Shown in pieces: positions 1-64,000 of a DNA stretch of 64,000 nt. Position 1 is the first letter of the stretch. Each line of letters opens with the position of its first letter. The position numbers and the translations under genes were made by a program. The DNA lies in assembly GCF_000768315.1 (NCBI RefSeq), contig NZ_AQQX01000004.1, positions 124,001-188,000 of the forward strand. Direction: 5' to 3'. The notes below the pieces were generated by a model, which saw only the letters and a list, made by a program, of their open reading frames with translations, had not been told where the DNA came from and did not search any database. This stretch comes from Pseudooceanicola atlanticus. Lineage in GTDB: Bacteria; Pseudomonadota; Alphaproteobacteria; Rhodobacterales; Rhodobacteraceae.

Positions 1-842
1 GCCTCCTGGTTCACCTTGGCGGATTCGGCGTTCCGGGTGGCGGTCACTTCGTCCATGATGGTCATGAACTGGTCGCGCACTTCGGCGTCCAGGCTGTCCA
101 GCCAGTCGACGGAGGCCACGACCAGGTAGTCGAGAACGCCGTGGTTGGTTTCGGTGATACCGTCCTGAACTTCAAAGAACTTCTGGCCGTAGATGTTGGA
201 CCAGGTGTTTTCCTGACCGTCGACAACGCCCTGCTGCAGCGCGCCGTAGACTTCCGAGAATGCCATCTTCTGCGGCGAGCCGCCGATCGCGTCCATCTGG
301 GCAACCAGCACGTCCGAGGATTGCACGCGGAACTTCAGACCGTTGGCATCGCTCGGCGACAGCAAGGGCTTGTTGGCCGACATCTGCTTCATGCCGTTGT
401 GCCAGAAGGCCAGGCCCTGCAGGCCACGCTTCTGCATGCTGTCCTTCATCGCGGACCCCGCGTCGGAGGCCTGGAACGCGTCGACGGCTTCGATGTTCTT
501 GAACATGAAGGGCAGGTCGAACAGGCGGAACTGCTTGGTGAACTTCTCGAATTTCGACAGCGAGGGCGCGGCCAGCTGCACGTCACCCTGCAGCATCGCT
601 TCCAGCACCTGGTCATCGTTGTAGAGGGTGGAGTTCGGATAGACCTCCATGCAGGCCGTGCCGTCCATCTCTTCGTTCACGCGCTTTTCCAGCAGCGAAG
701 CGGCGATCCCCTTGGGGTGCTTGTCGGTGTTGGTGACGTGGGCGAACTTGATGACGATCTCGCCATCGTCGCAGGCAGCAGAGGCTGCGTTTGCGGTGAC
801 GGCCAGGGCCAGTGCCGTGGCGGCAGTGGTCAGGAATTTCAT
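1..842 (-). CDS. dctP: TRAP transporter solute-binding protein DctP (3' end outside window)
   Basis: Periplasmic binding protein of a tripartite ATP-independent (TRAP) transporter, expected to bind a C4-dicarboxylate or related organic acid and deliver it to membrane subunits encoded beyond the left edge. The translation starts MKFLTTAATALALAVTANA, a clear Sec signal peptide with an AxA cleavage site, and continues with the DctP pattern IKFAHVTNTDKHPKG, FRLFDLPFMF, LKFRVQSSD and VVDGQENTWSN, which contains the conserved Arg that binds carboxylate. A GGGAGGAG ribosome site lies about 6 bases before the ATG. The reading frame stays open to position 1, so the C-terminus is missing. It is transcribed away from the dctD-like gene; the 253-base gap between them carries two tandem operator-like sites. 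The exact substrate cannot be told from the sequence. Confidence 0.93.
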   Translation of the reverse strand, partial: MKFLTTAATALALAVTANAASAACDDGEIVIKFAHVTNTDKHPKGIAASLLEKRVNEEMDGTACMEVYPNSTLYNDDQVLEAMLQGDVQLAAPSLSKFEKFTKQFRLFDLPFMFKNIEAVDAFQASDAGSAMKDSMQKRGLQGLAFWHNGMKQMSANKPLLSPSDANGLKFRVQSSDVLVAQMDAIGGSPQKMAFSEVYGALQQGVVDGQENTWSNIYGQKFFEVQDGITETNHGVLDYLVVASVDWLDSLDAEVRDQFMTIMDEVTATRNAESAKVNQE

Positions 843-1020
843 GTCGGGCTCCTCCCGGTTGGTTGATTCGCTGAGGTGTGACCTCTGGAAGGAGATTTGA
901 CGCTTGGTGAAAATCCGCTCAAGGGACGGTGAACAGCTTTGATGGCGGCGCGTTTTTCCACGCCTTTTCAATGACTTGCGTCGGGCGCATGGCGTCACGG
1001 CGCTTTCTGCATGGCAGCAT

Positions 1021-1071
1021 TGTGCGAAAAACCACACAAGGGAAAACGGCACCTGTGCGGAAAACCACACA
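1021..1071. promoter_or_regulatory. Tandem pair of 18-bp operator-like sites upstream of dctP
   Basis: Two copies of TGTGCGRAAAACCACACA lie at 1021-1038 and 1054-1071 and differ at one base. Each is an imperfect inverted repeat (TGTGCGG, four A-rich bases, CCACACA). Start-to-start spacing is 33 bp, about three helical turns, so both face the same side of the DNA. They sit 180-230 bp upstream of the dctP start, where an enhancer for a DctD/NtrC-type activator would be expected. That the neighbouring DctD-like protein binds them is an inference. Confidence 0.72.
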
Positions 1072-1095
1072 GATTGAGCCCGTCCGGTTTGCGCC

Positions 1096-2331
1096 CTATC
1101 CGCCGCCGCGCCGGAAATCCTCCGGCTTGAGCCCGTACTTGGCCAACTTATCGTAGAAGGTCTTGCGCGGCAGCTTGAGCGCCTTGGCCGCGTCCGACGC
1201 CTTGCCGTTCTGCCGCCCGAGAGCGGCGGCCAGAAGCGAGCGTTCGACCTGCGCCATCTGTTCGGCCAGGCCGAGTTCCTTGGTGGTGCTCAGGTCTTCG
1301 GGCATACCCAGAACGAAGCGCATGGCCGCCGACATCAGCGACCGCGCATTGCCCGGCCAGTCCTGCGCCATCAGCGCGGTTTCCTGTTCCGGCGTGATCT
1401 CGGGCGGGTCGATGCCCGCCTGTTCCGCCGCCTGCGACACGTAATGGCGGTAGAGCACCGGGATATCCTCGGGGCGGTCGGCGAGGCTGGGAATATGCAC
1501 CTGGCAGATTTCGAGGCGGTAATAGATGTCGGGCGACAACCGCCCTTCCTCCACCAGTTTGGCCAGGTCCTGGGTCGCGCCGGCGATCAGCCGTGCGCCG
1601 CCCCGTTCCAGCGCATCACCCAGGGCCAGTTGCGTATCCTCGGGCAGGTTGCCGATCTCGTCGAGGAACAGCGCCCCGCCCTGGCAGGCCTCCCAGGTCT
1701 GATCCAGCTGCGCGCGGGCCAGGCCGGCCGCGGCGCGTTTGACGAAGGGCCCCTTGGATTGCGGAGAGGTCAGGTGGATGACCTCGGCGATCTTGCTGAC
1801 ACCGGTGCCGGGGGCGCCCGTGACCAGAACCTCGGCCGCGGTGCGGGCGGCCTGGCGCACCTGGTCGCGCAGCGCGTGGCTGGCGGCCGAAGTGCCGAAG
1901 ATCAGCCGCGCGGCCGGGTCGCCGGCCTCCAGCTGCTGCTTCAGGCGACGGTTCTCAAGAATGAGTTGACGGGTGTGCAGAGCCTTTTCAAGAACCGCCA
2001 GCATATCCTTGGAGGCGCAGGGTTTTTCCAGAAACCCGAAGGCCCCGCGATCCATGGCCGACACCGCCATGGGAATATCCCCTTCGCCGGTCAGCAGGAT
2101 CACCGGCAGATCGGGATCGACCTTGTGCGCGTGATCCAGCAGGAAGAACCCGTCGCGCCCCGGCATCCGGATATCGGACAGGATCACACCGTCGAAGGCA
2201 GGTGCGATATGATCCTTGGCCTCGATGAAGGATCCGGCGGTCATCGCGTCGAGATCGGCCAGCTCCAGCGTCTGGGCCAGCGCCTCTCTCACGGCGGCAT
2301 CGTCGTCTACGATCAGGACTTTGCGGGTCAT
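1096..2331 (-). CDS. dctD: DctD-like response regulator with degenerate AAA+ domain
   Basis: Two-component response regulator of 411 residues in the NtrC/DctD family, expected to control the adjacent dctP transporter genes. The receiver domain (about 1-120) has the acidic pocket DDD near residue 9, the phospho-acceptor Asp53 in LSDIRMPG and the conserved Lys in LEKP. The central AAA+ domain keeps Walker B (LFLDEIGNLP, about 221-230) and WPGNAR. Walker A, however, reads GAPGTGVS (172-179), with Val where the nucleotide-binding Lys should be. The stretch between PFV and GGALFLDEI is about 28 residues shorter than usual and lacks the GAFTGA loop that touches sigma-54. A Fis-type helix-turn-helix follows at 375-400. 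The start was chosen at MTRKVLIVDDD because the upstream extension is not receiver-like. No dctB sensor gene is seen nearby. It may act as a non-ATPase DNA-binding regulator. Confidence 0.86.
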   Translation of the reverse strand: MTRKVLIVDDDAAVREALAQTLELADLDAMTAGSFIEAKDHIAPAFDGVILSDIRMPGRDGFFLLDHAHKVDPDLPVILLTGEGDIPMAVSAMDRGAFGFLEKPCASKDMLAVLEKALHTRQLILENRRLKQQLEAGDPAARLIFGTSAASHALRDQVRQAARTAAEVLVTGAPGTGVSKIAEVIHLTSPQSKGPFVKRAAAGLARAQLDQTWEACQGGALFLDEIGNLPEDTQLALGDALERGGARLIAGATQDLAKLVEEGRLSPDIYYRLEICQVHIPSLADRPEDIPVLYRHYVSQAAEQAGIDPPEITPEQETALMAQDWPGNARSLMSAAMRFVLGMPEDLSTTKELGLAEQMAQVERSLLAAALGRQNGKASDAAKALKLPRKTFYDKLAKYGLKPEDFRRGGG

Positions 2332-2366
2332 GGCCCCATCATGCGGATGCGGGACGCGGCGTCCAG

Positions 2367-2894
2367 TCAGAACGCTTCGGGCCTGGCCTCGCGCGCCATG
2401 TGATCCAGCACGGCATTGACGAATTTGGGCTCCTTCCCTTCGGGGAAGAACGCGGTGGCCACGGCGACGAATTCCGTGATGACCACCTTCGGCGGCGCCT
2501 CGCCCTGAACCAGTTCGGCCCCGGCGGCGCGGAACAGCGCCCGCAGCGTCGGGTCGATCCGGGCGATCGGCCACTTGGCCACCAGCGCGCGGTCGGTCAT
2601 CTGGTCGATCTTGGCCTGGTAATTCACCGCGTCGGTCATCACCTTGCGGAACAGGTCGACATCGCCCTCGATCATCTCGTCGCCTTCATAGACGGCGCCG
2701 AACCGATGATCCTCGAATTCCGAGATCACGCGCTCCACCGTCTGGCCGATCGCCTCCATCTGGAACAGCGCCTGCACGGCATAGAGCCGGGAAGCGCTTT
2801 TCATCTTGCGGCGCTGGTTGCCCGACAGGGGCAGCGGCGCTTGCGGGGTCGGCAGGTCTTCGGTCATCGGGGCCTCAGGCGGTTGCGGAGCCAT
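2367..2894 (-). CDS. nusB: Transcription antitermination factor NusB
   Basis: All-helical RNA-binding protein that acts with NusE (S10) on boxA in rRNA antitermination. The 175-residue product has the NusB hallmarks SASRLYAVQALFQME near the N-terminus, and IARIDPTLRALFRAAGAEL and PPKVVITEFVAVA in the C-terminal half. The start at 2894 has a GGAG seven bases upstream and overlaps the end of ribH by 20 bases; a second ATG at 2867 would avoid the overlap. The ribH-nusB order is a very common arrangement and implies cotranscription with ribB and ribH. Confidence 0.95.
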   Translation of the reverse strand: MAPQPPEAPMTEDLPTPQAPLPLSGNQRRKMKSASRLYAVQALFQMEAIGQTVERVISEFEDHRFGAVYEGDEMIEGDVDLFRKVMTDAVNYQAKIDQMTDRALVAKWPIARIDPTLRALFRAAGAELVQGEAPPKVVITEFVAVATAFFPEGKEPKFVNAVLDHMAREARPEAF

Positions 2895-3426
2895 TCGTGT
2901 CTCCGGCGAGTTGGATTTCCTCGCTGGCGGGGCGGAAGCCCACGGCCTTGCGCGGAGCGCCCCATTTGCGCGAAAGCGTCAGCAGATGCAAGGCCGCAGC
3001 AGCGGCACCGCCGCCCTTGTTCTGATCCTTGGTATCCGCGCGCACCACGGCCTGCTCGCGGTTCTCGACCGTGAGGATGCCGTTGCCGATGCACAGGCCC
3101 TGAAGACCCAGCAGCGTGATCCCGCGGGAACTGTCGTTGCAGACGGTTTCGTAATGCGTCGTCTCGCCCCGGATCACGCAGCCAAGCGCGACATAGGCAT
3201 CGAAATTGGACAGCCGTTCGGCAATGCCGATGGCGGTCGGCACTTCCAGCGCGCCGGGCACCTCGATCAGCTCGTGAGTGGCGCCCCAGGCCTCGATCTC
3301 GGCCTTGGCACCGGCGATCAGGTCATCGGCGATGTCGCGGTAATAGGGCGCGACCACGATCAGCACCTTGGTCGGCTTGTCGACAGAGCCACGCGGCATC
3401 ACGTAATGGGTTTCATGTCCAGCCAT
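2875..3426 (-). CDS. ribH: 6,7-dimethyl-8-ribityllumazine synthase
   Basis: Penultimate enzyme of riboflavin synthesis: condenses 5-amino-6-ribitylamino-uracil with 3,4-dihydroxy-2-butanone 4-phosphate. At 183 residues it is slightly longer than the family core owing to an extension at both ends. Visible family motifs are VPGALEVPTAI, ALGCVIRGETTHYETVCN (with the substrate-binding GETTHY) and GNGILTVEN. It starts three bases after the ribB stop with GGAG upstream, so ribB-ribH-nusB are read as one unit. A further run of basic and acidic residues at the C-terminus (GNTNGS-like tail) shows no known motif. Confidence 0.96.
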   Translation of the reverse strand: MAGHETHYVMPRGSVDKPTKVLIVVAPYYRDIADDLIAGAKAEIEAWGATHELIEVPGALEVPTAIGIAERLSNFDAYVALGCVIRGETTHYETVCNDSSRGITLLGLQGLCIGNGILTVENREQAVVRADTKDQNKGGGAAAAALHLLTLSRKWGAPRKAVGFRPASEEIQLAGDTNGSATA

Positions 3427-3429
3427 GGA

Positions 3430-4563
3430 TCAGGCTCCTTCAATCCGGCGGGTGTCCACGATCTCGAGCCCGTATGCATCGAGGCCGACGATATTGGGGC
3501 GCGGCGAATTGGTCAGCAGGATCAGCTTGTGCACCCCGAGCGAGGACAGGATCTGCGCCCCCAGCCCGTATTGCCGCAATGTCTGCGGAGAGGCCTCGTG
3601 CTCGGCCACGACATGCATCGTCAGGTCGCGCAACAGCACCACGATGCCCCGCCCTTCCTTGGCCACGTCGCGCATCGCGTCGCGGAAGAGGTCGGCTCGC
3701 TCCTGCCCGCCGATGCCGACGACATCCTGCATCGGGTCCATGGCATGCATCCGCACCAGGACCGGGTCATCGCCTTCCACATCGCCCTTGATCAGCACGA
3801 TATGTTCGGCGCCCTGGGTTTCGTCGGTATAGATGCGCAGGGTCCAGTCGCCGCCGAACTCGGTCGTGACCGTTTCCTCGGACCGCACGCGCACCAGGTT
3901 GTCATGGCGACGGCGGTAGGAAATCAGGTCGGAGATCGTGCCGATCTTCAGCCCGTGCTTCTGGGCAAAGGCGATCAATTCCGGCAGGCGCGACATGGTG
4001 CCGTCCTCGTTCATGATCTCGCAGATCACGCCCGAAGGGTTCAGACCGGCCAAGCGTGACACGTCGACCGCGGCTTCGGTATGGCCGGCGCGGACCAGCA
4101 CGCCGCCCTCGCGGGCGCGCAGCGGAAAGACGTGGCCGGGCGTGGCGATGTCCTGCGAGCCTTTGCCCGCGTCGATGGCCACGGCGACGGTGCGGGCGCG
4201 GTCATGGGCGGAGATGCCGGTGGACACGCCTTCGCGTGCCTCAATCGAGACGGTAAAGTTGGTTTCGTGCCGCGAGGAGTTCTGCGACGACATCAGCGGC
4301 AGGCCCAGCTGATCGACACGCTCGCCGGTCATGGACAGGCAGATCAGGCCACGGCCATGGGTCGCCATGAAGTTGATCGCCTCTGGCGTTGCCATCTGCG
4401 CGGGGATCACCAGATCGCCTTCGTTCTCGCGGTCCTCGTGGTCAACAAGGATGAACATCCGGCCGTTACGGGCGTCCTCGATGATCTCCTCGATAGAGCT
4501 GATCGCATCGGACCAGCTTTCTTCGACGGGACCGGGTGTCTCGTAGGTGGTGCTGTCGGGCAT
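3430..4563 (-). CDS. ribB: 3,4-dihydroxy-2-butanone 4-phosphate synthase with inactive GTP cyclohydrolase II-like domain
   Basis: Makes the four-carbon precursor of riboflavin from ribulose 5-phosphate. Residues about 20-220 are a complete RibB domain: the acidic loop VDHEDRENEGD (40-50), SSRHETNFTVSI (97-107), TGISAHDRA, TPGHVFPLRA and the conserved Glu in GHTEAAVD. Residues about 225-377 have the fold signature of GTP cyclohydrolase II (YGLGAQIL, LGVHKLILLTNSP, GLDAYGLEI). Where active RibA has the zinc cysteines (C-x10-C-x-C after VHSE), this protein reads MHAMDPMQDVVGIGGQER with no cysteine, and the catalytic EGRGIGL segment is also absent. The second half is therefore probably not a cyclohydrolase, and the cell should need a separate RibA. 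The start at MPDSTTYE was chosen because the residues before it are not conserved-looking. Confidence 0.93.
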   Translation of the reverse strand: MPDSTTYETPGPVEESWSDAISSIEEIIEDARNGRMFILVDHEDRENEGDLVIPAQMATPEAINFMATHGRGLICLSMTGERVDQLGLPLMSSQNSSRHETNFTVSIEAREGVSTGISAHDRARTVAVAIDAGKGSQDIATPGHVFPLRAREGGVLVRAGHTEAAVDVSRLAGLNPSGVICEIMNEDGTMSRLPELIAFAQKHGLKIGTISDLISYRRRHDNLVRVRSEETVTTEFGGDWTLRIYTDETQGAEHIVLIKGDVEGDDPVLVRMHAMDPMQDVVGIGGQERADLFRDAMRDVAKEGRGIVVLLRDLTMHVVAEHEASPQTLRQYGLGAQILSSLGVHKLILLTNSPRPNIVGLDAYGLEIVDTRRIEGA

Positions 4564-4793
4564 GGCGGCCTCCGTTCTTCCCTCCCCGCGCAAATAATGC
4601 CTGTAACGCAGAAAGGCCAGTGCGGCGCTGCGTTATTCGCATCTGCCGGTTAAGCGGCCCGCGGGCGGCCCCCACCCCGATCCGGTTATTGCTGCAAAAC
4701 GATCTTTGTCGCCAAAGCTGTTGCTCATCCGCGTCTTCACGGCCTAGCCTGTCCCGGTCGCCACCAATCCGGCGACATATGGGAGGAGACATC

Positions 4794-6074
4794 ATGAATA
4801 TCTTGAAAACCGGCCTCGGCGCCGGTGCCATTGCCATTGCGTCCTGCATGGCCCTTGCCGCGCCGCTGGCGGCCGAGCAATTGCCGCGGGGCGATGCTGC
4901 GGCGCTTGGCTTCGATCCGGACCGGCTGGCCCGCATGGACATGGCGTTCAACGCCGCGATCGAACGGGGCATGATGCCCGGCGCCGTGGTCATGCTGATC
5001 CGCGACGGTCAGATCGCGCACCTGTCGACGCAAGGCCTGCAATCCCCTGACGGCAAACCGATGACCGAGGACACGATCTTTCGCATCTATTCGATGACCA
5101 AGCCGGTCACCACCGCCGCCGCGATGATGCTGGTCGAGGAGGGCCGGCTGATCCTGAACGCGCCGGTGGCCAGCTACATCCCGGCCTTCGCCGAAATGCA
5201 GGTGGCCACGGGCAATGAAAACGCCGATGGCACGCCCGAAACCCGCCCCGCGACGCGCAACATGACCGTGCGCGACCTGATGCGGCACACGGCCGGGCTG
5301 ACCTACGGCTTCTTCGGTGCGGGCCATGCGCGCGATGCCTATAACGAGGCCGGCGTGGCCAATCCGGAACTGACGGCGATGGAACAGGCGGAATTGCTGG
5401 CCTCGCTGCCGCTGGAGCATGAGCCGGGCACGACCTGGGAATATTCCCGCGCCACCGATGTCCTTGGCGCCGTGGTCGAGGCGGCGTCGGGCCAGTCGCT
5501 GGGCGATTTCCTCAAGGCGCGTATCTTCGACCCGCTGGGGATGGTGGATACCGATTTCTACGTCGACGACAGCGCCAAACACCCCCGCATCGCCGAGGCC
5601 TTCCCGGACCAGGCCAAGATCGGACCGTTCGACATGTTCGACCCGCGCGTGCGGATGGCATCGGAATCCGGTGGCGGCGGGCTGGTTTCGACCGTGCATG
5701 ATTACAGCCTCTTCGCGCAGATGATGCTGAACGGTGGAGAGCTGAACGGCACCCGCCTGCTGTCGCCCAAGACGATCCAGCTGATGACCGCCAACCACAT
5801 GGACGGGATCCAGCCGGGCAAATACTACCTGCCGGGTCCTGGCTACGGCTTCGGTCTGGGTTACGGCGTGCGGCTGTCGGACGGCAACGCGCCCTCCTTC
5901 GGCAGCGCGGGTGAGTTCTACTGGGGCGGCGCCGCCGGCACCTTCTACGTCACCGATCCGCAGGAAGACCTGATCGGCCTGATGATGGTGCAAACCCCGG
6001 CCAACCGGGTGCCGCTTCGCCTGATGTTCAAGAACATGCTCTACCCGGCCATCGTCGACAGCCGCGTCGACTGA
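4794..6074 (+). CDS. Exported serine hydrolase (class C beta-lactamase/esterase family)
   Basis: A 426-residue penicillin-binding-protein-like hydrolase, probably periplasmic: the first 28 residues form a signal peptide ending AAPLAA-E. The active-site SxxK is Ser100-Met-Thr-Lys103 (FRIYSMTKPVTT). The second motif YxN appears as Tyr217-Ser-Arg (WEYSRATD), as is common in the esterase/peptidase branch rather than in true AmpC enzymes. Other family marks are DLMRHTAGLTYG, GGGGLVSTVHDY and a C-terminal FYWGGAAGT in the KTG position. A good GGGAGGAG site precedes the ATG. It is divergent from ribB and is not an obvious part of the riboflavin pathway. The natural substrate (ester, D-amino-acid peptide or beta-lactam) cannot be predicted. 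Confidence 0.86.
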   Translation: MNILKTGLGAGAIAIASCMALAAPLAAEQLPRGDAAALGFDPDRLARMDMAFNAAIERGMMPGAVVMLIRDGQIAHLSTQGLQSPDGKPMTEDTIFRIYSMTKPVTTAAAMMLVEEGRLILNAPVASYIPAFAEMQVATGNENADGTPETRPATRNMTVRDLMRHTAGLTYGFFGAGHARDAYNEAGVANPELTAMEQAELLASLPLEHEPGTTWEYSRATDVLGAVVEAASGQSLGDFLKARIFDPLGMVDTDFYVDDSAKHPRIAEAFPDQAKIGPFDMFDPRVRMASESGGGGLVSTVHDYSLFAQMMLNGGELNGTRLLSPKTIQLMTANHMDGIQPGKYYLPGPGYGFGLGYGVRLSDGNAPSFGSAGEFYWGGAAGTFYVTDPQEDLIGLMMVQTPANRVPLRLMFKNMLYPAIVDSRVD

Positions 6075-6131
6075 TCCGGCCCGATACGACGGTCCGGCCC
6101 CGTGACACATGGGGCCGGGCCACCCGACAGG

Positions 6132-6710
6132 TCAGAGCGCGAAGTAGCGATCCGCCTCGACCATACCGCCCAGACGACCGGCTGCGACCCAATCCGCCTC
6201 AAGCCCCGTTCCGATGACGACCAGCCCAGCCGCGGGCCGGCCCTCCTGCGCTTTGGCGAGGGCGCTGCGGATGCGCGGGAACGCCGCCAGCAGCGAAGGC
6301 GCCGCGTGCACGGCATCGAAGAAGGGCCGCAGACGGTCGACGGCGATCCGATCCAGCGGCGCATGCAGCATCGCGATCCGCGCCACACCCTTGAGGGCAG
6401 ACAGCTTTTCCACGATCTCGTCGGAGGGGTCCGGCCGGTTCGGCGTGATCCGCAGCCCGGTGGAGGAAAACAGGAAGCCGCTGACATCGCGCCCCGACGT
6501 CGCCCGGATAGAGGCATAGCTGGCGTAATCCAGCCCCAGTTCCCGCGCCCGGGCCACCCGGCGGCGGGCCATGTCGGGGGTCAGCTTTTCCCGCGCCGCC
6601 TGTTGCTTGGCGCGGGTCCAGCTGTGAATGCGCCAGGATCGCCCGGCCTCCATCGATGGGCCGAGGTTGTGGCCGATGCCCGGTGGCGGTGTCCCGGTCA
6701 GCTTTGCCAT
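6132..6710 (-). CDS. Conserved hypothetical protein next to ribE
   Basis: A 192-residue soluble protein of unknown function. It has no signal peptide or membrane segment. The N-terminal third is Arg/Lys-rich with a helical run (ARREKLTPDMARRRVARARELGLDY), followed by a segment FLFSSTGLRITPNRPD and a C-terminal GLVVIGTGLEADWVAAGRLGG. The start codon lies inside the last codons of ribE, overlapping by 13 bases, so it is translated from the ribE transcript and may be linked to it functionally. It does not resemble a riboflavin enzyme. The protein looks typical of lineage-specific alphaproteobacterial families; no function is proposed. Confidence 0.7.
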   Translation of the reverse strand: MAKLTGTPPPGIGHNLGPSMEAGRSWRIHSWTRAKQQAAREKLTPDMARRRVARARELGLDYASYASIRATSGRDVSGFLFSSTGLRITPNRPDPSDEIVEKLSALKGVARIAMLHAPLDRIAVDRLRPFFDAVHAAPSLLAAFPRIRSALAKAQEGRPAAGLVVIGTGLEADWVAAGRLGGMVEADRYFAL

Positions 6711-7294
6711 TCCTGAAGCCGCGCGACGTAACGCGCCAGGGTGTCGATCTCGAGGTTGATCCGGTCGCCTTCCCTGGCGAGGCCCCAGGTCGTCACCGCC
6801 TTGGTATGCGGGATCATGTTGACGCCGAATTCCACCCCGTCGACATCGTTCACCGTCAGCGAAGTCCCGTTCAGCGCGACCGACCCCTTGGGCGCGATGA
6901 ACCGCGCCAGCGCCTCGGGCACGCGGAAGGTCGCGCGGGTGCTGTCGCCCTCGTCTTCCAGCCGGATCAGTTCGGCAACGCCATCGACATGGCCGGACAC
7001 GATATGGCCGCCCAGCTCGTCCCCGACCTTCAGCGCGCGTTCCAGGTTGATCTTGCGCCCCGCCTCCCAGGTGTTGTGGGACACGTTGGTCTTGCTGACG
7101 GTTTCGGCGCTGATCTCCACGTCGAACCAGTCGGGCCCGGTTTCGATCACGGTCAGGCAGACGCCGTCACAGGCGATCGAGGCGCCAAGGTCGATGCCCG
7201 ACGTGTCGTAGCGGGTCCCGATGCGGGCACGCAGATCGCCCTGCTTGATGACCTGACGGACCTCTCCGATATCGGTGATGATGCCGGTGAACAT
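6698..7294 (-). CDS. ribE: Riboflavin synthase, alpha subunit
   Basis: Last step of riboflavin synthesis: dismutation of two 6,7-dimethyl-8-ribityllumazine molecules. The 198-residue product starts with the invariant MFTGIITDIG and shows the two tandem lumazine-binding beta-barrel repeats: one with SIACDGVCLTVIE at about 45-60, the other with GSVALNGTSLTVNDVDG at about 140-156, plus GGHIVSGHVDGV. The start at 7294 is fixed by the MFTGI motif. It is separated from ribD by the three kps genes on the other strand, so ribE (with the small hypothetical gene) must have its own promoter in the 155-base gap shared with kpsS. No FMN-riboswitch pattern was recognised there. Confidence 0.96.
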   Translation of the reverse strand: MFTGIITDIGEVRQVIKQGDLRARIGTRYDTSGIDLGASIACDGVCLTVIETGPDWFDVEISAETVSKTNVSHNTWEAGRKINLERALKVGDELGGHIVSGHVDGVAELIRLEDEGDSTRATFRVPEALARFIAPKGSVALNGTSLTVNDVDGVEFGVNMIPHTKAVTTWGLAREGDRINLEIDTLARYVARLQEWQS

Positions 7295-7449
7295 GGCGTG
7301 GGTTCCTTCCTTGGCGGATCGACGGGCTAAGGGCCTTCGCAATAGGTGCTAGCCCCGTGCAGGCTGGCATGCAATCCCTTGACCTCGCCATATTTTTGCC
7401 CCCTTGAATTGTTAACACTTTTCCTGGGTGACACGAAAGTGAGCGGGAT

Positions 7450-8742
7450 ATGCCTGCAGATACGGCACAGAACAGGGTGTTTCTTTTTCTCCAGGGGCCA
7501 CACGGGCCCTTTTTCCATCGTCTGGGGAAGATGCTGCGCCTTGCCGGGGCCGAGGTCTGGCGGGTGGGCTTCAACGCCGGCGACCGCGCCTTCTGGTTCC
7601 ACCCCAAATCCTACATCCCCTACCGCGACAAGCCCGAGGACTGGCCCGACCGGTTCACGGCGCTGGCACAGGAAAAGAACGTCACCGATATCGTGCTGTA
7701 CGGCGATGTGCGGTCGATCCATTCCGAAGCGGTCAAGCGGGCCAAGGCCATGGGGCTGCGCGTGCATGTCTTCGAAGAAGGCTACATGCGGCCCTATTGG
7801 GTGACCTACGAACGCGGCGGGTCGAACGGCCATTCGCGGCTGATGAAGATGACCGTGCCCGAGATGCGCAAGATGCTGGAGCTGTCGGACATGGACACCG
7901 CCCTGCCCCCCGCGAAATGGGGCGACATGCGGCACCATGTGTTCTACGGCGCGCTCTACCATTGGTTCGTGATGTTCCGGAACGGCGATTACCGCAATTT
8001 CGAACCCCACAGGTCCATCGGCGTGGCGCGGGAATTCCAGCTTTACCTGATGCGGCTACTGTTGATGCCCTTCATCGCTTTGGAGCGCGGCATCGCCTCC
8101 ATGCGGATCCGGCGCGGCGGCTTTCCCTATCACCTGGCGCTGCTGCAACTGGAACATGACAGTTCCTTCCAGGCGCATTCGCCGTTCAACACGATGAGCG
8201 ATTTCCTCGACGTGGTGATCCGAGGCTTTGCCGAGGGTGCCCCGCGTCACCATCACCTGGTCTTCAAGGCCCATCCGCTGGAGGACGGCCGCGTGCCCGT
8301 CCGCCGCGAGATCCGGCGCATCGCCCGCGAATGTGGCGTGAAATCCCGCGTCCATTATGTCCGCGGGGGCAAGCTCGCGCAGCTTCTGGCCGATGCCCGC
8401 ACCGCCGTGACGGTGAATTCGACCGCGGCGCAGCAGGTTCTGTTCCGGGGGATCCCTCTCAAGACCTTCGGCGACGCGGTCTATGCCAAGCCCGAATTCG
8501 TCTCGACGCAGTCTCTGCCGGACTTCTTCGCCCAGCCTTCGCGCCCTGACCGCAAGGCCTACCAGGATTATCGGCGCTTCCTGCTGGAGACCAGCCAGGT
8601 CGCGGGCGGCTTCTACTCGGCCCGCGCGCGGCGGCAATTGCTGCGCCAGGTCGTCGACATGATGCTGGCGCCCGAGGATCCCTACGATGCGCTAAAATCC
8701 GGAACCGCGACCCCGCGGCAACAGTTGCGGGTGGTTCACTGA
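7450..8742 (+). CDS. kpsS: Capsule polysaccharide glycosyltransferase KpsS-like (beta-Kdo transferase)
   Basis: A 430-residue cytoplasmic or membrane-associated protein of the KpsS/LipB family, which builds the poly-Kdo linker joining capsular polysaccharide to its lipid anchor. Recognisable family segments are FLFLQGPHGPFFHRLGKML at the N-terminus, VLYGDVRSIHSEAVK, VHVFEEGYMRPYWVTYE, LVFKAHPLEDG and TVNSTAAQQVLFRGIPLKTFG, which match the nucleotide-sugar site of this group. A GAGCGGG sequence precedes the ATG. It begins a plus-strand capsule cluster with a kpsD-like and a kpsC gene, while the ABC exporter genes kpsM, kpsT and kpsE are not in the window. Function is assigned from family similarity and context. 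Confidence 0.87.
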   Translation: MPADTAQNRVFLFLQGPHGPFFHRLGKMLRLAGAEVWRVGFNAGDRAFWFHPKSYIPYRDKPEDWPDRFTALAQEKNVTDIVLYGDVRSIHSEAVKRAKAMGLRVHVFEEGYMRPYWVTYERGGSNGHSRLMKMTVPEMRKMLELSDMDTALPPAKWGDMRHHVFYGALYHWFVMFRNGDYRNFEPHRSIGVAREFQLYLMRLLLMPFIALERGIASMRIRRGGFPYHLALLQLEHDSSFQAHSPFNTMSDFLDVVIRGFAEGAPRHHHLVFKAHPLEDGRVPVRREIRRIARECGVKSRVHYVRGGKLAQLLADARTAVTVNSTAAQQVLFRGIPLKTFGDAVYAKPEFVSTQSLPDFFAQPSRPDRKAYQDYRRFLLETSQVAGGFYSARARRQLLRQVVDMMLAPEDPYDALKSGTATPRQQLRVVH

Positions 8743-8751
8743 CTGCCCGGC

Positions 8752-8786
8752 AACGGAAGGACTAGCGTTTTGGCTGTCTTTCCGTT
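8752..8786 (+). terminator. Inverted repeat between kpsS and the kpsD-like gene
   Basis: AACGGAAGGAC (8752-8762) pairs with GTCTTTCCGTT (8776-8786) with one G-T mismatch and a 13-base loop. It is followed by AGTTTAAC and a run of A rather than T. It could be a weak terminator or an RNA-stabilising hairpin that separates expression of kpsS from the downstream pair. Confidence 0.45.
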
Positions 8787-8836
8787 AGTTTAACAAAAAA
8801 AGATCGAGGCAGAAAATAGGTCGAGGAGACCGAGCA

Positions 8837-9970
8837 GTGAAATTCCCCATGTCCAGATGGGCACGGCCCATTGCCGTTTTGGCGGCAGTGTCGATCGTGG
8901 CCTCATGTAACGTTCTGCCGCGCGTCGGTCCCAACAAGCGTGAAATCTTTGCCGGATCGGTCCAGCGACAGGGCGATGCCTTCATCGTTTCGGTAAACGA
9001 CCGCGTGACCCGCGCGACCTCTGTCATTCCGGCGCTTGGCTTTTCGCAAAGCTTCATCAACGCGCCGACGCTCGGCTCCGACACGATCCGTCCGGGCGAC
9101 ACGGTCGGTCTTTCGATCTGGGAAAACGTCGATGACGGCCTGCTGGCCAGCGAAGGCGCCAATGCCACGGTGCTGGAAGAGGTCCAGGTGGACGGCGCGG
9201 GCTTTATCTTCGTGCCCTATGCTGGCCGCATCCGCGCTGCCGGCAACACGCCCGAGGCCCTGCGCCGCATCATCACCAACCGGCTGGAAGAACAGACCCC
9301 CGATCCGCAAGTCCAGGTGACCCGCGTGGCCGGCAACGGCGCGACCGTGTCGCTGACCGGGGCCACCGGCCAGGGCGTCTACGCCATCGAGCGCCCCACC
9401 CGGACACTGTCGACCATGCTGGCCAGCGCAGGCGGCGTGACCATCGAACCCGAGATCGCCCGCGTCACCGTGATCCGCGGCCAGGAACGCGGCACGATCT
9501 GGTTCCAGGATCTCTACAAGCACCCCGAACTGGACATCGCCCTGCGTGCCGGGGACAAGATTCTGGTCGAAGGCGACACCCGCAAGTTCACCGCGCTTGG
9601 CGCCACGGGTACGCAATCCCTGCTGACCTTTGAAAGCCAAACCCTGTCCGGTCTGGAGGCAATTGCCCAGGTCGGCGGTCTGCTGTCGCGCGCCTCCGAC
9701 CCGACCGGTGTCTTCATCCTGCGCAATGAATCCGCCGAGATCTCGAACCAGGTTCTGGGCCGCGATGACCTCGTCGGGGCCCAGCGGATGGTCTACGTGC
9801 TGGACCTGACCCAGCCCAATGGCATGTTCCACGCCCGCGATTTCGCGGTCCGCGACGGTGACACGCTCTACGTGACCGAAGCGCCGTTCACCCAGTGGAA
9901 CAAGGCGATTTCCGCGCTGACCGGCACGCTCGGCTCGGTCAATACGCTGTCCACCGCAGCCGGCAACTAG
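8837..9970 (+). CDS. kpsD: Capsule export outer-membrane lipoprotein (Wza/KpsD family)
   Basis: Outer-membrane auxiliary protein for export of capsular polysaccharide across the periplasm and outer membrane. The 377-residue product starts with a lipoprotein signal: a basic N-terminus, a hydrophobic stretch and the lipobox VASC with Cys24. A polysaccharide-export domain follows at about 75-160 (DTIRPGDTVGLSIWE, VQVDGAGFIFVPYAGRIRAAG). Two SLBB-type repeats come next, at about 165-245 (GVYAIERPTRTLSTMLASAGGV) and about 255-355 (LSGLEAIAQVGGLLSRASDP), ending with RDGDTLYVTEAP. A GAGGAGACCG ribosome site precedes the ATG. Size and lipobox fit Wza-like proteins better than the longer KpsD of E. 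coli, so the symbol is tentative. Confidence 0.85.
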   Translation: MKFPMSRWARPIAVLAAVSIVASCNVLPRVGPNKREIFAGSVQRQGDAFIVSVNDRVTRATSVIPALGFSQSFINAPTLGSDTIRPGDTVGLSIWENVDDGLLASEGANATVLEEVQVDGAGFIFVPYAGRIRAAGNTPEALRRIITNRLEEQTPDPQVQVTRVAGNGATVSLTGATGQGVYAIERPTRTLSTMLASAGGVTIEPEIARVTVIRGQERGTIWFQDLYKHPELDIALRAGDKILVEGDTRKFTALGATGTQSLLTFESQTLSGLEAIAQVGGLLSRASDPTGVFILRNESAEISNQVLGRDDLVGAQRMVYVLDLTQPNGMFHARDFAVRDGDTLYVTEAPFTQWNKAISALTGTLGSVNTLSTAAGN

Positions 9971-9976
9971 GGGCCG

Positions 9977-12001
9977 GTGGCCCCGGTCGACCTCTTCCCC
10001 GATCAAGCCGCCGCGGCGCCCTCGCCCCGGCGGCTTTCCTATTACAACGCGGGCTTCCTGCGTCAGAAACGCATCCGCCGCATCCTGGAATTGTCGGGCT
10101 ATCAGCTGCGCCTCGGCCGCCATGCGGAAGGCGACGCCGTCGCCGTCTGGGGCCGGTCCCCCTATGCCGCCCGAGGCGAGGCCGTGGCGGACCGCACGGG
10201 CGCCGATATCGTCCGGATCGAGGACGCCTTCCTGCGGTCGATCCACCCAGGACGCGAGGGCGAACCGCCGCTCGGCCTCGTCATCGATCAGGCCGGCATC
10301 TATTTCGACAGCGCGCAACCCTCTGACCTGGAACGGCTTCTCAGGACCCATCCGCTGGACGACACCGTCCTGCTGAACCGTGCCCGCGCCGGGATCGCCC
10401 GGCTGCGGGAGCACCGGATTTCCAAGTACAACGCCCATGACCCGGACGCCCCCGCGCCCGAACCGGGCTACGTGCTGGTGATCGACCAGACCCGCGGCGA
10501 TGCCTCTGTCACCCATGGCAATGCGGATGCGAACACGTTCAAGGAAATGCTCTACTGGGCGCAGGAGGATCACCCCGCGGCCCGCATCGTCATCCGCACC
10601 CACCCCGAAAGCGCCGCCGGTCATCGCCCCGGCTATTTTGGCCCCGAGGATGAGACCGACCGCATCTCCTTGTCCTCCGATCCCGTCTGCCCCTGGACGC
10701 TGCTGGAAAACGCCGTCGCGGTCTATTGCGTAACCTCCCAGATGGGGTTCGAGGCGATCCTGGCGGGCCACCGCCCCAATGTGTTCGGCCAGCCCTTCTA
10801 TGCCGGCTGGGACCTGACCGAAGACCGCCACCCCCTGACCTTCCCGCAATCGCGGCGCGGGCGCAGCCTGACCCGGGTGCAGATGTTCGCCTGTGCGATG
10901 CTGGAATATCCCACCTGGTATCACCCCTGCGAGGACCGCCTGTGTTCCTTTGAAGAGGCGATGGACTGGCTGGAGGCCCGGGTGCGCTCCTGGCGCGAGG
11001 ATCGCCATGGCTGGCAGGCGTCCGGCATGCGCCTGTGGAAACGCGGCGTGATGCAGAAGGTCTTTGGCCAGGAGGTGCCGGTACGGTTTTCGGACGACGC
11101 ACCGACGCCACCACGCCGCGCCATGGCCTGGGCCAGCCAGGCCCCCGAAGGCGCCGATGTGGTGCGGGTCGAGGACGGGTTCCTGCGGTCCCGCGGGCTG
11201 GGCGCTGACCTTGTGCCGCCCCTGTCGCTGGCCTGTGATGACCTGGGCATCTACTATGATCCGACGCGCGAAAGCCGGCTGGAACGGATGATCGCCGCGC
11301 GCGCCGAACTGCGCCCCGATCAGCGGGACCGGGCCGAGCGGTTGATCCGGTCGGTGATCGACGCGCGGCTGACCAAGTACAACCTCGGCGGCACGCCCCC
11401 TGCCCTGCCCATGGGCTATCGCATCCTCGTGCCGGGCCAGGTCGAGGACGATGCCTCCATCCGGCTGGGCGCGGGCGAGATCCGCACCAACCTCGACCTG
11501 CTGCGCGCCGCGCGCGAGGCGCATCCGGACGCCGTGATCCTCTATAAGCCGCACCCCGATGTCGAAGCGGGTCTGCGGACCGGGGCCGTTGAAAACGCGG
11601 AAGATTTCGCCGATCTCGTTCTGTCCCATACCGATCCCGCCAGCCTGCTGGGCGATATCGACGAGGTCTGGACCATGACCTCGCTGATGGGGTTCGAGGC
11701 GCTGTTGCGCTGCAAGCGGGTGACAGTGACTGGCACACCATTCTACGCGGGCTGGGGCCTGACGCGGGACCTGGGCCGGGTGCCCGCCCGACGGCAGGCG
11801 CGGCCCGGCTTGTCGGGCCTCGTCCATGCGGTCCTGATCGATTACCCTCGCTACTACGACCCGGTCAGCGGCCAGGCCTGCGCCGTCGAAACCGCCGTCA
11901 GACGGCTAGCCGAGGGGCGAGTGATGCGGGGCGGACCTGCGCTTCGGTTACTGGCCAAGATGCAGGGGCTGGCCGCCGGGGCCAGCTGGATCTGGCGCTA
12001 G
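9977..12001 (+). CDS. kpsC: Capsule polysaccharide glycosyltransferase KpsC (two transferase modules)
   Basis: A 674-residue protein made of two homologous halves, as in KpsC, which adds alternating beta-Kdo residues of the capsule linker. The duplication is visible: IVRIEDAFLRSIHPG and VVRVEDGFLRSRGLG; VTSQMGFEAILAGHRP and MTSLMGFEALLRCKRV; FGQPFYAGWDLTED and TGTPFYAGWGLTRD. The first half spans about residues 20-320 and the second about 345-650. Translation probably starts at a GTG six bases after the kpsD-like stop, so the two are coupled. The gene ends at 12001 and the ribD stop codon on the other strand begins at the very next base, leaving no spacer between two convergent genes. Known mechanism is from the family; the capsule type is unknown. 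Confidence 0.92.
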   Translation: MAPVDLFPDQAAAAPSPRRLSYYNAGFLRQKRIRRILELSGYQLRLGRHAEGDAVAVWGRSPYAARGEAVADRTGADIVRIEDAFLRSIHPGREGEPPLGLVIDQAGIYFDSAQPSDLERLLRTHPLDDTVLLNRARAGIARLREHRISKYNAHDPDAPAPEPGYVLVIDQTRGDASVTHGNADANTFKEMLYWAQEDHPAARIVIRTHPESAAGHRPGYFGPEDETDRISLSSDPVCPWTLLENAVAVYCVTSQMGFEAILAGHRPNVFGQPFYAGWDLTEDRHPLTFPQSRRGRSLTRVQMFACAMLEYPTWYHPCEDRLCSFEEAMDWLEARVRSWREDRHGWQASGMRLWKRGVMQKVFGQEVPVRFSDDAPTPPRRAMAWASQAPEGADVVRVEDGFLRSRGLGADLVPPLSLACDDLGIYYDPTRESRLERMIAARAELRPDQRDRAERLIRSVIDARLTKYNLGGTPPALPMGYRILVPGQVEDDASIRLGAGEIRTNLDLLRAAREAHPDAVILYKPHPDVEAGLRTGAVENAEDFADLVLSHTDPASLLGDIDEVWTMTSLMGFEALLRCKRVTVTGTPFYAGWGLTRDLGRVPARRQARPGLSGLVHAVLIDYPRYYDPVSGQACAVETAVRRLAEGRVMRGGPALRLLAKMQGLAAGASWIWR

Positions 12002-13108
12002 TCAGGCGCGCGGCCGGTCCCACACATGCAGAACGTCACCGCCCAGCACCCGGCTTTCGCGGAGGGTGAACCGCGGCGCCTCTGCCAGCCGGGCAAGGCC
12101 AAGCGCGCCGAGCGAGGGCAGCCCCTCTGCCCCGATGGTGACACCCGCGGTCATGCCGACCAGCCGGTCCACCAGATCGGCATTCAGCAGCGCCGCGGCC
12201 AGCGCTCCGCCCCCCTCGCAGAAGACACGGGTTAACCCTTCATTGCCAAGCGCTTGCAGGACCGAGAGTGGGTCCAACTGACCGCCCGAGACATCGCAGG
12301 ACAGAAGGCGCGCGCCCACGCCTTCCCAGGCTTCGCGCAGCGCCGGATCGGCGTCAGAACCATGGCAGAGCCAGACCGGAACCTCTTTGGCCGTGCGGGC
12401 CAGGTTGCTCATCAGCGGCAGGTCCAGACGGCGGGAGATGACGACGCGCACGGGCTGACGCTCCACGCCCATGTCGCGCACGGTCAGCGAGGGATCGTCC
12501 GCCCGCGCCGTGCCGGCCCCGACCATCACCGCGTCATGGCGATGGCGCATCATGTGCACCAGCCGCCGCGCCTGCGGCCCGGTGATCCACTGGCTGTCGC
12601 CGGTCGCCGTGGCAATCCGCCCGTCGAAGGAGGACGCGAGCTTCAGCGTCACGAAGGGACGGCCCAACTCGGTCCGCATGAAGAACCCGGCGTGATCCTC
12701 CTCTGCCTCATCGACGCAGAGCCCGGTCGACACCTCGATCCCCGCCTCGCGCAACGCGGCAAAGCCCTGCCCCGCGACGCGCGCATCGGTATCGGCCAGC
12801 GGCGCGACGACACGGGCGACCCCGGCCGCGATCAGCGCATCGGTGCAGGGTGGCGTCTGGCCGTGATGGGCACAGGGTTCGAGGGAGACATAGGCGGTGG
12901 CACCGCGTGCGCCCTCCCCGGCCTGGGCCAGGGCCTGCGGTTCCGCATGCGGGCGGCCGCCGGGGGCCGTGGTGCCTCGTCCCAGGACACGACCATCCTT
13001 GACGATGACGCAGCCAACGGCCGGGTTGGGCCAGGTCTGCCCCATGCCGCGCCGCCCCAATGACAGGGCAAGGCGCAGGAAGCGCCGGTCCTCGGCCTCG
13101 GTCGCCAT
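12002..13108 (-). CDS. ribD: Bifunctional pyrimidine deaminase/reductase RibD
   Basis: Carries out the second and third steps of riboflavin synthesis. The N-terminal deaminase domain (about 1-145) has the zinc site PHAEPQAL and the YVSLEPCAHHGQTPPCTDALI signature, with conserved His, Glu and two Cys. The C-terminal NADPH-dependent reductase domain (about 150-368) shows VTLKLASSFDGRIATATGDSQWIT, VGAGTARADDPSLTVR and FCEGGGALAAALL. Length (368) is normal. It follows nrdR with an 18-base gap and both are read leftward, the usual nrdR-ribD pairing, with ribE placed beyond an intervening capsule module. Confidence 0.96.
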   Translation of the reverse strand: MATEAEDRRFLRLALSLGRRGMGQTWPNPAVGCVIVKDGRVLGRGTTAPGGRPHAEPQALAQAGEGARGATAYVSLEPCAHHGQTPPCTDALIAAGVARVVAPLADTDARVAGQGFAALREAGIEVSTGLCVDEAEEDHAGFFMRTELGRPFVTLKLASSFDGRIATATGDSQWITGPQARRLVHMMRHRHDAVMVGAGTARADDPSLTVRDMGVERQPVRVVISRRLDLPLMSNLARTAKEVPVWLCHGSDADPALREAWEGVGARLLSCDVSGGQLDPLSVLQALGNEGLTRVFCEGGGALAAALLNADLVDRLVGMTAGVTIGAEGLPSLGALGLARLAEAPRFTLRESRVLGGDVLHVWDRPRA

Positions 13109-13126
13109 GGGTGGCGCTCCTGTCGG

Positions 13127-13594
13127 TTACTCTTCGGGAAGGTGATCCGGACGCAGTTCGCTCACGAACTTGTCGAAATCGTCAGCAGCCTGGAAGTTCT
13201 TGTAAACACTGGCAAAACGCACATAAGCGACGGTGTCGATCCGGGCCAGCGCCTCCATCACGATCTCGCCGATCGTCTTGGAGGGGATGTCGGTCTCGCC
13301 CATGCTCTCCAGACGTCGCACGATGCCGGAGATCATCTGGTCGATGCGTTCTGGCTCCACCGGCCGTTTCTGCATCGAGATACGGATCGACCGTTCCAGC
13401 TTGTCCCGGTCGAAATCTTCGCGGCGGCCATTGGACTTGATCACGACGAGGTCGCGCAACTGCACCCGTTCATAGGTGGTGAAGCGCCCGCCACAGGCCG
13501 GGCAGAACCGCCGCCGCCTGATCGCAACATGGTCCTCGGCCGGCCGCGAATCCTTCACCTGGGTGTCTACATTTCCACAAAACGGGCAACGCAT
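13127..13594 (-). CDS. nrdR: Transcriptional repressor NrdR
   Basis: Nucleotide-sensing repressor of ribonucleotide reductase genes. The 155-residue protein has the zinc ribbon [18 protein letters not shown] and [17 protein letters not shown] (four Cys) followed by an ATP-cone domain ([20 protein letters not shown] to about residue 140, with [11 protein letters not shown]). Length and motifs are fully typical. It is preceded by AGGGGACTGATAG and starts the leftward nrdR-ribD unit. A perfect DnaA-box sequence lies 50 bases upstream. Confidence 0.97.
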
Positions 13595-13643
13595 CGTCTA
13601 TCAGTCCCCTTGTCACCGCCTCATCCGTGGGGTTTGCCCCCAC

Positions 13644-13652
13644 TTATCCACA
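13644..13652. promoter_or_regulatory. Perfect DnaA-box sequence upstream of nrdR
   Basis: TTATCCACA matches the DnaA consensus exactly and lies 50 bases before the nrdR start codon. No cluster of further boxes was seen, so this is not an origin. A regulatory role is possible because ribonucleotide reductase control is tied to DnaA in other bacteria; a chance match is also possible. Confidence 0.4.
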
Positions 13653-13693
13653 GCTACTATAGGACAGCCCCAACAGTTTGGGTAGGCCCGAAA

Positions 13694-14107
13694 TCACCCG
13701 GCAAGATGTGCCGCGACCTGGCGCTGATGCGGGCGGGTGCGATGTTCGACCACATAGATCCCCTGCCAGGTTCCCAGGACGGGGCGACCGTCGCGCACGG
13801 GGATCGACAGGCTGACCGGCATCATCGCGGCCTTCAGATGCGCGGGCATGTCGTCCGGACCCTCGTAGGTGTGGGTCAGGTAGGCCATGGACGGATCGGT
13901 TGTCGGGGGGACGAGGCGGTGAAAAAAGGCCGTAATATCAGTGCGAACCTCCGGGTCCGCGTTCTCCATCACGAGGAGGCTGGCGGAGGTATGGCGGATG
14001 AAGAGGGTCAGCAGGCCATCGCCACTGCCCGCGGTCCATTTCAGGACGTCGCGGGTGAATTCGTAGAGGCCGGGGCCATTGGTGGCGATGGTGAAATCGG
14101 TTTGCAT
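13694..14107 (-). CDS. YjbQ family protein (UPF0047)
   Basis: A 137-residue protein of the YjbQ/UPF0047 family, small beta-rich homotrimers for which a thiamine phosphate synthase-like side activity has been reported. Visible family motifs are LTLFIRHTSASLLVMENADPEV, YLTHTYEGPDDMPAHLKAAMM and LGTWQGIYVVEHRT; the conserved His and Asp/Glu residues of the presumed active site are present. It stands in the same direction as nrdR-ribD but upstream of them, with a 99-base gap. Biological role remains uncertain even for well studied members. Confidence 0.92.
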   Translation of the reverse strand: MQTDFTIATNGPGLYEFTRDVLKWTAGSGDGLLTLFIRHTSASLLVMENADPEVRTDITAFFHRLVPPTTDPSMAYLTHTYEGPDDMPAHLKAAMMPVSLSIPVRDGRPVLGTWQGIYVVEHRTRPHQRQVAAHLAG

Positions 14108-14131
14108 GGCCCCTTTATGAGGGGTCCTGCG

Positions 14132-14446
14132 TTAACGGTCCACTCTGCGGTCGTCCGCGACATCCTCGCGCGCTTCGATCACGCATTGCACGACCGGAAG
14201 AGAGGGCGCGGCGCGTTCGCCAAGGTGGGCCTGCTGGCCCATCGGGGGGACACCGAGGACCTGGGACAGGGTGGCACGGCAGGCGTCAACCTCTTCAGCA
14301 GAAACGTAAATTTCCACCGGCTCCTGCTTGGTCTGGGTCAGGATCGCGCCGGGGCGTTGGATCGGTTCGGGGTTGATGTTCGCCAGAGCGGCAGAGGCGA
14401 GCGTCAGACCCGCGGCGGCGACGGCGATAATCATTCTGGTGGTCAT
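14132..14446 (-). CDS. Small exported protein of unknown function
   Basis: A 104-residue protein with a clear signal peptide (MTTRMIIAVAAAGLTLASAALA), so a mature periplasmic protein of about 80 residues. The mature part contains two Cys (VDACRAT and PVVQCVIEA), which could form a disulfide, and ends in a charged tail EDVADDRRVDR. The start was chosen for its AGGAGCAGAGAC ribosome site; the open frame extends further upstream but that stretch is not protein-like. Its 5' part overlaps, in another frame, the unusual C-terminal extension of the DUF4166 gene. No family is recognised. Confidence 0.7.
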   Translation of the reverse strand: MTTRMIIAVAAAGLTLASAALANINPEPIQRPGAILTQTKQEPVEIYVSAEEVDACRATLSQVLGVPPMGQQAHLGERAAPSLPVVQCVIEAREDVADDRRVDR

Positions 14447-15158
14447 GTCTCTGCTCCTGTCTTGAAGTCTTAACGAACAGAGAAAGGTTATGGTTTCCTG
14501 ACGAATGCGTGTTTTTAGGTGACGCGGCGGAAAATAGCGCATCGAATTGTACTGGTTTTCCAAAACACAACCCTTTGGCGATCTGCGGCGCAACACGCAC
14601 CGAACGGGACGTCGGCATTGCGTCGGTGCTCTCGGCGCTCAATTCCCCTCGGTAACGGATCAGCAACCCGAGGCCCGGTAGGGTGGCCCGAATATCGAAA
14701 CCGAAACGGCCATCGGATTGATATTCACGCGACGTGCTGCGCGGCGTCAGGATCGCGGGCAAGGGCAGCCCGGTCAGGCGCAGGCGGGCGACCTCGATCA
14801 GAAGGACGCCGTCCCTGGCGGTCAGGGACATCTCGATCCGCAGGGGGCCAAAGCTTTCGACCGCCCTGCCCCGCTGCGGGTCATAGCGCAGGCGGGATCG
14901 CGTCACTCTCTGAGTGAAATGGCGGGTCCAGACATGGCCGCCGTCCGGATGAGGTGCGATGTCGAGCGTGAAGGGCGCGCGACCGGCGGGGGGCGGGAAC
15001 CCGGCCAGCCGGGCCACGAAACGAGCGAGCGAATTGCCACCCTCGATCACGACCCAGCCGGTAAAGCGGCGCGGGGCATCGCCGGCATGCAGATCACGCA
15101 CCACATCGGGCACGGACAGCCCGTCGCGGACGATCAACTGGCCAAAGGCGTCGGGCAC
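14295..15158 (-). CDS. DUF4166-like protein with anomalous C-terminal extension
   Basis: A frame of 287 codons. Residues about 1-170 look like a DUF4166-type protein: MPDAFGQLIVRDG, RFTGWVVIEGGNSLARFVARL, WTRHFTQRVTRSRLRYDP and LLIRYRGEL. After that the translation becomes low in protein character (many Arg, His and Gln) and runs 152 bases into the small exported gene. A TGA stop in the +1 frame lies immediately after the RYRGE codons, at 14639-14641, so a one-base difference would end the protein where the domain ends. It therefore looks like a stop lost by frameshift, or a sequence error. The start overlaps the DCC-family gene by 25 bases, so the two are coupled. Confidence 0.65.
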   Translation of the reverse strand: MPDAFGQLIVRDGLSVPDVVRDLHAGDAPRRFTGWVVIEGGNSLARFVARLAGFPPPAGRAPFTLDIAPHPDGGHVWTRHFTQRVTRSRLRYDPQRGRAVESFGPLRIEMSLTARDGVLLIEVARLRLTGLPLPAILTPRSTSREYQSDGRFGFDIRATLPGLGLLIRYRGELSAESTDAMPTSRSVRVAPQIAKGLCFGKPVQFDALFSAASPKNTHSSGNHNLSLFVKTSRQEQRHDHQNDYRRRRRGSDARLCRSGEHQPRTDPTPRRDPDPDQAGAGGNLRFC

Positions 15159-15610
15159 GCGATGCCACCGTCGATGAACCGGGCGGTGATGTCAGGGCTT
15201 GGTATCAGGCAGGTCTCGGCCCGGCCGAAGATCGCGTAGCGGTTACGCGCGATGAGACCGTAGAGCGGGGATTTGACCGCCTCCGGCAGGACCCGCGCCA
15301 CCGACAGCATGGGCCAGGGGCGCGGCAATTTCGCCATGACCGCGGCGAAACTGTCGATGCCGCCATGCACATCGTCCCCCGTCACGACAAGGTTGGTCTG
15401 GTAATCATCCGTCGGCAGGCCGAGATCGTGAAACATCTGCGTGCCCAATTCGCTTTGCGCGATGACGAAATGGAAATGCGCCCGCCGGTCATGGCGCAGG
15501 ACAAAGCGGAAGAACCCGGAACATAGCACGCATTCCCCGTCGAAGACGATCACGTCGCGCCCGGCAAGCGCGTCCTGAACGGCGGGGGAAAAGGCGGAAC
15601 GGGTGGGCAT
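15134..15610 (-). CDS. DCC-family thiol-disulfide oxidoreductase (DUF393)
   Basis: A 158-residue protein with the DCC signature DVIVFDGECVLCSGF (conserved Asp-Gly and C-x-x-C, about residues 22-34) at the N-terminus, predicted to be a thioredoxin-fold oxidoreductase. Downstream conserved parts are FHFVIAQSELGTQMF and the C-terminal PLYGLIARNRYAIFGR, which is typical of the family. It is the first gene of a leftward pair with the DUF4166-like gene. Substrate and partners are not known for the family. Confidence 0.88.
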   Translation of the reverse strand: MPTRSAFSPAVQDALAGRDVIVFDGECVLCSGFFRFVLRHDRRAHFHFVIAQSELGTQMFHDLGLPTDDYQTNLVVTGDDVHGGIDSFAAVMAKLPRPWPMLSVARVLPEAVKSPLYGLIARNRYAIFGRAETCLIPSPDITARFIDGGIACPTPLAS

Positions 15611-15640
15611 GGCGCTATCGGCGGCGATCAGACCGGATGT

Positions 15641-15674
15641 GAGGAAAAGAAGAAAGGCGCCCGAAGGCGCCTTT
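15641..15674 (-). terminator. Rho-independent terminator after rpoD
   Basis: Perfect 9-bp stem AAAGGCGCC (15653-15661) and GGCGCCTTT (15666-15674) with a four-base loop that reads TTCG on the minus strand. On that strand it is followed by the pyrimidine-rich CTTCTTTTCC. It begins three bases beyond the rpoD stop codon. Confidence 0.82.
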
Positions 15675-15676
15675 GA

Positions 15677-17647
<1,971 letters not shown>

Positions 17648-17789
17648 GCTCTGCTCCATTCTCTCGCCGCGCGCGTTCTGCCGTGGCGTGGGGTCGGGCG
17701 TGATTCGCTTGGTCCGAATCAATAGCGTGATTCGCGCCCGCGCACACCCGGCTACCGTTAATTCTTTAGGGAATCGTTACCGAAAAAGG

Positions 17790-19724
17790 TCACTTTCGCC
17801 CTTTGTCGAAGCGAATCGTCTCCATCAGGGCGTCGAACGCACCGCGTTCCTGACGACTGATTCGCGCGCCATTTTCCCCAAGATCATACTCCGCCTTGTC
17901 CTTCTGCTGGGGCTTCACGGACTGGTTCAGCGCCTCCGCCGCCTGGGTCAGGCGCCAAGTGACGGCCTCATCCGCGGTCCCGGACAGCTCCTCCTCCGCC
18001 TCGGCGATCTCGGCGCGCAGCCCCTTGCGGGCCTGCTGCTTGGCAAGTTCCTCGGCCAGGGTCATCTGCGCCACCTCGAGGTTGCCGGGGTTCCGGATCG
18101 TCGGACAGATGGCCACATGGGGCCGCGCCAGCAGCTGATCAAGAGCATCGGGGCCGAGTTTTTCCGCGATCACCTCGCGCAGGCGCTCCGGCCCCTCGTC
18201 GCAATGGGTCAGGATTAGGTCCCGCATCCGCGTGAAATCGTCATCCGAACAGGTCATCCGCTCGATCTGGGATTCGAACATCGGGGTCGCGGCGGGGGTG
18301 ACGCAGAGCGTGGCGAGGATCACCGCCTCGCGCAGCTGGTCCTCCCCCTCGGGCGTGGCGGCGAGGTAGGAATTGCGGGTCGTGCTGCGGATCGGCAGGC
18401 GCGGCTTGGCGCCCCGTGGCGTCCAGGTGCTGTTGCGCTGCGGGCGGAACAGCTGGAACCGCATCTCCTTGAGAGCATCGCCGTAATGGCGCAGCAGCGA
18501 CGGGTCCGGGATGACCTTGATCTTGTCGCGCAGGGCACGGTCCAGCGCGGCGCGGCGTTCGGGGCTGTCGAAACTCCGCCCCTCGGTTTCGCGCCGCCAG
18601 AGCAGGTCGACCATGGGCATCGCCGCATCGAGCAGTTTCTGCATCCCCTCCGCCCCCTCGGCCTTGATCAGGTCGTCGGGGTCCTTGCCTTCGGGCAGCA
18701 GGACGAAGCGCAAAGATTTACCCGCCTCCATCAGCGGCAGGGCCAGGTCGACGAGGCGGTAGGCCGCGCGCAGGCCCGCCGTGTCGCCGTCCAGCGCAAC
18801 GATCGGTTCCGGCGAAATCGCCCAGAGCATCGCCAGCTGGTTCTCGGTGATCGCGGTGCCCAGAGGCGCGACCGCGCCCCCGAACCCGGCCGAGGACAGC
18901 GCGATCACGTCCATGTAGCCCTCGGCCACGATCACCGGCTGCCCCTTGCCCGCGGCCTCGCGCGCGGGGCCGTGATTGTAGAGCGACCGACCCTTGTCGA
19001 AGAGCTCGGTCTCGGGCGAATTCAGGTACTTGGCCTTGTCGTTCGGATCCATGGCCCGCGCCCCGAAGGCGATGCAGCGGCCGCGCGGATCGCGGATCGG
19101 GAACATGATCCGGTTGCGGAACACGTCGTAGGGGTTGCGGCCCTTGTCGGAGGGACGCGCCAGTCCCGCGCGCAGGATCATCTCGGCCGGGACATCCTGG
19201 CCGCGCAGCTTGTCCCACAGGTTCTGCCAGCCCTCGGGGGCAAAACCGATCTCGAATTTTTCCAGCCGGTCGGGCGTCATGCCGCGCTTGTCGAGGTAGC
19301 GCCGCGCCTCGGCCGCCGCCCCGGAATTCAGCATCATGCGGAAATGGCGCACGGCCATTTCCATCACATCGGCCAGTTCCGCGCGCTTCTCGGCCTTTTC
19401 CTGGGCACGGGGGTCGCGGGCGGGCATCTGCATGCCGGCCTCCTGGGCCAGCGCCTCCACCGCTTCCATGAAGCCCATATTCTCGCTGTCCTTCAGGAAG
19501 GAAATCGCGTCGCCCTTGGCATGACAGCCAAAGCAGTAATAGAATCCCTTTCGGTCATCCACATGAAAAGATGCGGATTTTTCCTGGTGGAAGGGGCACG
19601 GCGCCCACCAGTCGCCCTTGCCCTGGTTGGACTTCCGCATGTCCCACATGACCTTTTTCCCGACAACCTGGGACAGGCTGACGCGATTGCGGATCTCGTC
19701 GAGGAAACCGGGGGGCAGACTCAT
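17790..19724 (-). CDS. dnaG: DNA primase
   Basis: Synthesises RNA primers at the replication fork. The 644-residue product has the N-terminal zinc-binding domain with CPFH and CFGC (CHC2 pattern, about residues 43-68). The TOPRIM core follows, with VIVAEGYMDVIAL and the metal-binding ALDGDTAGLRAAYR. The C-terminal portion is the DnaB-interaction region ending in Glu/Lys-rich helices. A long Arg/Pro-rich linker after the TOPRIM domain (WTPRGAKPRLPIRSTTRN) is variable in the family. It is followed by rpoD in the same direction, 142 bases apart. Confidence 0.97.
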   Translation of the reverse strand: MSLPPGFLDEIRNRVSLSQVVGKKVMWDMRKSNQGKGDWWAPCPFHQEKSASFHVDDRKGFYYCFGCHAKGDAISFLKDSENMGFMEAVEALAQEAGMQMPARDPRAQEKAEKRAELADVMEMAVRHFRMMLNSGAAAEARRYLDKRGMTPDRLEKFEIGFAPEGWQNLWDKLRGQDVPAEMILRAGLARPSDKGRNPYDVFRNRIMFPIRDPRGRCIAFGARAMDPNDKAKYLNSPETELFDKGRSLYNHGPAREAAGKGQPVIVAEGYMDVIALSSAGFGGAVAPLGTAITENQLAMLWAISPEPIVALDGDTAGLRAAYRLVDLALPLMEAGKSLRFVLLPEGKDPDDLIKAEGAEGMQKLLDAAMPMVDLLWRRETEGRSFDSPERRAALDRALRDKIKVIPDPSLLRHYGDALKEMRFQLFRPQRNSTWTPRGAKPRLPIRSTTRNSYLAATPEGEDQLREAVILATLCVTPAATPMFESQIERMTCSDDDFTRMRDLILTHCDEGPERLREVIAEKLGPDALDQLLARPHVAICPTIRNPGNLEVAQMTLAEELAKQQARKGLRAEIAEAEEELSGTADEAVTWRLTQAAEALNQSVKPQQKDKAEYDLGENGARISRQERGAFDALMETIRFDKGRK

Positions 19725-19842
19725 GGGGCGATTATCCGAAGAGCACGGGGCCGAGTCCAGAAGGCTTCGGTCACGATTGAAAGGCTGTGGCGGAGACGCT
19801 GATGTAGCGCCCTGCCCGCCGCCGTGCCAGAGGGATTTTTGC

Positions 19843-19883
19843 GCAAGCGGAAAAGGTTTCCCAGGGGAAGCTGTTCCGCTTGC
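19843..19883. terminator. Inverted repeat downstream of soxG
   Basis: GCAAGCGGAA (19843-19852) is the exact reverse complement of TTCCGCTTGC (19874-19883), with a 21-base loop. It lies ten bases past the soxG stop codon and could end the sox transcript. On the minus strand, however, it is followed by GCAAAAATCC and has no U-run, so it is not a standard terminator. Confidence 0.4.
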
Positions 19884-19892
19884 CTATTAGGC

Positions 19893-20459
19893 CTACCCCG
19901 CGGCGACCCGCTCCATCGCGGTTTCGATCGCATGGGCCAGCGATTTCGCCATGGAGCGGAAGCCGATGATGCGCAGATTGTCCGGTGCGGTGCGGGTGAT
20001 GGCGACCATCATGTGCTCTGCCTCCGTCCGGATGGCGGTGCCGACGGGACAGGCCGACAGGCGCAGATCGACCGGCGTCAGGCGGGCCATCACGGCCGCC
20101 CCGTCCGGCCCGGTCAGATCGAAGACCGCCCAGCCATCGGATTGATCGGTGAGGGCCGCGTGGGCGGACAGGCCGGCTCCGGGCGTGACACCGCTCAGCA
20201 GCCACATGTCCCGGCCGAACCATTGCAGGCTGGTCGACCGGGATGTGGTTAACGTGCCCGTCGCAGGCAAGACCAACCCATGTGCCTTTTCAAGGGTTTG
20301 CGACACGGCCTCAACCTTACCCGCATAGGGCGCGATCGTGGTCAGCGGGCCCGGGGCGACAAGATCCAGCGTCATTGCGCCATGCCGTTTCGGCAGGCCG
20401 GACAGCGCCGGGCGGGCGGTCAGGGTGATCTCTGGCTCAGCCACGGGCGCGTCCTCCAT
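19893..20459 (-). CDS. soxG: Sarcosine oxidase, gamma subunit
   Basis: Small non-catalytic subunit of heterotetrameric sarcosine oxidase. The 188-residue protein has the family pattern: LVLPATGTLTTSRSTSLQWFGRDMWLLSG in the middle, DQSDGWAVFDLTGPDGAAVMARLTPVDL, and a C-terminal RTAPDNLRIIGFRSMAKSLAHAIE. Its start lies 23 bases inside the end of soxA, so it is translationally coupled. It is the last gene of the soxBDAG operon. Confidence 0.93.
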   Translation of the reverse strand: MEDAPVAEPEITLTARPALSGLPKRHGAMTLDLVAPGPLTTIAPYAGKVEAVSQTLEKAHGLVLPATGTLTTSRSTSLQWFGRDMWLLSGVTPGAGLSAHAALTDQSDGWAVFDLTGPDGAAVMARLTPVDLRLSACPVGTAIRTEAEHMMVAITRTAPDNLRIIGFRSMAKSLAHAIETAMERVAAG

Positions 20460-23367
20460 CAGGGTCCAAGAAGGCGGGATGCACGACCTCGCAAAGGGTC
20501 GAGACGCCGCGCAAATGGTCCACCATGCGGACCTTTTCGCCGTAGCGCTCCGGCCCCTCGGTCAGCAGCGCCAGACCGACGAAATGGCCCAGCGTCGGCG
20601 AGAACGCGACGGAGCTGACGGTGCCCTGGGCGTTCACGCGGGTCGCCTCGGCCTCGGGTTCGAAGAGGAAGGCCCCGGAGGTCAGTTGCTGCACCGCGCC
20701 CACCGGCTTGATCCCGACGAGACGGGGGCGGGTCGGATCGGTCAGCCCCTCACGGCCCGCCGCGGCGCGGCCGATGAAGTCCTTCTTCTTCGACATCATG
20801 CCTGCGAGGCCAAGGTCATAAGCCGTTGTTCTGCCGTCCAGTTCCGCGTGGGTCAGCAGCCCCTTCTCGATCCGCAGGACGTTGAGCGCCTCCATCCCGT
20901 AGACGCCGCCGCCGCGCGCCTCGGCCTTGGTGACGAGGCAACGGAAAAGGCTTTCCCCGTAGCGGGCCGGCACGGCGATTTCATAGGCATGTTCGCCCGA
21001 GAACGAGATCCGGAACAGCCGTGCAGCGATGCCACCGACCGAAACCTCGCCACAGGCCATGAAGGGCCAGTCGCCGTCCGCAAGCGGGGTATCCAGCACC
21101 TCGTTCAGCAGCTCGCGCGATTGCGGGCCGGCAATGGCGGTCTGCGCCCAGTGTTCGGTGACAGAGGCCAGCCGGACATCCAGATCGGGGCGCAGCACCT
21201 GGGCCGCGAATTCCATGTGCCGCATCACCTCGCCCGCGGCGGCGGTGGTGGTGGAGACGACGTAGTGCCCCTCGCCAAGACAGGCGCAGGTGCCGTCATC
21301 CATCACGTGCCCATCCTCGCGCAGCATCAGGCCATAGCGGGTATTGCCGGGCTTCAGCGTGGACATGTTGTTGGTATAGACGAAATCGAGAAACGCTGCC
21401 GCATCAGGGCCTTGCACGTCGATCTTGCCAAGGGTCGAGACATCGCAGATGCCGACCGCGTTGCGGACATAGCCGACCTCCCGGTCGCAGCTTTCGCGCC
21501 AGGTCTGTTCGCCGGATTTCGGGAAATAGCTGGGGCGATACCATAGGCCGGCCTCGATCATCGGGGCGCCCATGGACAGGGCGACGGGATGCGCGGCGGT
21601 GAAGCGTTCGGCGGCAAAGCCCTTGCCCTGCCCCCCGGCCCCAAGCGCGGCGATAGAGACGGGCACGAAGGGCGGGCGGTAGGTCGTGGTCCCCGTGCCC
21701 GGGATCGAGCGGCCGGTCGCATCTGCCAGAGCGGCCAGCGCCGCGACATTGCCGGTCTTGCCCTGGTCCGGGGCCATGCCCTGTGTAGTGTAGCGCTTCA
21801 TATGTTCGACGGAGCGGAAGTTCTCGCGCGCCGCCAGCTCCACGTCCTTGACGGTCACGTCGTTCTGGAAATCCAGCCATTTCCGCCCCTTACCAGGCAT
21901 CACCCAAAGCGGACGCCCCTCGCCTGCCGTGTCCTCGGCCTGCGGAAGATCAGGCGGCGTGGCCTGGCGGCCCAGATTGGCCAGGGCCTGCACCGCGGCA
22001 TCGCGCCCCGCAGACAGGCAAGCGAAAGTGGTTGCCTCACCGTTGCACGCCCCCGCCGGGATCAGGCCGGGCACTGCCCCCTCGGACGGGACGAAGGCGG
22101 CGATATCGTCGCGCCAGACGGGCCGGCCATTGAGGTGACAGGTCAGGTGGACGGACGGGTTCCAGCCGCCCGAGAAGGCAAGCAGATCGGCTTGCACCTT
22201 CTCCAGCACGCCATCGGCGCGGCGGATCGCAACGGATTCGACCTCGCGCCCCTGAACGCCCTCGACCAGCCCGCCGGCATGGAAACGCACCGTCAGGTCA
22301 CAGGTCGCGCCAGGCCGGGCATCGACCAGCGCCGCGACGTGCACGCCGGCGCGCAACAGGTCGGCGGCGGTGCGATGCGCCTCGTCCGAGGCCCCGAAGA
22401 CCACGGCAGAGCGGCCGGGCGCCACGGCGTAGCGATTCACATAGGTTCGCACGGCGCCCGACAGCATGACGCCGGGACGGTCGTTATTGGCCAGCGCGAC
22501 GGGTCGCTCGATACCGCCCGCGGCCAGGACGGCGCGGCGGGCGGTGATGCGCCAGAAGGTTTCCTCGGGCCGGCCGCGACCGGGTACGACGCGTTCCAAT
22601 GCACCATAGGTGCCCTGATCGTAGACGCCGGTCACGGTCGTGCGGGTCATCACCCGGACATTGGGCATCGACGCCAGCTGCGCGACGATCCCGGCGGCCC
22701 AGTCGGCACCGCTCTGGCCGCCGACCTCTTGCCGGTCACCGTTCAGGCGCCCGCCGGGCAGGTGATCCTCGTCGGCAAGGATGACATCGGCCCCCGCCTC
22801 GGCCGCCGTGAGCGCGGCCATCAGGCCCGTGGGCCCCCCGCCGATCACCAGCAGGTCGCAGAAGGCATAGGCCTTTTCGGTCGCGATCGGGGTCTTGGTG
22901 CGGTCCAGCCGTCCCAGCCCGGCAGCGCGGCGGATCACCGGCTCGAACACCCGTTCCCAGACCCGCCAGCCCGGCAATTTCGGCCCCATGAAGGTCTTGT
23001 AGTAGAAGCCCGCCGAGAAGAAGGGCGCGAAGAGGTCGTTCACCTCCATCAGGTCGAAGCCGACATTGGGGAAACCGTTCTGGCCGAACGCCTCAAGCCC
23101 CTGGCGGATCTCGACCATGGTCGCCCGCGCATTGGGTTCGGACCCGGCCCCGAGGCCAAGGGTCACCAGCGCATTGGGCTCCTCGCTGCCCGCACTCAGC
23201 ACGCCGCGCGGACGGTGATACTTGAACGACCGGCCCAGCACACGCTGCCCGTTGGCCAGCAGCGCCGAGGCCAGCGTGTCCCCGGCAAACCCCTGGTAGG
23301 CATGACCGTCGAACCGGAAATCCACCGGGTGGTCGCGGTCGATCAGGCCGCCGTCGATCCGCTTCAT
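20437..23367 (-). CDS. soxA: Sarcosine oxidase, alpha subunit
   Basis: Large 976-residue subunit of heterotetrameric sarcosine oxidase, which oxidatively demethylates sarcosine to glycine with transfer of the methyl group to tetrahydrofolate. The N-terminal region has a ferredoxin-like fold (GHAYQGFAGDTLASALLANG, lacking iron-sulfur cysteines). An NAD-binding Rossmann domain (LLVIGGGPTGLMAALTAAEAGADVILADE, about 170-200) follows. The C-terminal aminomethyltransferase (GcvT-like) domain occupies roughly 590-976 (WRESCDREVGYVRNAVGICDVSTLGKIDVQGPDA, and the THAELDGRTTAYDLGLAGM segment). The start overlaps the soxD stop by four bases (ATGA). Confidence 0.96.
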   Translation of the reverse strand: MKRIDGGLIDRDHPVDFRFDGHAYQGFAGDTLASALLANGQRVLGRSFKYHRPRGVLSAGSEEPNALVTLGLGAGSEPNARATMVEIRQGLEAFGQNGFPNVGFDLMEVNDLFAPFFSAGFYYKTFMGPKLPGWRVWERVFEPVIRRAAGLGRLDRTKTPIATEKAYAFCDLLVIGGGPTGLMAALTAAEAGADVILADEDHLPGGRLNGDRQEVGGQSGADWAAGIVAQLASMPNVRVMTRTTVTGVYDQGTYGALERVVPGRGRPEETFWRITARRAVLAAGGIERPVALANNDRPGVMLSGAVRTYVNRYAVAPGRSAVVFGASDEAHRTAADLLRAGVHVAALVDARPGATCDLTVRFHAGGLVEGVQGREVESVAIRRADGVLEKVQADLLAFSGGWNPSVHLTCHLNGRPVWRDDIAAFVPSEGAVPGLIPAGACNGEATTFACLSAGRDAAVQALANLGRQATPPDLPQAEDTAGEGRPLWVMPGKGRKWLDFQNDVTVKDVELAARENFRSVEHMKRYTTQGMAPDQGKTGNVAALAALADATGRSIPGTGTTTYRPPFVPVSIAALGAGGQGKGFAAERFTAAHPVALSMGAPMIEAGLWYRPSYFPKSGEQTWRESCDREVGYVRNAVGICDVSTLGKIDVQGPDAAAFLDFVYTNNMSTLKPGNTRYGLMLREDGHVMDDGTCACLGEGHYVVSTTTAAAGEVMRHMEFAAQVLRPDLDVRLASVTEHWAQTAIAGPQSRELLNEVLDTPLADGDWPFMACGEVSVGGIAARLFRISFSGEHAYEIAVPARYGESLFRCLVTKAEARGGGVYGMEALNVLRIEKGLLTHAELDGRTTAYDLGLAGMMSKKKDFIGRAAAGREGLTDPTRPRLVGIKPVGAVQQLTSGAFLFEPEAEATRVNAQGTVSSVAFSPTLGHFVGLALLTEGPERYGEKVRMVDHLRGVSTLCEVVHPAFLDPDGGRARG

Positions 23368-23618
23368 GGCGCGCCCTCCCCGACCGGGCGGACGGCGCGG
23401 ATGTCATGGGTCACGGTGTCCCGTTCGACCAGCAGCCAGGCGGCGCAGCCCATGTCATGGGTCCAGTATTCCCGGCTGAGCCCCGCTGGGTTCTCGCGCA
23501 GGTGGATATAGGCGTCCCAGTCCGGGCCCCAGTCGCCCTCGGGACGGGTCAGCGTCGCGCCCCCGAAGGTGAACTCGCGCAGATCGCGCTCGCCGCAATG
23601 CGGACAGGTCAGTCTCAT
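23364..23618 (-). CDS. soxD: Sarcosine oxidase, delta subunit
   Basis: An 84-residue zinc-binding subunit. It shows the CPHCGERDLREFTFGG motif at residues 5-20, which supplies two Cys and a His to the zinc site, then RPEGDWGPDWDAYIHLRENPAG and EYWTHDMGCAAWLLVERDTVTHDI with the other ligands. Length is typical. It sits between soxB and soxA as in other bacteria. Confidence 0.96.
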   Translation of the reverse strand: MRLTCPHCGERDLREFTFGGATLTRPEGDWGPDWDAYIHLRENPAGLSREYWTHDMGCAAWLLVERDTVTHDIRAVRPVGEGAP

Positions 23619-23684
23619 TCCGATCCCATGTTCATCTTGCCAAAAATACTCGCGCCGCAGGCATCCCGCCCGCGCAACCCGCGC

Positions 23685-24938
23685 TTAGTGCAGGTTATGC
23701 TGCGCCCCCTTGCCCTCTTCATCCATCAGCCCGCGCCCGGTGGTGAACCGGTCCAGCCGGAAGCCCGTGGCGCTGTCATGCGGGCGGTCCGTCGCCAGCA
23801 GATGCGCCAGGGCAAAACCCGATCCCGGCACCGCCTTGAACCCGCCATAGCACCACCCGCAATCGAGGTAGAGCCCGTCGACCGGCGCGCGGTCGATGAT
23901 GGGCGAGCCGTCGGGCGTCATGTCCATGATCCCGCCCCAGCTGCGCAGCACCTTGGCCCGGCCGATCATCGGCATCAGGGTCATGCCCGCCTCCATCACG
24001 TGTTCGACCGTGGGCAGGTTGCCGCGCTGCGCGTAGGAGGGGTAGAAATCCAGGTCGCCGCCAAAGACCAGCCCGCCCTTGTCGGACTGGGAAATGTAGA
24101 AATGGCCCATGCCGAAGGTGATGACATTGTCGATCACCGGTTTCAGCCCCTCGGTCACGAAGGCCTGCAGGACATGGCTTTCGATCGGCAGGCGCAGCCC
24201 GGCCAGCGCCGCCACCTGACCCGACCGGCCAGCGGTGACGATGGCGACCTTGCGGGCGCGGATCGCGCCGCGGGTGGTCTGCACGCCGGTCACCGCGCCG
24301 CCCTCTGTGTCGATGCCGGTGACCTCGCAATTCTGGATCAGGTCGACGCCCCGGTCCGACGCGCCGCGGGCGAAACCCCAGGCCACCGCATCGTGCCGCG
24401 CCGTGCCGCCGCGCGGATGGTAGAGCGCGCCGTGGATCGGGAACCGGCCGTTGTCGTAGTCGAGGAAAGGCAGCTTTTTCTCAAGCGCCGCGCGGTCCAG
24501 CAGGAACGCGTCGTCGCCCTGGTTGATCATCGCATTTCCGCGCCGGACGATGGCGTCGCGCTGGCCGTCGGAATGGTACAGGTTGAACAGGCCGCGCTGT
24601 GAATGCATCACGTTGTAGTTCAGGTCGTCTTCCAGCGTTTCCCACAGCTTGAGCGAATGGGAATAGAACTCGGAATTGCCGGGCAGGAAGTAATTGGCCC
24701 GCACGATCGTGGTGTTCCGCCCCACATTCCCGCCGCCGAGGTACCCTTTCTCCAGCACCGCGACATTGGTCAGCCCGTGTTCCTTGGCCAGGTAGAAGGC
24801 GGTGGCCAGCCCGTGCCCGCCGCCACCGATGATGACGATGTCATAGGCCGGTTTCGGCTCCGGATCGCGCCAATGCGGCCCCCAGCCCCGGTTGCCGGTC
24901 AGCCCTTCCTTCAGGACGCGCAAAGCATTGAAACGCAT
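23685..24938 (-). CDS. soxB: Sarcosine oxidase, beta subunit
   Basis: Catalytic flavoprotein of heterotetrameric sarcosine oxidase, 417 residues. The N-terminal region has the FAD dinucleotide motif YDIVIIGGGGHGLATAFYLAKEHG (about residues 29-52), then LEKGYLGGGNVGRNTTIVRANY, with the usual His of the covalent FMN region near RGNLPTVEHVMEAG. A C-terminal PIIDRAPVDGLYLDCGWCYGGFKAVPGSG completes the FAD domain. CGGAGGCATCC precedes the ATG. It is the first gene of the operon; the 275 bases upstream carry a 45-bp tandem repeat and face a divergent flavodoxin-like gene. Confidence 0.97.
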   Translation of the reverse strand: MRFNALRVLKEGLTGNRGWGPHWRDPEPKPAYDIVIIGGGGHGLATAFYLAKEHGLTNVAVLEKGYLGGGNVGRNTTIVRANYFLPGNSEFYSHSLKLWETLEDDLNYNVMHSQRGLFNLYHSDGQRDAIVRRGNAMINQGDDAFLLDRAALEKKLPFLDYDNGRFPIHGALYHPRGGTARHDAVAWGFARGASDRGVDLIQNCEVTGIDTEGGAVTGVQTTRGAIRARKVAIVTAGRSGQVAALAGLRLPIESHVLQAFVTEGLKPVIDNVITFGMGHFYISQSDKGGLVFGGDLDFYPSYAQRGNLPTVEHVMEAGMTLMPMIGRAKVLRSWGGIMDMTPDGSPIIDRAPVDGLYLDCGWCYGGFKAVPGSGFALAHLLATDRPHDSATGFRLDRFTTGRGLMDEEGKGAQHNLH

Positions 24939-25006
24939 GGATGCCTCCGATTACCCGCTGACCAAAGCAGGGGTTCGCGGGGAATGCAACGCCGGGTCGC
25001 GACAAA

Positions 25007-25096
25007 GCCCGGTCGCTTCGCGACCTCTGCGCAAGTGCTGCGCAAGTCGGGGCCCGGTCGCTTCGCGACCTCTGCGCAAGTGCTGCGCAGGTCGGT
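25007..25096. repeat. Two tandem copies of a 45-bp structured repeat
   Basis: Copies at 25007-25051 and 25052-25096 differ at only a few bases near the end. Each contains the hairpin GGTCGC-TTC-GCGACC and two TGCGCA palindromes separated by AGTGC. The repeat lies in the divergent gap between soxB and the flavodoxin-like gene. It may be a REP-like element or part of the control region. No other copies were noticed in the window. Confidence 0.85.
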
Positions 25097-25213
25097 GTCT
25101 GGCCGGTGCGTCGGCAGAGGGGCGCGGTTTCGCAAAGGCGTTTGACTTCTGTCATGCCGGTGTCGCGGGGGTCCGGGCATAAGCGGAGCGGGGACGCGCG
25201 AGAGGAGGACCCG

Positions 25214-25744
25214 ATGACGATTCGCATCCTGTGCTATTCGCTGACCGGCAATACCCGCCACGTGGCCGAGGATCTGGGCCGCGCGCTGGACGCTCCGGTG
25301 CACCTGATGGAGGCGCCGGGGCCCGAAAAGCCGGGCCTCTGGTCGATCCTGAAACTGGGCTACCGGGTGATGACCCGCGCCAGGGCCAGGGTACGCGTGC
25401 CGGAGATCGACTGGGCGGCGAGCGAGACGCTGATACTGGGCGGGCCGGTCTGGATGGGGCGCCTGTCGGTGCCGATGCGCACCTGGCTCGAAACCCGCCC
25501 CGCCTTGCCCGACCGGGTCGCCCTGCTGATCACCTCGGGCAGTGCAGAGCGGCCCGAGACGTTGATCGAGGAATTCACCAGGCTGACAGGGCGCGTGCCG
25601 GTCGCGGTCCTGCATGTGCCCGAAGCCGCGGTGAAAGCCGCGGATTTCGCCCAGCCCGTCGCGTCGTTCTGCCGTGAGGTTCTGGGCCGGTCGGAGCGCG
25701 AGGTCGCGGATGCGCCGCAGCCGGACCGTGAAATGGTGGAGTGA
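25214..25744 (+). CDS. Flavodoxin-like protein
   Basis: A 176-residue flavodoxin-fold protein probably binding FMN. The N-terminal phosphate loop is YSLTGNTRHVAEDLG (residues 8-22), matching the (S/T)xTGNT pattern; the later LILGGPVWMGRLSVPMRTWLE corresponds to the isoalloxazine-contacting strand and loop. It ends in a short acidic tail. Short length and lack of a partner domain suggest an electron carrier or quinone reductase-like role rather than an enzyme with its own catalytic site. A strong AGAGGAGGACCC ribosome site fixes the start. It is divergent from the sox operon, so a role in sarcosine oxidation is only a possibility. Confidence 0.85.
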   Translation: MTIRILCYSLTGNTRHVAEDLGRALDAPVHLMEAPGPEKPGLWSILKLGYRVMTRARARVRVPEIDWAASETLILGGPVWMGRLSVPMRTWLETRPALPDRVALLITSGSAERPETLIEEFTRLTGRVPVAVLHVPEAAVKAADFAQPVASFCREVLGRSEREVADAPQPDREMVE

Positions 25745-25765
25745 AACGACGGGCCCGAACGGCGC

Positions 25766-26233
25766 TCAGTAGAGACCCAGCCCCAGCACGGCCATGATCG
25801 CGACGATCGCGGTGCAGATGATCGACTGGCTGATGATGTTGCCGCGCACCAGTTGCCCCATCCGCTCGTGATAGGTGACTTCGTTCTGCATCGCGATGGC
25901 GACCTGCTGGCGCAGGCGACCGCCCAGGGCCTCGCTCAGGAAGGTCAGGAGGAACGCGCCGATCACCAGCAACCCGTAGGCGTCCAGCAATGCGCCGAAG
26001 CTGGGGATATTGCCCGACATCCAGGCGCGCGCGCCGCCTGCCAGGATCACCATGCCGCCATTGAAGCCCATCATCGGCGCAACCTTCATCGCGACGGAGG
26101 CCCAGATCGCCCGCGCTTCGGGCGCGTTCAACTGGGCCAGCGCGGGCAGGAAGCCCCAGGCCAGCACCAACGTACCGCCCATCCAGATGGCGGCCGTCAG
26201 CAGGTGTACATAGTGAATGATCGTCGTCAGCAT
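25766..26233 (-). CDS. CopD-like small membrane protein
   Basis: A 155-residue integral membrane protein with four apparent transmembrane segments: about 5-28 (IIHYVHLLTAAIWMGGTLVLAWG), 50-70, 84-105 and 130-155. The opening HYVHLLTAAIWMGGTLVL resembles the first helix of CopD/DUF2269-type proteins, which bear conserved His residues able to bind metal or haem. It lies convergent with the flavodoxin-like gene, 21 bases apart. The assignment rests on this weak similarity; no transport role should be assumed. Confidence 0.7.
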   Translation of the reverse strand: MLTTIIHYVHLLTAAIWMGGTLVLAWGFLPALAQLNAPEARAIWASVAMKVAPMMGFNGGMVILAGGARAWMSGNIPSFGALLDAYGLLVIGAFLLTFLSEALGGRLRQQVAIAMQNEVTYHERMGQLVRGNIISQSIICTAIVAIMAVLGLGLY

Positions 26234-26292
26234 GACCTATCCCGCACGTTTGCGCGGGATAGACCTTAACGAAATCCGAATTTCAAGCGTTA

Positions 26293-27732
26293 TCACAAGC
26301 CTTTGGCCCGGTAGGAGGCCGCAACCTTGTCAATGGCCACGAGATAGGCGGCGGTGCGCAGGTCGTCGACCTCTTCCTTGTCGTGCCAGAGACCGCGCAT
26401 CGACTGGAAGGCAATGCGCATCGTGTCGTCGAGACCGGAGCGCACCAGCTCCAACTCGTCCGCGCCGCGCAGGTATTTCGCCTTGAAGTCGGGCGTCATG
26501 GACCACGCATCACCCAGATGCCGATCGAGCCGTTCCAGTTCACGCACGATCAGTTCGTGCCGCGCCTCTTCCTGGCGGCGCTGCATCCGGCCGAAGCGGA
26601 TATGGCTGAGGTTCTTGACCCATTCGAAATAGGACACCGTGACGCCGCCCGCATTGGCATACATGTCGGGGATGATGACGGTGCCGCGCGCCCGCAGCAC
26701 GTCATCGGCGCCGGCAGTGATCGGGCCGTTCGCGGCCTCGATGATCAGCTTGGCGCCGATCCGGTCGGCATTGGTCATGTTGATCACCCCTTCCATCGCG
26801 GCGGGGATCAGGATGTCACAGGCCTCTTCCAGCACCGCGCCGCCTTCGGCATGGTGGTTGGCGTCCGGGTAGCCGGTCACGCCGCCGTGGCGCATGATCC
26901 ATTCCTTGACCTTCTCGACATCGATCCCCGACGGATCAAAGAGCGCGCCGTCGCGTTCGATGATACCGGTGATGATCGCGCCGTCCTCTTCCTGCAGGAA
27001 CTTGGCGGCGTGGTAGCCCACATTGCCGAGGCCCTGGACGATGACGGTCTTGCCCTCGAGCGTGCCGTCGAGCCCGGCCTTGGCCACGTCGAGCGGTTCG
27101 CGGAAGAACTCGCGCAGGGCATATTGCACGCCCCGGCCCGTCGCCTCCACCCGGCCGGCGATGCCGCCGGCGTTCAGCGGCTTGCCGGTAACGCAGGCGC
27201 GGGAGTTGATGTCGGTGGTGTTCATCCGGTTGTACTGATCACTGATCCAGGCCATCTCGCGTTCGCTGGTGCCCATGTCTGGGGCGGGCACGTTCTGGGC
27301 CGGGTGGATCATGTCGCGCTTGATCAGCTCATAGGCGAAGCGGCGGGTGATCTGTTCAAGCTCGTGATCGTCCCATTGCCGCGGGTCGATACAGAGCCCG
27401 CCCTTGGAGCCGCCGAACGGGGCCTCGACCAGCGCACATTTGTAGGTCATCAGCGCCGCCAGTGCCTCGACCTCGTCCTGGTTGACGGAGGTGGCGAAGC
27501 GGATGCCGCCCTTGACCGGCTCCATATGTTCGGAATGGACCGAACGATAGCCGGTGAAGGTCTGGATCTGGCCCCGCAGGCGCACCCCGAAACGCACGGT
27601 GTAGGTGGCGTTGCAGACCCTGATCTTTTCCTCGAGCCCCGGGGGCAGATCCATCAGCGCCACGGCGCGGTTGAACATCAGATCCACGCTTTCGCGGAAC
27701 GTCGGTTCCTGCGGGTTTGCCATGCTTGCCAT
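26293..27732 (-). CDS. Glutamate dehydrogenase (Glu/Leu/Phe/Val dehydrogenase family)
   Basis: Catalyses reversible oxidative deamination of glutamate to 2-oxoglutarate with NAD(P). The 479-residue product has the substrate-binding KGGIRFA, the catalytic Lys region KCALVEAPFGGSKGG, VPAPDMGTSEREMAWI, and a Rossmann motif VIVQGLGNVGYHAAKFL (about 245-262). AANGPITAGADDVL and YANAGGVTVSYFEWVKN are also typical. The start at 27732 is supported by a GGAGGAAACG site. It is transcribed divergently from tadG across a 308-base gap with two palindromes. Cofactor preference cannot be read with confidence. Confidence 0.94.
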   Translation of the reverse strand: MASMANPQEPTFRESVDLMFNRAVALMDLPPGLEEKIRVCNATYTVRFGVRLRGQIQTFTGYRSVHSEHMEPVKGGIRFATSVNQDEVEALAALMTYKCALVEAPFGGSKGGLCIDPRQWDDHELEQITRRFAYELIKRDMIHPAQNVPAPDMGTSEREMAWISDQYNRMNTTDINSRACVTGKPLNAGGIAGRVEATGRGVQYALREFFREPLDVAKAGLDGTLEGKTVIVQGLGNVGYHAAKFLQEEDGAIITGIIERDGALFDPSGIDVEKVKEWIMRHGGVTGYPDANHHAEGGAVLEEACDILIPAAMEGVINMTNADRIGAKLIIEAANGPITAGADDVLRARGTVIIPDMYANAGGVTVSYFEWVKNLSHIRFGRMQRRQEEARHELIVRELERLDRHLGDAWSMTPDFKAKYLRGADELELVRSGLDDTMRIAFQSMRGLWHDKEEVDDLRTAAYLVAIDKVAASYRAKGL

Positions 27733-28015
27733 CGTTTCCTCCTCCTGTTGCGACGCAACGTAACATGGAAATATCAAATCTCCGTGTGCCGGATTCTGCA
27801 TTCCCGCGCTTCCAAAACGCGTCATTGTGCACGTACGCGAACAATGTTTCGCGAACACCGGGTTTCGTTTTCAATAAAAGCGTATTCCACTTTGGCGGCG
27901 CAATACTGCCAAATTTCGGCCTGATTTCAGCGTTAACAATTTCTTTGCAACAACAGCGGCGAACGCACCACTCACTCCGAAGGGCCTGTATACAAGGGCT
28001 TTTGAGGAGCCAAAA
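27733..28015. promoter_or_regulatory. Divergent gdh/tadG control region with two palindromes
   Basis: The gap is more AT-rich than its surroundings and must hold both promoters. It has two clear palindromes: GTTGCG-A-CGCAAC at 27747-27759, close to the glutamate dehydrogenase start, and CGCGAA-CAATGT-TTCGCG at 27836-27853. Both are symmetric enough to be repressor or activator sites; the proteins that would bind them are unknown. Confidence 0.5.
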
Positions 28016-28036
28016 ATGCGAGTCGCGCAAGGGTAG
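28016..28036 (+). CDS. Possible six-codon leader peptide before tadG
   Basis: An ATG at 28016 starts the peptide MRVAQG and stops at TAG 28034-28036. It has a better ribosome site (TTTTGAGGAGCCAAAA) than tadG itself, whose ATG begins five bases after this stop and has only AGGGTAG upstream. Translation of the leader could deliver ribosomes to tadG. This is an inference from sequence alone; such short frames also arise by chance. Confidence 0.35.
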   Translation: MRVAQG

Positions 28037-28040
28037 ACCG

Positions 28041-29465
28041 ATGGATCGCAAGGCGAAGTTCAAGACCGGTATCCAATTCAAGCTGGACCGGAACAAGCAC
28101 AAGTTGCGTCAATTCCTGGGTGATTTCGCACGACAGGAAGACGGTGTGATGCTCGCATTCGTGCTGTTCCTTCTTCTTATCATGATGACCGTGGGCGGCG
28201 TCAGCGTCGACCTGATGCGCGCCGAGATGGAGCGCACCCGCCTGCAGCAGACCCTCGACAGCGCGGCCCTGGCCGCTGCGCACAAAGACAACACGCTCGA
28301 CCCCAAGACTGTGGTCCTGGACTATTTCAGCAAGGCGAACCTCGCCTCCTACATCTCGTCCGACGACGTGCAGGTCGAAGGGGTCGCCGGGAACCGCGCC
28401 GTCGAGATCCGGCTGGACGCCATGGTCAAGACGCAGTTCCTGGGCAATATCGGCTTCGATGAATTCAAGGTGCCCGCCGCAGGACGCGCCGAGCAGGAAA
28501 TCGGCGACGCCGAAGTGTCCCTCGTGCTCGATATCTCGGGGTCCATGCGCGACAACAACCGGATGGTGAACCTGCACAGCGCGGCGAAGGATTTCGTCGA
28601 CACCGTGCTGACGGCCGAGACCCGCAACAGGGTGTCGCTGTCGCTGGTGCCCTATACCGGGGACGTGAATGCCGGCCGCGAGATCTTTGCCCGGCTGAAC
28701 GCGCGGCACCTGCACGAATATTCCTACTGCCTGCAATTCACCCCGGCCGACTTCACCAAACCCGGCATCGACCCCGAGGACCACTACCTTCAGGGCCAGC
28801 ATTTCTCGCATACGGACGGGTCGTTCACCAACATCTCGTGCCCGACGCAGAGCTACGAGACGATCACGCCCTTCAGCCAGAACGTCGACGCCCTGAAAAC
28901 CCAGATCGGCAAGCTGACCTGGCGCGAGCGGACCTCGGTTCACGTGGGCATGAAATGGGGCGCGGCCCTGGTCGATCCGGATATCGAGCCGGTCATCACC
29001 TCCATGGCCAGCGCCGGTCTTGTCGACCCCGCCTTCTCGGGTCGTCCGGCCAGCTATGACACGCCGACGCTGAAGACCGTCGTGCTGATGACCGACGGTG
29101 TGAACACGACGACCTACCGGATCAAGGATTTCGCCTACGACACGCCGGATATGCGCTATCACTGGGCCCGTCATCCGGTCGAGAACTGGGATGAACAGGT
29201 CGACGGTTCGGTCGAGCACGAATTGTTCGAGCCCTATTACGACAACGCGATCGGCAACACGCTGCTGCAGAGCGTCTGCACCGCGGCCAAGAACAAGGGC
29301 ATCATCATCTGGACCGTCGGGTTCGAGATCAATGACAGCGCCGCCACGCAACTGGAACGCTGCGCCTCCTCCGACTCGCATTTCTACCGGGTCGAAGGGC
29401 TGGAAATCGGCGAGGCCTTCTCCTCCATCGCGCGGCAGCTGAAGCAGCTGAGGTTGACACTCTGA
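28041..29465 (+). CDS. tadG: TadG-like protein with von Willebrand factor A domain
   Basis: A 474-residue Tad (Flp pilus) associated protein. The N-terminus has a TadE-type leader: a basic region, then the hydrophobic segment DGVMLAFVLFLLLIMMTVGGVSVDLMRAEMERTRLQ (about 32-67), which anchors the protein in the inner membrane. A large periplasmic part contains a vWA domain with the metal-binding DISGSM (MIDAS) near residue 161 and LMTDGVNTTTY near 350, ending GEAFSSIARQLKQLRLTL. Length and domain order fit TadG. The start at MDRKAKFK was chosen because the frame further upstream has no good ribosome site. It forms a three-gene unit with two TadE-type genes; the secretion ATPase and other tad genes are not in the window. 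Confidence 0.88.
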   Translation: MDRKAKFKTGIQFKLDRNKHKLRQFLGDFARQEDGVMLAFVLFLLLIMMTVGGVSVDLMRAEMERTRLQQTLDSAALAAAHKDNTLDPKTVVLDYFSKANLASYISSDDVQVEGVAGNRAVEIRLDAMVKTQFLGNIGFDEFKVPAAGRAEQEIGDAEVSLVLDISGSMRDNNRMVNLHSAAKDFVDTVLTAETRNRVSLSLVPYTGDVNAGREIFARLNARHLHEYSYCLQFTPADFTKPGIDPEDHYLQGQHFSHTDGSFTNISCPTQSYETITPFSQNVDALKTQIGKLTWRERTSVHVGMKWGAALVDPDIEPVITSMASAGLVDPAFSGRPASYDTPTLKTVVLMTDGVNTTTYRIKDFAYDTPDMRYHWARHPVENWDEQVDGSVEHELFEPYYDNAIGNTLLQSVCTAAKNKGIIIWTVGFEINDSAATQLERCASSDSHFYRVEGLEIGEAFSSIARQLKQLRLTL

Positions 29466-30007
29466 TGCGGTTCGGGTTTTCGATATTCCGCCGGGCACGG
29501 GCCTGGGCAAGGGACGAGAGCGGTTCGGCCGTGGTGGATTTCGCCATCATGTTCCCGATCTTCCTGATGTTCATGCTGTCCTCGGTCGAGATGGGCATGA
29601 TGACCTTCCGGCAGACCATGCTGGAACGGGGCCTGGACATGGCCGTACGGGACCTGCGCCTTGGCACCGGCGGGACGCCGACGCACGATTCCATCAAGGA
29701 CGCGATCTGCGACTATTCCGGCTTCCTGCCCGATTGCTCCAATTCCCTGCGCCTTGAAATGCGCCCGGTGAACCTGCGGGCCTATGCCGCCCTGCCCGAT
29801 GCGATCACCTGCATCGACAAGTCCGAAGAGGTCCAGCCGGTACATCAATTCGTCAATGGCGGCGCCAATGGCCTGATGATCCTGCGCGCCTGCATCAAGA
29901 TCACGCCTGTCTTCCCGAATATCGGGTTCGGCAGCCAAATGGAGGTCGATGGCAACGGCGACATGGCGCTGTACTCGGTCTCTGCATTCGTGAACGAACC
30001 GAGCTGA
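29465..30007 (+). CDS. TadE-like pilus assembly protein
   Basis: A 180-residue minor pilin-like protein. The TadE motif GSAVVDFAIMFPIFLMFMLSSVEMG (about residues 20-44), with the Glu/Asp-like position before the hydrophobic stretch, forms the N-terminal transmembrane helix; the rest is periplasmic and has several Cys (ICDYSGFLPDC, ITCID, RACIK) that may be disulfide-linked. The start codon overlaps the tadG stop by one base (TGATG), indicating coupling. Its mature role is probably as a pseudopilin or assembly factor for Flp-type pili, following known TadE/TadF proteins. Confidence 0.86.
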   Translation: MRFGFSIFRRARAWARDESGSAVVDFAIMFPIFLMFMLSSVEMGMMTFRQTMLERGLDMAVRDLRLGTGGTPTHDSIKDAICDYSGFLPDCSNSLRLEMRPVNLRAYAALPDAITCIDKSEEVQPVHQFVNGGANGLMILRACIKITPVFPNIGFGSQMEVDGNGDMALYSVSAFVNEPS

Positions 30008-30011
30008 TCCG

Positions 30012-30605
30012 ATGGCCAATTTCCACCCCTCCCCCCTGCGCCTGGCGCGCGCCCGGCTTCGCGAAGGCTTCCGCGCCTTTGCCGAGGAAACCCGCGGCAC
30101 CGTGGCCGTGGAATCGATCATCCTGCTGCCGCTGGTGGTGTGGATGTACCTGGCGATGTTCACCTTCTTCGACATGCTGCGGATGCGGTCGATGACGCAG
30201 AAGGCGACCTTCACCGTGGCCGACGCCTATTCGCGGGAAACCTCGAAGATCAACGACACTTTCGTCAGCTCCTCCTTCAGCCTGTTCCAGCAGATGGTGC
30301 GCGACAATTCCGCGGGCCTGCGCGTCTCGGTGCTGCGCTATGACCCCGACACCGACCGTTACCTGGTGTCCTGGTCGCAGAAACGCGGCACCAGCGGCGG
30401 CGCGGCGCTGAACGAGGCCGCGGCCAACGCGATGAAGGACCAGCTGCCGAACATTGCCGCGGGCGACGAATTCCTGCTGGTCGAGACCTGGAACAACTAC
30501 CAGATCCCCTTCAAGATCGGCATGGACGATTTCGAGATGAAGTCGCTGATCTTCATGAACCCGCGCTTCACCTCGCAGCTGAAATGGGATGACGGAACCG
30601 CCTGA
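30012..30605 (+). CDS. TadE-like pilus assembly protein
   Basis: A second TadE-type protein, 197 residues. The motif ETRGTVAVESIILLPLVVWMYLAMFTFFDML (about 26-56) has the Glu and hydrophobic helix expected of TadE/TadF. The periplasmic part includes LVSWSQKRGTSGGAALNE and VETWNNYQIPFKIGMDDF. It begins four bases after the previous stop and is the last gene of the trio, followed 26 bases later by a strong terminator. Confidence 0.84.
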   Translation: MANFHPSPLRLARARLREGFRAFAEETRGTVAVESIILLPLVVWMYLAMFTFFDMLRMRSMTQKATFTVADAYSRETSKINDTFVSSSFSLFQQMVRDNSAGLRVSVLRYDPDTDRYLVSWSQKRGTSGGAALNEAAANAMKDQLPNIAAGDEFLLVETWNNYQIPFKIGMDDFEMKSLIFMNPRFTSQLKWDDGTA

Positions 30606-30631
30606 TCGCGGGCCTATCTCGACGGACAACA

Positions 30632-30655
30632 GGGCGGCCCGGGGCCGCCCTTTTT
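30632..30655 (+). terminator. Rho-independent terminator after the tad trio
   Basis: GGGCGGC (30632-30638) pairs with GCCGCCC (30644-30650) around a CCGGG loop and is followed by TTTTT (30651-30655). Confidence 0.9.
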
Positions 30656-30678
30656 GGTCTGCCGCTAGGTGCGGTGGC

Positions 30679-31185
30679 TCAGTCGTCCTGGCCGCCCTTC
30701 GCCGCTTCGGCATCGGCGGCGCGTTCGGCCAGTTTCACCGTCAGGATATCGGCCATCAGCTTGGCCTCGGCCGCGCGGGTGATGCCGCCCACGCCGATCC
30801 GGTTGCCCAGCCGCCAGTAGAGGCCGGGTTTCCACATCCGCCCCAGGCTGCGCTGCGTGCGCACGAGGAACCCGTTGGACGGCTTGAAGGCAAAGGTGCC
30901 CCGGTCGACGGACACGATATCCTCCATCGCGGCGAGGCAGGTGCCATCGCTGTCAAACAGCCCCTCTTCGCGCAGTTCGACGCGATGCGCGGTGGCGCGG
31001 TACATCAGCCAGGACGCGGCCAGCGCGGCCACGCCCATCACGATGACCAGCCCGTCCAGCCAGGACCCGCCGCCCCCGGCGATCCCCATCCGCACCAGCA
31101 GCAGCCCCAGCCCGGCCAGCACGCCGACCCCGAAGACTCGCCGCCCCTGCGAGGCCGCCACATTCGCCAAAATCTCTGCGCTCAT
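30679..31185 (-). CDS. Small membrane protein of unknown function
   Basis: A 168-residue protein with two hydrophobic segments near the N-terminus (about 18-33 VFGVGVLAGLGLLLVRM and 43-61 LDGLVIVMGVAALAASWLM). A cytoplasmic-looking domain follows: HRVELREEGLFDSDGT, ISVDRGTFAFKPSNGFLVRTQ and GRMWKPGLYWRLGNRIGVGG. The second part resembles a PH-like beta-rich domain found in several small bacterial membrane proteins, but the match is not strong. The tail is acidic and basic mixed. It lies convergent with the tad operon and divergent from pirin. No function is proposed. Confidence 0.75.
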   Translation of the reverse strand: MSAEILANVAASQGRRVFGVGVLAGLGLLLVRMGIAGGGGSWLDGLVIVMGVAALAASWLMYRATAHRVELREEGLFDSDGTCLAAMEDIVSVDRGTFAFKPSNGFLVRTQRSLGRMWKPGLYWRLGNRIGVGGITRAAEAKLMADILTVKLAERAADAEAAKGGQDD

Positions 31186-31386
31186 CTCATCCCCTTCCGG
31201 TTCCGATCCCGTTAGGGGCTGCGGCGCGGCGATGCAAGCGCGCAGGCCGTCGGCGACCCGACTGAGGCCCGGCTTTGCCCCATTGTGCGCCCCGGCACAG
31301 ATCCCCTGTATCCGCGAACGCAGCCGGGACTTGGCGGATGGTTCGCGCTGCCCTAGCTCTGGGACATCAGGATCAGGAGAACGCTC

Positions 31387-32298
31387 ATGTCCATTCGTCC
31401 GACACTCGAAACCCGTGCCGCCATGGAAACCCTCGAAGGGGCCGGGGTCAAACTGCACCGCGCCTTCGGGTTCCACAAACCCAGCGAACTGGACCCGTTC
31501 CTGCTGTTCGACGATTTCCGCAACGACAGCCCCGAGGATTTCCAGAAGGGCTTTCCCTGGCATCCGCATCGCGGCATCGAGACGATCACCTATGTCCTTT
31601 CGGGGTCGGTGGAACATGCCGACAGCCTGGGCAACCAGGGCAAGCTGGGCGCCGGCGACGTACAATGGATGACCGCCGGGTCGGGCATCCTGCACCAGGA
31701 GATGCCGCAGGGGAACATGTCGGGCCAGATGCATGGCTTCCAGCTTTGGGCGAACCTGCCGCGCGACCTTAAGATGACCACGCCCCGCTACCAGGACGTT
31801 GAAGCCAAGGAGATCCCCGAGATCATCGACGATGACGGCACCGCCGTGCGCGTCGTCGTGGGCGAGTTCTGGGGCAAGCGCGGCCCGGTCGACGGGATCG
31901 CCGCCGATCCGCAATACCTCGACATCTGGATCCCGCCGGGGGTCAAGAAGACGCTGCCGGTCGACACCTACCGCCGGGCCTTTGCCTATATCTTCGAAGG
32001 CTCCGCCGCCTTCGCCGATGCCTCCGCCCCCACCGGCGTCCTGCTGGAGAAAGAGGTCGGCGGCGAGGAGGTCAACATCCGCGACATGTCCGGCAACCGG
32101 ACCCTCGTTCGGTTCGGCACCGGTGACGAGATCACGGTGCAGGCGGGCGAGGAAGGAGTGCGGTTCCTTCTGATTTCCGGCGCGCCGATCCAGGAGCCTG
32201 TCGCCTGGCATGGGCCCATCGTGATGAACACGGGCGAGGAATTGCAGCAGGCCTTCCGCGAATTGCGCAACGGCACGTTCATCAAGCCCGCGCATTGA
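31387..32298 (+). CDS. Pirin family protein
   Basis: A 303-residue bicupin. The N-terminal cupin carries the metal-binding HPHRGIETITYVLSGSVEHAD (His residues near 60-62) and the following VQWMTAGSGILHQEMP with the remaining His and Glu. The C-terminal domain has the pirin pattern ending EPVAWHGPIVMNT. Pirins are iron proteins; some act as quercetin dioxygenases, others as regulators, and the sequence alone does not separate these. A tetR gene lies on the other strand just downstream, and its operator does not overlap pirin. Length is typical. Confidence 0.93.
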   Translation: MSIRPTLETRAAMETLEGAGVKLHRAFGFHKPSELDPFLLFDDFRNDSPEDFQKGFPWHPHRGIETITYVLSGSVEHADSLGNQGKLGAGDVQWMTAGSGILHQEMPQGNMSGQMHGFQLWANLPRDLKMTTPRYQDVEAKEIPEIIDDDGTAVRVVVGEFWGKRGPVDGIAADPQYLDIWIPPGVKKTLPVDTYRRAFAYIFEGSAAFADASAPTGVLLEKEVGGEEVNIRDMSGNRTLVRFGTGDEITVQAGEEGVRFLLISGAPIQEPVAWHGPIVMNTGEELQQAFRELRNGTFIKPAH

Positions 32299-32340
32299 CC
32301 CTGTGCGCTGTCCTCTCCGGAGGTATCCCGGGGAGGACGG

Positions 32341-32928
32341 TCAGGCCGCGACAAGGCGGCGGGTCATGCCCCAGTAGATATCCTCGATCTCGTCCAGGCT
32401 GAGGCGACCGGTCTGGCGGAACCAGGTGTTCACGCCCGTCAGCATGGCGATGATCGCCATCGTCGCGATCCGCGGATCGGCGACCGCCACCGCCCCTGTC
32501 CCCTGCCCGTCCACCAGGATCGCGGTCAGCGTATCCTCGTAACGGCGGCGCAGCGCCTCGATCTGCGCGAAATTGTCGGGCTCGAGGTTGCGCAGCTCCA
32601 TGTAGGCAATGAAGACCGCGTCGGGCCGTTCGGCGTGAAACCGGATGTGGAAGCGGGTGAAATCCTCCAGCGCCTGCATCGGGTCGGCACGTAGCGGCAG
32701 CGCCGCCCGCGCCTCGAGCAGATCGTCGAGATGCGCGCGCATCAGGTCCGCCAGCAGGGTCTGCTTGTCCGGGATGTAATTGTAGAGCGCCCCGGCCTGC
32801 ACCCCGACCTCCGCCGCGATCTGGCGCATGGAAACCGCCGCATAGCCGTGCCGCGCAAAGAGCGACAGCGCCGCCTCGCGGATACGGGGGGCGGTGAGCG
32901 CCGAATGGGAGCCTGCGGTCCGTGCCAT
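32341..32928 (-). CDS. TetR family transcriptional regulator
   Basis: A 195-residue repressor type. The N-terminal helix-turn-helix reads IREAALSLFARHGYAAVSMRQIAAEVGVQAGALYNYIPDKQTLL (about residues 16-60), the TetR signature; the C-terminal two-thirds is a helical ligand/dimer domain with no recognised effector. The start was placed at MARTAG because an earlier ATG (32949) would fall inside a 16-bp perfect palindrome that is likely the operator. The regulated target is probably the gene itself and perhaps the nearby lipoprotein gene or pirin. Confidence 0.9.
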   Translation of the reverse strand: MARTAGSHSALTAPRIREAALSLFARHGYAAVSMRQIAAEVGVQAGALYNYIPDKQTLLADLMRAHLDDLLEARAALPLRADPMQALEDFTRFHIRFHAERPDAVFIAYMELRNLEPDNFAQIEALRRRYEDTLTAILVDGQGTGAVAVADPRIATMAIIAMLTGVNTWFRQTGRLSLDEIEDIYWGMTRRLVAA

Positions 32929-32941
32929 GCCCCCGTTGTAA

Positions 32942-32957
32942 CTGAACAAGCGTTCAG
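32942..32957. promoter_or_regulatory. Probable TetR operator
   Basis: CTGAAC-AAGC-GTTCAG, a perfect 6-bp inverted repeat with a 4-bp spacer, lies 14 bases upstream of the tetR start and 78 bases before the divergent small lipoprotein gene. The position and the GAAC/GTTC arms are typical of self-regulating TetR sites. Confidence 0.7.
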
Positions 32958-33034
32958 ATCAAGCGGCGCGGGCCTTGCCTCCCCCCTTCGTATGGCTCAC
33001 ACTCGGCCCGGCGAGCAAAAGGGGCGGATCACGG

Positions 33035-33280
33035 ATGACAGCGCGGGCGATCATATGCGGCATGGTGGCGGCGCTGAGCCTGTCGGCCTGCGCCCAGTTC
33101 CCCGAACTGGACCGCGCCATCCCGGCCGATGAACAGCGCGGCCCCTATCCCGACCTCGTCCCTGTCGGCGGGCTGCTGGCCCAGGCCGAAAACCCGCGGA
33201 TCGAGGACGATGACGCCGACAACCTGTCCGCCCGCGCCGCCGCGCTGAAGGCCCGCGCCGCGCGCCTGCGGGCCTACTGA
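33035..33280 (+). CDS. Small lipoprotein
   Basis: An 81-residue protein with a lipoprotein signal: MTARAIICGMVAALSLSAC with the lipobox LSAC (Cys19). The remainder is about 62 residues, rich in Ala, Arg and Asp, with an apparent helical coil NLSARAAALKARAARLRAY at the end. It is divergent from the TetR gene, sharing its operator region. No family is recognised. Confidence 0.75.
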   Translation: MTARAIICGMVAALSLSACAQFPELDRAIPADEQRGPYPDLVPVGGLLAQAENPRIEDDDADNLSARAAALKARAARLRAY

Positions 33281-33462
33281 GCGCGCCACGCCCTGCGCGT
33301 TGCGGCATCCCGATGCGGTGCCATCTGCCCGACAAACCCTCAGCGCGGCCTGATTGTCCGCCCGGTTGCCGCAAAGCCCCCCAAAGGCCCCAGTGCCGCG
33401 TTGCAAGCCCCGGGGGAAACCGCTAGAGCCGCCTGAAGGACATGACAGACAGGAGAGCGGGC

Positions 33463-34749
33463 ATGAGCGGCAAGCTGCGCCTTGGGATTGCGGGTTTGGG
33501 CACCGTCGGGGTCGGGGTGATCAAGATCATCCGGCGCGAGGCTGCGATGCTGACGGCCCGGACAGGCTGCGAGATCACCATCTCTGCCGTGTCGGCCCGC
33601 ACCCGTGACAAGGACCGCGGCGTGTCGCTGGACGGCTATGACTGGGAAGACGATCCCGTCGCCCTGGCCACCCGCGACGATGTCGATGTCTTCGTCGAAT
33701 TGATGGGCGGCTCTGACGGGCCCGCCAAGGCCGCGACCGAGGCCGCGCTGAAGGCCGGCAAGGACGTGGTCACCGCCAACAAGGCGATGCTGGCGATCCA
33801 TGGTCAGGCGCTGGCCGAACAGGCCGAGGATGCGGGCCGCGTGATCCGCTACGAGGCCGCCGTGGCCGGGGGCATCCCGGTGGTGAAATCCCTCGTCGAG
33901 GGGCTGGCCGGGAACGAGATCACCCGCGTCATGGGCGTGATGAACGGCACCTGCAACTACATCCTGACCCGGATGGAAAGCGCGGGCCTGCCCTACGAGA
34001 CCGTCTTCGAAGAGGCGAACCAGCTGGGCTACCTCGAAGCCGATCCCGAGCTTGACGTGGGCGGCATCGATGCCGGGCACAAGCTGGCGATCCTGGCCTC
34101 GGCCGCCTTCGGCACCCGCGTCGCCTTTGACGCGATGGAGCTTGAGGGCATTGGCCGGATCACCATCGAGGACATCCGCGCCGCCGCCGATATGGGCTAC
34201 CGGATCAAGCTGCTGGGTGTTGCCCGGATGACGGGCCGCGGCCTGGAACAGCGCATGTCGCCCTGCCTGGTGCCCGCGACCTCGCCGCTGGGTCAGCTGG
34301 AAGGCGGCACCAACATGGTCGTGCTGGAGGGCAATGCCGTCGAGCAGATCGTGCTGCGCGGCCCCGGCGCCGGCGAAGGCCCGACGGCCAGCGCGGTTAT
34401 GGCGGATGTCTGCGACATCGCCCGTGGCGTGCGCCTGCCGGTCTTTGGCCAGCCCGCCTCGGGCCTGGAGGAAGCGACGCCCGCGCGCTCCGTCACACCG
34501 GCGGCCTATTACCTGCGCATGACGCTTCAGGACAAACCCGGTGCGCTGGCCAAGGTGGCGACGGTGTTGGGCGAGTCGGGTATCTCGATTAACCGGATGC
34601 GGCAATACGATCACGAGGGCGACGGCGCCCCCGTCCTGATCGTGACGCACCGCACGTCCCGCGACGCGTTGGACCGGGCGCTTGGCGCGATGGACAAGAC
34701 CGGCGTCGTGGAGAGCACCCCGGTTGCGATCCGGATCGAGGAAGTCTGA
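33463..34749 (+). CDS. hom: Homoserine dehydrogenase
   Basis: Reduces aspartate-semialdehyde to homoserine for threonine and methionine synthesis. The 428-residue product has the NAD(P)-binding motif GIAGLGTVGVGVIKII (about residues 7-22), the catalytic region GKDVVTANKAML, the family signature YEAAVAGGIPVVKSL and GVMNGTCNYILTRM, and a C-terminal ACT domain (MTLQDKPGALAKVATVLGESGISINRM) for feedback control. The ATG at 33463 has AGGAG upstream; an earlier ATG at 33442 is less well placed. It ends in a strong terminator. In related genomes glpX often follows hom before recJ; here it is absent. Confidence 0.96.
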   Translation: MSGKLRLGIAGLGTVGVGVIKIIRREAAMLTARTGCEITISAVSARTRDKDRGVSLDGYDWEDDPVALATRDDVDVFVELMGGSDGPAKAATEAALKAGKDVVTANKAMLAIHGQALAEQAEDAGRVIRYEAAVAGGIPVVKSLVEGLAGNEITRVMGVMNGTCNYILTRMESAGLPYETVFEEANQLGYLEADPELDVGGIDAGHKLAILASAAFGTRVAFDAMELEGIGRITIEDIRAAADMGYRIKLLGVARMTGRGLEQRMSPCLVPATSPLGQLEGGTNMVVLEGNAVEQIVLRGPGAGEGPTASAVMADVCDIARGVRLPVFGQPASGLEEATPARSVTPAAYYLRMTLQDKPGALAKVATVLGESGISINRMRQYDHEGDGAPVLIVTHRTSRDALDRALGAMDKTGVVESTPVAIRIEEV

Positions 34750-34805
34750 GAACCGGCGCGGTTCGCCGCGCTGGCGCTGCACATTGGCATCTGGCTGATT
34801 GCTTT

Positions 34806-34832
34806 GCCCCCGGGTTCGCCCGGGGGCTTTTT
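34806..34832 (+). terminator. Rho-independent terminator after hom
   Basis: GCCCCCGGG (34806-34814) pairs perfectly with CCCGGGGGC (34819-34827) around a TTCG loop, then TTTTTGTT. Confidence 0.93.
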
Positions 34833-35247
34833 GTTGGGATGCCGCTTATTTTATTTAACGAAAGCAGGACTCTGTGACGGCCGTTAAGCTTGGTCCTTGT
34901 TTCATCTCCGGCAATCACTGACCCATGAATGTCCTCTCGCAATGAGGGCCGCGACCGACCCGAGGGGCGCACGTTAGCGCCAGCCGGTGTTGCCGCCTGG
35001 CGGGGGCTCTAGACCGGCAGATGCTCCGAAACCAGGCTCTGCCAAACGGGATTCGAGCGCCCTTCGATCAGTCATTCGTGACAAGGGACAATTCCTCATA
35101 GCGGCTTAGTCGTTTTCCCAAACATCCAAGACCCGCCGCCTTCGAAACACCCCGTCGGTCTTGGCCCCCACACAACCAGGCCCAGACGATTACACCCTCC
35201 CCAACCTCCCGCTTGCACCGCCCCCGGAAAGCGCGGCAATAGAGGGC
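34833..35247. other. Non-coding stretch between hom and recJ
   Basis: No gene with a convincing ribosome site or protein character was found on either strand. One hairpin stands out: CGCCAG and CTGGCG flanking a 13-base loop around 34978-35002. A structured RNA cannot be excluded, but nothing matched the SRP RNA, tmRNA or RNase P patterns I could recognise. The recJ promoter should lie here. Confidence 0.6.
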
Positions 35248-36996
35248 ATGGATTTTCTCGATGTCTCCGCTTCCCTGACCGGGCGCCGCTGGGTCGCCCC
35301 CGCCCCCGAGATCGCCCGCGCCGCCGAGGCCCTGGCGCAGGAAACCGGGCTGAGCCCCGCGCTTTGCAACGTGCTGGCCCGTCGCGGCGTCCCGGCGGCA
35401 GAGGCCGAGCGATTCCTCGCCCCCGCCCTGCGCGATCTGCTGCCCGATCCGCGATCGCTCAGGGACATGGAAACCGCTGCCGCTCGCGTCATCCAGGCGG
35501 TGAAACAACGCCAGCGGATCGCGATCTTCGCCGATTACGACGTCGACGGCGGCACCTCGGCCGCGTTGCTGCTGGACTGGCTGGGCCAGATGGGGCGTCA
35601 GGCGACGCTTTACGTGCCCGATCGCATCGACGAGGGCTATGGCCCCAACGTCCCCGCGATGCAGGCGCTCGGGCGCGAACACGACCTGATCATCTGCGTC
35701 GATTGCGGCACGTTGAGCCACGAGCCCGTGGCCGCCGCCGGCTGCGACGTGGTCATCCTCGACCACCACCTGGGCGGCGAGACGCTGCCCGATTGCGTGG
35801 CCTGCGTGAACCCCAACCGGCAGGACGAGGACGGCGCGCTGGCCCATCTCTGTGCCGCGGCCGTGGTCTTCCTGATGCTGGTGGAGGCGAACCGCCAGGC
35901 GCGCGAGGACGGGGCCAAGACCCTGCCCGACCTGATGGCGATGCTCGACCTCGTGGCGCTGGCCACCGTGGCCGACGTGGCCCCCCTGATCGGTGTGAAC
36001 CGCGCACTGGTGCGCCAGGGCCTGGTGGTGATGGCGAGGCGCGCCCGCCCCGGCCTGGCCGCCCTGGCCGACGTGGCCCGGATGGACACCGCCCCCACGG
36101 CCTATCACCTGGGCTACCTGCTGGGGCCGCGCATCAATGCGGGCGGACGCATCGGCAAGGCCGACCTGGGCGCGCGGCTGCTGTCCACCGCCGACCCGCA
36201 CGAGGCCGCCGCCATGGCCGATCGCCTGAACGAACTGAACGCCGAACGCCGCGAGATCGAGGCCAGCGTGACCGCTGCCGCCATGGCCCAGGCCGAGGAA
36301 CGCGGGCTGGACGCGCCGCTGGTCTGGGCCGCGGGCGAAGGCTGGCATCCCGGCGTCGTCGGCATCGTCGCCTCGCGCCTGAAAGAGGCCACCAACCGCC
36401 CCTCGGTCGTCATTGGGCTGGACGGGGACGAGGGCAAGGGATCGGGCCGCTCCATCGCCGGGGTGGACCTCGGCGCCTCGATCCAGCGGCTGGCGGCGGA
36501 CGGGCTGCTGATCAAGGGCGGCGGGCACAAGATGGCCGCCGGTCTGACCGTGGCACGCGACGGGCTGGACGCCGCCATGGAACGGCTAAGCGAATTGCTT
36601 GCGAAACAGGGAGCGGGCCTGGGTGGGCCGGCCGACCTGCGACTGGATGCGATGCTGATGCCCGGCGCGGCGACGGTCGAACTGGTCCACCAGATCGAGG
36701 CTGCGGGCCCCTATGGCGCCGGAGCCTCTGCCCCGCGCTTTGCCTTTCCGGATGTCACGATCAGCTTTGCCAAGAAGGTCGGCGAAAGCCACCTGAAGCT
36801 GCGCTTCGGCGACGGGCTGGGCGCCTCGATCGACGCCATCGCCTTCGGCGCCTTCGACGGACCGCTGGGCCCCACCCTGTCGGCCCGCGACGGGCGCCGC
36901 TATCACCTGGCCGGGCGGCTCGAGATCAACTCCTGGGGCGGGCGCCAGCAGGTCCAGCTGCGCCTCGAAGACGCCGCCCCGGCCAGCATCGCCTGA
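35248..36996 (+). CDS. recJ: Single-stranded-DNA-specific exonuclease RecJ
   Basis: 5'-3' exonuclease of recombination and repair. The 582-residue protein has the DHH catalytic motifs: FADYDVDGGTSAALL (about 92-106), CVDCGT, and ILDHHLGGE with the DHH triad, followed by ADVAPLIGVNRALVRQGL. The DHHA1 domain is marked by GEGWHPGVVGIVASRLKEATNRP and GGGHKMAAG near 430. A C-terminal OB-fold segment ends GGRQQVQLRLEDA. The start at MDFLDVSAS has an AGAGGGC site; the frame before it is proline-rich and not RecJ-like. Confidence 0.96.
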   Translation: MDFLDVSASLTGRRWVAPAPEIARAAEALAQETGLSPALCNVLARRGVPAAEAERFLAPALRDLLPDPRSLRDMETAAARVIQAVKQRQRIAIFADYDVDGGTSAALLLDWLGQMGRQATLYVPDRIDEGYGPNVPAMQALGREHDLIICVDCGTLSHEPVAAAGCDVVILDHHLGGETLPDCVACVNPNRQDEDGALAHLCAAAVVFLMLVEANRQAREDGAKTLPDLMAMLDLVALATVADVAPLIGVNRALVRQGLVVMARRARPGLAALADVARMDTAPTAYHLGYLLGPRINAGGRIGKADLGARLLSTADPHEAAAMADRLNELNAERREIEASVTAAAMAQAEERGLDAPLVWAAGEGWHPGVVGIVASRLKEATNRPSVVIGLDGDEGKGSGRSIAGVDLGASIQRLAADGLLIKGGGHKMAAGLTVARDGLDAAMERLSELLAKQGAGLGGPADLRLDAMLMPGAATVELVHQIEAAGPYGAGASAPRFAFPDVTISFAKKVGESHLKLRFGDGLGASIDAIAFGAFDGPLGPTLSARDGRRYHLAGRLEINSWGGRQQVQLRLEDAAPASIA

Positions 36997-37424
36997 GCGC
37001 CCTCACGCGCCGTTTACGGGACCCTGCGGCCCCTTCGCCCGAGCAGCGGCGACCCGGCATGTCCCAAACGTGCCGCGGCCCGTTGCGACCCCGACCTTCG
37101 TCCCCCAGATCGTGGAGAGCGGCCCCCGCAACTCCCCATCGTCATCTCGAATCGCGCTGCCCCGCGCCGCCGAACCGGCGGCCCCCGGCCTGCTCCAAAG
37201 CTCCCACCTTCGCCCATGGCCCAACCGATACGGCACATCGGCCTTTCGATACCGTCGCCCACCCTGCCGGCGTCAGAATTTGCACCCGACTTGCCACGAC
37301 CACCATGCGCGAAGCCCAGCAAAACAAGGGCGAAATGGAGACCTGCAGAAAATCTCTCGAAACCGCCAAATTTCCCCTTGCAGAGATCCGCGGCTTTGCC
37401 TAAAAGCCCCCTCACGCCAAGCGC
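36997..37424. other. Non-coding stretch between recJ and tRNA-Glu
   Basis: No supported gene was seen on either strand; frames present here lack ribosome sites and protein-like composition. The tRNA promoter probably lies in the last hundred bases. No repeat or mobile element remnant was noticed. Confidence 0.55.
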
Positions 37425-37499
37425 GGCCCGTTCGTCTATCGGTTAGGACGCCAGGTTTTCAACCTGGAAAGAGGGGTTCGATTCCCCTACGGGCTGCCA
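37425..37499 (+). tRNA. tRNA-Glu (anticodon UUC)
   Basis: A 75-base cloverleaf with CCA encoded. The acceptor GGCCCGT pairs with ACGGGCT (one G-T pair at the end). The D-arm contains GTCTATCGGTTAGGAC. The anticodon stem CCAGG/CCTGG holds loop TTTTCAA, giving anticodon TTC, and the T-arm is GGGGTTCGATTCCCC. It is flanked by a 7-bp inverted repeat, CGCCAAG at 37415-37421 and CTTGGCG at 37500-37506. No integrase or duplicated 3' end is present near it. Confidence 0.96.
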
Positions 37500-37653
37500 C
37501 TTGGCGCGGTATCTTACTGACATATCAAAGCACTATACAACCGGCCCGGATCGTTGCCGATCAGGTTAGCCGTCTCGACTGTCCGTCCGATCATCTGTGA
37601 TGGCCGCGCGTCCACGGCTCACTCACCATGGACGCAAAACGGCCTCCCGCGCC

Positions 37654-38667
37654 TCAGCCCTCGGCGAACCGGTTCCGCGTACGGTTGGCGAAGGCCACAA
37701 GCGACAGCATCACCGGCACCTCGACCAGCACGCCGACCACCGTGGCCAGCGCGGCGCCGGAATTCAGACCGAAGAGGCTGATCGCCACGGCCACCGCCAG
37801 TTCGAAGAAATTCGACGTGCCGATCATCGCACAGGGGGCGGCGATGCGGTGCGGGACGCGCAGGGCGAAGGCCGCGCCGTAGGCCAGCGCGAAGATGCCG
37901 TAGCTCTGGATCAGGATCGGCACGGCGATCAGGGCGATGACCATGGGCCGGGCCAGGATCACCTCGCCCTGCAACCCGAAGAGGATCGCCACGGTCGCGA
38001 TCAGGCCGATCATCGACAAGGGCTTGATCCGGGCCGAAAACGCCTCGATCGCGGCTTCGCTGCCCAGCAGCCGCCGGGTGATCAGCCCCGCCACCAGCGG
38101 CAGCACGACATAAAGCACCGTGGCCAGCACCAGTGTCTCCCACGGGACGGCGATATCGGTCACACCCAGCAGGAAGGCCACGATGGGGGCAAAGGCCACG
38201 ACCATGATCAGGTCGTTCACCGAGACCTGCACCAGCGTGTAAGTCGCGTCGCCCCGGGTCAGTTGCGACCAGACAAAGACCATCGCCGTGCAGGGCGCGG
38301 CCCCCAGCAGGATCAGCCCGGCGGTGTATTGGGCGGCATCCTCGGGCGAGATCAGGGGCGCAAAGACATAATCGAAGAACAACACGGCCAACAGCGCCAT
38401 GGTGAAGGGCTTGATCAGCCAGTTGACGATCAGCGTCACGATCAGCCCCTTGGGCTGGCGCGCCACGCCCGCCACGGCGCCGAAATCGACATTCACCATC
38501 ATCGGATAGACCATCGCCCAGATCAGGACCGCGACGACCAGGTTGATCGAGGCCACCTCGGCCCCCGCCACGGCCTGCACGAGGCCCGGCGCGGCCACGC
38601 CAAGGCCGATCCCCGCGATCATCGCCAGGGCGACCCAGAGGGTCAGGAAACGTTCGAATGTGCTCAT
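37654..38667 (-). CDS. acr3: Arsenite efflux transporter Acr3
   Basis: Membrane carrier of about 337 residues exporting arsenite, made up of ten apparent transmembrane segments. Family signatures include [40 protein letters not shown] with the essential conserved Cys in the fourth helix, QVSVNDLIM and the [18 protein letters not shown] stretch. It lacks any ATPase partner, as expected for Acr3. Its start overlaps the arsJ stop by four bases (ATGA), so it is the last gene of the leftward arsenic operon, expressed with the ArsR-ArsC fusion, GAPDH and ArsJ. Confidence 0.94.
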
Positions 38668-39929
38668 GCCGGGGCCTCGTCTGTCTGTGCGCTCAGCCGG
38701 CCCGAGGTCAGGGCGGCCAGCGCCACCATCACCGCCGCGGTGCCAAGCACAAGGGCCAATCCGCCGATCTGGTAGGTCAGGCCCGACAGAAGCGTGCCGA
38801 TGAGGCGCCCGCCCGCATTGGCCATGTAGTAAAACCCCACATCCATCGTCACGCGTTCAGACCGCGTGAAGGCGAGGATCAGGTAGGAATGAAGCGAGGA
38901 ATTCACCGCGAAGATCGCCCCGAAGGCCAGCAGCCCCGCCACCAGCGTCACGGTCAGCCAGGTCTCGGGCCCCGGCGCCAGCCAGACCGCCAGCGTCAGC
39001 GCGGCGGGCACGATGAATAGCGCAGCGGCCCAGCCACGGGCAGCGCGGATCAGGTCGGCCTCGGGCCGGCGAGCGGCGCGCAGGATGCGCGGTGCGCTGG
39101 CCTGCACGGCCCCGTTCAGGATGATCCACAGCGCCATGAAGGTGCCGATCATGAAGAACGCCGCGCGGTTGCCCTCTTCGGTGCCGTCCGACAGCACCGC
39201 GTAGAAATAGATCGGGATGCCGACGACGAACCACACGTCCCGCGCGCCGAACAGGAACACCCGCGCCGCCGACAGCCAGTTCACATTGGCGGATTTCGAG
39301 AAGACCTCGGAAAACTTCGCGCCCTTGCGGCCCCGGGGCAGCCCGGCGGGCATCAGCACGGCCACGGCCACCAGGATCGCCGCCAGCACGATTGCCATGG
39401 CCAGCACCGCCCAGGTAAAGCCCAGCGTGGCCAGCAGCGCCGCCCCCAGCAGGAAACCGACGCCCTTCACCGCGTTTTTCGATCCGGTCAGCACCGCGAC
39501 CCAGCGAAACAGGCCCCCGCCCTCGGACGGGGCCAGCAGCTTGACCGCGGACTTGGACGACATCTTGGCCAGGTCCTTGGCCACGCCCGACGCGCCCTGC
39601 ACGCACATGACAAAGGCGACCGACGCCCAGATGGCCCAGCCCGGGTCCAGCTGCGTCAGCGCGAGCAGAGCGACCACCTGTATCCCGAGCCCCGCGTAAA
39701 GGGTCGAGGTCAGGCCGAACCGCGCCGCGATCCAGCCCGCGGCCAGGTTCGTGACCATCCCCGCGATCTCATACAGCACGAAAAGATAGGCCAGCTGCAC
39801 CGGCGAAAAGCCCAGCGTGTGGAAATGCAGCAGCACCAGCATCCTGAGCGCGCCATCGGTCAGCATGAAGGCCCAGTAGGCGGCGGTGACGGCGATATAG
39901 GCGGACAGGCCTTCGGGGCGGGAGGTCAC
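38664..39929 (-). CDS. arsJ: Organoarsenical efflux permease ArsJ
   Basis: A major-facilitator protein of about 421 residues with roughly twelve hydrophobic segments. ArsJ exports 1-arseno-3-phosphoglycerate formed by the companion GAPDH. Recognisable parts are [30 protein letters not shown] at the start, [49 protein letters not shown] and [22 protein letters not shown]. Translation most likely begins at a GTG (GTGACCTCCCGC) preceded by GGAGCCGCAAA. The position just after GAPDH is diagnostic. The upstream extension to an ATG is Arg-rich and unlikely to be translated. Confidence 0.93.
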
Positions 39930-39990
39930 TTTGCGGCTCCGGTGATTGCGAGAGACCCGGCGGGACAGGTGCCTGCTGGCTTGGAACCCC

Positions 39991-40992
39991 TCATGCAAGG
40001 CTGTCCCCGACCATCAGCGCCACGTCCACCAGCCGATGCGCATAGCCCATCTCGTTGTCATACCAGGCATAGACCTTCACCTGCGTCCCGTTCACCACCA
40101 TGGTCGAGGGCGCATCGACGATCGAGGACCGCACATCGTTGGTGTAATCGGCCGAGACGAGCGGCCGTTCCTCGTAGCCCAGGATGCCCTGCAACGGGCC
40201 GACTGCGGCGGCCTTGAAAAGCGCGTTGACCTCTTCCACGCTGGTCTCCCGCTCCACCTCGAAGACGCAGTCGGTCAGCGAAGCGTTCAGCAGCGGTACC
40301 CGCACGGCATGGCCATTCAGCCGCCCCTTCAGCTCGGGGTAGATCAGCGTGATCGCGGTGGCCGACCCTGTCGTCGTCGGGATCAGCGAATTCAGCGCGG
40401 ATCGCGCGCGGCGCAGGTCCTTGGCGGGGCGGTCCACGATGGTCTGGGTGTTGGTCACATCGTGGATCGTGGTCATCGACCCATGCCGGATCCCCAACCC
40501 CTCGTGGATCACCTTGACCACAGGCGCCAGGCAATTGGTCGTGCAGGACGCGGCGGTGACGATCCGGTGCTCTGCCGGTTCATAGGTCGCGTCGTTCACG
40601 CCCATCACGATGTTCGCCGTCGGCCCGTCCTTGACGGGGGCCGAGACGACGACCTTTTTCACCCCCGCGTCGAAATAGGGGGCGAGCTTCGCTTCGGTCT
40701 TGAAGGCGCCGGTGCAGTCGATCACCACGTCCACGCCCTCCAGCGGCAGGGCCGACAGGTCCTTCGTGCCGATGAAGGGGATGCGCGTGCCGTCGATTGT
40801 CACGCTGTCCTCATCCGCGGCAAAAGTCGCGGGCCAGCGGCCATGCACCGTGTCGAACTCCAGCAGATGCGCATGCATCGCGGCATCGCCGGTGGCATCG
40901 TTGATCCAGGCGATCTTGGCGCCGCGCTCCAGCAGCGGCCGCAGGGCAAGCTTGCCGATCCGGCCCAGGCCGTTCACTGCATAGGTGGTCAT
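39991..40992 (-). CDS. Arsenic-operon glyceraldehyde-3-phosphate dehydrogenase
   Basis: A 333-residue GAPDH paralogue, which in ArsJ operons attaches arsenate to glyceraldehyde-3-phosphate to make 1-arseno-3-phosphoglycerate. It has the NAD-binding [14 protein letters not shown] (residues 7-20), the catalytic [11 protein letters not shown] with Cys near 150, [28 protein letters not shown] and a C-terminal [18 protein letters not shown] overlaps the stop of the ArsR-ArsC fusion by four bases. The assignment to arsenic rather than glycolysis is by context. Confidence 0.94.
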
Positions 40993-41834
40993 GCGGTTTC
41001 CTCGTTTCTCAGGCGGCCGATCTCGTCGACGGCGGATTGCAGGGCGATGCGGTCCAGGCTTTCCACGGGCAGCGCGGTGAAGGCCTCGATCCGGTGTTTC
41101 AGCGCGCCGTAGGCATGCTGGAACGCCAGGCTCTTTTCCGCATCCGTGCCCGTGACCTTGACCGGGTCGGGCATGCCCCAATGGCCGCTGATGGGCTGGC
41201 CTTCCCAGGCCGGGCAATCCTCGTTCGCGGCCTGGTTGCAGACGGTAAAGACGAAATCCAGCCCCGGCGCATCGGGGCCTGAGAACTCGCTCACGTTCTT
41301 CGCCCGCAGGGCCGAGGTATCGTGCCCCTTGTCCCGCAACACCTTGAGCGCGAAGGGGTTCAGCTCCGAATAGGGTTTTGTGCCAGCGGAGAACACGGTG
41401 AAGCGATCCCCTGCCATGTCGCGCAGCAGGGTTTCGGCAAAGATCGACCGGGCGGAATTCCCGGTGCAGATGAACAGCACATTGTACTTTCTGTCTTTCG
41501 TGGGAACGGGCATGGGAACAGGTCCTGTATCAAAGGGCAGACAAAGGTCGGGACGACCCCGGCAGCAATCGGCGAACAGGTAACCGAAGACCTGTCGCAC
41601 GTTTGCCATGTCGATGGAGTAGAGAAGCGATGTCCCAGCCCGCTCCTGCGCCACCAGCCCGACGCGCTGCAGCGCGGCCAGGTAAGTGGACATGGTGCTG
41701 GCCTTGATGCCAAGGCTCGCCGCCAGTTCGCCGGCCGGAACCCGGTCGGGATAGCGGCGCATCAGCAGCCGGAACAGGTCCAGCCGGTGCGGATGGCCAA
41801 GCACGGCCAGGGTATCGTGAGTCTCTATTTCCAT
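40989..41834 (-). CDS. Fused ArsR repressor and ArsC arsenate reductase
   Basis: A 281-residue single protein. Residues about 1-100 form an ArsR winged helix ([43 protein letters not shown]) with cysteines 90, 91 and 98 ([10 protein letters not shown]) placed after the recognition helix where arsenite could bind. Residues about 115-260 are a low-molecular-weight phosphatase-type Ars[17 protein letters not shown] gives the P-loop with nucleophile Cys123 and Arg129, and [12 protein letters not shown] gives Cys199 and Cys207 for the disulfide relay. The fusion couples sensing to arsenate reduction. It heads the operon and its start codon lies within a palindromic operator, suggesting self-repression. 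The linker ([14 protein letters not shown]) is proline-rich. Confidence 0.93.
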
Positions 41835-41858
41835 ATTTCATGGATATATGAAATATGG
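41831..41858. promoter_or_regulatory. Arsenic operon operator overlapping the ArsR-ArsC start codon
   Basis: CCATATTTCAT (41831-41841) and ATGAAATATGG (41848-41858) are exact reverse complements, separated by GGATAT. The start codon of the fusion, read from the minus strand at 41834-41832, is inside the left arm. The AT-rich symmetric site fits ArsR-type operators. Binding here would block the operon directly. Confidence 0.82.
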
Positions 41859-41918
41859 CGAGGCCGACAGTGAAACTTTTGCGACGTTTCGATGAAAGCG
41901 CGCTGCCTCGACAGCCCG

Positions 41919-43445
41919 CTAGCGCGTCACCACCACCCGGTCATCCGCCACCACGTCCCGCCAGTCAGAGGCCGTGCCATCGGGCCAGATCACCCGCAAC
42001 CGACCGGCCTCTGCGGCACCCAGTCCGAAATGCTGCCAGCCCGCCTGCCCCCCGGCATGGCCGCCGCCCACGGTGATCTCCCGCGTCTGGATCGCGCCGC
42101 CGGCCTCGAGCTCGATGAAGGCGCCGACCGCATCGGGATTGGGCGCGGGCTGGGTCACGTCGACCAGCAGCCAATGCCCGCCCTCCGTCACGTTCTCATG
42201 CACCTCCATCGCGGCCCGGCGGTTCACCACCGCCAGGTCCAGCCGCCCGTCCAGGTCGAAATCCATCAGCGCAGCACCCCGCGACCGCGCCACCGACGCG
42301 ACACCGGCGGGACCGGAGCTTTCGGCGAACCGCCCGTCGACCAATTGCAGCAGCAGCGAATTCGGGTCTTCCATCGCGGCAACCGGCATCTGTTCGACAT
42401 TGCCCTTGGCCACGAAAATATCGTCGCGCCCGTCGTTGTTCACATCGCCAAAGGCCGCGTGCCACCCGGTCGAGGGGCGGCCATCGCTGCCCAGATGCGG
42501 GCGATGCGCCGTGGTGCCCCGGTCATAGGTCGCATCCCGCCAGGTCGGCCCCCCGGCGGCCGGATCGAAGACCTGGAATTTCTGATCGCCCATCGAGGTC
42601 AGGTAGACATCGGAAAACCCGTCCCCCGTCACATCGCGCGAGGCGATCCCCATGCCCCACAGCGCATAGGGCAGCCAGCCCTCCGCCTCGGAATAAAGCC
42701 GAGGGGTTTCATCCATCCGCCACAGCTGCTCCTGCCCGCCCCGGACGTAATAGTGACGGTCGTTTGAGACACGCAGATCGGCCCGCCCCACCCGCTGCCA
42801 GTCGGAAAACAGCATCGACAGCGCGCAGAACCCCGGCTCCAGCCGCTCGGGCGGGCCGTAACGCTCGCCTTCGGGACGGTAGAGCAGCGTGGCATCGCAA
42901 GCCTCGAACGGCCCGTCGGGATCGCTGCGGTCGACATAGGTGCCGAAGGCCAGGGTCGGCAGGCTCTGCCCCGCCTCCCAGGTCGCGGAAAACGCCGTGG
43001 TCCAGTGATCGTCCGAGGTGAAGCCCAGCCCCTCGAACGGTGCGAAGCCGCAATCCGGAAGGCCGCGCAGCAACAGGTCCGACCCGACCCGCAGGATCGC
43101 GAGGTCCTGCCAGCCGTCCCCGTCGATATCCAGCGGATAGGCCCCGGTCACACCGGTCAGCGCCAGCGCCCCGGGCGTGTCGGCGGCAAAGGCCACGCCT
43201 TCGCCCGATCGGTTGCGGAACAGCGTCGCGGGATTGGCCCCGCCCGCCGCGTAAAGCTCGGGCCGCGCATCGCCATCGCAGTCGAAAGCCGCCACGCCGC
43301 CGCCGACGAAATGCTCCCACCCGCCGTCATAAACGTGGTTGGCGATCTCGACCGGCGCGAAGACAGGCTGGACCGGATCGGCCAGCAAAGGACCAGCCAG
43401 CACTACGGACGCGCAGGAGGCGAGGATCAGCGCGCTACGCCGCAT
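41919..43445 (-). CDS. Exported FG-GAP/CRTAC1-type repeat protein
   Basis: A 508-residue secreted or periplasmic protein with a signal peptide (MRRSALILASCASVVLAGPLLA). It contains several FG-GAP/VCBS-like calcium-binding repeats: AAFDCDGDARPELYAAG, YPLDIDGDGWQDLAILR, VTGDGFSDVYLTSMGD, GDVNNDGRDDIFVAKGN and MDFDLDGRLDLAVVNR, typical of a beta-propeller. The C-terminal part (EITVGGGHAGGQAGWQHFGLGAAEAGRLRVIWPDG) matches the ASPIC/UnbV module of CRTAC1-type proteins. Its start overlaps the end of the ROK regulator gene by 11 bases, so both are on one transcript. The link to xylose use is unclear. Confidence 0.88.
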   Translation of the reverse strand: MRRSALILASCASVVLAGPLLADPVQPVFAPVEIANHVYDGGWEHFVGGGVAAFDCDGDARPELYAAGGANPATLFRNRSGEGVAFAADTPGALALTGVTGAYPLDIDGDGWQDLAILRVGSDLLLRGLPDCGFAPFEGLGFTSDDHWTTAFSATWEAGQSLPTLAFGTYVDRSDPDGPFEACDATLLYRPEGERYGPPERLEPGFCALSMLFSDWQRVGRADLRVSNDRHYYVRGGQEQLWRMDETPRLYSEAEGWLPYALWGMGIASRDVTGDGFSDVYLTSMGDQKFQVFDPAAGGPTWRDATYDRGTTAHRPHLGSDGRPSTGWHAAFGDVNNDGRDDIFVAKGNVEQMPVAAMEDPNSLLLQLVDGRFAESSGPAGVASVARSRGAALMDFDLDGRLDLAVVNRRAAMEVHENVTEGGHWLLVDVTQPAPNPDAVGAFIELEAGGAIQTREITVGGGHAGGQAGWQHFGLGAAEAGRLRVIWPDGTASDWRDVVADDRVVVTR

Positions 43446-44652
43446 CCTCCGCTCCTTCCCCGCGCAGTTTCAGGAGCGTCACCATCTCGATCCCGTGGGC
43501 CGTCGCCCCCTTGGCCCACATCATTTCGTTCAGGTTGCGCACCGTGATCTCGGGCAGCGGCGCGTCCACCTGCACCGTGTTCTGGCGCAGCGCGTTCAGC
43601 AATGTTTCGGAATAGGGATGATCGAAGGGCGGCCGCGACCGGGCCAGCACGATGTGCTCCGGATCGAAAAGGTTCACGAGGTTTGCCAGCGCCACGCCGA
43701 GGATCTGCGAGGCCCGGTCCAGCACCTCCTGCGCCAAGGTATCCCCACCCCGCGCGGCATCCAGGATGTCCTGGATCGTCTTGGCCGCATCCACCTGCCG
43801 CCCGGTGAAGGCATCACGCACCATGGCGTAATCCCCGACATAGGCCTCGAGACAGCCACGCTGGCCGCATTGGCACAACGCGCCGCCGAACTGCACCTTC
43901 ATATGGCCGAACTCTGCCCCGCAGCCGCGCTCGCCTCGGTACAGCTCGCCGTTCAGAACGATCCCCATGCCGACGCCATGTTCGATCGTCACCACCAGGA
44001 AGTTGCGCAGCCCCTTCCCCGCCCCGAACAGGTGCTCCGCCTTGGCCACGAGGTTCGCGTCATTGTCCAGGAAGGTCGGACACGGCAGGTCACGGCGGAA
44101 GAGCGGCGCGAAATTCACGTTGCGTTCGGTGACCGAGGACGACCAATGCATGAAGCTCGACTCGCCATTGACGAAACCCGGCATGCCCAGCGACAGGCCC
44201 GCGATCTGGTCCGGCGACATGTCCAGCGCGGCGCAGGCCGCGTCCAGTGCTCGGCGCACCTCCTGCACCAGCTGGTCGGGCGACATCCGCGACTGCGCCA
44301 GCGGCGAGACATAGGTGCCGATCTCGTCGCCCTTGAAATCGGCGATCATCACCAGGATCGCGTCGCGGGCGACCTTCATCCCGGCCACGGCCAGCGCATC
44401 CCCGTTGATCTGCAACATCACCCGGGGCCGCCCCCGCTGCACGTTTTCCGAAGGTGGGCGCTGTTCCTCGCGGATCAGCCCCGCCTCCAGCAGCGCCACG
44501 CAGGCCGAGGTCACGGTGGCCGGGCTGCTGTCCAGCGCCTGGGCGATATCGGTGCGCGAAATGGCCCCTGCCGACCGGATGCATTGCAACACCCGCAGGC
44601 GCGTCGCATCCCGCGCGTCCAGTGGCCCCGGCGGCGCGAACTCCGTGGTCAT
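43435..44652 (-). CDS. xylR: ROK family regulator, likely xylose repressor
   Basis: A 405-residue ROK protein with an N-terminal winged helix (RLRVLQCIRSAGAISRTDIAQALDSSPATVTSACVALLEAGLI, about 15-57). A sugar-kinase-like domain follows: LSLGMPGFVNGES, FLDNDANLVAKAEHLFG, VVTIEHGVGMGIVLNGELYRGERGCGAEFGHM and the zinc-binding CQCGQRGCLEAYVG. It is divergent from xylFHG-AB and is thus the likely xylose-responsive repressor. The start at MTTEFAP was chosen because the 13 extra residues upstream are not conserved-looking. The symbol is by context; it is unrelated to the E. coli AraC-type XylR. Confidence 0.88.
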   Translation of the reverse strand: MTTEFAPPGPLDARDATRLRVLQCIRSAGAISRTDIAQALDSSPATVTSACVALLEAGLIREEQRPPSENVQRGRPRVMLQINGDALAVAGMKVARDAILVMIADFKGDEIGTYVSPLAQSRMSPDQLVQEVRRALDAACAALDMSPDQIAGLSLGMPGFVNGESSFMHWSSSVTERNVNFAPLFRRDLPCPTFLDNDANLVAKAEHLFGAGKGLRNFLVVTIEHGVGMGIVLNGELYRGERGCGAEFGHMKVQFGGALCQCGQRGCLEAYVGDYAMVRDAFTGRQVDAAKTIQDILDAARGGDTLAQEVLDRASQILGVALANLVNLFDPEHIVLARSRPPFDHPYSETLLNALRQNTVQVDAPLPEITVRNLNEMMWAKGATAHGIEMVTLLKLRGEGAEDAA

Positions 44653-44705
44653 GTCCCTGTCTCCTCCAACTCCCGAACCGCACATTAGCATTTTTTACTC
44701 GCTGA

Positions 44706-44722
44706 AGAAAATTTAATTTTCT
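44706..44722. promoter_or_regulatory. Palindrome in the xylR-xylF gap
   Basis: AGAAAATT-T-AATTTTCT is an exact odd-centred palindrome 91 bases upstream of xylF and 54 bases from the regulator start. Flanking bases repeat CTCGSTGAA on both sides. It is a good candidate site for the ROK repressor; other control elements in this 160-base gap were not recognised. Confidence 0.65.
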
Positions 44723-44812
44723 CGGTGAAATAATTGTGTAACACTGAGGCGTCAGCGCAGAATCGATGAGGAGTCGACCGCGCCCCGACACCGACATAAC
44801 GGGAGGAACACC

Positions 44813-45826
44813 ATGAAACTCTTCGCAACCACTGCACTTGCCGTGCTGCTGGGGACCGGGGCCTATGCCCAGACCATCGGCGTGAGCTGGTCGAATTTCC
44901 AGGAAGAACGCTGGAAGACCGACGAGGCCGCGATCGTTGCCGCCCTCGACGCGGCCGGCGCCGAATACATCTCGGCCGACGCGCAATCCTCGTCCAGCAA
45001 GCAGCTGTCCGACATCGAAAGCCTGATCGCCCAGGGCGTCGACGCGCTGATCATCCTGGCCCAGGACAGCCAGTCCATCGGGCCCGCCGTGCAGGCCGCC
45101 TATGACGAAGGCATTCCCGTCGTCGCCTATGACCGCCTGATCGAGGACAGCACGACCTTCTACCTGACCTTCGACAACGTCGAGGTCGGCCGGATGCAGG
45201 CGCGTGCCGTGCTGGAACAGCAGCCCACGGGCAATTACGTGATGATCAAGGGCTCCCCCACCGACCCGAACGCGGATTTCCTGCGCGGCGGCCAGCAGGA
45301 AGTGCTGCAGGCGGCCATCGATGCCGGTGACATCACCATCGTGGACGAGGCCTATACCGACGGCTGGCTGCCCGCCAACGCACAGCGCAACATGGAACAG
45401 ATCCTGACCGCCAACGACAACAATGTCGACGCGGTCGTGGCCTCCAACGACGGCACCGCCGGCGGCGTCGTCGCGGCGCTGACCGCGCAGGGCATGGATG
45501 GCATCCCCGTCTCGGGCCAGGACGGCGACCACGCCGCGCTGAACCGCGTCGCCAAGGGCACCCAGACCGTTTCGGTCTGGAAGGACGCCCGTGAACTGGG
45601 CAAGGCGGCAGGCGAGATCGCCGTGGCGCTGGCCGGTGGCGCGTCGATGTCCGATGTCGAAGGCGCGGTCGAATGGACCTCGCCCGCCGGGACCGAGCTG
45701 ACCGCCAAGTTCCTCGAACCGATCCCGGTCACCGCCGACAACCTGACCACCGTCACCGATGCCGGCTGGATCACCGTCGAGGCGCTGTGCCAGGGCGTCA
45801 CCGACGGCCCGGCGCCCTGTAACTAA
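44813..45826 (+). CDS. xylF: Xylose ABC transporter, substrate-binding protein
   Basis: Periplasmic sugar-binding protein of 337 residues with a signal peptide ending GTGAYAQ. The type I periplasmic binding fold shows [43 protein letters not shown] (in pieces), a substrate-contact segment [10 protein letters not shown] and [16 protein letters not shown], which match XylF proteins. A GGGAGGAACACC site precedes the ATG. It is the first gene of a rightward xylose unit xylF-xylH-xylG-xylA-xylB-epimerase. Confidence 0.95.
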
Positions 45827-45898
45827 GACCACACCCAAAGACCCGGAGCGCGGACGGCCCCACGCCGCCGCGCTCCGCCACCCCGATCGGAGGTTCCC

Positions 45899-47194
45899 TT
45901 GGCCCACCCGACATCCCAGGGCCTGCCCGCGCAGGCCAGCCGCAACTGGCTGCAGAAGCTTGAACTCGACATGCGCCTGCTGGGCATGATCGGTGCGTTC
46001 GTCCTGCTCTGCATCGGTTTCGACCTCTTCACCGACGGCCGTTTCCTGACGCCGCGGAACATCTTCAACCTGACGATCCAGACGGTTTCGGTGGCCATCA
46101 TGGCCTGCGGCATGGTCTTTGTGATCGTCACCCGCCATATCGACCTGTCCGTCGGCGCGCTGCTGGCCACCTGTTCGGCCATCATGGCGATGACCCAGAC
46201 GCAGATCCTGCCCTACATGCTGGATTTCGGCCTCAACCACCCCGCCACCTGGATCATCACGATCCTTGTCGGGCTGCTGGCCGGCACGATCATCGGCGCC
46301 TTCCAGGGCTTGCTGATCGGCTACCTGACGATCCCCGCTTTCATCGTGACGCTGGGCGGGTTCCTCGTCTGGCGCAACGTGGCCTGGTACCTGACCGGCG
46401 GCCAGACCATCGGCCCGCTTGACGAGAATTTCCGCCGTCTCGGCGGCATCAACGGCACGCTGGGCGAAACCTGGTCCTGGGTGCTGGGCGTAGTGCTGAC
46501 CATCGCCGCGCTCTGGGTGCTCTGGACCTCGCGGCAGGCCCGCGCGCGCCACGGCTTCGTGGTCAAACCGCTCTGGGCACAGGGCGTGCTGTCGGCGATT
46601 TTCGCCGCCGCGATCCTGGGCTTCGTCGCCATCCTGAACGCTTATGAAATCCCCTCCCGCCGGCTGGAGCGCATGTTCGAAGCCCGCGGAGAGGTCATGC
46701 CCGAAGGCCTGACCATGGGTTACGGCGTGCCCTTCTCGGTGCTGATCCTGATCGCGGTGGCCATAGTGCTGACCGTCGTTGCACGGCGCACCCGATTCGG
46801 GCGCTACATCTTCGCCACCGGCGGCAACCCGGACGCGGCGGAACTGTCGGGCATCAACACCCGCAAGCTGACCGTGAAGGTCTTTGCCCTGATGGGCTTC
46901 CTCTGCACACTGTCGGCGGTGGTCGCCTCTGCCCGCCTCGCCAACCATTCCAACGACATCGGCACCCTGGACGAATTGCGCGTGATCGCGGCTGCGGTCA
47001 TCGGCGGCACGGCGCTGTCGGGCGGGTTGGGCACGATCTACGGCGCGGTGCTGGGGGCGCTCATCATGCAGGCGCTGCAATCGGGCATGGCCATGGTCGG
47101 CGTCGATGCGCCGTTCCAGAACATCGTGGTGGGCGCGGTGCTGGTGCTGGCCGTGCTGATCGACATCCTCTACCGCAAGAAAGTGGGAGCATGA
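45899..47194 (+). CDS. xylH: Xylose ABC transporter, permease
   Basis: A 431-residue inner-membrane permease of the ribose/xylose class with about ten hydrophobic segments. Typical parts are [83 protein letters not shown] and a C-terminal [38 protein letters not shown]. Translation appears to start at a TTG eight bases after GGAGG, as no ATG fits. The stop overlaps the xylG start (ATGA). Confidence 0.94.
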
Positions 47195-47958
47195 CAATGG
47201 TCGACAGAAGCGGAACCCCACTGGTCCAGATGCGCGACATCTCCGTTGCCTTCGGCGGCGTCAAGGCGGTCGACCATGTCAGCGTCGACCTCTACCCCGG
47301 CGAAGTCGTCGGCCTGCTGGGCCATAACGGCGCCGGCAAGTCGACGCTGATCAAGGTCCTCTCGGGCGCCTACCAGGGCACCGGCGAGATCCTGATCGAC
47401 GGCAAACCGGTCGAGATCACCAATCCCCGCGATGCCCGCGCCAACAATATCGAGACGATCTACCAGACGCTGGCCCTGGCCGATAACCTCGACGCGACCT
47501 CGAACCTCTTCCTCGGACGCGAACTGGTCACTCCCATGGGGCTGGTCGACGACGCCGCGATGGAGGCCGAGTGCCGCAAGATCATGGGTCAGCTGAACCC
47601 CAACTTCCAGAAATTCCACGAACCCGTCTCCGCCCTGTCGGGTGGACAGCGGCAATCCGTGGCCATTGCGCGCGCGGTCTATTTCAACGCCCGCATCCTG
47701 ATCATGGACGAACCCACCGCCGCGCTCGGCCCGCACGAGACGCAGATGGTGGCGGAACTGATCCAGCAGCTCAAGGCGCAGGGCATCGGCATCTTCCTCA
47801 TCGACCACGACGTGCATTCGGTGATGGAGCTGTGCGACCGCGCCTCCGTCATGAAGAACGGCCAGCTGGTCGGCACGGTGAACATCCCCGATGTGACCGA
47901 CGATGACCTGCTGTCCATGATCATCCTGGGCAAGATGCCCGGTGCCTCCGCGGCCTGA
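47191..47958 (+). CDS. xylG: Xylose ABC transporter, ATP-binding protein (single domain)
   Basis: A 255-residue ATPase with Walker [12 protein letters not shown] (about 46-56), the signature [15 protein letters not shown] and Walker [14 protein letters not shown]. coli XylG has two such domains in about 510 residues; this protein has only one, so the transporter presumably uses a homodimer. It is coupled to xylH by ATGA and followed, 81 bases on, by xylA. Confidence 0.93.
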
Positions 47959-48039
47959 CCGCCGGCACACTTCAATTCTCCCGCACCGTCCCGGCCCCGC
48001 CGGGGCGCCCTGCCCCTGACCAGCCAAGGAACGAGCACA

Positions 48040-49347
48040 ATGAGCACAGGATTTTTCGACGGTATCGACAAGATCGCCTACGAGGGTCCCGACAGCACCA
48101 ACCCGCTGGCCTTCCGCCACTACAACCCCGACGAGATGGTCATGGGCAAGCGGATGGAGGATCACCTGCGGTTCGCCGTCGCCTACTGGCATTCCTTCGC
48201 CTGGGAAGGCGGCGACCCGTTCGGCGGCCAGACCTTCATCCGGCCCTGGCACCCGCAGGACGACATGGGCCGGGCGAAACTGAAGGCCGATGTCGCGTTC
48301 GAGATGTTCGACCTGCTCGGCGCGCCCTTCTTCTGCTGGCATGACGCCGATATCCGTCCCGAACAGGGCAATTACGCTGACAACCTGCGCACACTCGAGG
48401 AGATCACCGATTATATCGGCGAGAAGATGCAGGGCTCCGATACCGGGCTGCTCTGGGGCACCGCAAACATGTTCGCGCATCGCCGCTGGATGTCAGGCGC
48501 CTCGACCAATCCCGACCCGGATGTCTTCGCCTTTTCTGCCGCCACCGTGAAGGGTTGCCTGGACGCGACGCACAAGCTCGGCGGGCGGAACTACGTGCTC
48601 TGGGGCGGGCGCGAAGGCTACGAGACACTGCTGAACACCGATCTCGGGCAGGAACTCGACCATATGGGCCGCTTCCTGTCGATGGTCGTCGATTACAAGC
48701 ACAAGATCGGCTTCAAGGGCCAGATCCTCGTCGAACCGAAACCGCAGGAACCGTCGAAGCATCAATATGATTTCGACGTCGCCACCTGCATCGGCTTCCT
48801 GCGCAAGTACGGGCTGGAAAGCGAGGTGAAGCTGAACATCGAACAGGGCCACGCGATCCTCGCCGGCCATTCCTTCGAACACGAACTGGCGCTTGCCGCG
48901 TCCGAGGGGATGCTGGGCTCGATCGACATGAACCGTAACGATTACCAGTCGGGCTGGGACACCGATCAATTCCCCAACAACACGCCCGAGGTCGCACTGG
49001 CCTATTACCACATCCTGAAATCCGGCGGCTTCACCACCGGCGGCACCAATTTCGACGCCAAGCTGCGCCGCCAGTCGCTGGACCCGCAGGACCTGATCGC
49101 CGCCCATGTCGGCGGCATGGATATCTGCGCCCGGGGCCTCAAGGCCGCCGCCGCGATGGTCGAGGATGGCGGGCTGGAAACCGCGCTGGCCGACCGCTAC
49201 GCCGGATGGCAGAGCGACGCGGCACAGCAGATGCTGAACAGCGACCTCGGCTCCATCGCCGCCCGTGTCCTGTCCGAAGGGATCAACCCCGAACCGCGCT
49301 CCGGCCGGCAGGAGATCCTCGAAAACTACGTCAACCGTTTCGTCTGA
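48040..49347 (+). CDS. xylA: Xylose isomerase
   Basis: Converts D-xylose to D-xylulose. The 435-residue enzyme shows the catalytic [11 protein letters not shown] (His and Asp near 101-104), [37 protein letters not shown] (metal-binding Glu and Lys), [19 protein letters not shown] and [19 protein letters not shown] with the second metal's acidic ligands. All active-site residues looked for are present. An AAGGAACGAGCACA sequence precedes the ATG. Confidence 0.97.
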
Positions 49348-49357
49348 GGGGGACGCC

Positions 49358-50809
49358 ATGTATCTGGGACTGGACCTCGGCACCTCCGGCCTCCGCGCCA
49401 TCCTCGTGGACGAGGCGGGCATCGTTCAGGGCGAGGCCGAGGCCAGCTTTGACCTCGCCCATCCCTATCCCGGCTGGTCCGAACAGGACCCGGCCGCCTG
49501 GGTGACCTCCTGCGAAACCGCCGTCGCCGCCCTGCGCCGCCACGTGCCCGACGCCTTCGCCCGCCTTCGCGGCATCGGCCTGTCGGGTCACATGCACGGC
49601 GCCATCCTGCTGGATGCGGGCGACCGGGTGCTGCGCCCCTGCATCCTGTGGAACGACACCCGCTCCACCGCCGAGGCCGCCGCGCTGGATGCGACACCCG
49701 GCATCCGCGAGATCACCGGCAATATCGTCTTCCCCGGCTTCACCGCACCCAAGCTCGCCTGGGTCCGCAAACATGAACCCGACCTCTTCGAAAAGGTCGC
49801 CAAGGTCCTGCTGCCCAAGGATTATCTGCGCCTCTGGCTGACCGGAGAGCATATCTCAGATTTCTCCGACAGCGCCGGCACCGCGTGGCTGGACGTCGGC
49901 GCGCGGGACTGGTCCGACGCCGCGCTCGAGGCCGGCGGCATGCGGCGTGACCAGATGCCGTCGCTGGTCGAGGGCAGCGCGCCCGGCGGCACGCTCCGCC
50001 CTGCCCTGGCCGAAGCCTGGGGTCTGTCGCAGACCGTCACCGTCGCGGGTGGCGCGGGCGACAATGCCGCCGCCGCCTGCGGGTCGGGCTGCCTGGGCGA
50101 AGGCACCGGTTTCGCCTCTCTCGGCACCTCCGGCGTCTTGATGGCGGGGCGCGACAGCTACAGCCCCGACCCGGCCTCTGCCGTGCACAGCTTCTGCCAC
50201 GCCGTGCCCGATCGCTGGTACCAGATGGGCGTGATCCTGGCCGCGACCGACAGCCTGAACTGGCTGTCCCGCAACCTCGGCCAAAGCCCGTCAGAGCTTG
50301 CCCGCGCCCTGCCCGACGCGGCCACCGGCCCGTCCGCGCTGACCTTCCTGCCCTACCTTTCGGGCGAACGGACCCCGCATAACGACAGCGCCATTCGCGG
50401 CGCCTTCATCGGGCTCGACGTGTCCTCTGACCGCACCGACCTCACCCGCGCGGTGATGGAGGGCGTGGCCTTCGCCCTTCGCGACAGCCTGCTCGCGCTC
50501 AAGGGCACTGGCGCACGGTTCGACACGCTGCTCGCCACTGGCGGCGGCGCGCGGTCGCGTTTCTGGCTGACGACGCTGGCCAGCGTGCTGGACCTGCCGC
50601 TGTCGCTGCCCAAGGGGTCCGAACTGGGCGCCGCCATGGGGGCCGCGCGGCTTGCCATCTGTGCAGCCGACGGAGCTGATCCGAATGATGTCATGACCGC
50701 CCCCGAAGCGGCCGAAATCATCGCTCCCGATCCTGCACTGCGCGGTGCCTACGAGGACGCCTACCAACGCTACCGCGCGCTCTACCCGCTCCTCTCCGGA
50801 CTGGGCTGA
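49358..50809 (+). CDS. xylB: Xylulokinase
   Basis: Phosphorylates D-xylulose to D-xylulose 5-phosphate. The 483-residue FGGY-family kinase begins MYLGLDLGTSGLRAILVDE and has the substrate segment GLSGHMHGAILLD, ILWNDTRS, CGSGCLGEGTGFASLGTSGV and the C-terminal ATGGGARSRFWLTTLASVLDLPL nucleotide region. It begins ten bases after xylA with a GAGGGGGACGCC site. Confidence 0.95.
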   Translation: MYLGLDLGTSGLRAILVDEAGIVQGEAEASFDLAHPYPGWSEQDPAAWVTSCETAVAALRRHVPDAFARLRGIGLSGHMHGAILLDAGDRVLRPCILWNDTRSTAEAAALDATPGIREITGNIVFPGFTAPKLAWVRKHEPDLFEKVAKVLLPKDYLRLWLTGEHISDFSDSAGTAWLDVGARDWSDAALEAGGMRRDQMPSLVEGSAPGGTLRPALAEAWGLSQTVTVAGGAGDNAAAACGSGCLGEGTGFASLGTSGVLMAGRDSYSPDPASAVHSFCHAVPDRWYQMGVILAATDSLNWLSRNLGQSPSELARALPDAATGPSALTFLPYLSGERTPHNDSAIRGAFIGLDVSSDRTDLTRAVMEGVAFALRDSLLALKGTGARFDTLLATGGGARSRFWLTTLASVLDLPLSLPKGSELGAAMGAARLAICAADGADPNDVMTAPEAAEIIAPDPALRGAYEDAYQRYRALYPLLSGLG

Positions 50810-50810
50810 G

Positions 50811-51707
50811 ATGCAGCGCGTCCTCCTTCAGGACGGGGACATGCGCGTCGCGCTGCTCGATCACGGCGCGATCACCCAGGGCTGGTGGCTGGGCGACCGC
50901 CCCCTGATCCTGGGTTATGACGATCCGGCGGCCTACCTGACCGACCCGTATTTCATGGGCGCGATCGTCGGCCCCGTCGCCAACCGCGTCGGCGGCGCGG
51001 CCTTCACACTGGGCGGCTGGCCCCACCTGCTACAGGCGAACGAGGGGCCCAATCAGCTCCATGGCGGGCCGCACGGCTTCTGGTCCCGGCCCTGGGACAT
51101 CCAGGTCGTCACCGCGACCATGGCCCGCTTCGTCCTGCATGCCGGCGATGGCGAAGGCGGCTATCCCGGACCGGTCGATGTCACGCTCACCGTCCGGCTC
51201 ACCGCCCCGCGCCTGACCTACGATTTCTGCGCCCGTCCCGGCCAGCCGACCCCGATCAGCCTCGCGCAGCACAATTACTACACGCTCGGTCAGCCCGGCA
51301 TTCGCGCCCATCGCCTGCATCTGCCCGCCTCGCGCACCCTTGCCCTCGATCCGCAACAGATCTCGACCGGCGACCGCATCGCCGTGACCGACGCGACCGA
51401 TTTCCGCGAAGCCGCCCCGCTCACCGCACCGCTCGACGATTACTACATTTTCGACCCGATGACCGAGCCGCGGGTCACCCTGACCGCCCCAGACGGCCTG
51501 CGCCTCCATCTGCGCAGCGACCAGCCAGGGCTTCAGGTCTATACCGGCCAGGGGCTCGGAGCCCCCTTCGCACCTTTCGATGCCGTCTGCCTTGAACCGT
51601 CGGGTTACCCGGACGCGGTGAACCACGGCAGCTTTCCCTCTGTCATCGCCACACCCGAAGCGCCCTATCGCCAGGTACTGCACCTCGATATCCTGAGGCC
51701 AGAATGA
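50811..51707 (+). CDS. Aldose 1-epimerase family protein
   Basis: A 298-residue mutarotase-type protein, likely interconverting the anomers of xylose or related sugar. Visible motifs are GPVANRVGGAAFTLGG, QLHGGPHGFWSRPWDI (catalytic-type His), a second His in AQHNYYTLG, and the Glu in CLEPSGYPDAVNHGSFPSV. The order of these residues matches GalM. The start codon lies one base after the xylB stop (TGAGATG). It is the last sugar gene of the locus and its stop overlaps (ATGA) a frame leading into the di-haem peroxidase gene. Confidence 0.9.
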   Translation: MQRVLLQDGDMRVALLDHGAITQGWWLGDRPLILGYDDPAAYLTDPYFMGAIVGPVANRVGGAAFTLGGWPHLLQANEGPNQLHGGPHGFWSRPWDIQVVTATMARFVLHAGDGEGGYPGPVDVTLTVRLTAPRLTYDFCARPGQPTPISLAQHNYYTLGQPGIRAHRLHLPASRTLALDPQQISTGDRIAVTDATDFREAAPLTAPLDDYYIFDPMTEPRVTLTAPDGLRLHLRSDQPGLQVYTGQGLGAPFAPFDAVCLEPSGYPDAVNHGSFPSVIATPEAPYRQVLHLDILRPE

Positions 51708-51883
51708 CCTTCGTTGACGGCCTCCCCAGCGCGCCCCGCGCCGACAAGCGATCCAATCCGCTAGGGGCCACCTGTTCCGAGACACTGGCCGGCGACAGCC
51801 TGCCTCTCGACGTCGCGACGCAATCCGCACAAGTCGCCGCATCCAGCCCCGCCGTAGCCTACGAACGAGGCGAAACCATTGAC

Positions 51884-53218
51884 GTGGTTCCGGCAGCGCC
51901 GCGCAAATCAAGACTCCGCACCGACGCATTCCTGACCGCCCTCGCCCTCCTCGCTGCAACCGCCATCCCTCTGGCGGCACAGGACCTCGGTCCGCGCCCC
52001 ACCTTCCCCGAAACAGACCCCAACCGGGTCGAGCTTGGCTGGCTCCTCTTCTACGACCCGATCTTGTCGGGCAACCAGGCGGTCAGCTGCGCCACCTGTC
52101 ACCACCCGGATTTCGGCACGTCCGACGGCGTGTCCCTCGCCATCGGCGATGGTGGCCTGGGTCTTGGCCCCGAACGCGTCGTGGACCCCGACAACCCGCC
52201 AGAGGAGCGCATTCCCCGCAACGCCCCCGGCCTGTGGAACCTCGGCGCCAGCGAATTCACCCGCTTCTTCCACGACGGGCGGCTGGAGCTGGACCCGACC
52301 CAGCCAAATGGCATCCGCACCCCGCTTGGCGCCGATATGACACTCGGTTTCGACAGCCCGCTGGCCGCCCAGGCGATGTTCCCCGTCCTCTCTGGTGACG
52401 AGATGGCCGGCCATTACTCGGAGAACGAGGTCAGCCGTGCCGTCCGCCAGGGTCTGCTCAGCCAACCCGGAGGCGCATGGGACAAGATCGCGGCCCGTGT
52501 CGCCGCGATCCCGGAATACAGGGATAGGTTTGACAAAGCCTTACCGGGAGAGCCGATTTCCTTCACCGCCATCGCCAACGTCATCGCCGATTTCATCACC
52601 TTCGAATGGCGTGCCGTCGATGCCCCCTTCGACCGCGCCATGCGGGGCGAAATTGCCCTGCCGGAGGACGCCCGGACCGGCCAGGATCTCTTCTACGGCG
52701 AGGCCGGATGCGCCACCTGTCATTCTGGATGGCTGCAGACCGACCACGCGTTCCACGCGATCGCGATGCCGCAATTCGGACCGGGCAAGGCCGCCCGCTT
52801 CGAACCCCATGCCCGTGACGAGGGCCGGATGAAGGTGACCGGCGACCTGACGGACGCCTATGCCTTCCGCACACCTTCGCTGCGCAACGTGACGCTCACC
52901 GCGCCTTACGGCCATTCCGGCGCCTATCGGACACTCGAGGGTGTGATCCGGCACCATCTCGACCCCGTTGGCGCTCTGCATCGCTACCAGATCGACGAGG
53001 CCATCTTGCCCGATCTGCCAGGGGCGGAGGATACCCGTATCCTCGACACGCCCGCCGATCTAGACGCCATTGCCGCCGCGAACAGCCTCGCGCCCAATCC
53101 ACTGAGGGAGACAGAGATCGCCGCGATTCTGGCGTTCCTCGGCACGCTCGAGGACCGCGCCGAGCGCCTGGGCATCCCCGAGAAGGTCCCCAGCGGCCTG
53201 CCTGTTGTCGGCCGTTGA
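51884..53218 (+). CDS. Di-haem cytochrome c peroxidase/MauG-like protein
   Basis: A 444-residue exported protein (from the GTG at 51884) with a signal peptide LTALALLAATAIPLAAQ. Two haem-c sites are present: SCATCHHP near residue 65 and GCATCHSG near residue 285. The sequence follows the cytochrome c peroxidase/MauG family (LGWLLFYDPILSGNQAVSCATC, PRNAPGLWNLGASEFTRFFHDGRLEL, RTPSLRNVTLTAPYGHSGAYRTLEGVI). The frame is open back to an ATG at 51704 that overlaps the epimerase stop. The extra 60 residues from there would put the signal peptide far inside the protein, so the later start is preferred. Reductive peroxidase and protein-modifying roles are both known in the family. Confidence 0.88.
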   Translation: MVPAAPRKSRLRTDAFLTALALLAATAIPLAAQDLGPRPTFPETDPNRVELGWLLFYDPILSGNQAVSCATCHHPDFGTSDGVSLAIGDGGLGLGPERVVDPDNPPEERIPRNAPGLWNLGASEFTRFFHDGRLELDPTQPNGIRTPLGADMTLGFDSPLAAQAMFPVLSGDEMAGHYSENEVSRAVRQGLLSQPGGAWDKIAARVAAIPEYRDRFDKALPGEPISFTAIANVIADFITFEWRAVDAPFDRAMRGEIALPEDARTGQDLFYGEAGCATCHSGWLQTDHAFHAIAMPQFGPGKAARFEPHARDEGRMKVTGDLTDAYAFRTPSLRNVTLTAPYGHSGAYRTLEGVIRHHLDPVGALHRYQIDEAILPDLPGAEDTRILDTPADLDAIAAANSLAPNPLRETEIAAILAFLGTLEDRAERLGIPEKVPSGLPVVGR

Positions 53219-53595
53219 CAGAGACGAAAGAACAGCAGCGGGGCGGACGTCTGGTCGCCAAAAGATCGCGCGCCCAAGCATATCCTACCCAAAATAGCGC
53301 TCACTTTCTCCGTACGATACTTTCACTTTTGTGATTATTTTTACTCCAAATTCTCAACTGAAACAGCTACACGGCATTAAAAACGATTATTTATGCCAAC
53401 CAATCCCAGCACCGACCCGCGCCAGAGCTCCCCCTCGAAAATCACCTCGTCCACCTCCAAATCGCCGTGCCTCCCGTAGCGTCAGCCCCATGTCCAAAGC
53501 CTGTGCATTTCGAATTTATGTTTTCGGAAAGGAAAGGCATCCCGCTTGCAGCCTCGTCCGCCATCCGCTTTAGTCAGGGGGCAGGAGGGACTTGC
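53219..53595. promoter_or_regulatory. AT-rich upstream region of the polyamine transporter
   Basis: About 380 bases without a supported gene. Positions 53285-53400 are far more AT-rich than the rest of the window (runs such as TTATTTTTACT and TTAAAAACGATTATTTATG). This is probably the promoter region of the downstream operon. No clear palindrome was seen. Confidence 0.5.
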
Positions 53596-54657
53596 GTGAC
53601 ACAGGAAACAGCAGTCGAGGCCATCGCGGCCGCCAGACATTACGGGACCGGATCGACCGCCGTGAAAGCGCTGGACGAGGTGTCGATCTCGATCCGGAAG
53701 GGGGAGTTCTTTACCCTTCTCGGCCCCTCCGGCTGCGGCAAGACTACCCTGCTGCGCCTGATCGCAGGATTCGAAACACCGACATCTGGGCAAATCCTGC
53801 TCTCGGGCAAGGACATCACCCACATTCCGCCGAACGAACGGCGCGTGAATACCGTGTTCCAGAGCTACGCGCTTTTCCCGCACCTGACCGTCGCCCGCAA
53901 CATCGCCTTCGGGCTCGAGATGCTGGGCCGGCCCAACGCAGAAATCGACAATCGCGTCAAAGAGATGCTGGCCCTTGTTCAGATGGAACAAATGGCCGAA
54001 CGCAAGCCAGCCATGTTGTCCGGCGGCCAGCAACAGCGCGTCGCCCTGGCCCGCGCTCTGGCCCCGGCCCCCGAGGTTCTGCTGCTGGACGAGCCGCTCT
54101 CCGCCCTCGACCTCAAGCTCCGCAAGGAGATGCAGCTGGAACTCAAGCGCCTTCAGACAAAAACCGGAATCACTTTCGTTTTCGTCACCCACGACCAGGA
54201 AGAGGCGCTCACCATGTCCGACCGGATCGGCGTGATGAAATCGGGCAAGCTGCTTCAGGTCGGCGGTCCGCGCGACATCTACAATGCCCCGGTCAACCGT
54301 TTCGTGGCGGACTTCATCGGCGAGACGAACTTCCTCAAGGGGCAGCTGGCCAACGGTCAGGTCACCCTCGCCACCGGCGAAACGCTCCCCCTGCCCGATG
54401 CAACGGGCAGCGGAGAAGTGACGCTCGCGATCCGCCCCGAACAGATCCGCATCGCGCCCGACGGGCCGATCACCGCCAAGCTGAAACAGACCGTCTATTT
54501 CGGCACCGACACGCATTGTCACCTGGCGCTTGCCGACGGCTCTGAAATCGTGGCCCGGCTGCAAAGCCCGCCCTCTGGCGAAACCGGCCTGCAAGAGGGC
54601 GAAACCCTGCGCATCGCGCCGGTTCAGGGCGCGGTCCAGATCCTGCAGGAGGATTGA
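53596..54657 (+). CDS. potA: Polyamine-type ABC transporter, ATP-binding protein
   Basis: A 353-residue ATPase with Walker [13 protein letters not shown] (about 43-54), Q-loop [21 protein letters not shown], signature [15 protein letters not shown] and Walker [15 protein letters not shown]-terminal TOBE domain follows (about 240-350, beginning [10 protein letters not shown]). Sequence style is that of PotA/PotG. A GTG start at 53596 follows GCAGGAGGG; the frame before it has no ribosome site. It is followed three bases later by the permease. The polyamine assignment is by family and neighbour similarity; a related substrate is possible. Confidence 0.92.
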
Positions 54658-54660
54658 GCC

Positions 54661-55554
54661 ATGGCGATGCCGAAACATGCCCGCGACGGCTGGCTGCTTT
54701 CGATCCCCGCGCTGATCCTTCTGGCCTTCGGCGCGGCGGGGCCGCTTCTGATCGTCTTCATCTATGCCTTCCTCGAACCCGGCGATTTCTCGGGCGTGGT
54801 CTGGAATTTCACGACAGAAGCCTGGTTCCGCGTCTTCTTTGAACGCGATATCTTCGACGGCACCGTGTCGATGGCGGATGCGCATCTGACGATCTTCTGG
54901 CGGTCGGTGAAGCTTTCGCTGCTGACCACGCTCATAACCTTCCTGATCGGCTTTCCGATGGCCTGGTTCATCGCCACGCAGCCGCCCAACCGGCGGCCCG
55001 CCTGGCTGTTCCTGATCACCATACCGTTCTGGACCAACCTTTTGATCCGCACCTTCGCGATCCTGGAAGTGCTGCGAAATCAGGGACTTCTGAACTCTTT
55101 CCTGCTATGGCTCGGGGTCATCGACCAGCCCTTGCAGATCCTTTACACCGACAATGCGGTGCTGATCGGCATGGCTTACGTCTACCTGCCGCTCATGGTT
55201 CTGCCGCTTTTCGCCGCCATCGACCGGTTCGATTTCCGCCTGATCGAGGCCAGCTATGACCTCTATGCCTCGCGCTGGCAGGTGCTGCGCCGGATCATTC
55301 TGCCGATCACGCGGCCGGGCATCGTCGCGGGTTCCATTCTGGTCTTCGTGCCTTCGCTGGGGGCCTATGTGACGCCGCGCATTCTGGGCGGCGGCAAGAA
55401 CATGATGGTTGGGAATTTCATCGAATTGCAATTCGGCCAGGGCCGGAACTGGCCGCTTGGCGCGGCGCTGTCGATGCTGCTGCTGGTGATCGTGCTGGTG
55501 GCGCTGCTCGCCTATGTGCGCGTCACCTCGGGATCGGAGCGGCGCGATGCGTGA
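54661..55554 (+). CDS. potB: Polyamine-type ABC transporter, permease PotB-like
   Basis: A 297-residue inner-membrane permease with six hydrophobic segments. The conserved ATPase-contacting EAA loop is EASYDLYASRWQVLRRIILPITRPGIVAGSIL (about residues 197-228). N-terminal LLSIPALILLAFGAAGPLLIVFIYAF and YVTPRILGGGKNMMVGNFIELQFGQGRNWPLGAALS are typical for PotB/PotH. It ends eight bases inside the next gene. Confidence 0.93.
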   Translation: MAMPKHARDGWLLSIPALILLAFGAAGPLLIVFIYAFLEPGDFSGVVWNFTTEAWFRVFFERDIFDGTVSMADAHLTIFWRSVKLSLLTTLITFLIGFPMAWFIATQPPNRRPAWLFLITIPFWTNLLIRTFAILEVLRNQGLLNSFLLWLGVIDQPLQILYTDNAVLIGMAYVYLPLMVLPLFAAIDRFDFRLIEASYDLYASRWQVLRRIILPITRPGIVAGSILVFVPSLGAYVTPRILGGGKNMMVGNFIELQFGQGRNWPLGAALSMLLLVIVLVALLAYVRVTSGSERRDA

Positions 55555-56350
55555 TCGCAAGTTCTCAATCACCCGGATGCCGGGCTTTGCCACCGTCGCC
55601 ATCGCCGCCTTCGTGCTGCTCTACGTGCCGATTGTGACCATGGTGATCTATTCCTTCAACGCGTCGGATTCCGTCGCGCTCTGGGGCGGATTTTCCCTGC
55701 GCTGGTATGCCATTGCCTGGGAAAACGAGTTCGTGCAGCAGGCCACGATCCGGTCGCTCGTCATCGCGGTGTCGGCGGCGCTGATCGCCTCCGTTCTGGC
55801 AACGCTGGCCGCGCTCGGCACCACGCGGCGGCCGTCCTTCAAGGGACAGACGCTGATCTACGTGATGATCAACCAGCCGCTGATGGTGCCCGAAATCGTC
55901 ACCGCCGTGGCGCTTCTGATCTTCTTCGCGGGCATCAAGGTGGCGACCGGCTATACCGGGCTGCTCTACCTGATCATCGCCCATGCGGCGTTTTGCGTGC
56001 CCTTTGCCTACCTGCCGATCCGCGCCCGATTGGAAGGGATGGACCTGACCCTGGAACGTGCCGCCGCGGACCTTTACGCGACGCCGTTCCAGACCTTCCG
56101 CCGTGTCACCCTGCCCCTTCTGGCCCCCGGCATCGCCGCCGGCGCCATGCTGTCCTTCGTGATTTCGCTCGACGATGTCATCATCACCGAGTTCGTGAAA
56201 TCCGCGGGCCAGGACACGTTGCCCACCTACATGCTCGGCCAGCTGCGCCGCGCCGTCACGCCCGAGGTCAACGCGATCTCGACCGCGTTGCTGGTCTTGA
56301 CGGTGCTGCTGCTGACCGCATTCTTCTTACTGACAAGAAAGCGGGACTAA
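55547..56350 (+). CDS. potC: Polyamine-type ABC transporter, permease PotC-like
   Basis: A 267-residue permease with about six membrane spans. It carries IYSFNASDSVALWGGFSLRWYAIAWENE near the start and the EAA loop LERAAADLYATPFQTFRRVTLPLLAPGIAAGAML, followed by SFVISLDDVIITEFVKSAGQDTLPTYMLGQLRR, typical of PotC/PotI. The start overlaps the end of potB. The downstream gap before the binding protein has an 11-bp repeat array. Confidence 0.93.
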   Translation: MRDRKFSITRMPGFATVAIAAFVLLYVPIVTMVIYSFNASDSVALWGGFSLRWYAIAWENEFVQQATIRSLVIAVSAALIASVLATLAALGTTRRPSFKGQTLIYVMINQPLMVPEIVTAVALLIFFAGIKVATGYTGLLYLIIAHAAFCVPFAYLPIRARLEGMDLTLERAAADLYATPFQTFRRVTLPLLAPGIAAGAMLSFVISLDDVIITEFVKSAGQDTLPTYMLGQLRRAVTPEVNAISTALLVLTVLLLTAFFLLTRKRD

Positions 56351-56375
56351 CCCGCCCCACTGACCGGTCGGCCGC

Positions 56376-56418
56376 ACCGACGTAATACCGACGTGATACC
56401 GACGCTAAACCGATGCCG
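56376..56418. repeat. Four decaying 11-bp repeats before the binding-protein gene
   Basis: ACCGACGTAAT, ACCGACGTGAT, ACCGACGCTAA and ACCGATGCCG follow one another with period 11, one helical turn, in the 100-base gap between potC and the binding-protein gene. The array may be a multi-site regulator target or only slippage. Confidence 0.6.
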
Positions 56419-56450
56419 TTTCGACGGCGTTAAAACCAGGGAGTAAATCC

Positions 56451-57476
56451 ATGAAAATTCTGCTCACCGGCACCGCGCTGACGATGGCCCTCGCGGGTCT
56501 CGCCCAGGCCGAAGGGTCGCTCAATATCTACAATTGGGGGAACTACACCAACCCCGAGCTGATCGAGAAATTCGAGGAAGAATACGATGTCGACGTGACC
56601 ATCACCGACTTCGACAGCAACACCACCGCGCTGTCCAAGATCGAGGCTGGCGGCCATGGCTTCGACATCGTCGTGCCCACTCATTCCTATGTCCAGATCT
56701 ATGTGGGCAAGGACCTGCTGATGAAGCCGGGCATCCCCGAGATGGAAAATTACGGCAATATTTCAGAGGTTTGGAAGAACGTCGATTGGGATCCGGGCCG
56801 CGAATACACGGTGCCGTGGCAATGGGGCACGACCGGCGTCGCGGTGAACAAGACCGCCTATGACGGCGACATCAACACCTCTGCCATCTGGCTCGACACG
56901 CCGGAGGAACTGAAGGGCAAGGTCAACGTCGTGCCCGAGATGCAGGACATCATGAACCTGTCGGTGATGTATATGGGCGGTGAGCCCTGCACCAACGACA
57001 AGGAGCTGCTGCGCCAGGTCCGCGACAAGCTGGTCGAGGCAAAATCCGATTGGATGTCAATGGATTACGGCATGACCGAGAAGATGTCGAACGGCGACGT
57101 CATGGCCTCGGTCAACTGGAACGGCTCCACCTTCCGGGCGCGTCTGAACAACCCTGACGTGGCCTATGGCTACCCGAAGGAAGGCTACATCGTCTGGATG
57201 GACAACGTTGCCGTGCTGAAGGATGCGCAGAACGTTGAAAACGCAAAGCTTTTCGTGAACTTCATCATGGATCCCGAGAACGCCGCCCTGATCTCTTCCT
57301 TCGCGCGCTACGCGAACGGGATCGACGGGTCCGAGGAATACATGCCGGATGAAATGAAATCCGCCCCCGAGATCGTTGTCCCGGAGGAGCTGAAGGCGGC
57401 CGGCAAGTTCACCTCCTCCTGCCCGAAAGAGGTTCAGGATCTCTACACCGCGATCTGGACCGACCTGCAGAAGTAA
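56451..57476 (+). CDS. potD: Polyamine-type ABC transporter, substrate-binding protein
   Basis: A 341-residue periplasmic protein with signal peptide ending GLAQA. Family marks are LNIYNWGNYTNPELIEKFEEEYDVDVTI, DIVVPTHSYVQIYV, the central WQWGTTGVAVNK and the later SVNWNGSTFRARLNNPDVAYGYPKEGYIVWMDNV, which carries the acidic and aromatic residues that hold polyamines in PotD/PotF. A GGGAGTAAATCC site precedes the ATG. It ends with a strong terminator. Confidence 0.93.
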   Translation: MKILLTGTALTMALAGLAQAEGSLNIYNWGNYTNPELIEKFEEEYDVDVTITDFDSNTTALSKIEAGGHGFDIVVPTHSYVQIYVGKDLLMKPGIPEMENYGNISEVWKNVDWDPGREYTVPWQWGTTGVAVNKTAYDGDINTSAIWLDTPEELKGKVNVVPEMQDIMNLSVMYMGGEPCTNDKELLRQVRDKLVEAKSDWMSMDYGMTEKMSNGDVMASVNWNGSTFRARLNNPDVAYGYPKEGYIVWMDNVAVLKDAQNVENAKLFVNFIMDPENAALISSFARYANGIDGSEEYMPDEMKSAPEIVVPEELKAAGKFTSSCPKEVQDLYTAIWTDLQK

Positions 57477-57494
57477 GCCCCTGCGGCAAACGAG

Positions 57495-57522
57495 AACGGG
57501 CGCGATCTTCGCGCCCGTTTTC
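57495..57522 (+). terminator. Rho-independent terminator after potD
   Basis: AACGGGCGCG (57495-57504) pairs with CGCGCCCGTT (57510-57519) around an ATCTT loop, then TTTCC. Confidence 0.9.
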
Positions 57523-57554
57523 CATTCCCTATCAATGTGTTGAAGGCGTTTCGA

Positions 57555-58364
57555 TCAATCCGCCTCGACCGAATTGGTCAACGTCCCGACCCCCGGAATG
57601 TCGATCACGACCGTGTCGCCGTCCTTCAGGAACTTGGTCGGCGTGCGCGCCATGCCCACGCCCGACGGCGTCCCCGTTGCGATGATGTCCCCCGTCCGCA
57701 GCTCCATGAAGGTCGACACGTAGGCGACCAGTTCCGGTACCGCAAAGATCAGGTCATCCACACCGCTATCCTGCACCACCTCACCGTTCAGCGTGGTCGT
57801 CATGTGCAGCTTGTCCGGTGCCCCGGCTTCCTCTGCCGTGGCGATCCAGGGGCCGATCGCGCCGGAGCGGTCGAAGTTCTTCCCGGGCGCGAACTGACTG
57901 GTATGGCTCTGAAAATCCCGGATCGATCCATCGTTGAGAATGGTATATCCGGCAATCGCCTCCATCGCCTTGTCCTGCGGAATGCGGCGGCCGCCCTGCC
58001 CGATCACGATGGCCAGTTCACCCTCGTAATCCATCTTCTCGGATTCCGCCGGCTTGATCATCGCCTCACCTGGTCCGACCAGGCTGTCCTGCGTGCGGGT
58101 GAAGACGACGGGGTATTTCGGTTCCGCATGGCCGGTTTCCGCGGCATGGGCCCGGTAATTCAACCCGATGCACAGCACCCGCGCCCCCGGATCAAGCGGC
58201 GCGACAAGGCTGGCGTCGGCCTCGATCTCGGCATGCACGGCCTCACCGGCCAGCAGGTCCGCGAGCGTGGAGGCGCAGTGCGCCTCCTTCGGCAAGGTTT
58301 CTGTCCCCGGCTCCAGCATCGCCCATTGGGGCCCGTGCAGCCCGCTGATCTTGGCTATCGGCAT
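57555..58364 (-). CDS. Fumarylacetoacetate hydrolase family protein
   Basis: A 269-residue FAH-fold enzyme, probably metal dependent, acting on a keto-acid substrate. Conserved parts are VLCIGLNYRAHAAETG, the metal-binding Glu residues in DYEGELAIVIGQGG, a Lys/Thr-rich GYTILNDGSIRDFQ, and RTGDIIATGTPSGVGMARTP near the end. The class covers fumarylpyruvate, acylpyruvate and 2-hydroxyhepta-2,4-diene-1,7-dioate enzymes, so substrate is uncertain. The start at MPIAKISG has a GGGAG site. It is convergent with potD and divergent from the next gene. Confidence 0.9.
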   Translation of the reverse strand: MPIAKISGLHGPQWAMLEPGTETLPKEAHCASTLADLLAGEAVHAEIEADASLVAPLDPGARVLCIGLNYRAHAAETGHAEPKYPVVFTRTQDSLVGPGEAMIKPAESEKMDYEGELAIVIGQGGRRIPQDKAMEAIAGYTILNDGSIRDFQSHTSQFAPGKNFDRSGAIGPWIATAEEAGAPDKLHMTTTLNGEVVQDSGVDDLIFAVPELVAYVSTFMELRTGDIIATGTPSGVGMARTPTKFLKDGDTVVIDIPGVGTLTNSVEAD

Positions 58365-58498
58365 GTCCAACTCCCTGATTTCATGGCCGATCCCGGGACC
58401 GACGCGTTCCTTGACTGGCATGGGTATACCATCTGGAACGCCGCTGACCAGACGCCTGCGCTGTTGACCGTGCGGTTGGTTGTCGATGAACATGGCGC

Positions 58499-59110
58499 AT
58501 GCAAGTTGCCTACCTCACACTCCACACCGCGCCCAACCGTGCCAGTGATCTTGCCAGCGCGGTCTCGGACCTGGGGCGGCAGCCTATCGTAACCGCCGGG
58601 TTCGTGCCGCAGATCGGGGACAGCATCAATCGGCTCTACCTGCTGCTGCGCGCAACCACGGCGGCGGAAATCGACGCGCAAGTCTCTGAAATCATGGCTC
58701 TCTCCGACGTGACGCAATCCGGTCTCCACGCGCTGTCACCGGTGCAAGAACGCGCCCTGACCCTGTTGAAGGCGGACAGCGCCATGTACACCAACCGCTG
58801 GTTTCATGTCCGAGCCGACGGGGCGGCGGCGTTCGAAGCCGATACCCAGTCCGCCTGGGACGCGTTCGAAAGCGGCACTGAGTCCGGTGTTGTCGGCCTG
58901 TGGAAGAAAGCGGAATTGGACGGAGTCGTCAGCTATCTTCTGATCGCACGCTACGCCGATTTCGCCACGTGGGAGCAGTCGAGGTTCTGGAACCGGCCCG
59001 CCGCGGAACAAAGTGACGACTGGGTCGAGAAATTCCGCCGCCGTCGTGAGAAAATGGTAGATTCCTCTGTCATTGCAATGCGTTGCGCCATGGTGACGGG
59101 CACGGTCTAG
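58499..59110 (+). CDS. Hypothetical protein, possible NIPSNAP-like fold
   Basis: A 203-residue soluble protein without signal or membrane segment. The pattern RWFHVRADGAAAFEADTQSAWDAFE, VVGLWKKAEL and SYLLIARYADFATWEQSRFW resembles two repeats of a small alpha-beta barrel (NIPSNAP or antibiotic-monooxygenase type), but no catalytic residue can be named. Its TAG stop and the stop of the opposing cyclase gene share a single CTAG at 59107-59110, an unusually tight convergent junction. Its own promoter must lie in the 134-base gap facing the FAH-family gene. Confidence 0.68.
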   Translation: MQVAYLTLHTAPNRASDLASAVSDLGRQPIVTAGFVPQIGDSINRLYLLLRATTAAEIDAQVSEIMALSDVTQSGLHALSPVQERALTLLKADSAMYTNRWFHVRADGAAAFEADTQSAWDAFESGTESGVVGLWKKAELDGVVSYLLIARYADFATWEQSRFWNRPAAEQSDDWVEKFRRRREKMVDSSVIAMRCAMVTGTV

Positions 59111-60117
59111 CGGCCTTGCGCCAGAACCTTCCTGTCCTCCGCCCGGTGAAACCGATGCTGCGCGCGCCCGGCATGTTTGGCGTCATAGAGCGCTACATCC
59201 GCATCGGCCAGCATCACCTCGGCCCGCGGATTGGCGTAGTCGGTGGAGAGCGTGGTGCCGAGAGAGGCCGAGATATGGCAGGGCTGCCCCTGGAAAATGA
59301 TGGGCTGTTCCAGCCGGTCGATCAGGCGGCGAGCCAATTCCTCGATCCGGGTGCGATCGCATAGGGCATGGAAAATAAGGACAAATTCGTCCCCCCCTAC
59401 GCGGGCGACAATGTCGTCGCCGCGGGTTTCCTCGACCATGATACGCGCGACGGTTTCGAGCACATGATCGCCCGCCGCATGGCCCATCGTGTCGTTGACC
59501 GTCTTGAAATAGTCGAGGTCGAGATGCATCAGTGCGAATTCCTGCCCCGCATCGATCAATCTGTCCAATACGTGATCCAGCGCACGACGGTTCTTCAACC
59601 CGGTCAGCGTGTCGGTAAATGCCTGTTCTTCCGCGGCAATCTTGGCGATCTGCAACTGGCGGGTCAGCTTGCGAGAGGCCTCCATCGCGGCGGATTTCGC
59701 CTCTACCAGGAAAAGCATTTCCACTGTCGGGTCCGTCGCCGCGAAATCGGCATTGGTCAGCGCGTAGTCGCGCACCGCATCCAGGATCGACAGCCCGAAG
59801 GACAGGTTCAGCAGCGCGCCCCCTGCCCCCCAGGGCACAAGAACCCCCTGCATATCCGTGCGGGGATTGTCGCGCATCCGCAGCCGCAGGCGCGCCTTCT
59901 GGCCATTGGCGGCGCGCAGGTCCTTCATCGTGGCGATGTGGCGCGGATGGGTCATCTGGAACAGTTCAAGAAACCGTTGGCCCGACAATGACTTGTGCGG
60001 CCAGAGCTTTTGCAGCGTCGGGCCGGTATGGCGGATATGGCCAGTCGCATCGACAAGGCAATGCATCGGGCAAAGCACATCCAGCGCGGCCAGGACATCG
60101 GGGTCAGAAAGGCTCAT
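59107..60117 (-). CDS. Diguanylate cyclase with HNOBA-like sensor domain
   Basis: A 336-residue GGDEF protein. Residues about 10-165 resemble the HNOBA (H-NOX-associated) domain: CPMHCLVDATGHIRHTGPTLQKLWP, a PAS-like core, LNLSFGLSILDAVRDYALTNADFAATDPTVEMLFLVE. A helical linker follows, then a GGDEF domain (about 180-320) with FTDTLTGLKNRRALDHVL, LDLDYFKTVNDTMGH and an intact GGDEF motif near 255-259. The upstream RGDD forms the RxxD product-inhibition site. The enzyme should make cyclic di-GMP. It is coupled by ATGA to the upstream H-NOX-like gene, as are other H-NOX/cyclase pairs. Confidence 0.92.
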   Translation of the reverse strand: MSLSDPDVLAALDVLCPMHCLVDATGHIRHTGPTLQKLWPHKSLSGQRFLELFQMTHPRHIATMKDLRAANGQKARLRLRMRDNPRTDMQGVLVPWGAGGALLNLSFGLSILDAVRDYALTNADFAATDPTVEMLFLVEAKSAAMEASRKLTRQLQIAKIAAEEQAFTDTLTGLKNRRALDHVLDRLIDAGQEFALMHLDLDYFKTVNDTMGHAAGDHVLETVARIMVEETRGDDIVARVGGDEFVLIFHALCDRTRIEELARRLIDRLEQPIIFQGQPCHISASLGTTLSTDYANPRAEVMLADADVALYDAKHAGRAQHRFHRAEDRKVLAQGR

Positions 60118-60713
60118 CCGCTGCGCGCCCCCAATTCGAACCGGCGGCCTTCGGCAAAGGCGGCTTCGACGAGGGTGATCTCGATCTCTTCCCGGCCCTG
60201 GGTCACGCCGCGGTGGTCGAGCATGACCAGCGCCCCGTAGTCGTCCGCCATGGCACGCAGGATGCCGACCATGACATGGCCAAAGCCCGGCCCGATCCCC
60301 ATCCGGGCGGAATCGACGCTGAGCACAAAACGGCCATCCGCCTGGGCCCGCAATTCCAGCTGCGGCAGGATCAGATCCGACACGGCCAGTTGCGCACGCC
60401 CCGGCAGGTCGTCGAGAGAATGCAGGAAATCCTCGTAACAGATACCGGCGAAGCGCAGGAGGCGGCGTAGCGCCTCAACATTCGGGTCGGAGACGAGGTA
60501 AGTCCCCAGATCCTCAAGCAAAACGGCGCGCGGCTTGACCAGTTCGACAGATATCGCATCAAGCACGGCAACGGTGATCTTGTCCTCGTAGATCAACATC
60601 GCCTCGAAATCCGGGAAGGCCAGGCCTGCACGACGCACCACGGCCTGCCAGATATCCGGCCCGTAAGTGTCCCGCACGAAACACTGGATCGCCCTGTTCA
60701 TCAGACCGTGCAT
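60114..60713 (-). CDS. H-NOX-like protein lacking the haem-ligating histidine
   Basis: A 199-residue protein with the H-NOX (haem nitric oxide/oxygen binding) fold pattern: MHGLMNRAIQCFVRDTYGPDIWQAVVRRAGL at the N-terminus, FLHSLDDLPG near 97-105, and VMVGILRAMADDY with ITLVEA near the end. In sGC and bacterial H-NOX the proximal haem His stands in LDALHDHL; here the aligned residue is Pro104 (LDDLPGRA). The YxSxR motif that holds the haem propionates reads VDSAR (133-137), with Val for Tyr. The conserved Pro at about 117 is kept. The nearest His (98) is six residues away, so canonical haem binding seems lost. The start at MHGLMN fits the family and has AGGCAGGA upstream. Its stop overlaps the cyclase start by ATGA. 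Confidence 0.85.
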   Translation of the reverse strand: MHGLMNRAIQCFVRDTYGPDIWQAVVRRAGLAFPDFEAMLIYEDKITVAVLDAISVELVKPRAVLLEDLGTYLVSDPNVEALRRLLRFAGICYEDFLHSLDDLPGRAQLAVSDLILPQLELRAQADGRFVLSVDSARMGIGPGFGHVMVGILRAMADDYGALVMLDHRGVTQGREEIEITLVEAAFAEGRRFELGARSG

Positions 60714-60824
60714 GTGGTCCTGCCTCATCCTTCTGTTGCGGGGATGATGGCGGCAGGGATTTAAGATTGACCGAACATACTCAATTGTCACGAAATTGCG
60801 CGCCCCGGCCTTTCGGACAGGCGG

Positions 60825-62384
60825 TCAGAAATCGGTGGGCGCGCCGCCCTCGGCCTTGCGGCGTTCGGTGAATTCGGTCAGCGCGGCAAGGTTCGCATCG
60901 GGCATCGGTGGCGGCGTGAATTCCTCCATGATGGCCTTGAACATGACGTGGGCACGTTCGGCCGTCCACATGCCGCCCTTGGCCTGCCAGCCCTCGAAAT
61001 TCTGCCATTCACTGACCGATGGCTGCCAGAAGGCAGTGGCGAACCTGTCCTGCGTGTGCTGGATGCCGAAGAAATGTCCGTTCTGGCGCACCTCCGCCAT
61101 CGCTTCGAAGGCCAGGTCGCCCGGCTCCGTCCGCCAGAGACTGGGGTCGAAATAGCGTTGGATTTGGCTCAACACCTCGCAATCCATCACGAATTTCTCG
61201 GGCGAGGCGATCAGCCCGCCCTCCAGCCAGCCGGCCGCGTGGTAGATCAGGTGGGTGCCCGACTGCACCCCGGCCCAGAGCGAATTCGAGGTCTCCCACA
61301 TCGCCTGCCCGTCCGGCACGTTGGCCGCACAGGCGCCCGAAGACCGCATGGGCAGACCGTAGAACCGGCACATCTGGCCGGTGATCTGCGTGGCGCGCAT
61401 GTATTCGGGCGTGCCGAAGGCCGGCGCGCCGGATTTCATGTCCACGTTGGAGGTGAAAGTGCCGAACACGCAGGGTGTTCCGGGCCGGACATACTGGGCA
61501 AGCGCAATCGCCGACAGGCCTTCGGCGAGCGATTGCGCCACGGCCCCGACCATGGTGACGGGCGCCATGGCCCCGGCCAGGGTAAAGGGCGACACGATCA
61601 GCGCCTGCCCGCGCCGTGCCATCCGCATCCATCCGTCCAGCATCGGGTAATCGTGCTTGAGCGGCGAGGTGGAGTTGATGTTGGTGAACATGTGCGGGCT
61701 GGCGCGGAACTCGTCCTCCGTCAGGCCGGCGGCGAGGCGCACCATCTCCATCCCGTCCTCGATCCGCTCGGTGCCGAGCGCATAGGCATGGGGCACCTTG
61801 TCGGTCAGCGTCAGCTTGTCATAGACCGCGTCGAGATGGCGGATCGACGGGTGCAGATCGACGGGTTCAACCGGGTAGCCACCGATGAAGTGGATGCAGT
61901 TGAAGTATTGGGAAAGCCTGAGGAAGTCGGCGTAGTGCGTGCGCTGGCCGGGGATTTTCCGCCCCAGTTCAAGATCCCAGTAATTGGGCGGAGAGGACAC
62001 GTTGCCGAACAGCACGTGATTGCCGCCCACCCTGACCTGATGCGCCGGGTTGCGCGGGGTCATGGTGAATTCGGACGGCGCGTGGGACAGCATCTCCATC
62101 ACGAAGTCGCGGCCCATATAGACGATCTCTCCGTCCACACGGCAGCCGGCTTCGGCCAGGATCCGACAGGCTTCGGGGTTCAGGAAGGCGACACCGATCT
62201 CTTCCAGCACGCGCATGGCAGTGTCGTGGATCGCCTCGATCCCCTCCTGCGGCATGGGCTCGGTGGGGCGGTCGGGGTTGACCGGAACGTGCCAGGGGGC
62301 CTGCGTGACAATTGCGGGTCCACGACGCGCCGCATGCCCGGCCCGTCCGCCGCTGCGCCGCTTTTTCTTGAGCTCAACATCCAT
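60825..62384 (-). CDS. MttB family (non-pyrrolysine) methyltransferase
   Basis: A 519-residue member of the trimethylamine methyltransferase superfamily without an in-frame amber codon, so not a pyrrolysine enzyme. Recognisable parts are IEAIHDTAMRVLEEIGVAFLNPEA near the start, NHVLFGNVSSPPNYWDLELGRKIPG, FTNINSTSPLKHDYPMLDGWMRMARRGQALIVSPFTLAGAMAPVTM and FYGLPMRSSGACA. Relatives demethylate glycine betaine or other quaternary amines and pass the methyl group to a corrinoid protein; no corrinoid protein gene lies beside it. The start at MDVELKKK has GGAGGGTCAGGC just before it. It precedes the H-NOX-like gene on the same strand with a 111-base gap. Confidence 0.9.
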   Translation of the reverse strand: MDVELKKKRRSGGRAGHAARRGPAIVTQAPWHVPVNPDRPTEPMPQEGIEAIHDTAMRVLEEIGVAFLNPEACRILAEAGCRVDGEIVYMGRDFVMEMLSHAPSEFTMTPRNPAHQVRVGGNHVLFGNVSSPPNYWDLELGRKIPGQRTHYADFLRLSQYFNCIHFIGGYPVEPVDLHPSIRHLDAVYDKLTLTDKVPHAYALGTERIEDGMEMVRLAAGLTEDEFRASPHMFTNINSTSPLKHDYPMLDGWMRMARRGQALIVSPFTLAGAMAPVTMVGAVAQSLAEGLSAIALAQYVRPGTPCVFGTFTSNVDMKSGAPAFGTPEYMRATQITGQMCRFYGLPMRSSGACAANVPDGQAMWETSNSLWAGVQSGTHLIYHAAGWLEGGLIASPEKFVMDCEVLSQIQRYFDPSLWRTEPGDLAFEAMAEVRQNGHFFGIQHTQDRFATAFWQPSVSEWQNFEGWQAKGGMWTAERAHVMFKAIMEEFTPPPMPDANLAALTEFTERRKAEGGAPTDF

Positions 62385-62491
62385 GCCTGACCCTCCGGTT
62401 GGATCAAGCAAACGCGCTTCGCCGTCGCCGCTCTGGCCGTTTTGCGACACGATCCGTCGGTTTTGACCCGCGCGGGGGTGGGAATTTCGCC

Positions 62492-63184
62492 TCAGGCAGC
62501 GTCGAGCCAGTCGGGCAGATGGCCGATATGGGGCAGGATCACGTCGGCATGGGGCGACAATTCCGCCGGTCCCGCCAATCCCGTCAGAACGGCGATTGTG
62601 ACCATGCCGGCGGCGCGCCCGGCGATCAGGTCATGAGTGCTGTCGCCGACCATCGCCACGCGGGCCGGGTCCAGGCCACAGGCCGACGCAAAAGCCAGCA
62701 GCGGGGTCGGCGCGGGTTTCGCGCCATGTCCGCTATCGAAACCGATCAGCATCCGGAACCTGTCGGCCACCCCCGCCGCGCCCATATGAGCCCGCGCCGC
62801 ATATTCGGAATCGTTGGTCATCACCCCCAGTTGCAACCCGCGTCCCGCAAGCTCTGCCAGCAGCGGCTCGAGCGGCACCGGCGGCTGCAAGGGGGCAGAG
62901 GCGGCGCGGATCATCATCTCCTGCTCCAGCTCATCCACATCCCGCCCGGGAAGCGCGCTGGCGATGCATTCCGCAGCTTCGCGATTGGTCCCGGCGATGA
63001 TCGGGCTGGTCGGCGCGAACTGATCGGTGGCCAGGTCGAAATGCGCGGCGTCGGCAATGCGGCGGGCCAAGGCGTCATCGCCATCGGCCAGGTCGCGGAT
63101 CAGCGACGCCGCCCAGGCGTTCCACGTGGCCGCGAAATCGAACAACGTGCCGTCCTTGTCGAAGAGAATTCCATCCAGTTTCAT
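62492..63184 (-). CDS. HAD-family phosphatase (phosphoglycolate phosphatase-like)
   Basis: A 230-residue haloacid dehalogenase-type hydrolase. Motif I is FDKDGTLFDF with nucleophile Asp near 8-10, motif II is MTNDSEYAARAH, motif III has KPAPTPLLAFA and motif IV reads MVGDSTHDLIAGRAAG. An all-helical cap is inserted after motif I. Most similar in style to phosphoglycolate phosphatases (Gph), but the substrate is unknown. A GTG three bases upstream is another possible start. It lies upstream of the mttB-like gene in the same direction. Confidence 0.9.
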   Translation of the reverse strand: MKLDGILFDKDGTLFDFAATWNAWAASLIRDLADGDDALARRIADAAHFDLATDQFAPTSPIIAGTNREAAECIASALPGRDVDELEQEMMIRAASAPLQPPVPLEPLLAELAGRGLQLGVMTNDSEYAARAHMGAAGVADRFRMLIGFDSGHGAKPAPTPLLAFASACGLDPARVAMVGDSTHDLIAGRAAGMVTIAVLTGLAGPAELSPHADVILPHIGHLPDWLDAA

Positions 63185-63312
63185 CACCCTGTCCCCGCCT
63201 GCCCTGCTTGCCTGTAACCCCTGTCATCAGCGGAGAGATCCGGCGATGCGCGGCGAAGATGCGCTGCCCGGGACGGCTTGACAACCGTGTCGCCGTGCGG
63301 CCCTCTCGCCAT

Positions 63313-63798
63313 ATGGCTGTTTCCGGTTCCGACCACCCCGTTTCGTCCGAAAATGATGCGCCCTACCGGCTGCATGAATCGCTGGGCTATCACCTTTCGC
63401 TGGCCGCCCGCCTTCAGGAACGGCGGCTGGAAGAGCGCCTGCGCGAGATCGGCCTGAACCGCACGACATGGTGTGTCCTGCTCGCCGTCGCCAATGAGGG
63501 CCTGTCGCAACCCTCTGATATCGCGGAGTTTGTCGGGATCGACCGCACGGCCACCTCGCGTGCCCTGCGCGGGATGGAGGCCGATGGCCTGTTGGCGCGC
63601 CGCTCGGGCAAGGAAGACCGCAGGACGCGGCAGATCACGTTGACGCCCAAGGGCGAACGCGCGGTTGCCGAGGGCACCCCGCATGCCCGCGAAAACGGGC
63701 GCGTGATCGCCGGACAGCTGAGCCCCGAGGAACATCAGGACCTGATGCGGATGCTGCGGCAGTTGATCGACGAAAACCCGGGGTTGTCGACGCTCTGA
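63313..63798 (+). CDS. MarR family transcriptional regulator
   Basis: A 161-residue regulator with the winged-helix pattern LNRTTWCVLLAVANEGLSQPSDIAEFVGIDRTATSRALRGMEADGLLARRSGKEDRRTRQITLTPKG (about residues 47-113), including the MarR wing DRRTRQI. Helical parts at each end form the dimer. The start was set at MAVSGSDH; longer frames upstream are not protein-like. It is divergent from the HAD gene, 128 bases apart, and convergent with the DUF3572 gene. Confidence 0.91.
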   Translation: MAVSGSDHPVSSENDAPYRLHESLGYHLSLAARLQERRLEERLREIGLNRTTWCVLLAVANEGLSQPSDIAEFVGIDRTATSRALRGMEADGLLARRSGKEDRRTRQITLTPKGERAVAEGTPHARENGRVIAGQLSPEEHQDLMRMLRQLIDENPGLSTL

Positions 63799-63815
63799 TC
63801 CAGCGGCGGCAAGCG

Positions 63816-64000
63816 TCAGGTCCAGTGGACCTGTTCGCCCCCCGGCAGCGCGGCCCGTGCCCGCATCGGAACGTCATAGGCCAGCCCCTGCGCATCGCAG
63901 CATTCCACCACCCAGGCGTCATCCATCAGCAGGAAATCGAGCACGGACCCCAGGAATTCCGGCTCTGCGGCGCGGTCGCGCAGCTCACCCTCTCCGACAC
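63816..64000 (-). CDS. DUF3572 family protein (5' part outside window)
   Basis: Only the C-terminal 60 or so residues are present, ending at a stop at 63816. The visible sequence contains LRDRAAEPEFLGSVLDFLLMDDAWVVECC and PMRARAALPGG, the pattern of DUF3572, small alphaproteobacterial proteins of unknown function. The gene starts beyond position 64000. It converges with the marR gene, with 17 bases between their stop codons. Confidence 0.83.
   Translation of the reverse strand, partial: VGEGELRDRAAEPEFLGSVLDFLLMDDAWVVECCDAQGLAYDVPMRARAALPGGEQVHWT

Follow-up and report, generated by a model that had tools for sequence, protein, structure and literature searches.

Proteins of the kind encoded in the stretch of DNA analyzed here have already been described, in papers that are cited by PMC accession and from excerpts. 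Lee-Lopez and Yukl (2022; PMC8738867) named a branch of H-NOX proteins "Group 5", in which fewer than 10% of members keep the haem-ligating His and most carry Pro; the excerpted text also notes the lack of a conserved Cys and acknowledges the signal of the group as an open question. With reference to Iyer 2003 and Plate and Marletta 2013, Kumar and Spiro (2017; PMC5588039) had remarked that the H-NOX proteins of Paracoccus denitrificans and Rhodobacter sphaeroides are both without the His that is conserved elsewhere, and that the P. denitrificans gene has an overlap with a gene for a GGDEF protein. The P. denitrificans hnoX mutant underproduces biofilm, from which these authors read H-NOX as inhibiting DgcA, and they assumed gating by NO (PMC5588039); c-di-GMP could not be measured in this organism (PMC12582929). 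In Dinoroseobacter shibae, which has one H-NOX gene (PMC6473078), the protein is given in reviews and a later paper as a haem-based sensor of NO and an inhibitor of Dgc1 (PMC8846402, Table 4; PMC7232146).

The window, a stretch of 64,000 nucleotides from Pseudooceanicola atlanticus (contig NZ_AQQX01000004.1), carries on its minus strand a gene, hnoX (60114..60713), for a Group 5 H-NOX-like protein of 199 amino acids. Its ATG start opens an M-H-G sequence conserved in the clade and aligns with Met1 of the Nostoc protein Alr2278, a solved H-NOX. The product matched the Pfam family HNOB (PF07700) over residues 2-161 (E 1.8e-18, 67.4 bits against a cut-off of 25.5) and Alr2278 in a pairwise alignment (E about 6e-17), and the H-NOX-like identity given in the first-pass annotation is thus upheld. 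In the Alr2278 alignment, the axial His of the Nostoc LDNLHARV motif (His105) corresponds to Pro104 in LDDLPGRA (codon CCG, 60402..60404, minus strand), while YQSTR corresponds to VDSAR, with Val133 (GTC, 60315..60317, minus strand) at the position of the Tyr and with Ser135 and Arg137 unchanged. Both replacements had been reported from the sequence, and both were confirmed: the protein lacks the axial His of haem-based NO/O2 sensors, and its YxSxR propionate clamp has Ser and Arg but no Tyr. The annotation went further, calling the protein haem-less and its branch possibly undescribed. The missing His stands, but an absence of haem goes past the evidence, and the branch fits the excerpted description of Group 5 (PMC8738867), its missing His having been noted already in PMC5588039. 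The window protein is almost certainly a clear H-NOX of the Group 5 clade.

We also surveyed the family. An HNOB match was present in 296 of 394 Rhodobacteraceae genomes, sampled at nearly one genome per genus, and 288 of the 394 matched the window H-NOX at E <= 0.001, a few of them weakly, via a canonical H-NOX. In a class-level sample of 337 genomes, eight matched the clade profile: the source genome, three with clade members, one with a canonical-like relative from the same family, and three that belong to other families. The last three all had canonical-like scores, and the two with full alignments (L209 and L210) keep the His and YxSxR. Our clade set holds 155 members besides the window protein, or 149 distinct sequences with it included, which came from three sources: 29 closest to the window protein, 46 chosen by hand from the family match lists, and 80 from a ranking against the D. 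shibae protein, in which the search pattern allowed either Pro or His as the axial residue. Because this sample is not random, the residue tallies are counts, not frequencies. A Group 5 hnoX with an axial His and an in-frame stop (L115, G271:C24) was excluded from all of them.

The annotation had proposed a survey of homologues for the same Pro/Val pair. At the axial position we counted Pro in 105 of the 149 members, His in 20, Ser in 8, Gln in 4, Ala in 3, Asn and Arg in 2 each, and Glu, Asp, Lys, Gly, and Val in 1 each; 24 members thus carry neither Pro nor His. Among 75 intact rows of the clade sample, nine had the axial His. Since Pro recurs in 105 distinct members, the window protein included, Pro104 is not a product of chance or sequencing error. 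The YxSxR Tyr was missing from 148 of the 149 and present in 1, whereas the Ser was found in 33, the Arg in 17, and the two together in only 4, which makes the Ser and Arg of the window VDSAR atypical. The entropy of the axial column ranked 92 of 198, near the median, and the column is therefore not unusually variable. Canonical H-NOX proteins of the same family (43 sequences) have the axial His in 42, the YxSxR Tyr in 43, and the Ser in 42; their Arg fell mostly in gaps of the joint alignment, and the 24 canonical rows used instead all read YxSxR. One canonical-type protein (L081, G086:C4), whose genome additionally encodes a Group 5 protein (L097), has Gln at the axial His but an unaltered YxSxR, and is a separate loss of the haem ligand.

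The clade also agrees with Group 5 in its other traits. Pro prevails at the axial site, and the 20 His members make up 13% of what is a biased sample, against the figure of less than 10% in PMC8738867. Cys reaches more than 30% in just two columns (64% and 45%), and the positions of Nostoc Gly71 and Gly147, which we infer to be the hinge glycines, are Gly in 149 of 149 members.

The haem-bending Pro117 was likewise found in all 149 members. Eleven Nostoc tunnel and pocket positions, among them Met144, which we take to be a pocket position, were hydrophobic in at least 96% of the members lacking the axial His, and relaxed selection on the cavity was thus not seen. The other ten are Trp74 and nine of the ten tunnel residues listed in PMC7356049, where Trp74 is also named; the tenth listed residue, Thr48, a polar one in Nostoc, is Thr in most clade members as well. 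Several residues are near-invariant and specific to the clade (R84, L85, R87, A110, A156, D157, and Y159), and His2 (codon 2, 60708-60710), which none of the 43 canonical proteins has, occurs in 145 of the 149 in the clade. These eight may form an interface with the cyclase. Occlusion of the pocket by an N-terminal extension was considered and rejected: the start coincides with Nostoc Met1, and in 117 of 148 relatives the open stretch ahead of the start is shorter than 26 codons.

His98 had been named in the annotation as a residue that might serve as the axial ligand instead. Its distribution is not that of a substitute, as it was present in 15 of the 20 axial-His members and in 87 of the 129 others (p 0.61) and is not enriched where the axial His is missing. 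In plain counts, several residues vary with the axial His, such as Trp135 (12/20 versus 12/129) and Ser8 (18/20 versus 36/129); independent-pair tests on the tree for the covarying residues were non-significant, with too few pairs to reach significance.

The partner gene, dgc (59107..60117, minus strand), encodes a diguanylate cyclase of 336 amino acids with an HNOBA-like N terminus and a GGDEF domain (E 6.6e-40); its start overlaps the hnoX stop as ATGA at 60114-60117. The HNOBA match, over residues 12-72, is marginal (24.0 bits against a cut-off of 23.4). Both the GGDEF active-site motif (residues 241-245; 59383..59397, minus strand) and the RxxD inhibitory-site motif, here RGDD (residues 232-235; 59413..59424, minus strand), are intact, so that the annotated overlap, HNOBA-like end (as a marginal match), and GGDEF site all held up. 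By these motifs, the product is a putative active diguanylate cyclase. The pairing is general in the clade: a cyclase lies downstream of hnoX in 147 of the 148 members besides the window protein, the sole exception (L089) being a locus cut by a contig end, and 74 of the 147 loci have the in-frame ATGA overlap. Across 148 partner cyclases, that of the window included, GGD is present in 148, the following E and F in 147 each, the Arg of RxxD in 146, and its last Asp in 148.

Upstream of hnoX, 48-62 bp before the start, lies a CtrA-like element, TTCG-N7-TTAA (60761..60775, minus strand), recognized by the conservation of its position and spacing in the clade; the CtrA motif is given as TTAAC-N5-GTTAAC (PMC7232146). 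With at most two of eight mismatches, 139 of 147 loci matched at CtrA spacing, compared to 35 expected from composition-keeping shuffles, and the element occurred irrespective of the axial residue (20/20 His, 96/103 Pro, and 23/24 other members). In a spacing control, 138 of 145 loci matched at CtrA spacing versus 43-108 of 145 at eleven other spacings. The first half-site is weak, usually TTnG (TTCG in the window) and not TTAA, and only 28 of the 147 loci match with at most one mismatch; the element is therefore CtrA-like, and CtrA itself is not proven. In the excerpted literature, the D. shibae HNOX protein is counted among the CtrA phosphorelay genes (PMC7232146), and R. capsulatus rcc02629, the cyclase adjoining its H-NOX homologue (PMC7232146), is reported to be CtrA-regulated (PMC9143464); the excerpt of a D. 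shibae CtrA-site prediction paper names dgc2, not the H-NOX gene pair. An MTTB (trimethylamine methyltransferase-like) gene (60825-62450, minus strand) ends 111 bp upstream of hnoX, with a HAD gene beyond it. Where the flanking DNA allowed the check, a same-strand MTTB frame was found upstream in 69 of 148 clade loci, mostly 70-130 bp away.

The D. shibae protein deserves separate attention. Its genome (G035) was recognized as that of D. shibae DFL 12 by a 6-kb piece of the second contig, which matched plasmid NC_009955 at 100%. An HNOB profile search of D. shibae DFL 12 (G035) returned a single H-NOX (L062), which reads GLDDLHDRAR at the axial site and thus has the His, and C-I-W-H-R at YxSxR, where the Tyr and Ser are lost and the Arg is kept. 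Because L062 keeps the axial His, the direct evidence of NO sensing that we found for the clade comes from a His member. As this is the minority type, the result is not simply transferable to the Pro members.

The axial-His members fall into 14 separate groups. On an H-NOX tree built with the axial column included, the distribution of His and non-His members takes 12 changes, two of them forced by well-supported branches; on a tree of H-NOX together with the cyclase, with the axial column removed, it takes 11, of which at least five are forced in this way. A one-way loss of the axial His was rejected, since on both trees it fitted worse than a reversible model (lnL -64.6 versus -45.1 on the H-NOX tree and -47.8 versus -38.5 on the H-NOX and cyclase tree). 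The number of changes is uncertain because support is weak for nearly half of the inner branches (71/149 and 63/146, respectively). In the same family, an H-NOX with a full haem site (L002, G294:C3) adjoins an HNOBA-GGDEF-EAL protein, and this locus is likely a relative of the ancestral pair. Outside the family, L209 and L210, also with full haem sites, adjoin HNOBA-kinases. Full haem sites alongside HNOBA-like partners in these three suggest that the ancestor bound haem, and the apparent return of the His suggests that the pocket still meets haem. It is conceivable, if rather improbable, that the haem ligand has been lost and regained several times in one clade, on a single scaffold, with an unchanged type of cyclase partner and a cavity kept ready, the regulator alternating between an NO-gated form, as in D. 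shibae, and one that is ungated or gated in another way, as in the window protein.

We propose that the window protein is an H-NOX descendant in which the fold profile, the Gly hinges, the haem-bending Pro, and the hydrophobic cavity are retained along with a dedicated HNOBA-GGDEF cyclase, and that it would bind the HNOBA end of this cyclase and lower its activity. The phenotype of the P. denitrificans mutant fits an H-NOX that inhibits its cyclase. A Shewanella H-NOX with the axial His changed to Gly (H103G) reportedly adopts an inhibitory state. In canonical H-NOX, rupture of the Fe-His bond accompanies activation by NO (PMC8196705); since NO normally acts by breaking this bond, the Pro104 protein may reside in or near the "His-off" inhibitory state. 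Lacking the axial His, it could not be gated via an Fe-His bond at the usual place, and any haem that it bound would be held without this ligand. The output would depend mainly on the amount of protein made from the CtrA-like promoter and on any molecule that the cavity still holds. As a regulatory mechanism, a cyclase regulator no longer gated by the Fe-His bond and set partly by expression is a tentative reading of sequence features, to which we give slightly less than even credence. Taken as a whole, Group 5 identity with an ungated cyclase regulator is the best explanation that we have, and we are evenly divided as to whether it is right.

A different signal or a constitutive scaffold, as suggested in the first-pass annotation, are both possible. 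The apparent return of the His is easier to reconcile with a protein that responds to a ligand than with a purely constitutive one, and a simply locked protein is disfavored because relaxed selection on the cavity might then be expected and was not seen. The lack of decay in the cavity, together with the apparent return of the His, also keeps open the binding of haem by Pro members.

The protein might still be a haem-based NO sensor, its cavity holding haem through a non-His or an exogenous ligand and NO switching the cyclase. It has its clade, kind of partner, and hydrophobic cavity in common with the D. shibae H-NOX, which lacks the YxSxR Tyr and Ser as well, so that the whole clamp is not needed; this same protein, however, keeps the axial His. 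The source genome carries the nitrite reductase NirK, and nirS/nirK was present in 20 of the 58 non-His genomes examined (out of 129), compared to 11 of the 20 His genomes (p 0.12; 19/58 and p 0.11 when one fragment-based case is dropped), so denitrification is rejected as what divides His from non-His genomes. His2, nearly universal in the clade and absent from the 43 canonical proteins, is a possible candidate ligand. Of the residues that could ligate iron, however, none is almost invariant where the axial His is missing and rare where it is present, the fractions in non-His and His members being, respectively, 0.98 and 0.95 for His2, 0.80 and 0.60 for His76, 0.67 and 0.75 for His98, and 0.66 and 0.50 for Cys133; independent-pair tests of six residues were non-significant, again with too few pairs for significance. 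On balance, we regard a haem-based NO sensor as doubtful. The source genome also encodes one FIST-domain protein (L212, G000:C43:114933-115520). NosP, the other NO sensor, has this domain (PMC8846402), and the NosP-like protein could be the haem NO sensor of the genome.

It is unlikely that the cavity instead binds another small molecule as the signal, such as a different tetrapyrrole, a lipid, or a metabolite. The cavity has stayed hydrophobic while the axial His and the YxSxR Tyr were lost in most members, and R84, L85, R87, A110, A156, D157, and Y159 could belong to such a site; these residues could equally be a cyclase interface, no candidate molecule has come forward, and the apparent return of the His suggests that haem still fits. 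That hnoX is a decaying gene without function, as the in-frame stop of L115 might hint, is very improbable given that 288 of 394 family genomes match it with no internal stop among the matches listed, that 16 positions are invariant over 66 sequences, and that the partner and promoter element are conserved. Redox sensing through Cys and zinc, by which the haem-free Vibrio cholerae H-NOX can signal in vitro (PMC7108781), is close to negligible, as the clade has no conserved Cys set for a three-Cys zinc site, the window protein has Val at the first of the two Cys-rich columns, and the excerpt of PMC8738867 likewise reports no conserved Cys in Group 5.

Returning to the ungated cyclase regulator, its interest extends beyond this locus because Group 5 is apparently the most frequent kind of H-NOX in Rhodobacteraceae, judged by the share of sampled genomes that match, a few of them weakly via canonical proteins. 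A direct test of the axial residue is offered by naturally occurring His and Pro proteins, which share their type of partner and promoter. They also carry a warning, in that the D. shibae NO-sensing result stems from the His minority. In the literature searched, we did not find this position of D. shibae stated, and the original D. shibae paper may state the contrast; nor did we find there the clade-wide absence of the YxSxR Tyr or a recurrent exchange at the axial position. The branch itself is already named in print, and what is added here are the clade counts, the loss of the Tyr, the retention of the cyclase and of a hydrophobic cavity, the D. shibae contrast, and the residue exchange.

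Compared with known systems, the window protein shares with canonical H-NOX (Nostoc Alr2278 and the 43 family paralogues) the fold profile, the haem-bending Pro, the hinge Gly residues, and the hydrophobic distal pocket, but has neither the axial His nor the YxSxR Tyr that 42 and 43 of these paralogues, respectively, possess. The pseudo-H-NOX of sGC alpha, as described in the excerpt of PMC8196705, resembles it in keeping the H-NOX fold as a cyclase partner, has no haem, and in the human protein lacks the His; there, an N-terminal extension fills the pocket, whereas the window protein starts at the canonical Met and has no such extension. With D. shibae H-NOX/Dgc1 (Bedrunka 2018, via PMC7232146 and PMC8846402), it has in common the clade, the kind of partner, the lost Tyr and kept Arg, and the CtrA-like upstream site; it differs in carrying Pro instead of the axial His and in keeping the YxSxR Ser that D. 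shibae has lost. The closest likeness is to Group 5 itself with P. denitrificans HnoX/DgcA, which, in the excerpted descriptions, share Pro for the proximal His, the Gly hinges, the lack of a conserved Cys, and an overlapping GGDEF gene. The MTTB and HAD genes that adjoin the window hnoX both appear among the abbreviations of the neighborhood figure in PMC8738867, which pools all five groups. The sole difference from Group 5 that we found is that the window protein keeps the Ser and Arg of YxSxR, as only 4 of the 149 clade members do.
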